Source: a virus
Strand: one strand, 5' to 3'
IMG/VR virus record: IMGVR_UViG_3300030104_001372
Coordinates: 1-24,779 of that record
Length of the DNA: 24,779 bases
A program made the position numbers and the translations under genes. Within the stretch, counting starts at the first letter, position 1, and every line of letters starts with the position of its first letter. Shown here piece by piece: positions 1 to 24,779 of the stretch. The notes below the pieces were generated by a model that saw only the letters and a list, made by a program, of their open reading frames with translations, did no database searches and was not told where the DNA came from.

Positions 1-182
1 TCACAATTTAAAAGTCCTGTGAATTGAATATGAACTAAGACTTTTCCGCCAGTAAACTTCATTTGTATATCTTTAGCAAAGTTAGTTATGTTAGTCATTG
101 ATGAAGCACCGGCATTATAATAAGCAGTTGTGTACCACTTATGTTGAACTTGCACGATGTTCATTGAGCCGTCAATAGCCAT
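1..182 (-). CDS. 5' part of an unidentified gene in the fibre module (runs off the left edge)
   Basis: An open frame begins at ATG 182-180 and stays open for 60 codons to the window edge. The protein starts MAIDGSMNIVQVQHKWY and is rich in aromatic and polar residues, with alternating hydrophobic positions that suggest beta structure. A good Shine-Dalgarno sequence (GGAGG) sits about 7 nt upstream, in the 13-nt gap after the stop of the 112-aa gene. The frame is not closed: the trailing TGA at bases 3-1 is out of frame. Its position at the distal end of the fibre cluster suggests a virion or receptor-binding accessory protein, but that is inference. I do not recognise the family. Confidence 0.7.
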   Translation of the reverse strand, partial: MAIDGSMNIVQVQHKWYTTAYYNAGASSMTNITNFAKDIQMKFTGGKVLVHIQFTGLLNC

Positions 183-195
183 TAATCAACCTCCA

Positions 196-534
196 TTAGA
201 ACGGTTTACCTATAGCGGTGGCAGGCTCGGAAAGCCAACCCATCTTTTTATCCATAATAGCTTCCCATCTCTCAACGGCTGTTTTCCCACTATCTGCATC
301 AAGTACGGGTGATGACTCTACATTCATTTTATCCTTAACCCAACCAATCACTTTCTCTTCGGTCAAAGAGTCATACGCTTCCAAACTTGACGGCCTTTCA
401 AGTTTTGTCTTCCCGCGTGATTCGACTGTTTTATCTCCTTCGGTTCCCGTTAATTTCCAATGAACAATAGAAACATAACCGTCTGAAACATCTCTGGTCA
501 GGTTAGTAATCGACCAAGTTTTTAAAACTGCCAT
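196..534 (-). CDS. Conserved hypothetical phage protein, 112 aa
   Basis: A complete 112-aa frame whose ATG overlaps the stop of the 852-aa fibre gene (TAATG junction), so translation is probably coupled. The protein opens with MAVLKTWSITNLTRDVSDGY and has two apparent parts: an N-terminal beta-rich half with a VSIVHWKLTG strand and a LERP turn, and a C-terminal helical half containing LTEEKVIGWVKDKM. It ends with a short GKPF tail. From memory, similar small proteins occur beside tail fibres in marine phages, where their function is unknown. There is no signal peptide or membrane segment. A role as virion accessory or fibre partner is inferred from position only. Confidence 0.75.
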   Translation of the reverse strand: MAVLKTWSITNLTRDVSDGYVSIVHWKLTGTEGDKTVESRGKTKLERPSSLEAYDSLTEEKVIGWVKDKMNVESSPVLDADSGKTAVERWEAIMDKKMGWLSEPATAIGKPF

Positions 535-3092
535 TAATTCACCTCGGTAAGATTGAATTTGTATTTCTTGCCGTTTCTTTTATTAATCAAGAAAAGATCG
601 TCTGAACCTTCTTGTATCGTAAAGCTTCCCCAAGTTCCGTCAACATCGTTTGAGCCGCCTTCATTGGAAAGATTTAAGTCATTTGTATAAATGTTTCTCC
701 AGCGATTACTTGAACTCCCTAAGTCTTTACTATTGTTAGTACTAGGAATGAAATCGAAATAACTAATAACATTAGTAGAGCCATTAACGCAAAAAGCCCA
801 GTCACCATTTGCATTTAAAAATCCTACCTGACTACTATTATTTGCATAAACATATCCTCTAATTGTTCCTCCATGTTCATCTCTAAAGATGATTCCATTA
901 GCAGAAGTTCCACCTGCTATGTTCCAATAATCATCATTATGGGAATAAAAATGTTGAGTAGTCGCAGAGTTATATAATCCTTCCCCTGAACCATTATTGT
1001 AAAACCAATTACTACAGATTATATTATTACTAGCATTTACCTGACCAGTAATATTTAGAGAACCTCTTTCTAAATGTGTATTAGAACCGTCACCTTTAAT
1101 TAACCAATTTCCCGTATTATCTAACAGTCCAAACCCACTTGAATCCCAATAAATATACCCCTTTCGACCTGTTGAATTTCCTGCCGCACTATTGTATCTG
1201 TCATAAAGAATTAAAGCTCCATGAGTTATATCTCCACTATTACCGTTGAGATGCCAATAGTTATCACTTGCATTGTAAAAATGAGCATCGTTCGCTTGGT
1301 TATATAAACCCTCTCCTGACCCATTATTTCTAAACCAGTCGTTAGAGTAAAGATTTCCAAAAGTCGGTTGAGAAGTGGTTAAAACTGCTTGGTTTAGGTA
1401 AGAGCTAAATTGATTTCCATCCCATAAATCGGAATCTAACCCCGATCCTGCTCCATCTACAGTTTTAATTGCAGTAAGAATTTCGGCTGCTGTTTGATCG
1501 GCAGTTGCACTAGCTTCGATACCGTCAAGCTTAGATTTCAGCGTATTAGTAAAATTATTCTGAGTTAATCCACCGTCGCCAACTGATAAATTGCCTTCGT
1601 GATAAATGGAATGATAAGTAGAGCCATCAACAGAAAAAGTAATATCATCTTTAATCAATAAAGAAGAAGAATCTTCTTGGTTATATATCCCTAAGAAACC
1701 ATTAGCGTTCCACTGAATATAAGCTTTATTTGTTGTTCCTTCTTGGAATCTAATTAAAGGATCACCCGTTCCAGCTAAGACTAATTTTTCATTATCATTA
1801 TCTTGATTAAGTGTTAATCTTGCCGACATACTGTCAGCCGCATTTGATCTCAAAAATTCAGCCGAATCAATACCATCTAAAGTTGTTGCGTTGACGTTGG
1901 TTAAAGAAGCCCCAGAGCCGCTAAATGTTGTTGCTGTGCATGTCCCTGATACTGTTACCCCAGTATTTGAAGTTGTCAATTTAGCTGAATCAGCAAATCT
2001 TAAATCAACGGCTCCTCCGTTTGCAACACAATGAATAGAAGTTTTATCGGCATTATCTCCTGTCCCTGTATTTATAGATATAGAATGATTTGTAGGAGCT
2101 TCAATTATATTTGCATTTGAACTATGGTGAATAATCAAATCTTGAGAACTGCCTAATACAAGCTTGACTCCATCATTTCCCCTAAACCGAGTTGAAGCCC
2201 AAATAGAAGCATAATTATTTGTTCCGTTTCCGATATTTCTAGTATTATCTCCATCAGGATTTATGTCTCTTGCTGTTAGCGTCCCAGTTAAAGTTCCACC
2301 TGCTAAAGGTAACTTAGTGGCAATACTATTTGTAACCGTAGTCGAGAAGTTAGCATCATCTCCAAGTGCTGCTGCAAGCTCATTTAATGTATTTAAGGCA
2401 CTAGGAGAACTATCAACTAAGTTTGAAATCGCTGTGTCTGTATAGGCTGTCGTTGCTACTTTTGTACTATTATCACTTGCTGATTGGGTCGTTGCTGTTA
2501 CACCATTTGCAATTGCACCTGATAATTGTGCCGCAGGAAGTGAAGTTAAATTTGCACCGCTTCCATAAATATTATCTCCATAAATATTTGCCCAACGTGA
2601 TCCGTTTGACCCTATATCATGCGTACTATCCCCATAAGGAAGAATATTTCCATTCCATGAAACTTTTTGAGCAAAATAGAAAGAAGTTCTATCGGTATGA
2701 AAATGACACCAACTTGTATTCTTAGGGCCAATATCTACATATCCAGAATCAGTAGTGATCCTTAAAGTATTAGTAGAACCTTCTGATAAAGATGTATAAA
2801 CGTCATTGAAATTTAAAGCCCCAGTTAAAGTTCCACCTGCAAGAGGAAGTTTATTGGCTACCTGAGTCGCACCTGAATCAATAGTCCAAGTAGAGCCAGA
2901 TGAGCTAACAGTTATATCCCCCTTGTCTCCATCAGCTACACCACTTGATGCTCCAATCTCTGTGATATTTCCAGCATCGTTTTTTGTGAATAGCGTTCCG
3001 TTATCCGTTCTTAATGCAACCTCACCGACACTAAGATCACTTGCCCCAGGATCAGATCCAGAACCCCTCTTTAACTTAATTGTGTTAGCCAT
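534..3092 (-). CDS. Large tail fibre protein, 852 aa, with repeated modules
   Basis: This is the largest fibre of the cluster and a likely host-recognition protein on the virion surface. The N terminus (MANTIKLKRGSGS) resembles that of the 320-aa fibre next door and probably attaches the fibre. Recognisable modules are LPLAGGTLTG at residues 85-94 and 261-270. Three D(I/L)G....RW..IY repeats start near 159, 286 and 789. A segment is tandemly duplicated at 583-673 and 693-780 (period 110 residues, shared core NNGSGEGLYN). The C terminus is DDLFLINKRNGKKYKFNLTEV, trimmed here to its recognisable core GKKYKFNLTEV, which I recall in marine phage fibres. The ATG has an AGGAGG Shine-Dalgarno at 3101-3106, spacing 8 nt. 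Only 26 nt separate it from the upstream fibre gene. Confidence 0.85.
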   Translation of the reverse strand: MANTIKLKRGSGSDPGASDLSVGEVALRTDNGTLFTKNDAGNITEIGASSGVADGDKGDITVSSSGSTWTIDSGATQVANKLPLAGGTLTGALNFNDVYTSLSEGSTNTLRITTDSGYVDIGPKNTSWCHFHTDRTSFYFAQKVSWNGNILPYGDSTHDIGSNGSRWANIYGDNIYGSGANLTSLPAAQLSGAIANGVTATTQSASDNSTKVATTAYTDTAISNLVDSSPSALNTLNELAAALGDDANFSTTVTNSIATKLPLAGGTLTGTLTARDINPDGDNTRNIGNGTNNYASIWASTRFRGNDGVKLVLGSSQDLIIHHSSNANIIEAPTNHSISINTGTGDNADKTSIHCVANGGAVDLRFADSAKLTTSNTGVTVSGTCTATTFSGSGASLTNVNATTLDGIDSAEFLRSNAADSMSARLTLNQDNDNEKLVLAGTGDPLIRFQEGTTNKAYIQWNANGFLGIYNQEDSSSLLIKDDITFSVDGSTYHSIYHEGNLSVGDGGLTQNNFTNTLKSKLDGIEASATADQTAAEILTAIKTVDGAGSGLDSDLWDGNQFSSYLNQAVLTTSQPTFGNLYSNDWFRNNGSGEGLYNQANDAHFYNASDNYWHLNGNSGDITHGALILYDRYNSAAGNSTGRKGYIYWDSSGFGLLDNTGNWLIKGDGSNTHLERGSLNITGQVNASNNIICSNWFYNNGSGEGLYNSATTQHFYSHNDDYWNIAGGTSANGIIFRDEHGGTIRGYVYANNSSQVGFLNANGDWAFCVNGSTNVISYFDFIPSTNNSKDLGSSSNRWRNIYTNDLNLSNEGGSNDVDGTWGSFTIQEGSDDLFLINKRNGKKYKFNLTEVN
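753..1346 (-). repeat. Tandem protein-level duplication inside the 852-aa fibre
   Basis: Two copies of an approximately 90-residue unit (residues 583-673 and 693-780) are offset by exactly 110 residues, about 330 bp. Both contain WF.NNGSGEGLYN, then HFY....D.YW, a hydrophobic strand, G-Y-(I/V)-Y, and a closing G(N/D)W(L/A) strand. The DNA copies differ at many synonymous positions, so the duplication is old or maintained by selection. A shorter third relative of the closing half occurs near residues 457-485. Confidence 0.7.
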
Positions 3093-3118
3093 TTTTAATC
3101 CCTCCTATTTAGTAACGA

Positions 3119-4081
3119 TTAGTAAGTACCACCATCAAGAGTTATTCCATCAATCGTTCCACCATCTATGTTGACGGCGTTTAGGTTTTGAGTTGCCATC
3201 GTTCCTAAACCTAAAGTTGTCCTTGCTGCTGCTGCGTCAGCATCATCTACTAATGTTCGACCATAAGCACTGAAATCTGTAACAGCCGCCGATCCTGAGC
3301 CAGTGAAGTAAGGAAGTTTATTAGCTGCACTTGTTAACCCTGCTATCGCTGCGAGTTCTGCGTCATAGGCTTGAACATTCGTGCCAATAACAATTCCTAA
3401 ATTAGTTCTCGCCGCCGCCGCCGTACTTGCTCCAGTACCACCATGAGCAACCGCTACATCAGTCGCCGCCCAAACACCTGTTCCAATTGTTCCAAGTGCT
3501 GTAAGACTTGAGTTAACAATGTTAGAACCGAGAGTCGTACTGTTTAAAACAGACGTTCCATTGATATAGAAAGCTTTACTGGAAGCAAGATTGATATGCT
3601 CAGAAGAGGTCCAGGCATCAGTTGAATTAACCCAATTCCAAGTTTTGTCTCCCTCTCCCGAATCCACGGTGATGCCACCTCCATCGGCAGCAGCATCGTT
3701 AGCAGCACCCTTAGCAAGTTCTAAGTTTTTGTCGGCAATTGTTGTGGTAGTGCTATTAACAGTTGTTGTAGTACCAGAAACCGTTAAGTTTCCGCTTACG
3801 ATTAAGTTTTGAGCACAAGTAAAACTCTGAACAGTTGCACCACTAAAATCTAATGTTCCTGTATATGTCTTATTACCTGAAATCGTTTGAGCAGTTGACA
3901 GCGTTGAATAATAACCATCTCCACCAATTGCTTCAATAGATGTGGCGGAACCTCCAGAACCCCCAGTACCAGTTCCGTAGTAAAGAATATTACTGCCTTC
4001 TGCATAGGCTAGTTCTGCATTTGCTAATGAGGTTGGGGCGCTTGATCCTGTAGATCTTTTAATTCGGAGTGTGTTAGCCAT
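3119..4081 (-). CDS. Tail fibre protein, 320 aa
   Basis: A fibre-type protein rich in Gly, Ala, Ser and Thr. Its N terminus (MANTLRIKRSTGS) is related to that of the 852-aa fibre, suggesting a shared attachment role. Features in order are a Gly/Ser loop at 38-46, a beta-rich repeat region with VSGNLTVSG and TTTTVNSTTTTI at 95-115, GGTGASTAAAARTNLG at 214-229 and its partner AAAARTTLGLG at 283-293. These last two are common tail-fibre motifs. The C terminus repeats DGGT and ends DGGTY. It starts 3 nt after the stop of the 78-aa gene and has no clear Shine-Dalgarno, so it is probably translated by coupling. Its receptor is unknown. Confidence 0.82.
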   Translation of the reverse strand: MANTLRIKRSTGSSAPTSLANAELAYAEGSNILYYGTGTGGSGGSATSIEAIGGDGYYSTLSTAQTISGNKTYTGTLDFSGATVQSFTCAQNLIVSGNLTVSGTTTTVNSTTTTIADKNLELAKGAANDAAADGGGITVDSGEGDKTWNWVNSTDAWTSSEHINLASSKAFYINGTSVLNSTTLGSNIVNSSLTALGTIGTGVWAATDVAVAHGGTGASTAAAARTNLGIVIGTNVQAYDAELAAIAGLTSAANKLPYFTGSGSAAVTDFSAYGRTLVDDADAAAARTTLGLGTMATQNLNAVNIDGGTIDGITLDGGTY

Positions 4082-4084
4082 GAT

Positions 4085-4321
4085 TTAAAAATTGCCCCCA
4101 TCAACAAGGGTTAAAATAGTTTGCAGGTTGTCAGCCTTGTATTCGGCTGCTGTTGAGTCGTAATAGATCACACTTCCATCTACTCTAGATGAATCATCTA
4201 AAGTTTTTGTACTTGATGAAAATGTTGCCCCTTGCGGCCCTGTTGTAATAACTTCGACTGTTTGGTTATTATCAGCCGAAACATTAACTTGATTAATTGA
4301 TTCAGTAATATCAACTGTCAT
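4085..4321 (-). CDS. Small fibre-associated protein, 78 aa
   Basis: A 78-aa protein whose ATG overlaps the stop of the 111-aa gene as ATGA. It begins MTVDITESINQVNVSADN, a beta-strand-like Val/Ile pattern, then has a short collagen-like TTGPQGA segment at 27-33 and ends TLVDGGNF. The closing DGG(N/T)(F/Y) is shared with the end of the downstream 320-aa fibre, so the two may share an assembly or end-capping element. From memory, short proteins of this kind occur beside BppU-like proteins in marine phages. Likely a structural linker in the fibre region, but the function is inferred. Confidence 0.7.
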   Translation of the reverse strand: MTVDITESINQVNVSADNNQTVEVITTGPQGATFSSSTKTLDDSSRVDGSVIYYDSTAAEYKADNLQTILTLVDGGNF

Positions 4322-4653
4322 TCTGTGTAGCCCTCTTTAACTTTTAATTCTCCATAAATCACATATTCAGTGTTTCCGCTAATTGATCTTTTTAAGTCGT
4401 AGTAGGCAGAGTCAGGCAGAATTGTTGTTTGCGCCTCGGTCATTGACATTCTTACTTTCCCATTAGCTGCATCTGTTACGCTGCAACTTATATCAAAATA
4501 TTTTTTTGACCTTTCTTTATTCCAGGCGCTCGCGGTCATTGTTGAACCGTTCAAGTTAATTGCACTACCTCCTGAATCCTTCATCGTAATATCTTTAATC
4601 CAATCAACACGCCTATAAACTTTGGGATTATACAGGCCAGGTAAAGGAGCCAT
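4318..4653 (-). CDS. BppU-like / Ig-fold baseplate-type protein, 111 aa
   Basis: The pattern is that of the N-terminal domain of lactococcal phage BppU and related small tail proteins. It has an opening strand (DWIKDITMKDSGGSAINLNG), then TASAW, then the diagnostic run VTDAANGKVRMSMTEAQTT with LPDSAYYDLKR, and a closing strand IYGELKVKEG. This fold typically connects receptor-binding parts to the tail tip. The start is ATG 4653-4651 with no obvious Shine-Dalgarno. A 59-nt gap separates it from the upstream oxygenase gene, one of the longer gaps in the operon. A second copy of the same kind of domain forms the N half of the connector-like protein at 20467-21042. Confidence 0.72.
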   Translation of the reverse strand: MAPLPGLYNPKVYRRVDWIKDITMKDSGGSAINLNGSTMTASAWNKERSKKYFDISCSVTDAANGKVRMSMTEAQTTILPDSAYYDLKRSISGNTEYVIYGELKVKEGYTE

Positions 4654-4712
4654 AAACTTAAAACCGTTGCCGCTATTCTAAAGCCTACGCAGAAATAATG
4701 GATAAATTAAAT

Positions 4713-5258
4713 TTAAAAAGTTGGTTTTAATCTATATCCAAAGCTAAACCGATCACAAGCACTTCCGGCGCAATGCCAAAAATAAGGTCGTTCACTCGAA
4801 ACTGAAAAACGTCTAACCGTTAAACCTTTATCATCATAATCAGTGATAACCTTATCTCCTTCTAAATATCTAAAGAACGACTTGCCTTGCTCAGAAGCAT
4901 AAGTGATATAAACTCTTTCTTCGGGCATCTTGTAATTTGTATGCCATCCCATAAAGCCCGTTGGAGGATAATAAAAATGACCTGAAACATAAATTGAATT
5001 ATTAGCGTATATTTCTTTTAAAAAGTGCAAAAGCTTTCCAGATATTTCGGTTGAAAATCTATGTAAATTTTTTTTCTTTGCTATATCAATATTCTGAGAG
5101 ATAACCGAATTTAATGCTTCTTCAGAAAGATACTCTTGCCATTTCCCCTCCGGTCTTTTTCCTGTGTTTTTTGCTTGTAATCTAATATTTTGAATCTTAG
5201 ACTCAATTATTTTTTCAATTTTTTCTTTAATGGATGTCGCGTATGTTTCCTTAATCAT
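4713..5258 (-). CDS. 2OG-Fe(II) oxygenase-like protein with an HxN metal motif, 181 aa
   Basis: The C-terminal half (residues 90-178) looks like a double-stranded beta-helix 2-oxoglutarate/Fe(II) oxygenase. It has GWHTN at 104-108 in place of the usual HxD, a middle section KSFFRY at 126-131, a distal FWH (H162), and an RFS motif (170-172) of the RxS type that binds 2-oxoglutarate. The N-terminal 60 residues are Lys-rich and helical. Family knowledge: such enzymes hydroxylate proteins, nucleic acids or small molecules. Asn for Asp in the facial triad may alter or abolish iron chemistry, although I recall GWHTN in other marine phage homologues. The gene overlaps the 166-aa gene by 8 nt in the fibre cluster, so a fibre or cell-surface substrate is possible (inference). 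Confidence 0.7.
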   Translation of the reverse strand: MIKETYATSIKEKIEKIIESKIQNIRLQAKNTGKRPEGKWQEYLSEEALNSVISQNIDIAKKKNLHRFSTEISGKLLHFLKEIYANNSIYVSGHFYYPPTGFMGWHTNYKMPEERVYITYASEQGKSFFRYLEGDKVITDYDDKGLTVRRFSVSSERPYFWHCAGSACDRFSFGYRLKPTF

Positions 5259-5751
5259 TTATTTTATCTCGATATTTTAAATCATAATCAATTGCCATAA
5301 TGTCAGGGGCATAATCTTTTAAATCGGCTGCCTTTTTATAATTTGATAAATCAACTTTCAAACAGCTATTTAATGCTGTTATGTCTGCATCTATTTCCGA
5401 TGCTACTGAATCCTTACTATTAGCTAATGCTTTCGTTTTTAAATAATCTAGTCGAGTTATTAAATTGTCTCTAACTGGTTTTAGCTCTTCCATTAAAGAT
5501 GATATTATCGCCTCATAATCAACAACGATTTTTGTAGGCTTTGTGTAATCATCAAAACTACAATATAGAATTTCAGTATATTTAATTCTTTCATCTTCAT
5601 CAGTGATGCTATCAGTTAAGTCCGGTTGCGAAAGATAGGCAGCCCCTTCAGGTATCACATCCATCTCGATTAATTCGGTTGGAGTTTTATCGGTAACGAT
5701 AGTTCCGAGTTTAGTCGTGCTTTTATCGTAGTTATAAAAAATAGTTGTCAT
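5251..5751 (-). CDS. Hypothetical protein, possibly a tail-fibre assembly chaperone, 166 aa
   Basis: A soluble, acidic protein with no signal or membrane segment. The N-terminal 75 residues include PTELIEMDVIPEGAAYLSQ. Residues 80-166 are predominantly helical, with a heptad-like run around IISSLMEELKPVRDNLITRLDY and a later ...CLKVDLSNYKKAADLKDYAP. Small fibre-assembly chaperones often follow a fibre gene and end with a helix pair of the R..lL..D type followed by a Y...L.D stretch. This protein matches that pattern loosely. Its ATG overlaps the stop of the 397-aa fibre gene by 1 nt (TAATG), which supports coupling to that fibre. I cannot name a family, so the chaperone role is a hypothesis. 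Confidence 0.65.
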   Translation of the reverse strand: MTTIFYNYDKSTTKLGTIVTDKTPTELIEMDVIPEGAAYLSQPDLTDSITDEDERIKYTEILYCSFDDYTKPTKIVVDYEAIISSLMEELKPVRDNLITRLDYLKTKALANSKDSVASEIDADITALNSCLKVDLSNYKKAADLKDYAPDIMAIDYDLKYRDKIND

Positions 5752-6944
5752 TAGGCAAAATAAGCAACAGTAATGTAATCAGGGTCAACATTCATTCTGC
5801 GATAAGTAAATGCCCGATCCCCATCATCCGATGAGGCAAAAGCTACAGAACTATCAAAAGTATAAGCAATAATATTAAATGTATTCGTGCTCCTACTTGA
5901 TACCCATGCTGTTCTGAAGTTATCTAATCGACCTGTATTGTTCGGGCTGCTACCACTCCCTGTCGTGTAATCTCCTCCGCCTAAAGATCCTGATTCGTCA
6001 AGGTTTCCGATGATAATACAATAACTTGAACTGCCTGTCCGAATAGATGCGTCGATTGTAAGAGTGTAGGTACCAACGCCTGTTCTACTGACGGCCAACT
6101 TGTTTGATCTGATTGTCGCCCCATTTGCACCATTAAAGGCCGCAAAACCTTTAGCGTTTAAAGTTGTTGAAGTTTGTGTCGCCCAAGATAAAACACCATT
6201 TCCATCGGTTTGCAAAAATTGTGATGGGTTACCGTCATTATTTGGAAGAGTTAAAGTGTAATTTGTTCCGATACTTTGAGGGGCTCTTATTCCGAGATGA
6301 TTGGAATTGTCGTTATCATATAAAATTAAACTTTTTTGTGATTTAAGATGAAAACCAGTTAGATCAAACCATGCCCTCTCAACCCCTCCAGTTGTAGCGA
6401 CTAAAGTATTAGCATTAGACCTATAGAATCCCGTGTCTGTATCAGAGGCAAAACTGAGTGATGGAGCCGAGGCCGAGCCATTTGTCCCTCTTAATGGTAA
6501 CTTTGGTTCACTAGCTGTTGAAGTGAAAGTGTGAGCATCGGTATTCCCTGCCCTAATATCTAATTCGTTTGTCGCTCCAAAATAAATTCCTGTATCAGTA
6601 TCGGCTGCGTTTCTAATTGACAAGCTTGAACTAGATCCAGCAGGAAAACCTACATTTCCTGTGAAGGTCGGACTGGCAGAAACCGCATGGCCTAAATTGG
6701 TCGCGATATTTCCAAGCGTTGTGTAATTTGAGGCAGTTGTTCCTGATCCTGTTTTAACTTTTAAAGTGTCTGGGTTTGTACTTGTATCAATCCAAAGTTG
6801 CCCCGTAGCCGATCCCGCCGCCGCTGGAGGGGTAGACCCTGAACTCGTCGAATACAGATCAGTTAAGTTTTCATTGATGTCGGCTCGAACATTTGCACCT
6901 GTTGAATTAGGGATCGGATAATTTCCAACTGAAGTTTGTGCCAT
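5751..6944 (-). CDS. Tail fibre protein, 397 aa
   Basis: A fibre-type protein directly after the central tail tip gene J, the place where side or tip fibres usually lie. The N-terminal 80 residues include NPDTLKVKTGSGTTASNYTTLG, a pattern common in marine phage fibres. The middle has two similar motifs, DTDTGIYFGATNELDIRAG (115-133) and SDTDTGFYRSNANTL (167-181), then a strand-rich section with TLTLPNNDGNPSQFLQTDGNG (230-250) and LSWAT. These are typical of cyanophage fibre shafts. The C-terminal 140 residues (YCIIIGNLDES..., VDPDYITVAYFA) look like a distinct globular head, probably the receptor-binding part. It starts with ATG 3 nt beyond the J stop. Confidence 0.83.
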   Translation of the reverse strand: MAQTSVGNYPIPNSTGANVRADINENLTDLYSTSSGSTPPAAAGSATGQLWIDTSTNPDTLKVKTGSGTTASNYTTLGNIATNLGHAVSASPTFTGNVGFPAGSSSSLSIRNAADTDTGIYFGATNELDIRAGNTDAHTFTSTASEPKLPLRGTNGSASAPSLSFASDTDTGFYRSNANTLVATTGGVERAWFDLTGFHLKSQKSLILYDNDNSNHLGIRAPQSIGTNYTLTLPNNDGNPSQFLQTDGNGVLSWATQTSTTLNAKGFAAFNGANGATIRSNKLAVSRTGVGTYTLTIDASIRTGSSSYCIIIGNLDESGSLGGGDYTTGSGSSPNNTGRLDNFRTAWVSSRSTNTFNIIAYTFDSSVAFASSDDGDRAFTYRRMNVDPDYITVAYFA

Positions 6945-6947
6945 TAG

Positions 6948-9900
6948 TTAAGCCTTTCCATAGCCAGTAGCTGTCCAAGAGAATGCCCTTGACTGCCTTT
7001 GATTACTTGCATTGTAGATAGAAACACTAAAGCTAGTCGTGCTAGTAGAAGCAATTGTGTAATAGTCTCCAGAAGTCGTAGCACTAAAATTTAAACCAAT
7101 TGCTGGAGAGGCTTTAAAGGTTTTATCAAATGTAATTGTTACATCCGCACTTCCAGAAGTTGTACCTGATCCAGATTCTGTTCTCCTTCCCATCATTGGT
7201 TGAACTCTTAACTGATCAACTGCAATTTGTTCTAAATTTGAACCTGTTGTAAATTCAGCTTTCAACTCATATTTTCTGCAACTGATCTGAGCATTGTTAT
7301 AAACTCTCCAACTAGACCAATCACTATTAGAAGGACTTGCTACTTGGGTCGTTCTCACATATAGCTTGACATCACAATTTGAAGGCGCTGTTCCATCAAT
7401 ACTCGTTTGTTCGTCCCAATCAGTCCAAGTATCCACGAAGTCTGCATAAGGAAAAAATGACCTTGCCCTTAAAGTACTATCCAGCCGTATTGAAAAAATA
7501 TCTCCTAAATCAATCGGATTATTTTGGAATAAATAAGTTCCTGAAGTATGCAATGTTGCATTGCCCCCTGAACTTCCTCCATCGGCTGCCATTAATAATT
7601 CACCTGTGGTTACCGTTAGATTTGTTTTTGAACCAGGGAAGGTATTGTCCTCTTGTTGTATGGGTAATAATTCCATATCGTCAAGATCTGGCATCGTAAA
7701 TTCAATGCCTGCATATCCAACACTTTCATTGCCGTCAGCATCAACAAATTTCATTAAGTAAGTTCCGCCTTTTAATGTTGCATAAGCTTCTTTAGCTGTA
7801 CCGACTAAATCACTATGAATACTCGTTGCAGTAGCCCAAGTTACGTTTGATAAATTTGGAGAATGCCTAAGACGCACTAAGCCGCCAACAGTCACATCAA
7901 GATCTGATGACTGAGTCCAATTAAGTCTTGCAAGCCCATTTGTAGGAACCATAGAAAAACCAGTTGGATCTTCTGGTGGCGCGGATTTACCTTCTAATAA
8001 TTTTTCAAACGTGACAATCTGGCTTCCTCTACCTAATGAGTTATAAGCCTGGACCTGAATATAAATCGTTCCTTCTCTTACATTTCTTATGGTCGCGGAG
8101 GGAGTTGAGGTTGTTATTAATTGCCAGTTGTCATTCTCCATTCTGTAACTAATTCTATATTCAGAAACATTGACTCGATCATGTTGAAAATCAAAGTCAA
8201 AGCCAACAAAGATTCCTTGACCTTCTGAATATAAAAACTGGTTACCTCTAGGTTGAGTAATCTTATTAGGAGCTAATGAAAGATTGCTTATATCTCTTAA
8301 AACAACATCTTCTCCAGAATCTACAGAGTTATAAATGCTTGAGTTATATTCCAACGCCGTTACTGATAAAGCGTTATTTTCAGAACTTTCGGTTACAGAA
8401 ATTATTCGATACTGCTGCGACTGAATATCTGATGTTTGAATCATCCATAAATTAGGCGTTGTTGGTGCTTGTGAAAAAGTCCCATCAATGTTGATTGTTG
8501 TTCCACTAATGCTTGATATTGTTTTTGTTTCTACTAAACCTGTCGGCATGATGACAGATATTGTAGGACTTAAACCCAGATTAATATTTGATAAATTCTC
8601 AGAACTATCAGCAACAATTGAACTCGTAGTTCCTGATTTAATGCGACCTGATCTTCTTTCCCCTGCCCTTAATTCATCTGCAATATCAATAACCATTCCA
8701 GGTCGTAAGACTAAACCCGAATCCATCCCCACTGAAAAAGTACATGTCTGAGTTAGTAGCTGTTCACTTTTTAAAAGCCAACGCCCCATTCTATGAGCTT
8801 GTCCTTGGGAGTAACATCCCAGAGCTTTAATTTGCTTTTCAATAATTCCATATTTAGACACTGCATCAGCATCTTCTACATACTCAAACTGGACTTCTCC
8901 CAATGCTTCATAATTTTGCCAAGCAACGGAGCAACAAGTATGACGAGCCTTCTGCGAGCTACCAGAATATTCAAATAAACCCTCGATGACATTTGAATTT
9001 CCCAGGATGTATGAAGAGTCAACGGGAGCATCTTGAACCATTACTACGCTGCCTGCTCCGTAATAACTAATCCCACGAAACAAAGAAGTCATCTGCTGTA
9101 TAACATTAAATACCTCATCTCTTGTATTAATTAAAAGGTTGCAAAGCATACGCGGCTCTTGGCCTCCTTTCATATCAGAGACAAGACCATTGGTGTATTG
9201 GCTAATGGTGTAAAAGTCCCATTTATCAAGAGAACTTTCTGGAAGACCTATTGAATAACGATCATTAATAAGCAACTCATATAAACACCATGCTGGATCT
9301 GCGCACCAAGTAGCAGCCTGAAATGTTCCATCCCATATTCCGCTATAAGTTAAACGTCCAAGTTGAGATTCACCAACTCCTAAACTTGTCGAAGTAATAA
9401 CGGTTGCATTACTTGGGATTTTTACCTTGATGCCACGAATTAAATATTTACGAGCAGGGATGCTTTGAAAGGAACGACTATCAAACCTTAAAAAAGCTAA
9501 TGCGGTGTTGGGATAACGAAACTTCTCATCAATTATTTTTGTGTAACTTTGCCACCAAGTTTGTGAACTATGCTTTGCATTGGAATCATCAGCGCTAACT
9601 CTTACAACTCTTATATCAACAGGGAATGACCCCGTTAGAGGGAAGACATAATCTCTTAAATATAGGTTGCTTGATTTTCCAGAAATTGTGTCTGTCTTAA
9701 CTGCGTTATACCCACCACCGTTATATTGCACATCTATTCTAATTTGAACAGAAGTTCCTACAATATCTCCATCGTCTTCGACTTTTCTAAGTATTGGAAT
9801 TTTAATTGTTACACGAACTCTGTCTGTTGTAGAAGTTGTTATTTGACGAGTAACTGAGGTTGAATTTGTAACTTCAACATTAACTCCTTCTTCATCCTCA

Positions 9901-10181
9901 TTCCCCATAAGATCAGAAATATATGTTTGATCCTGTGTCCCGTTTTTAGTAACGATTGAATATCCCTCGAAATTATTATTCCCTGCTGAATCTTGAACAG
10001 GAGTCCCGTCTAAATAAATTGATTTAAATCCATCATCTAAACCTTGGATGGGGCCTTCTGTAAGTGCATCCAAGACCTTTGCATATTGTATCGATTGAAG
10101 TGAATCATCAGCCTCAGTCGGGGTTCGATTACCACCTCCCCCTTTTCCACCACCTCCTCCTGCACCGCGAATCTCAGTCAT
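6948..10181 (-). CDS. J: Central tail tip protein (lambda gpJ-like), 1077 aa
   Basis: The gpJ-family host-specificity protein forms the central hub at the tail tip and contacts the receptor. After a Gly-rich flexible N terminus comes the family signature SLQSIQYAKVLDALTEGPIQGL (residues about 27-48), then the conserved hub domain with AWCLYELLIND (297-307) and PRMLCNLLINTRDEVFNVI. Two fibronectin type III-like domains follow (about 640-730 and 735-830). The C-terminal 80 residues (VTITFDKTF ... RAFSWTATGYGK) form a separate tip domain. I chose ATG 10181 over the TTG two codons earlier: an AGGAGG Shine-Dalgarno at 10189-10194 is 7 nt from ATG but only 1 nt from TTG. It follows the I stop by 2 nt. 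Length is close to lambda J (about 1130 aa). Confidence 0.95.
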   Translation of the reverse strand: MTEIRGAGGGGGKGGGGNRTPTEADDSLQSIQYAKVLDALTEGPIQGLDDGFKSIYLDGTPVQDSAGNNNFEGYSIVTKNGTQDQTYISDLMGNEDEEGVNVEVTNSTSVTRQITTSTTDRVRVTIKIPILRKVEDDGDIVGTSVQIRIDVQYNGGGYNAVKTDTISGKSSNLYLRDYVFPLTGSFPVDIRVVRVSADDSNAKHSSQTWWQSYTKIIDEKFRYPNTALAFLRFDSRSFQSIPARKYLIRGIKVKIPSNATVITSTSLGVGESQLGRLTYSGIWDGTFQAATWCADPAWCLYELLINDRYSIGLPESSLDKWDFYTISQYTNGLVSDMKGGQEPRMLCNLLINTRDEVFNVIQQMTSLFRGISYYGAGSVVMVQDAPVDSSYILGNSNVIEGLFEYSGSSQKARHTCCSVAWQNYEALGEVQFEYVEDADAVSKYGIIEKQIKALGCYSQGQAHRMGRWLLKSEQLLTQTCTFSVGMDSGLVLRPGMVIDIADELRAGERRSGRIKSGTTSSIVADSSENLSNINLGLSPTISVIMPTGLVETKTISSISGTTINIDGTFSQAPTTPNLWMIQTSDIQSQQYRIISVTESSENNALSVTALEYNSSIYNSVDSGEDVVLRDISNLSLAPNKITQPRGNQFLYSEGQGIFVGFDFDFQHDRVNVSEYRISYRMENDNWQLITTSTPSATIRNVREGTIYIQVQAYNSLGRGSQIVTFEKLLEGKSAPPEDPTGFSMVPTNGLARLNWTQSSDLDVTVGGLVRLRHSPNLSNVTWATATSIHSDLVGTAKEAYATLKGGTYLMKFVDADGNESVGYAGIEFTMPDLDDMELLPIQQEDNTFPGSKTNLTVTTGELLMAADGGSSGGNATLHTSGTYLFQNNPIDLGDIFSIRLDSTLRARSFFPYADFVDTWTDWDEQTSIDGTAPSNCDVKLYVRTTQVASPSNSDWSSWRVYNNAQISCRKYELKAEFTTGSNLEQIAVDQLRVQPMMGRRTESGSGTTSGSADVTITFDKTFKASPAIGLNFSATTSGDYYTIASTSTTSFSVSIYNASNQRQSRAFSWTATGYGKA

Positions 10182-10183
10182 CG

Positions 10184-10834
10184 TCAAACCTCCTGATCAA
10201 CATCTAATCCAGAACTAATTACACAACTACCAATGAAAAGCCGTCCAAATGCAATGGGTATAGCTGTGCCAACCTGGGCAGTATTGGTCACGCCACTAAA
10301 ACTATAATTCTGTAATCTGTTTGCTTGTTTCATATCTAAATCAGGAGGAGGAGGAGAAAGCATTTGACTAACACCTCCAACGACTAATGAAAGGCCAATT
10401 GCACCAAGAGCTTTTGAACCCCATGCACCTGCTGCGTAAGCACCAACAGACCAAGTACCGGCGGCTCCACCAGTGCCAGCAAAAGCAGCGCTTGCACCAA
10501 AGGTATAAAACGAAAGTCCAATTAATGCAGCGCCTAAAAGTATCTGTCCCACACCCCTTCCAGCACCTGTCAAAACTGGAGTGATTGAAAAAACTTCTTT
10601 CTCACTCCAAGGAAGAAGCAACGTTTCTATTTCTGCTTCTTTAACAATCTCACTTCCTAATTGAACTTTATATCCCACACCATCCTTTTCGCTTTCAATC
10701 ATCCATTTGTCTAACCCCTTAAAATTAGATGTCAAAGCTTTTATTGCTTCGGCAGGAGTACTTACGTCAAGTTCAAACCTTCCTTGACCTCCAAGACGTT
10801 TTTTTAATTCGCCGTAAACTTTAACGACTTTCAT
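10184..10834 (-). CDS. I: Tail assembly protein I (lambda gpI-like), 216 aa
   Basis: Lies between K and J, as in lambda, and has the gpI plan. A ubiquitin-like N-terminal domain runs over residues 1-85 (VVKVYGELKKRLGG, FELDVSTPAEAIKALTSNF). A Gly/Ala-rich hydrophobic central segment follows (about 93-157). The conserved C terminus is NYSFSGVTNTAQVGTAIPIA followed by FGRLFIGSCVISSG. Lambda gpI is needed for tail tip assembly but is not known as a component of the finished virion. The ATG lies inside the end of K (14-nt overlap). The hydrophobic centre is typical of the family and need not be a true membrane anchor. Confidence 0.9.
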   Translation of the reverse strand: MKVVKVYGELKKRLGGQGRFELDVSTPAEAIKALTSNFKGLDKWMIESEKDGVGYKVQLGSEIVKEAEIETLLLPWSEKEVFSITPVLTGAGRGVGQILLGAALIGLSFYTFGASAAFAGTGGAAGTWSVGAYAAGAWGSKALGAIGLSLVVGGVSQMLSPPPPDLDMKQANRLQNYSFSGVTNTAQVGTAIPIAFGRLFIGSCVISSGLDVDQEV

Positions 10835-11534
10835 GCTTCAAAACTTTAGCCGTCACCTTTTGATAATAGCCACCGTAGACATCGCGAGAAGATAATCGAC
10901 CTTGAACGTGATGTAAAACGATGCCATCGTCTAAATATATGGCTGCGTGGTTTGGTACTGGACTTTCTAAATGCATCAAAAATAAATCACCATATCCAAC
11001 CTCACTAATATCAACTTCTTTAAAATTCTCTTTTTTAAAATTATCTAAATACATATTCTCTCCTTTCTCCCACCATTGATCTCTCCTGTTGTAATCGTTC
11101 AAAATAATATTAAATTTTCTTTTATAAAAGTCTCTCACGAGTGAATAGCAATCAATAATTCCATGAGAAAATTCTCTGCCGACATAGGGAAGCTCCCATC
11201 CGCTTGGTTTGTATGATGCCCATTGTTCAGTATTAGGATTCACGATGAACCAAGGCAAACCAGACTTCTCACATGCGACCATGTCAGCCTGACTTGGCGA
11301 TGGGTTTGTTTTTGGATGGCTATGAATAACGGCTGTGATTTCTCCTTTAGTCTCTGCTTTTAAATAATCACTCGGATCAAGGATGAAATGCTCGTCAGGA
11401 GTTACAGCTAAATTTTGACATTTAAAATATCTATTTTTACCTTTTACAACGTGGACTAAACCTACAGCCTCATTTGGAAACTGCTCCTTTGCATGACCCA
11501 ATGCTTCTTCCTTTATCTTTTTAGTTAGATTCAA
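10821..11534 (-). CDS. K: Tail tip assembly protein K: JAMM peptidase plus NlpC/P60 domain, 237 aa
   Basis: Two catalytic domains as in lambda gpK. The N-terminal JAB/MPN domain shows a full JAMM zinc motif: Glu22 in NEAVGLV, then H71-S-H73, S81 and D84 in the HxH-x7-S-x2-D arrangement. The C-terminal NlpC/P60 domain has the nucleophile Cys129 in GIIDCYSLVRDF, His196 in NHAAIYLDDG, and a probable third residue in VLHHV (208-209). It likely processes tail tip components or cleaves peptidoglycan during entry. The start is a TTG that overlaps the L stop as TTGA, with an AGGT-type Shine-Dalgarno about 8 nt upstream. No in-frame ATG occurs early enough to preserve the JAMM domain. Confidence 0.93.
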   Translation of the reverse strand: MNLTKKIKEEALGHAKEQFPNEAVGLVHVVKGKNRYFKCQNLAVTPDEHFILDPSDYLKAETKGEITAVIHSHPKTNPSPSQADMVACEKSGLPWFIVNPNTEQWASYKPSGWELPYVGREFSHGIIDCYSLVRDFYKRKFNIILNDYNRRDQWWEKGENMYLDNFKKENFKEVDISEVGYGDLFLMHLESPVPNHAAIYLDDGIVLHHVQGRLSSRDVYGGYYQKVTAKVLKHESR

Positions 11535-12424
11535 CTTTGACGACCTGCGGAAGGAAAAGAACCAAAAGGCAATGGATTATTATCACCGAACCTTTTCTTA
11601 CAAGAACTCACCCTTTTACCACAACGATCATTTGCTAAAGAAGACTCTGGATTGTCCTCTGCATCAAAATAATTAGACCCTGTATAACTACACTCCCCAG
11701 ACCGATAAGCCCACTGACAAATATTCCCGATTAATTGACGACGAGGAATTTTAGATCCTGGTCTATCTGTTTTCATTGCTAATTCGAATCGAACCGAATC
11801 TCTATTCTCGGAAGCTTTACGATCAATCTCCCAAATTTCAACAGGCCATTGAGCGTTTGGATCTGCTGCTGTTTCACCGTCTAAATATTTTTTAAGCGTT
11901 CTTATTCTTCTTACTTCGGCTCCAGTTAGATCGTTTCCAGTTGTCGTCGCATTTACCACAACTAATAAAGCCGTAATCGTATTATCTAAATTTGCAATCG
12001 TTAATGTCGGACGTGGTAATTTTCCTGCTGATGAATATTCGAAGCCGTCAGCAATAATGGGGACTCTTGAATAAGAATTACCATCCCATGTAATGTTGCC
12101 ACTAATAGCAGCGTTACATCCATTGTGAAATCTATAAATATCATTTGAACCATGTAACTCATTACTTAAACGCACTTCAAATAATTCAATAATTGCACTC
12201 GGCGCTAATTTAGAAAGCTCTTCATAAACGCTACTAATTGCTGTCCATACGACATTATTATCATTAACAGTTGATCCTATATCTGTAGGCCAGGAAGGTT
12301 CAGAGCTTGCTGAAGTTCCAGCGGTTGTACATTTAAAAAACAGACCAGTAACTTGATCAGTAGTTGCACGACGTATATCGCCAAGGCTGAAAGATGTACT
12401 AGCTACCCATGCTGAAACTGCCAT
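11531..12424 (-). CDS. L: Minor tail protein L (lambda gpL-like) with N-terminal accessory domain, 297 aa
   Basis: The main part (about residues 70-297) is a gpL-family tail tip protein. It has four spaced cysteines, C236, C245, C268 and C275, in the pattern C..WAYRSGEC.Y...CGK....C, followed by RFGDNNPLPFGSFP. In lambda gpL the equivalent cysteines bind an iron-sulfur cluster. The first 63 residues are extra relative to lambda: W.A.TSFSLGD, KCTTAGTSASSEPSWP and the closing VVWTA. This is the pattern of small carbohydrate-binding-like modules found on many phage tail proteins. The ATG overlaps the M stop as TAATG. The extra module may add a glycan-contacting surface at the tail tip (inference). 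Confidence 0.93.
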   Translation of the reverse strand: MAVSAWVASTSFSLGDIRRATTDQVTGLFFKCTTAGTSASSEPSWPTDIGSTVNDNNVVWTAISSVYEELSKLAPSAIIELFEVRLSNELHGSNDIYRFHNGCNAAISGNITWDGNSYSRVPIIADGFEYSSAGKLPRPTLTIANLDNTITALLVVVNATTTGNDLTGAEVRRIRTLKKYLDGETAADPNAQWPVEIWEIDRKASENRDSVRFELAMKTDRPGSKIPRRQLIGNICQWAYRSGECSYTGSNYFDAEDNPESSLANDRCGKRVSSCKKRFGDNNPLPFGSFPSAGRQS

Positions 12425-12759
12425 TAGGGTTCAAATACTTCTCTAAAAGTTGCAAGTACACTCGAAAAACCAGAAACAGTCATTTCGGTTGACCAAGTGC
12501 TGCATACCCATTTACTTGCACTTCCTCTTGGTGGTGTCCAATCAAAAGATTCAATCCCCTTTCTTGCTTCAAAAAAATTCAGAATATTATCTCGCTCAGT
12601 ATCAGTTCGATTGCTAAAACGTAAGTTCCACACTTTTGGATCTCTGGAAAGACCCATCTGGATTCTTTGTTCATAGCCATCACCAAACTTAACGCTCCTA
12701 ATTAAAGGCTGGCTTTTTTCTGATGCGGTATAACTTGGGCTAATGGTGAAAGTAGGCAT
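12424..12759 (-). CDS. M: Minor tail protein M (lambda gpM-like), 111 aa
   Basis: Matches the gpM family in length and pattern: PSYTASEKSQPLIRSVKFGDGY (near 8-29), then RDPKVWNLRFSNRT, a central NFFEARKGIESFDWTPP and a closing TFREVFEP. In lambda, gpM joins the tail tip during assembly and sits near the end of the tube. The position between tape measure and L is the same as in lambda. The gene begins 2 nt after the tape measure stop and ends in a TAATG overlap with L. It is a short cytoplasmic structural protein with no unusual residues. Confidence 0.92.
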   Translation of the reverse strand: MPTFTISPSYTASEKSQPLIRSVKFGDGYEQRIQMGLSRDPKVWNLRFSNRTDTERDNILNFFEARKGIESFDWTPPRGSASKWVCSTWSTEMTVSGFSSVLATFREVFEP

Positions 12760-12761
12760 GA

Positions 12762-14384
12762 TTAAGAAGCTAAAAGTCCTCCTGGCCTTTTCTCCTGCAC
12801 AAGGATGGACTGGACAGAACTAGCGATTAACTTTCCAAGCATTCTTCCCTCTTCTTCCTCCCCTTGCACGCTTGTCCCTTGTGCATCAACATTTACCACA
12901 ACAGAAGTATTAGACCCACCGCCTTCAACACCTAAAATTCCATTCCTACGTTTTAATGGGAGTATTGCTTCACTACCTTTTTCTCCAGCAACAGCAATGC
13001 CACCATTAGCCATATATTTAAAGTGCGGACTATTTATGACTCCTCCTTTGGCATATTCGGTTACATGTTGACCATCCTCGAAAACATTTCCTTTGGCGCT
13101 AAATATTCCTTTGACCCAACCTGTCAGTGGTGCTGTAATTGCTTCTTGAATAGCGATCCTAGCCATATCTCTAAGGATGCTGTCTGCTAAAGATTTAAAT
13201 TCCAATTTGCCAGTCATCACAAAATCCACTAATGAATCTTCCATCTTTTTAAACGCATTAACGACCATATCTGAAACTCTCGTTGCAATATCTTTTAAAC
13301 CGTTTTTATATTTATCTAATCCTTCAACAGCACCCCTGGCCCATTCGGAATTTAATTTTTTAACAGATTCAGTGACTTCATCTATAACTTCTGGCCTGAA
13401 ATGTCTCCCGACTATTTGCCCTGTTTGTTCTACGTTTCCAGGGGTGTTGAATTGTCCGTCACGTCTCGCTCTATTTTTTTCTAACTCTGATACAAAATCA
13501 GGGTCATCCATTGGATTCCCCCCAAACCCAAACGTCATAAATTTCATAAACCCTTGTAACTCTTTGCTCTTTAAAACTGCGTTTAACCTGTCAACACCAA
13601 ATTCAAGAGCATTAACAACTTTTGTTATACCCTCTAAGTTGTCTTGTACTGCAGTGATTTTTAATTCATCAATTGCTATTTTTAAATCTCTAAACTGCTG
13701 CTCTGGTCCTTTCATGGCTTCCGTTAACTTTTCAGCGCCTTCAGTTCTCAGTCGTTCCAATGCTGGCAAAATATAATCGATCGTCACCTTTCCTTGTTTA
13801 GCAAGATCTCTCATCTGACCAACAGGGACACCCATCTCTTTAGCTATTGCTTGAACAACTGCTGGAGTTTGTTCGAAGACACTATTTAATTCTTGTCCTC
13901 TTAAAACGCCAGTTCCTAAAGCCTGAGATAATTGTAAGAACGCACCGGATGCTTCAGAAGCAGTCGTTCCGCTTAACTTTGCCGCCGTATTAAATCCTTC
14001 ATAAACAGTTCTAATATCTTCTAGTTCTAATCCAATCGGTCTTAAACGTGCATAAATTTGAGCAAATTCCTTATTGGCTTGAGTTTGACTAATTCCAAAT
14101 TTTTCTGAAGCTGCACTCGCTGCATTCTGAACGCTCGCTAAATTATCAAATCCTTCTGATAGTAACTTTAATCTTCTTTCTGATTCGGCTCTTTGTACTG
14201 TGACGTTTAACGCATCTTGGACAACTCTTAAAGCAACATAAGCCTTTGCTAAACCATCAAAAGTTAATTTGACATTCTTAACTTTCCCTGCCAACCCCTG
14301 CATGGAGTTGCCTAAACGCTTGATGCCTTGCGCTCCTAAAGTCTTAACAGCCAGGAGCATTGAAAACTTTGTGCCTTGCGCCAT
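12762..14384 (-). CDS. H: Tape measure protein (lambda gpH-like), 540 aa
   Basis: Sets tail length and helps deliver DNA. The N-terminal domain (about 80-270) matches the tape-measure N domain, with EKFGISQTQANKEFAQIYAR, TASEASGAFLQLSQALGTG, LRGQELNSVFEQTPAVVQAI and GQMRDLAKQGKVTIDYI. A short helical middle follows. The C-terminal segment holds MEDSLVDFVMTGKLEFKSL with DMARIAIQEAITAPL, as in lambda gpH, and then the family run GGIAVAGEKGSEAILPLKRR. At about 0.15 nm per residue (a rule of thumb) 540 aa would measure a tail near 80 nm, shorter than lambda. The ATG has an AAGGAG Shine-Dalgarno and lies 1 nt beyond the chaperone T-part stop. Confidence 0.94.
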   Translation of the reverse strand: MAQGTKFSMLLAVKTLGAQGIKRLGNSMQGLAGKVKNVKLTFDGLAKAYVALRVVQDALNVTVQRAESERRLKLLSEGFDNLASVQNAASAASEKFGISQTQANKEFAQIYARLRPIGLELEDIRTVYEGFNTAAKLSGTTASEASGAFLQLSQALGTGVLRGQELNSVFEQTPAVVQAIAKEMGVPVGQMRDLAKQGKVTIDYILPALERLRTEGAEKLTEAMKGPEQQFRDLKIAIDELKITAVQDNLEGITKVVNALEFGVDRLNAVLKSKELQGFMKFMTFGFGGNPMDDPDFVSELEKNRARRDGQFNTPGNVEQTGQIVGRHFRPEVIDEVTESVKKLNSEWARGAVEGLDKYKNGLKDIATRVSDMVVNAFKKMEDSLVDFVMTGKLEFKSLADSILRDMARIAIQEAITAPLTGWVKGIFSAKGNVFEDGQHVTEYAKGGVINSPHFKYMANGGIAVAGEKGSEAILPLKRRNGILGVEGGGSNTSVVVNVDAQGTSVQGEEEEGRMLGKLIASSVQSILVQEKRPGGLLAS

Positions 14385-14711
14385 CTACTTCTTCTCCTTA
14401 TTCATCTCAGCTAGTGCTGCGACTTCGATCACTTGTAAATCTTGAAGCACAGAACCTAGATTCTCATATTCATATAGTTTAGCTGTGCTTATTACGCTGG
14501 CATAGTCTAATCCAATAACACCACCCATAGTCGTCCTCCATTGCGTTTGAACTTTTAAAAATAGCGTTAGCGCATCCCAATTCTCAGGCAATACTTCAAA
14601 GTCAGGTTCAGGTTCAGGTTCAGGAAGAGCAATCCCAAACGCTGCTGCATCCTTTTCTAACAACTCCTTTGAATCACCGCCACTACACCAATAAATAGCA
14701 GCGGCTTTTAG
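14385..14711 (-). CDS. GT: Tail chaperone T-part, made as G-T fusion by -1 frameshift
   Basis: This frame lies -1 to gene G and is open from the slippery site (14711) to the stop at 14385, 108 codons. If entered by frameshift it gives LKAAAIYWCSGGDSKELLEK and onward, including a Pro-Glu repeat (PEPEPEPD) and the C-terminal GVIGLDYASVISTAKLYEYE typical of small phage tail chaperones. Fused to G it forms a product of about 221 aa, the equivalent of lambda gpGT. A free start is unlikely: the first usable codon is TTG at 14663 with the AAGGAG directly adjacent. Lambda gpGT binds tape measure and tube protein through its T part. Confidence 0.85.
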   Translation of the reverse strand, partial: LKAAAIYWCSGGDSKELLEKDAAAFGIALPEPEPEPDFEVLPENWDALTLFLKVQTQWRTTMGGVIGLDYASVISTAKLYEYENLGSVLQDLQVIEVAALAEMNKEKK

Positions 14712-14717
14712 TTTTTT
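14679..14717 (-). promoter_or_regulatory. -1 programmed frameshift signal (A AAA AAC plus stem-loop)
   Basis: The last sense codons of G read GTA AAA AAC, which contains the zero-frame slippery heptamer A AAA AAC (14717-14711), just before the TAA stop (14710-14708). Five nucleotides later (TAAAA) an 8-bp stem forms: GCCGCTGC (14705-14698) with GTAGTGGC (14686-14679), two G.U pairs, loop of 11 nt. Slipping back one base enters the T frame, which is open for 108 codons. Heptamer, 5-nt spacer and stem are the standard parts of a -1 frameshift site, at the position used in lambda G/GT. Confidence 0.85.
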
Positions 14718-15049
14718 ACTTTGACTCCAGAAATACTATCGAAGAATGATTTAGATATTGCATTTGCAACCATTGGGACATCTACCAATTTATTTAAATT
14801 AGAAACTGAAAATTCGAGTGGGTTTCCTTCGTCATCATCAATTCCCTCCCATCCAACTAAAACCTCATGCGCCATCTTCTTTGATGTAATTTTTCCTTTT
14901 TGGATTTGATTGCCTAATTCATCCACGCGAGTCATTGAGAGTCTTTTAAAGACACCATCAAAAGTGCATCTTTTATGTCTTCCGTCCATTGGTATATCAA
15001 CGGAAACAGGCCATTTGTAAGTGTCCGATTGCTTTAATACAAAAGCCAT
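14708..15049 (-). CDS. G: Tail assembly chaperone G (lambda gpG-like), 113 aa
   Basis: Short chaperone between the tail tube and tape measure genes, as in lambda. It begins MAFVLKQSDTYKWPVSVDIP, the pattern of phage tail chaperones that start with a lysine-bearing strand. It continues with RLSMTRVDELGNQI and AHEVLVGWEGIDDDEGNPLE, a common helix-turn-acidic segment of this group. It coats the tape measure protein during tail assembly, with a minority of ribosomes shifting -1 near its end to make the G-T fusion. The start is ATG 15049, preceded by an eight-T run on the coding strand and no Shine-Dalgarno. Length is typical of this group. Confidence 0.88.
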   Translation of the reverse strand: MAFVLKQSDTYKWPVSVDIPMDGRHKRCTFDGVFKRLSMTRVDELGNQIQKGKITSKKMAHEVLVGWEGIDDDEGNPLEFSVSNLNKLVDVPMVANAISKSFFDSISGVKVKN

Positions 15050-15100
15050 TTAAAAAAAATTATTTAGCCTAGCCTAACTTGTTCTCTGCCCTACGCAAGA

Positions 15101-16039
15101 TTAGTGGAATTTGAGACTAAATTCATTATTACCTGCAGTTGTAGGAATAGCATTGTAATTCATATTCAGCATCGCCACACCGTCTGAGTCAGAGTAAGTT
15201 GGCTCTTGTATATCAGTTTGTCCCAAAGTAAGAGTGACACGGTTACCTGCTACTTGGCCATGTTGAAAAGTCAAGTTCCCAGTTGATCCACTTGTATTTG
15301 CAATTGCAAAATAATCCTTCGTTCCTAATGGTGGAGCCTCAATAGTTACAGAACCACTTGGTGCTCTCTCTGTAATTAATACTTCCTTTGTTCCTTGTAC
15401 AAGCTCTCTATATGTGACCTGATTAGCGTTGTCATAACTAAAGGACTGTAATGCTGCCGCATAGCTATGAAATTGAAATGCCGTTGTATTATCTTTATTG
15501 AAAATTACTGGACTTGCTTGATTTTGATATGTTGGCGTTGGATTTGAACTTGCACCTGGAGCCACATATATTCCAGTGAAAGTGAACGAAATTACAGGAA
15601 TGTTTGAAACTTCTGCTGAGATACTAAAACTGCCTCTTGCTCCTCGAATTTGATGACGTTGCCCATCTAGATAAAACCATAAGGTTGAACTAGGAAAAGA
15701 AGCAGAAATCGGAGCATAAGTATTACTTGTCCCGCTAACAGTTGTAATAGCTGTACCGCAACTTAAAAGAAGATTTGAGAATGCTGGTGCAGTGCCTGCT
15801 GTACCTGAAGCAGCCATCTCAACCTCGAAGGTCACCATTACATGCTGATCGGCAAGAATGGTCTCATAATTTCCCATATATCCACGAACAAGATCTCGAC
15901 TCACCTGCGTAGCTGATAAAGGAGTCAGATCAATACTTCGGCATAAGATACTATTTGCAGACCCTGTAGGGGTTGGATCAGTGCCGTAACTTGACTCTGC
16001 CTTAGCAAGTAATATTCTTTGAGATTGTCTAAGAGCCAT
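15101..16039 (-). CDS. Major tail tube protein (lambda gpV-like), 312 aa
   Basis: Forms the stacked rings of the tail tube. The start MALRQSQRILLAKAESSYGT is characteristic of phage tube proteins of this group, followed by a beta-rich body with YMGNYETILADQHVMVTFEVEM (83 region) and FSNLLLSCGTAIT. Mid-region strands are TLWFYLDGQRHQIRGARGSFS and ISFTFTGIYVAPG. The C-terminal part (ILITERAPSGSVTIEAPPLG-like, TLTLGQTD..EPTYSDSDG) continues beta structure and may hold an added Ig-like domain. It is placed between the terminator gene and the chaperones, as in lambda. The start is ATG 16039 with an AAAGGAA Shine-Dalgarno 8 nt upstream. Confidence 0.92.
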   Translation of the reverse strand: MALRQSQRILLAKAESSYGTDPTPTGSANSILCRSIDLTPLSATQVSRDLVRGYMGNYETILADQHVMVTFEVEMAASGTAGTAPAFSNLLLSCGTAITTVSGTSNTYAPISASFPSSTLWFYLDGQRHQIRGARGSFSISAEVSNIPVISFTFTGIYVAPGASSNPTPTYQNQASPVIFNKDNTTAFQFHSYAAALQSFSYDNANQVTYRELVQGTKEVLITERAPSGSVTIEAPPLGTKDYFAIANTSGSTGNLTFQHGQVAGNRVTLTLGQTDIQEPTYSDSDGVAMLNMNYNAIPTTAGNNEFSLKFH

Positions 16040-16096
16040 CAGTTGATTCCTTTAATTTAGGGCCGCTTGCTATGTTCTCATAGTAGACAAATTCTC

Positions 16097-16525
16097 TTAA
16101 ACACTTGTGAGGTCGTCATTTGCTGTTCTATACCTAATCTGATAATTGCTACTAATTGCGCCTGCTGGTTGGTCGGCATCAATCATTTCAAAATTAGTGC
16201 CAGTCGGAATCAGGTCCATCGCATAACCTCCAAGAGTTATATCATTCATAATTTTTGAATGAAGGCTTTCTATTACAGGATCAGCTACCTCATCTGGCTT
16301 ATCTCCACGAACAATACAAGTCACTCTTATTTGTAATGTCCAATCAAGCTTTGCTAAAGAAGTGGTTTGTTCACAAGCATCACTTACAGGTTCAACAAGC
16401 AAGCAAGGACTCTCAGCACGATTAACCGCTGTTACTCTTGATCGGTAAATGCGACTCCCTACAGAAGCTGTGCCAGCCAAGGCCGTCATTACAGCATCCA
16501 ATATATGTTCCCTTCTCGTCGTCAT
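16097..16525 (-). CDS. Tail terminator / minor tail protein (gpU- or gpZ-like), 142 aa
   Basis: Helix-first protein: MTTRREHILDAVMTALAGT, then RIYRSRVTAVNRAESPCLLVEP and a strand-rich LDWTLQIRVTCIVRGDKPDE, typical of tail terminator or completion proteins. These cap the tube and join it to the head connector. Lambda has two such genes (Z and U) between FII and V. Here only this one is present, so it may carry both roles. The C terminus (TNFEMIDADQPAGAISSNYQI-like) is a common closing feature of this family. It overlaps the joiner gene as ATGA and is followed by a 57-nt gap to the tube gene. Assignment to U or Z cannot be settled here. Confidence 0.8.
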   Translation of the reverse strand: MTTRREHILDAVMTALAGTASVGSRIYRSRVTAVNRAESPCLLVEPVSDACEQTTSLAKLDWTLQIRVTCIVRGDKPDEVADPVIESLHSKIMNDITLGGYAMDLIPTGTNFEMIDADQPAGAISSNYQIRYRTANDDLTSV

Positions 16526-16803
16526 GTTTTTTGAACAGAAAGAATAGTAATTAATCCGTCGTCTTCTTGCTCGGCAGACCTGACTGTGTAATTTACAGAA
16601 TTAATCGAAATAGCATCTCCACTTTTTAAAGTTCCAAAATCACTGGTCTTGCACCTAAAGGCATAATCGACAAACAAAACCTGATCTCCAAAAGCAATAT
16701 TTGTTGGCTGGTCTAGATGACCTTTCCCATTAGAAGTTCCTGATTCTGCACTTAAGGCAGAGGAATCACTAAAGAAAACATCTAAATCATCACTTAGAGC
16801 CAT
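16522..16803 (-). CDS. Head-tail joining protein (gpFII-like), 93 aa
   Basis: A short beta-rich protein in the position of lambda FII, between the capsid region and the terminator gene. It has TSDFGTLKSGDAISINSVNY, a typical strand-turn of the FII group, ending with GLITILSVQKT. These proteins plug and extend the portal channel after packaging and provide the tail docking site. The start is ATG 16803, inside the end of the 64-aa gene (14-nt overlap). It ends in an ATGA junction with the next gene. Family assignment rests on length, pattern and position, not on a full alignment. Confidence 0.82.
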   Translation of the reverse strand: MALSDDLDVFFSDSSALSAESGTSNGKGHLDQPTNIAFGDQVLFVDYAFRCKTSDFGTLKSGDAISINSVNYTVRSAEQEDDGLITILSVQKT

Positions 16804-16984
16804 TTGTTGTAGCTACCTTTTTCTTTGCTTTTGGTTTTGGTGGACAACTTGGCGCTTCTATTGCTTCTGTAGCGCGACCAAACTTAATCAGATCCTTAGC
16901 CATAGCATCAGAAACGTCACAAGTTTCTCCGGCTTCTAAATGCAAGTCACCTGCAGCGCAGGTTTTAATAATGGTTACTTTCAT
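16790..16984 (-). CDS. Small protein after the capsid gene, 64 aa
   Basis: MKVTIIKTCAAGDLHLEAGE begins a compact beta-type domain of the kind found in many small phage proteins next to the capsid gene. It is followed by DVSDAMAKDLIKFGRA and a Pro/Lys-rich tail (PPKPKAKKK). It holds the place of lambda FI, a packaging aid, but I see no FI-specific motif. I chose the ATG at 16984. An upstream in-frame GTG (17017) would add 11 residues encoded by the terminator hairpin, which is unlikely. No Shine-Dalgarno is visible, because the terminator T-run abuts the start codon. Function unknown; a decoration, head-completion or packaging role fits its position. Confidence 0.72.
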   Translation of the reverse strand: MKVTIIKTCAAGDLHLEAGETCDVSDAMAKDLIKFGRATEAIEAPSCPPKPKAKKKVATTNGSK

Positions 16985-17010
16985 AAAAAAAGGGGGTGGT
17001 TGCCCACCCC
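16985..17010 (-). terminator. Intrinsic terminator directly after the capsid gene
   Basis: On the coding strand a perfect 7-bp stem GGGGTGG / CCACCCC (17010-17004 and 16999-16993) closes on the GCAA-type tetraloop, followed by one C and seven T residues (16991-16985). It lies 12 nt after the capsid stop and ends at the next ATG. It should stop part of the transcription there, giving more capsid mRNA than downstream tail mRNA. Confidence 0.88.
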
Positions 17011-17022
17011 ATAGCACTTTTA

Positions 17023-18954
17023 TTAAGTTGTGATGTCGGCAATCTTACCGAAGGAAACAGGATTTCTTACAGCCACATCAAGGGTCATAATTCCTCTGAT
17101 GGAAGTAAGATTTTTGCTGAAGTCATCAGCATCCTCACCCACAGTAATTTCTAAACCTCCGCCCCATGTACCCACGATGCACTGAGAGAAGTCACCATAA
17201 ACGAGTGCAGAACAAACGCCAGAAGATGAACCCTTAGTAAGGTTGGCTGGAACTTGGTTTGATGAAAGAACACCCCAACCATTGAGAGTTGCTGGAGTAC
17301 CACCACGACCAATAGCTTGTAAGTCTTGGTTGTAAAGGTATTCACCGCCAGAAGTTTTTAATTTCTTAAGTGATCCAACCACCTTCGCATTGGTAATGTA
17401 CTTAACAGCACCTGTATTTACAGCGCCGTTATCTTCCATAATCGCAGTCTCTAGATCGACCACTTTATCCATTGTTAGCGCACCGCCATTCGTGCCAATT
17501 GCCACTGAATTTATTGATCCAGTATTCATAATCCCCGTGGGCTGCCCTGAAGAGCCAGAGCCATTAAGAATTGCGCGATCCATTTCTAGCTGTAGACCAT
17601 CACGAAGGTCGTCTCTAATTAGCTGCTCAATTCCAGGAGTACCTTGTAAAAGGATCTGCCTAGAGTGCTTTTGAATTGCGGCTAAATTTTTCGGACTCAA
17701 AGTGATTTGATCAAAAGTTGAGTTCGAGAAAGTTATCGCCGTAGTTTCATTTGAGAGCCAATAAGTACTGCCAACTCCACTGCGACGTGGAATCGCGACA
17801 TCACCAACTAGACCATTAATAGTACGAACGCCTGCACCGTTGGGCCCAAGCATCACACTTTGATTTCGTAACGCCTCAATAAAATCAGAAGCTAAAAGAT
17901 CAGTTGCGACTATGTTTCCACCAACATTGGCCGTCGCCGCCACGTAGGTAGCTCTTTCTGATAATGCAGAAAAAGGAACAAAGAAACTCTTTTCTGTAGA
18001 GCGCTTGTGACCTTTCTTTTCTACTTCACGAGATAGTTCGCGAACATAACCAGACTCTCTAGATGACCAGTCACCAGTTAGAAGAGAACGAATACCAGCT
18101 GTGATTTGATAATCGCATTGCTCCTTTTCTGACATCTCCACTGGAGAGACAGTTTCTACAGGACGCTTTCTGATTTCTTCTAGTGCTTTTGCACGAGCTT
18201 CTTCGATAGGCATTCCGCTATCTTCTGCTGTTTTCGCAAGTTCAGGAAGATTATGCGCAGCACATAATTCACGAATAGATGCGACTCTGGCGCGTTCTTT
18301 GCTAAGGACAGATTTCTCTGCTTCAGCACGCACCACTTCAAGATCGGGAGTGGTAGACATTTCTACTTTTGTTTTTATAGAAGGACAAGGTGGTGCGACA
18401 GTTGTCGCGTCAGCGTCACTAGTACGCTCTTCTGCCATATTAGATGGCTTGTCTGTTTTAGACGTAGGCTTAGCAGATCTGCCTATGCCAACGGAGGGAT
18501 CTGCAGCCAAACTGCAGATGGATACCTCATGCGGACACCAGTCCAGAGCTCTGTAGCCACCTTCAAATTCCTCGGTATCGCGGACAGAATAACCAGTTGA
18601 AACCCCTCTCAGGATTCCTTTCTGGACATCGTTGAATACTTCAGATGGAAATGGATTGTCAGAGAAGCGCACTTTTACATAGCCACGCTTATTTTTTAAA
18701 TACGCAGCCTCGACTACACCGATGGGTTTATCTCTGTCGTGATTAAACAACAAAGGAGCCGCATCTAGTAAGCGAGATAAGTCAACAGAGCTTTCACTAT
18801 GATCGAGAACCTCGTCACCAAGGTATCCCCTATCGACTGGCATTTCTGAACTAAAGGGAAACTCAACTGTGCGCGATTCTTCGTCAACCTTAAATTTGAC
18901 TGACTTTGGTTCAGCGCGAAGTTCAAGCTTCTCTTCTACATCACGTGCCTCCAT
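17023..18954 (-). CDS. Prohead protease-major capsid protein fusion, 643 aa
   Basis: One frame encodes two normally separate head functions. Residues 20-160 are an HK97-type prohead protease: H72 in LLFNHDRDKPIG, Ser119 in LRGVSTGYSV, and the third conserved block WCPHEVSICSLAADPSVGIGRS near 139-160. Residues 200-265 are charged and helical, like a scaffolding (delta) domain. Residues 330-643 are the HK97-fold capsid protein, with YWLSNETTAITFS, the E-loop-like IAAIQ/KHSRQIL region, LEMDRAILNGSGSSGQPTGI and a C-terminal RNPVSFGKI. Maturation presumably cuts the capsid part free. I checked internal ATGs at codons 173 and 199: neither has a Shine-Dalgarno, so separate translation is unlikely. 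The start overlaps the portal end by 14 nt. Confidence 0.93.
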   Translation of the reverse strand: MEARDVEEKLELRAEPKSVKFKVDEESRTVEFPFSSEMPVDRGYLGDEVLDHSESSVDLSRLLDAAPLLFNHDRDKPIGVVEAAYLKNKRGYVKVRFSDNPFPSEVFNDVQKGILRGVSTGYSVRDTEEFEGGYRALDWCPHEVSICSLAADPSVGIGRSAKPTSKTDKPSNMAEERTSDADATTVAPPCPSIKTKVEMSTTPDLEVVRAEAEKSVLSKERARVASIRELCAAHNLPELAKTAEDSGMPIEEARAKALEEIRKRPVETVSPVEMSEKEQCDYQITAGIRSLLTGDWSSRESGYVRELSREVEKKGHKRSTEKSFFVPFSALSERATYVAATANVGGNIVATDLLASDFIEALRNQSVMLGPNGAGVRTINGLVGDVAIPRRSGVGSTYWLSNETTAITFSNSTFDQITLSPKNLAAIQKHSRQILLQGTPGIEQLIRDDLRDGLQLEMDRAILNGSGSSGQPTGIMNTGSINSVAIGTNGGALTMDKVVDLETAIMEDNGAVNTGAVKYITNAKVVGSLKKLKTSGGEYLYNQDLQAIGRGGTPATLNGWGVLSSNQVPANLTKGSSSGVCSALVYGDFSQCIVGTWGGGLEITVGEDADDFSKNLTSIRGIMTLDVAVRNPVSFGKIADITT

Positions 18955-20467
18955 TGTTTTTTGAGTTAGCTTTCTCTTCTACTTTAACTATTCCGTCCTG
19001 CGCAGTAATAGCAGGGTTACTTTCGAAGGATAAAGATAGCTGATCTGCCTGCTCCACTTCTCGCTTCCTGGCAGCCATTAGTTCTTCTAAATCACCTCCT
19101 TGCTCAGCAACAACTTCTGCCTGAGTTTTAAAACCTGAACGAACAGCTTCTTTCGCAGCAGCTATTTCTTTCTGCGGATCGACAAACGCCCATCCTCTAA
19201 ATAACCATCTCACACGTTTATATCTTTCTGGTTCTGCTTCAAAACTTCCTAATTCTAGATTGCCACTTAAAACAGCTAATTCGAGCCAATAATCAAATAT
19301 TGGTTGAAAAAAACGTTCTCTTAAAAAACCCTGAATAGTTTTGTAATGGTCGCGATCTTCTATAAGACTCAATCTTGACGACGAATAGTTGGTTTGACTG
19401 AAATCACGACTCACGCTTTCATACGAAACTCCGCAACCACTCGCTAACCCACGCAACATTGCGCGAAGGAATGGTTCGAACTCCCCATTCGGAGCATCCA
19501 TCTGCGGAACATGAACTTGTTCGCCAGGAGCGAGATATTTCCAAACTCCAGGAGTGAAGTCCGTTACTCTTTCATCTTCATAAACGTCATCACCTACTAA
19601 TTCCCCTTCTGGTGAACTAATAAATCCTTGGATACTCGATGCGGCTCTTGCCCTGATAACACTGGCTTCCTGAAATCCTGCCAAGTGGTGGAGATCTTGC
19701 AAGGCACTTGCAATCCAACTGACCCCACGAGTCTGACCAGGTCTATCGGCAATAAATAAATGTATAACCTCGTCAGCAGGTAAAAACATGTGCTGCTTTG
19801 TTCCTTGAGGAATTGGAAATGGGGTGTCACCAGGATGCTGTTTAAAGAACGCATAACGAATTGCTCTTTGGAACTGGTCCCTTTCGATTCCCATCCTCCA
19901 AGTATTATTTTTATTTGTTGTCGGACCTGAAAAGTCATCGTCTAATTGATCGCTTTCAAGTAGCTCTAAGCCAAAAGGAACAGAACTCCTTCCAAAAGGT
20001 TTTTTAATACATCGAACGAAAACCTCTCCACTTTCAAAAAGAGATTTGACTATTAATCTGCTGATGTCATCTAAAGAATCTCGACCATTGGCAGAACAGG
20101 AATCATACCGACACCATTCCTTCCAAGCTTTCTCAATCGCGTCATTAACCTTGGTGTCTAACTTGCCTCCACGTAATTTACGCACATCACTTTGAATCCG
20201 AACGCCTGTGCCAACTACGTTTTGAACAATTGATCTTTGTGCTTGCCTTGCATATACGTTATCCCTGCAAACTTGACGTGTTCTATTTCTTAGTTTTTTA
20301 TTGCTTGATTTAATTTCAGTGTCAGCGCTAGTTCCTGCCGCTAACCAACTGAAGGTCAAACGAGAAGAATTAGCACCTGCATAATTTCGCCTCTTTGGTG
20401 CTAACAAAAGTGGTGGCTTAGGCAATTCAGATTCAAATAAGCCTTTCCAAGCATTAATAATTCCCAT
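18941..20467 (-). CDS. Portal protein, lambda type, 508 aa
   Basis: Forms the dodecameric DNA gate at the capsid vertex. It shows the lambda portal family plan: Arg-rich early region SNKKLRNRTRQVCRDNVYAR with IVQNVVGTGVRIQSDV (79-95), the SLFESGEVFVR strand, LLESDQL, then GVSWIASALQDLHHLAGFQE and ASVIRARAASS. A later motif is SGCGVSYESVSRDFSQTNYS with SSRLSLIEDRDHYKTIQ. The C-terminal tail is acidic and variable. Its start overlaps the stop of the gpW-like gene by 1 nt and its end overlaps the capsid fusion by 14 nt. Lambda-type portals usually pair with GpA-type terminases, as here. Length is near lambda gpB (533 aa). Confidence 0.94.
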   Translation of the reverse strand: MGIINAWKGLFESELPKPPLLLAPKRRNYAGANSSRLTFSWLAAGTSADTEIKSSNKKLRNRTRQVCRDNVYARQAQRSIVQNVVGTGVRIQSDVRKLRGGKLDTKVNDAIEKAWKEWCRYDSCSANGRDSLDDISRLIVKSLFESGEVFVRCIKKPFGRSSVPFGLELLESDQLDDDFSGPTTNKNNTWRMGIERDQFQRAIRYAFFKQHPGDTPFPIPQGTKQHMFLPADEVIHLFIADRPGQTRGVSWIASALQDLHHLAGFQEASVIRARAASSIQGFISSPEGELVGDDVYEDERVTDFTPGVWKYLAPGEQVHVPQMDAPNGEFEPFLRAMLRGLASGCGVSYESVSRDFSQTNYSSSRLSLIEDRDHYKTIQGFLRERFFQPIFDYWLELAVLSGNLELGSFEAEPERYKRVRWLFRGWAFVDPQKEIAAAKEAVRSGFKTQAEVVAEQGGDLEELMAARKREVEQADQLSLSFESNPAITAQDGIVKVEEKANSKNNGGT

Positions 20468-21042
20468 TAGAAACGAACAGCGAGATTTCTAGGGTTTCCG
20501 AGGCCCTGTGCTAGTAACTGAGCTTGCTTTTCTCTAAAGCAAACAGCCTTTAATTCAGATAAACGAACTCTTAGATCTCTCATCTCAACGCGTTTAAATG
20601 TACGATTCCCAATCGAGTATTCCTGAGCACCATCTTCGAATTTTCGCAATGCCGCCGCAATATTATCTCTATCAATCTCATTCTGGGTTCGAGTTTCTAT
20701 AACTCCAGGAGTCGAGCCGCTATAACTCAGGCTTTGTTCAACATCTATATTTCCAGAACCAATTCTATGCTTATCACTGCCTTTGCTAATTATTGCCTCC
20801 CATCCCCACCTTCCTTCATTGAAGTCTGCACTATCAGTTGCTGAGATCGTTAATTCCCATCCACTATTATGAGCACTACCCACAATGGTATGAGCTCCAG
20901 AGACTGAACTTCTCAAGTAATAAGTTAATGTCCAATCGCTACTTGTTGCCGTTATATCAAAAGGAACAATGGCTGAAGGATCTCTCCATTTAATTGTTGT
21001 ACCTGCCGCAAATCTTGGCGGTATATCTGAGGACCAAGCCAT
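20467..21042 (-). CDS. Two-domain head protein: Ig/BppU-like N half, gpW-like C half, 191 aa
   Basis: The C-terminal 70 residues (about 120-191) follow the gpW connector pattern: NIAAALRKFEDGAQEYSIGN, then RTFKRVEMRDLRVRLSELKA. In lambda, W completes the head before tail joining, and its gene lies between terminase and portal as here. The N-terminal 105 residues are different: PPRFAAGTTIKWRDPSAIVP followed by strands (WTLTYYLRSS, WELTISATDSADFNEGRWGW), the layout of a small BppU-like or Ig-like domain. The 111-aa fibre-cluster gene has a similar pattern. Lambda gpW alone is 68 aa, so this is an extended form. The ATG is 9 nt from the terminase stop without a strong Shine-Dalgarno. Fusion status rests on pattern reading. 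Confidence 0.75.
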   Translation of the reverse strand: MAWSSDIPPRFAAGTTIKWRDPSAIVPFDITATSSDWTLTYYLRSSVSGAHTIVGSAHNSGWELTISATDSADFNEGRWGWEAIISKGSDKHRIGSGNIDVEQSLSYSGSTPGVIETRTQNEIDRDNIAAALRKFEDGAQEYSIGNRTFKRVEMRDLRVRLSELKAVCFREKQAQLLAQGLGNPRNLAVRF

Positions 21043-21051
21043 GTTTAATTT

Positions 21052-22932
21052 TTACCACTTATGAACGAAACCATGAATAGGTTCCTTTTTAGATTTTAGA
21101 ACTTTCCTTTGCGTAGGATTAGCAGCCTCTTTCAGCCTTTTATCAAACTGCTCCCACATCGTTCTTCTGTCATAACGCATATAAAGGCAATTTAATGCCG
21201 CATAGGAATAAACAAGAGTGTCTAAGCTTTCATTTCTTGCGTTTGGTTTTTTGATCCATTCCCTATGAGCGAAGCCACCTCGGTCATGTCTCATGACCTG
21301 TTTCTCTGCAGTCAGTTGTTCGAAGTATTCATTTGTGGTGGACATGTGAAAGTGCAAATATCCAGGCCCAGGCTCGTTGTGTTTTAAACGCGAAAATAAA
21401 GTCGTTTTTATCGTGTCACTTCCTACGGGATAAACCAAAGCCCCACCTTTGAGCGCTTTGCCCTTGTAATTAATATCCACTTTTGAGGCTCTTCCAATTG
21501 CAGGTTTGTTTCTTTGGGATTGACCCTTAATAGCAATAACTCCTTGTTTGATTCTTTCTCTTGCGTACTGGTAAACCTCAGAAGTGAAGTGTCCACCAGA
21601 ATCTATCGCCACCATATCGGGTCTTAATTTCACGCCGGATGCGTGAGGCCATTCTTTTAAAACAATTTCATCAAGTTGCTTCCAGAGTTCTGGTCTTCCT
21701 GGATCTCCATAAATTTCTTGATGATAAATTAACCACCCTTCCTCGCAATCTGATGGGCCACGCCACGCAAAGACTGAAATAGCTAATCGATTGTCCTGAA
21801 CATCAACCCCAACCGTTAAAGCTACGCTTGGCTCTGGCATTACTCCTGGCTCGTAATGTTCACAACGCTCCATCAAAGCATTAGCTGAAATCTTGGCGGC
21901 ATAATCTTCCTCCCACGTTTCTCCAAGGATGGTATTGACCCAAGTTTTGAGCTTGGGTGCATCATGTTTGCTCTTTAAAAAGTCCTCACATATTTCTTCC
22001 CATGACTTCCAACCTAATGGGCTGTATAAGGATGAAAGATGAAAGCCAGCTGTTTTTCCATCGCCTTCTGCCGTTGCAATCCACTGTCCATCACTGAGAA
22101 GTTGGGTTTTGTTACTTTCTGTAAACTTTTGCTTGCAGTGCTCACATTCGTATTTCACCGTTGATGGTTTGCCTTCTTCAAACTTTAATTGTGACCATTT
22201 CAACCAGTCCATAACTCCGCAATTGGGACATGGGACGTGGTAACGCCTCTGATCAGATAGTAAAAATTCAGTCTCAATTCTTGAGTAGTCCTTGATGGTT
22301 GGAGTGCTTGCCATAAATATTTTTCTTCTCGCAAAGGTTGTGGATCTACGTTCGGCAAGAGAACAAGGATCTCCTTCCCCTTCTACGTCTGAAGGAAAAG
22401 CATCAATTTCATCCAAGAAAATATATCGACAAGGTGTACTTCTTAGCCCAACAGCCGAGTTTGCCCCAGTAAGGAGCATCATGCCTCCAGGAAATTCTTT
22501 AGAAAACAATGTATTACCAGAATCCCTAGATCTAGAAGAAGCTATTTTCTCTCTTAGCCTTGGCGTTTCCTCAATCATCGTTTGTAGCCTTTGTTTAGAA
22601 AGCCTCTTTGATAATTCCACAGTTGGTTGCACCGCGAGCAGAGGTCCAGGCGCGTGATCCACTACATAGCCAAGCCAGTTCGATCCACATTCCGTCGCTC
22701 CTAATTGAGCTCCTTTCATAAATACGACTCTTTGAATAGGATCAGAAGCAGACAAGGCATCCATTATTCCGCGAAGATAAGGAGTACGATCCGTGCGCCA
22801 AGGTCCAGGTTCTGAAGAAGCACGACTAGAAAGCATTCGATGCTCGTCGGCCCATTCACTAACAGTTAGCTGTTTTTCAAAACGAAGAGAGACAAGGCTC
22901 TCCTCTAGTAATTCATCAATAGCTGCTGACAC
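21052..22932 (-). CDS. terL: Terminase large subunit, GpA type, 626 aa
   Basis: The packaging motor and nuclease. The ATPase half contains a Walker-A-like VVFMKGAQLGATE (69-81) and the Walker B YIFLDEID (170-177) with the downstream MASTPT coupling motif. A zinc-binding insert has C235-x2-C238 and C263-x2-C266. The nuclease half contains LTVGVDVQDNRL (with D377, first metal ligand) and later AIDSGGHFTSEVYQY. The end carries a KSKKEPIHGFVHKW tail. The start is GTG with a GGAGG Shine-Dalgarno at 22939-22943, spacing 6 nt. It overlaps the small terminase by 17 nt. GpA-type enzymes usually cut at cos sites, so cos ends are expected but I did not locate one. Confidence 0.96.
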   Translation of the reverse strand: MSAAIDELLEESLVSLRFEKQLTVSEWADEHRMLSSRASSEPGPWRTDRTPYLRGIMDALSASDPIQRVVFMKGAQLGATECGSNWLGYVVDHAPGPLLAVQPTVELSKRLSKQRLQTMIEETPRLREKIASSRSRDSGNTLFSKEFPGGMMLLTGANSAVGLRSTPCRYIFLDEIDAFPSDVEGEGDPCSLAERRSTTFARRKIFMASTPTIKDYSRIETEFLLSDQRRYHVPCPNCGVMDWLKWSQLKFEEGKPSTVKYECEHCKQKFTESNKTQLLSDGQWIATAEGDGKTAGFHLSSLYSPLGWKSWEEICEDFLKSKHDAPKLKTWVNTILGETWEEDYAAKISANALMERCEHYEPGVMPEPSVALTVGVDVQDNRLAISVFAWRGPSDCEEGWLIYHQEIYGDPGRPELWKQLDEIVLKEWPHASGVKLRPDMVAIDSGGHFTSEVYQYARERIKQGVIAIKGQSQRNKPAIGRASKVDINYKGKALKGGALVYPVGSDTIKTTLFSRLKHNEPGPGYLHFHMSTTNEYFEQLTAEKQVMRHDRGGFAHREWIKKPNARNESLDTLVYSYAALNCLYMRYDRRTMWEQFDKRLKEAANPTQRKVLKSKKEPIHGFVHKW

Positions 22933-23425
22933 TTAATCCCTCCAGAACTAAGGCAATTTCATTTGTTAACAAAGTGTGAATCTTTGCTTGCTCCGTTTCT
23001 GCTGCTGCAATTGGAGCGATTCGATCAGGAATTGCTTTTAAAGAATCGCGCAAACCCATGTGTAATTTCGCAAGCTTTAATTTTAAATCTGCTTTGTCAA
23101 TCAACTTTGAGCTCTTCTCTCGATATTCCAATTCACAAAGTCTCGCTGCAAATGCTTCTCTAATAGCTCGACTCCTAGCGAAAGAAGGCACAGCCTTTTG
23201 ATCTGCATCTTGTCTCCTTAGATTTGCATCTAAATTTGGCGCTCCACCTAAACCTCCTCTATCAGGAGACTTCGTTCCGGCTATCTCTCGATCAAGCGCA
23301 TCTTTATCAGTAATCATATAAGTTCTGCCTTTCTTTCTAAGACTTGGCAGCCGACCACTAGCTGCCCAACGAATCAGCGTTGTATATGCAACATCGCATT
23401 TCGCTGCATACTCTTTTAATGTCAT
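22916..23425 (-). CDS. Small terminase-like DNA-binding protein, 169 aa
   Basis: Lies directly before the large terminase and overlaps it by 17 nt. Residues 1-50 are a MerR/excisionase-type winged helix-turn-helix: MTLKEYAAKCDVAYTTLIRW, with the turn AASGRLPSLRKKGRTYM. A polar linker rich in Asp, Gly and Arg follows. The C-terminal half is helical (LCELEYREKSSKLIDKADL and LAKLHMGLRDSLKAIPDRI), a likely oligomerisation region. This is the plan of lambda Nu1 and related proteins that recognise the packaging site and recruit the large subunit. The ATG overlaps the methyltransferase stop as ATGA. It could alternatively be a regulator, but the position strongly favours packaging. Confidence 0.87.
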   Translation of the reverse strand: MTLKEYAAKCDVAYTTLIRWAASGRLPSLRKKGRTYMITDKDALDREIAGTKSPDRGGLGGAPNLDANLRRQDADQKAVPSFARSRAIREAFAARLCELEYREKSSKLIDKADLKLKLAKLHMGLRDSLKAIPDRIAPIAAAETEQAKIHTLLTNEIALVLEGLSVSSY

Positions 23426-24645
23426 GCCGCTATAACCTCCATAGGTTCAGTAGATGGATTACAAATAGCTGTTTTAGAGGTATATTCCTCCCATCTTTTT
23501 ACAATTACGTCGCAATAGCGTGGATCTAGTTCCATTAGGCAAGCTTTACGTCTTGCTCGTTCCGCAGCAATAATTGTCGTTCCCGATCCACCAAAAGAAT
23601 CTAAAACCACTGCTCCTTGAACGGAGGAATTACACATTTGATATTGGAATAAATCGACAGGCTTCATTGTTGGATGTTCCTTGTTCCTACTTGGCCTGTC
23701 AAATTCAAGAACCGTTGTTTGTTTTCGATCTGTATTCCAAGTGTGAGCAGCGCCTTCCTTCCAGCCATATAAACAAGGCTCATGTTTCCAGTGATAATCT
23801 TGCCGACCCATAACCATTGTTTGCTTTAACCAAATCAAGCACTGCCTTACCCTCCAACCCATCTCATCTGCAGCCCCTCGAAAATTAAACCCTTCCGAAT
23901 CTGCATGCCAAATATAAAAAGGAGCGCCAGGTTTCATCACTGCATCTGCGGCTGTATAAACATCAACAAGAAACTGCCTGAAATCTTGAGCGTTCATTGA
24001 ATCGTTTTCAATTATCAACTTGTCTTTTGTTTTACCTTCGTAAGCCACGTTATAGGGAGGATCAGTAAGCCAAAGATCTGCCTGCTTACCATCCATCAAC
24101 CTTTCCAATTGCTCAATACTTGTTGAGTCACCACAAAGAAGACGATGCTCACCCAATATCCATAAATCTCCAGGTTTCGTTATTGGGTCAACTGGAACTT
24201 CAGGAATCTCTTCTGCTTCACCTTCATAGGCAGGGTCTAATTCCTCCGGCATCAAATCCGACAATTCCTCATCACTAAAACCAAGCAGGCTTATATCGAA
24301 ATCATCAACGATTAAATCCTTAACCTCACTCCGCAAGAGCTCCATATCCCAACCAGCATTTAAAGCCAGCTGGTTATCAGCTAAAACATAAGCCCTTCTT
24401 TGTCTCTCGCTTAAGTGATCCAGGACAACTACTGGAACTGTAGAAAGTTCTAATTGCTGCGCAGCACAGAGACGACCATGACCAGCAATAATTCCATTAC
24501 CACTATCAACCAAGATTGGGTTTGTAAAACCAAACTCAACTATCGACTTTGCTATCTGTGCAATTTGCTCCTTGTCATGTGTTCTTGCATTCTTCTCGTA
24601 TGGCTTGAGCCTATCTATGGGCCACAACTCTATTCTTTGAGCCAT
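23422..24645 (-). CDS. ParB-like domain fused to DNA methyltransferase, 407 aa
   Basis: A two-domain DNA-modifying protein. Residues 1-110 are ParB/Srx-like: WPIDRLKPYEKNARTH, IAKSIVEFGFTNPI and the nucleotide-binding GHGR (55-58). An acidic linker with PEELDPAYEGEAEEIPEVP follows. Residues 165-395 are a DNA N4-cytosine or N6-adenine methyltransferase with DPPYN (195-199) preceding the SAM-binding DSFGGSGTT (349-357), the beta-class order. I chose ATG 24645 (MAQRIELW) over TTG 24687 because the domain normally starts here. Neither has a clear Shine-Dalgarno. From family knowledge it may protect phage DNA from host restriction or mark it for packaging. It is the first gene before the terminase pair. 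Confidence 0.92.
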   Translation of the reverse strand: MAQRIELWPIDRLKPYEKNARTHDKEQIAQIAKSIVEFGFTNPILVDSGNGIIAGHGRLCAAQQLELSTVPVVVLDHLSERQRRAYVLADNQLALNAGWDMELLRSEVKDLIVDDFDISLLGFSDEELSDLMPEELDPAYEGEAEEIPEVPVDPITKPGDLWILGEHRLLCGDSTSIEQLERLMDGKQADLWLTDPPYNVAYEGKTKDKLIIENDSMNAQDFRQFLVDVYTAADAVMKPGAPFYIWHADSEGFNFRGAADEMGWRVRQCLIWLKQTMVMGRQDYHWKHEPCLYGWKEGAAHTWNTDRKQTTVLEFDRPSRNKEHPTMKPVDLFQYQMCNSSVQGAVVLDSFGGSGTTIIAAERARRKACLMELDPRYCDVIVKRWEEYTSKTAICNPSTEPMEVIAA

Positions 24646-24779
24646 GTGAATAGATAATTCTTTACCAATCTGCTCAGGCACAAGCAATGAAAATCACTAA
24701 AACCATCTTAGACATGTGAAAACCACTAAATCGGTTTTGAGTTGCTCACGCTAGAAAAATCCTGCGCCTTTGGATGACC
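24646..24779 (-). other. Leader region before the methyltransferase with repeats
   Basis: A 134-nt non-coding or weakly coding stretch. On the plus strand two near-identical 15-mers, GAAAATCACTAAAAC (24689-24703) and GAAAACCACTAAATC (24718-24732), lie 29 bp apart with two mismatches. The second overlaps an inverted repeat, AAAACC (24719-24724) and GGTTTT (24733-24738), with an 8-nt loop. This could be an operator or a hairpin in the leader. I see no convincing -35/-10 promoter and no terminator. Confidence 0.45.
24726..24779 (-). CDS. Possible 3' end of an upstream gene (partial, weak)
   Basis: One minus-strand frame is open from the right edge to a TAG at 24728-24726 and would encode the last 17 residues, GHPKAQDFSSVSNSKPI. 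The other two minus-strand frames contain stops within 40 nt. The fragment is too short to identify, and an open stretch of this length occurs often by chance. If real, its stop would lie about 80 nt before the methyltransferase start. Confidence 0.25.
   Translation of the reverse strand, partial: GHPKAQDFSSVSNSKPI

Follow-up and report, generated by a model that had tools for sequence, protein, structure and literature searches.

The tail assembly chaperones of phage lambda are made, by a classical −1 frameshift, as a G protein and a minority G-T fusion at a G:GT ratio of ∼30:1, with G binding the tape measure protein and T binding the tail tube protein (PMC5009743). At the tail chaperone locus of other phages the slippery heptamer AAAAAAC has been reported for Loki, phiCbK and HCTV-2, and GGGAAAC for Colossus. 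A_AAA_AAC works with low efficiency in E. coli, and both this sequence and G GGA AAC are frequent in IS elements even though they are poor in E. coli (PMC4066793). The GeneTack survey also places A_AAA_AAC among its consensus heptamers, and the frameshifting measured there for a cluster of tail chaperones reaches 6–7% in E. coli (PMC3711429). Shine-Dalgarno (SD) elements that accompany −1 sites have been quoted as lying 9–14 nt upstream of the heptamer (PMC5009743), and that of E. coli dnaX is read 10 nt upstream of its own.

The DNA considered here, called the window, is the whole 24,779-nt stretch of the uncultivated phage record IMGVR_UViG_3300030104_001372. The minus strand of this 24.8-kb record carries a lambda-like late operon encoding a GpA-type terminase, a lambda-family portal, a fused protease-capsid protein, a tail terminator, the tail tube protein, G, T and the tape measure protein, together with minor tail genes that include M-, L-, K- and J-like members. 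The order Phage_tube_2, Phage_TAC_4, TMP_3 (Pfam) shows that the G-like chaperone ORF is flanked by the tube and tape measure genes, and the tape measure gene directly downstream is in the position expected beside G/GT. Elsewhere in the record, the S78 prohead protease and HK97-like capsid form a single 643-aa ORF (17023–18954, minus strand), nearly all of which is spanned by PHROG 617, and a ParB N-terminal domain is joined to an N6/N4 DNA methylase in one ORF (23422–24687, minus strand). The features of the G–T junction and its flanking genes are as follows.

15101–16039, minus strand: tail tube protein, upstream neighbour in the lambda V position (Pfam Phage_tube_2, E = 1.5e-19)
14708–15049, minus strand: gene G, zero-frame tail assembly chaperone, 113 aa, ending ...VKN stop (ORF and families)
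14725–14728, minus strand: internal SD-like GGAG, 7 nt 5′ of the heptamer (read directly; Gly-codon bias)
14711–14717, minus strand: slippery heptamer A AAA AAC in the G frame (read directly; conserved in relatives)
14708–14710, minus strand: zero-frame stop TAA abutting the heptamer (read directly; stop abutting in 265 of 271 loci)
14695–14705, minus strand: 5′ arm of the conserved stem, 5-nt spacer from the heptamer (fold; RNAalifold register)
14676–14686, minus strand: 3′ arm of the conserved stem (fold; covariation)
14385–14711, minus strand: T frame (−1), 108 codons from CTA to TAG, DUF1799 T domain (Pfam, PHROG)
12762–14384, minus strand: tape measure protein, 540 aa, directly downstream (Pfam TMP_3, Tape_meas_lam_C)

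The G product matches Pfam Phage_TAC_4 at 23.0 bits (cut-off 21.1), PHROG 569 at E = 4e-18 and PHROG 313, 'Tail assembly chaperone', at E = 4e-4. Its minus-strand 3′ end reads ...GGA GTC AAA GTA AAA AAC TAA, and the in-frame A AAA AAC that the original prediction had placed at the end of G is indeed present at 14717..14711, in the zero frame of the G ORF (15049..14708). The −1 frame is entered at CTA at 14711 and ends with TAG at 14385, so that the predicted 108-codon extension and 221-aa fusion (113 + 108) are confirmed by ORF reading. The encoded T domain matches Pfam DUF1799 at 61.5 bits (cut-off 26) and PHROG 680 at E = 4e-27. Within the T gene, a short GAACCT hexamer repeat (∼14600–14622, minus strand) codes for EPEPEPE, a stretch whose length varies among relatives. 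As a word, AAAAAAC occurs in the window 13 times against 11.4 expected, which is not significant alone, and the significance of the site therefore comes from its frame, position and conservation.

Taken together, the 3′ end of this lambda-G-like tail chaperone gene almost certainly carries a programmed −1 ribosomal frameshift site. As inferred from the sequence, most ribosomes would end at TAA to give G of 113 aa, while a minority would shift their pairing back by one base on A AAA AAC and produce the 221-aa G-T fusion, with the upstream GGAG and the downstream stem-loop likely to aid the slip. By analogy with lambda, the tape measure protein would be coated by G, and the tail tube protein recruited through the T domain that the few G-T molecules carry. 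The efficiency of the slip is probably a few percent, and the low efficiency of A_AAA_AAC would suit a low GT:G ratio. The junction probably retains the zero-frame Asn, as VKN-LKAAAIYW; VKN-L is expected if AAC has already been read by tRNA-Asn when the slip occurs, and the VKK-LKAAAIYW originally proposed would arise only if a Lys-tRNA enters in the −1 frame.

Two samples of relatives were compared. In the first, the T protein used as query recovered 80 viral loci with homology starting at the slip codon. Because one search peptide of this sample overlapped the junction, a second was drawn with the C-terminal part of T only, from viral contigs and bacterial genomes, with 18 named phages added; the C-terminal T alignments exclude the junction, and ascertainment bias at the heptamer is thereby avoided. 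The full, diverse T alignment held no conserved stretch usable for search, and two tighter C-terminal alignments were used; the G protein alone, as query, matched only two viral loci. Zero-frame heptamers of strict XXXYYYZ form, each abutted by a stop, were found at 265 of the 271 pooled T-family loci, so the heptamer is plainly not lacking in related phages. It is AAAAAAC at 256 of these loci, GGGAAAC at eight and AAAAAAG at one. The same picture is obtained when the 265 loci are collapsed to 98 clusters at 90% identity or to 19 at 50%, and the eight GGGAAAC loci represent seven of the latter 19.

The six exceptions are loci L046, L232, L112, L105 and L107 and phage Ymer. L046 (∼2998–3004) has AAAAAGC in place of AAAAAAC, a single base change with the −1 protein kept, which may reflect a point mutation in the phage or a mistake in assembly. 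The exception at L232 is one indel and that at L112 a truncated locus, and the Ymer junction, CAA AAG TAA, still has an A_AAG tetramer available before the stop. L105 and L107 have later stops instead of an abutting one; in L105, from a Synechococcaceae MAG (∼425–432), a run of eight A is followed by CC with the stop 27 nt later, a junction unlike others in the family, at which a different slip or transcriptional slippage is possible.

This arrangement recurs among named phages of Synechococcus, Pseudomonas, Aeromonas, Serratia, Rhodobacter, E. coli, Cronobacter, Stenotrophomonas and Nitratiruptor. S-CBS1, on Synechococcus CB0201, is the closest cultured relative in which both the G and the T protein were found. 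The records of Smarc2 and Silvanus are already annotated with joined frameshift CDSs. The joined G-T product is absent from the records of S-CBS1, S-CBS3, S-LBS1, HK639 and BUCT603 (L084, L085, L086, L092, L093), where T is a separate CDS beginning inside the domain, shortened or unannotated, and in several of the five is named 'tail length tape measure protein'; the G protein of S-LBS1 is named in its record as an ABC transporter ATPase. For the frameshift site, the comparative evidence is far stronger than that of the single sequence.

Codon choice at the junction was examined in group A, the 57–58 clusters near the window, with codon backgrounds taken from elsewhere in the same genes. The Arg codon that supplies the first base of the heptamer is A-ending in 52 of 52 group-A clusters with Arg versus 14% elsewhere, and for the heptamer Lys all 57 of 57 codons are AAA versus 28% elsewhere. 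Where the post-slip Leu precedes Glu, all 10 of 10 codons are CTA versus 11% expected; only CTA makes a zero-frame stop, and this choice of Leu codon shows that the abutting stop is selected. Protein sequence and codon usage would predict abutting stops in 60.4 of the 98 clusters versus 98 seen, but this set is itself defined by the stop and the fair count is therefore the unfiltered 265 of 271 (the rows used for codon counts were preselected for the heptamer and abutting stop, by which five of the 271 loci were lost, plus one truncated). The sequences are related and p-values thus overstate certainty, although the contrasts are large nonetheless. Codon choice at the junction shows selection on nucleotides, beyond that on the protein alone.

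The conserved GGAG at 14728–14725 is an element absent from the original prediction. At this site, the Gly codon is GGA or GGG, giving GGAG or GGGG, in 53 of the 55 group-A clusters with Gly, compared with 25% elsewhere (binomial p 4e-30, for sequences that are non-independent), and the distance to the heptamer is 7 nt in 53 of 58 group-A clusters. Hybridisation energy of the SD-like element measured against synonymous shuffles gave a weak signal, partly because the shuffles use a codon usage that includes the site, and the direct Gly-codon test is the decisive one. With its GGAG at 7 nt, the window falls outside the 9–14 nt range.

Downstream of the heptamer, the best register of the stem in the window has 11 bp and an 8-nt loop (−16.1 kcal/mol), and the 47-nt fold reaches −17.9 kcal/mol, with a z of −3.76 relative to dinucleotide shuffles. 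An RNAalifold consensus of 57 relatives aligned without gaps adopts the same register, and 23 cells changed on both sides of the stem, whereas shuffles gave 2.6 and slid controls no more than 11, which marks the stem as covarying. The stem originally described, of 8 bp with an 11-nt loop (14705–14698/14686–14679), could form at −13.1 kcal/mol; it was rejected as the conserved one, its mean in relatives being −3.8 versus −12.9 kcal/mol for the 11-bp register. The conserved stem lies 3 nt from the register first given and is longer and more stable than it, and both agree with the 5-nt spacer. The description of this stem as more clearly visible than usual does not hold, since such a stem is usual among close relatives. 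In 19 of 58 relatives a third register (+3) gives the best stem, probably owing to GGC repeats.

Group A folds at −19.3 kcal/mol versus −12.7 in synonymous shuffles (mean z −2.2). The more distant groups have mean z values of −0.7 and −1.4 against synonymous shuffles, and the sequences that beat such shuffles at p ≤ 0.05 amount to 15% in group B and 40% in group C. Spacing between heptamer and stem is mostly 4 to 8 nt among relatives. With the covariation, these results show that the stem is real in the window's branch and weaker as a family-wide claim. Searches of the window and site against Rfam gave no match, only chance hits, and the Rfam DnaX model RF00382 had no match in the window at E ≤ 1.

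Synthesis of T as a separate protein, through reinitiation or internal initiation once G has ended, for example from the TTG at 14663–14661, is highly improbable. A GGAG is present at 14667–14664 and many databases annotate T as its own CDS starting inside the T domain, but this GGAG abuts the TTG with a spacing of 0, and the TTG is the only near T start in the window, just as the original prediction had observed. Among relatives, an in-frame T start with an SD of at least 4 nt occurs in only 10 of 98 clusters and at scattered positions, while conservation of the T protein reaches back to the exact slip codon and the bases of the heptamer are kept against codon bias, which reinitiation does not predict. 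The tail-chaperone T of the window thus appears to be without a credible start of its own, as is the rule in relatives. More improbable still is an origin of the fused frame in transcriptional, instead of ribosomal, slippage on the A run. The run comprises six A, and eight in L105, although six A is short for polymerase slippage. GGGAAAC, with three A only, occupies the same place in eight loci drawn from seven of the 19 clusters at 50% identity, and the SD-like element, stem and abutting stop all point to the ribosome.

A stop-coupled variant of the −1 frameshift, in which the slip in the DUF1799 family would occur once AAC occupies the P site and a selected stop the A site, has a much better claim than either of these, although it too is unlikely to be the form that the event takes. 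It would account for the stop that abuts the heptamer at nearly all loci and for the selection evident in the Leu codon choice; in addition, an SD at 7 nt, below the quoted range and the 10 nt of dnaX, is one codon nearer, as expected for a slip one codon later. The abutting stop may, however, merely end G cleanly, which is a simpler use, all three stop codons occur among the loci, and the stem, being variable in spacing, does not confirm the register of the slip. The idea that SD and stem are both shifted by one codon relative to dnaX, and so locate the slip, was rejected since the start of the stem varies; the SD half of it stands. If this variant were true, release-factor level and the close (7 nt) SD would set the G:GT ratio, and such a termination-coupled −1 slip would differ from the usual P/A-site tandem slip. 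In either form, the central claim of the original prediction, a −1 frameshift between G and T, is supported by protein families, gene order, the 265 of 271 loci, codon choice and the covarying stem.

The programmed −1 site at the end of G provides what amounts to clean comparative proof of recoding in environmental phages, for which databases often split the product into two genes. The 98 clusters at 90% identity form a natural series in which heptamers that are poor in E. coli are the standard choice of the family, and since A AAA AAC and G GGA AAC are found almost always with an abutting stop, the role of the stop codon in −1 slippage becomes testable.

In comparison with known systems, the locus resembles lambda G/GT in its position between the tail tube and tape measure genes, in the −1 direction of the shift and in a G protein with a minority G-T fusion, here predicted from the sequence; its L, J, portal and GpA terminase neighbours are also lambda-like. 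It differs from lambda in its heptamer (A AAA AAC instead of GGGAAAG), its abutting zero-frame stop, its SD-like element and conserved stem, and a T of the DUF1799 family. The novelty implied for A AAA AAC relative to the lambda heptamer is not upheld, as this sequence is published for phiCbK, Loki and HCTV-2. The chaperone frameshifts of Loki, IME_AB3, phiCbK, Colossus and HCTV-2 use AAAAAAC, or in Colossus GGGAAAC, at the locus corresponding to that of the window; these are single-phage predictions, likened to the window by heptamer and locus. The HK97-like chaperone cluster of GeneTack likewise makes a frameshift fusion, and may belong to a family other than DUF1799. No description of stop, SD and stem together for DUF1799 as a family was found in the open-access literature. 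With E. coli dnaX the window shares a three-part cassette of SD, A6 heptamer and stem-loop, the downstream stem-loop of dnaX type being represented by the covarying stem; dnaX has A AAA AAG with its SD 10 nt upstream and shifts to give a shorter product, whereas the window has A AAA AAC with its SD at 7 nt. A G/GT frameshift with AAAAAAC or GGGAAAC at this locus is of an already known kind, and the window is ordinary in kind.
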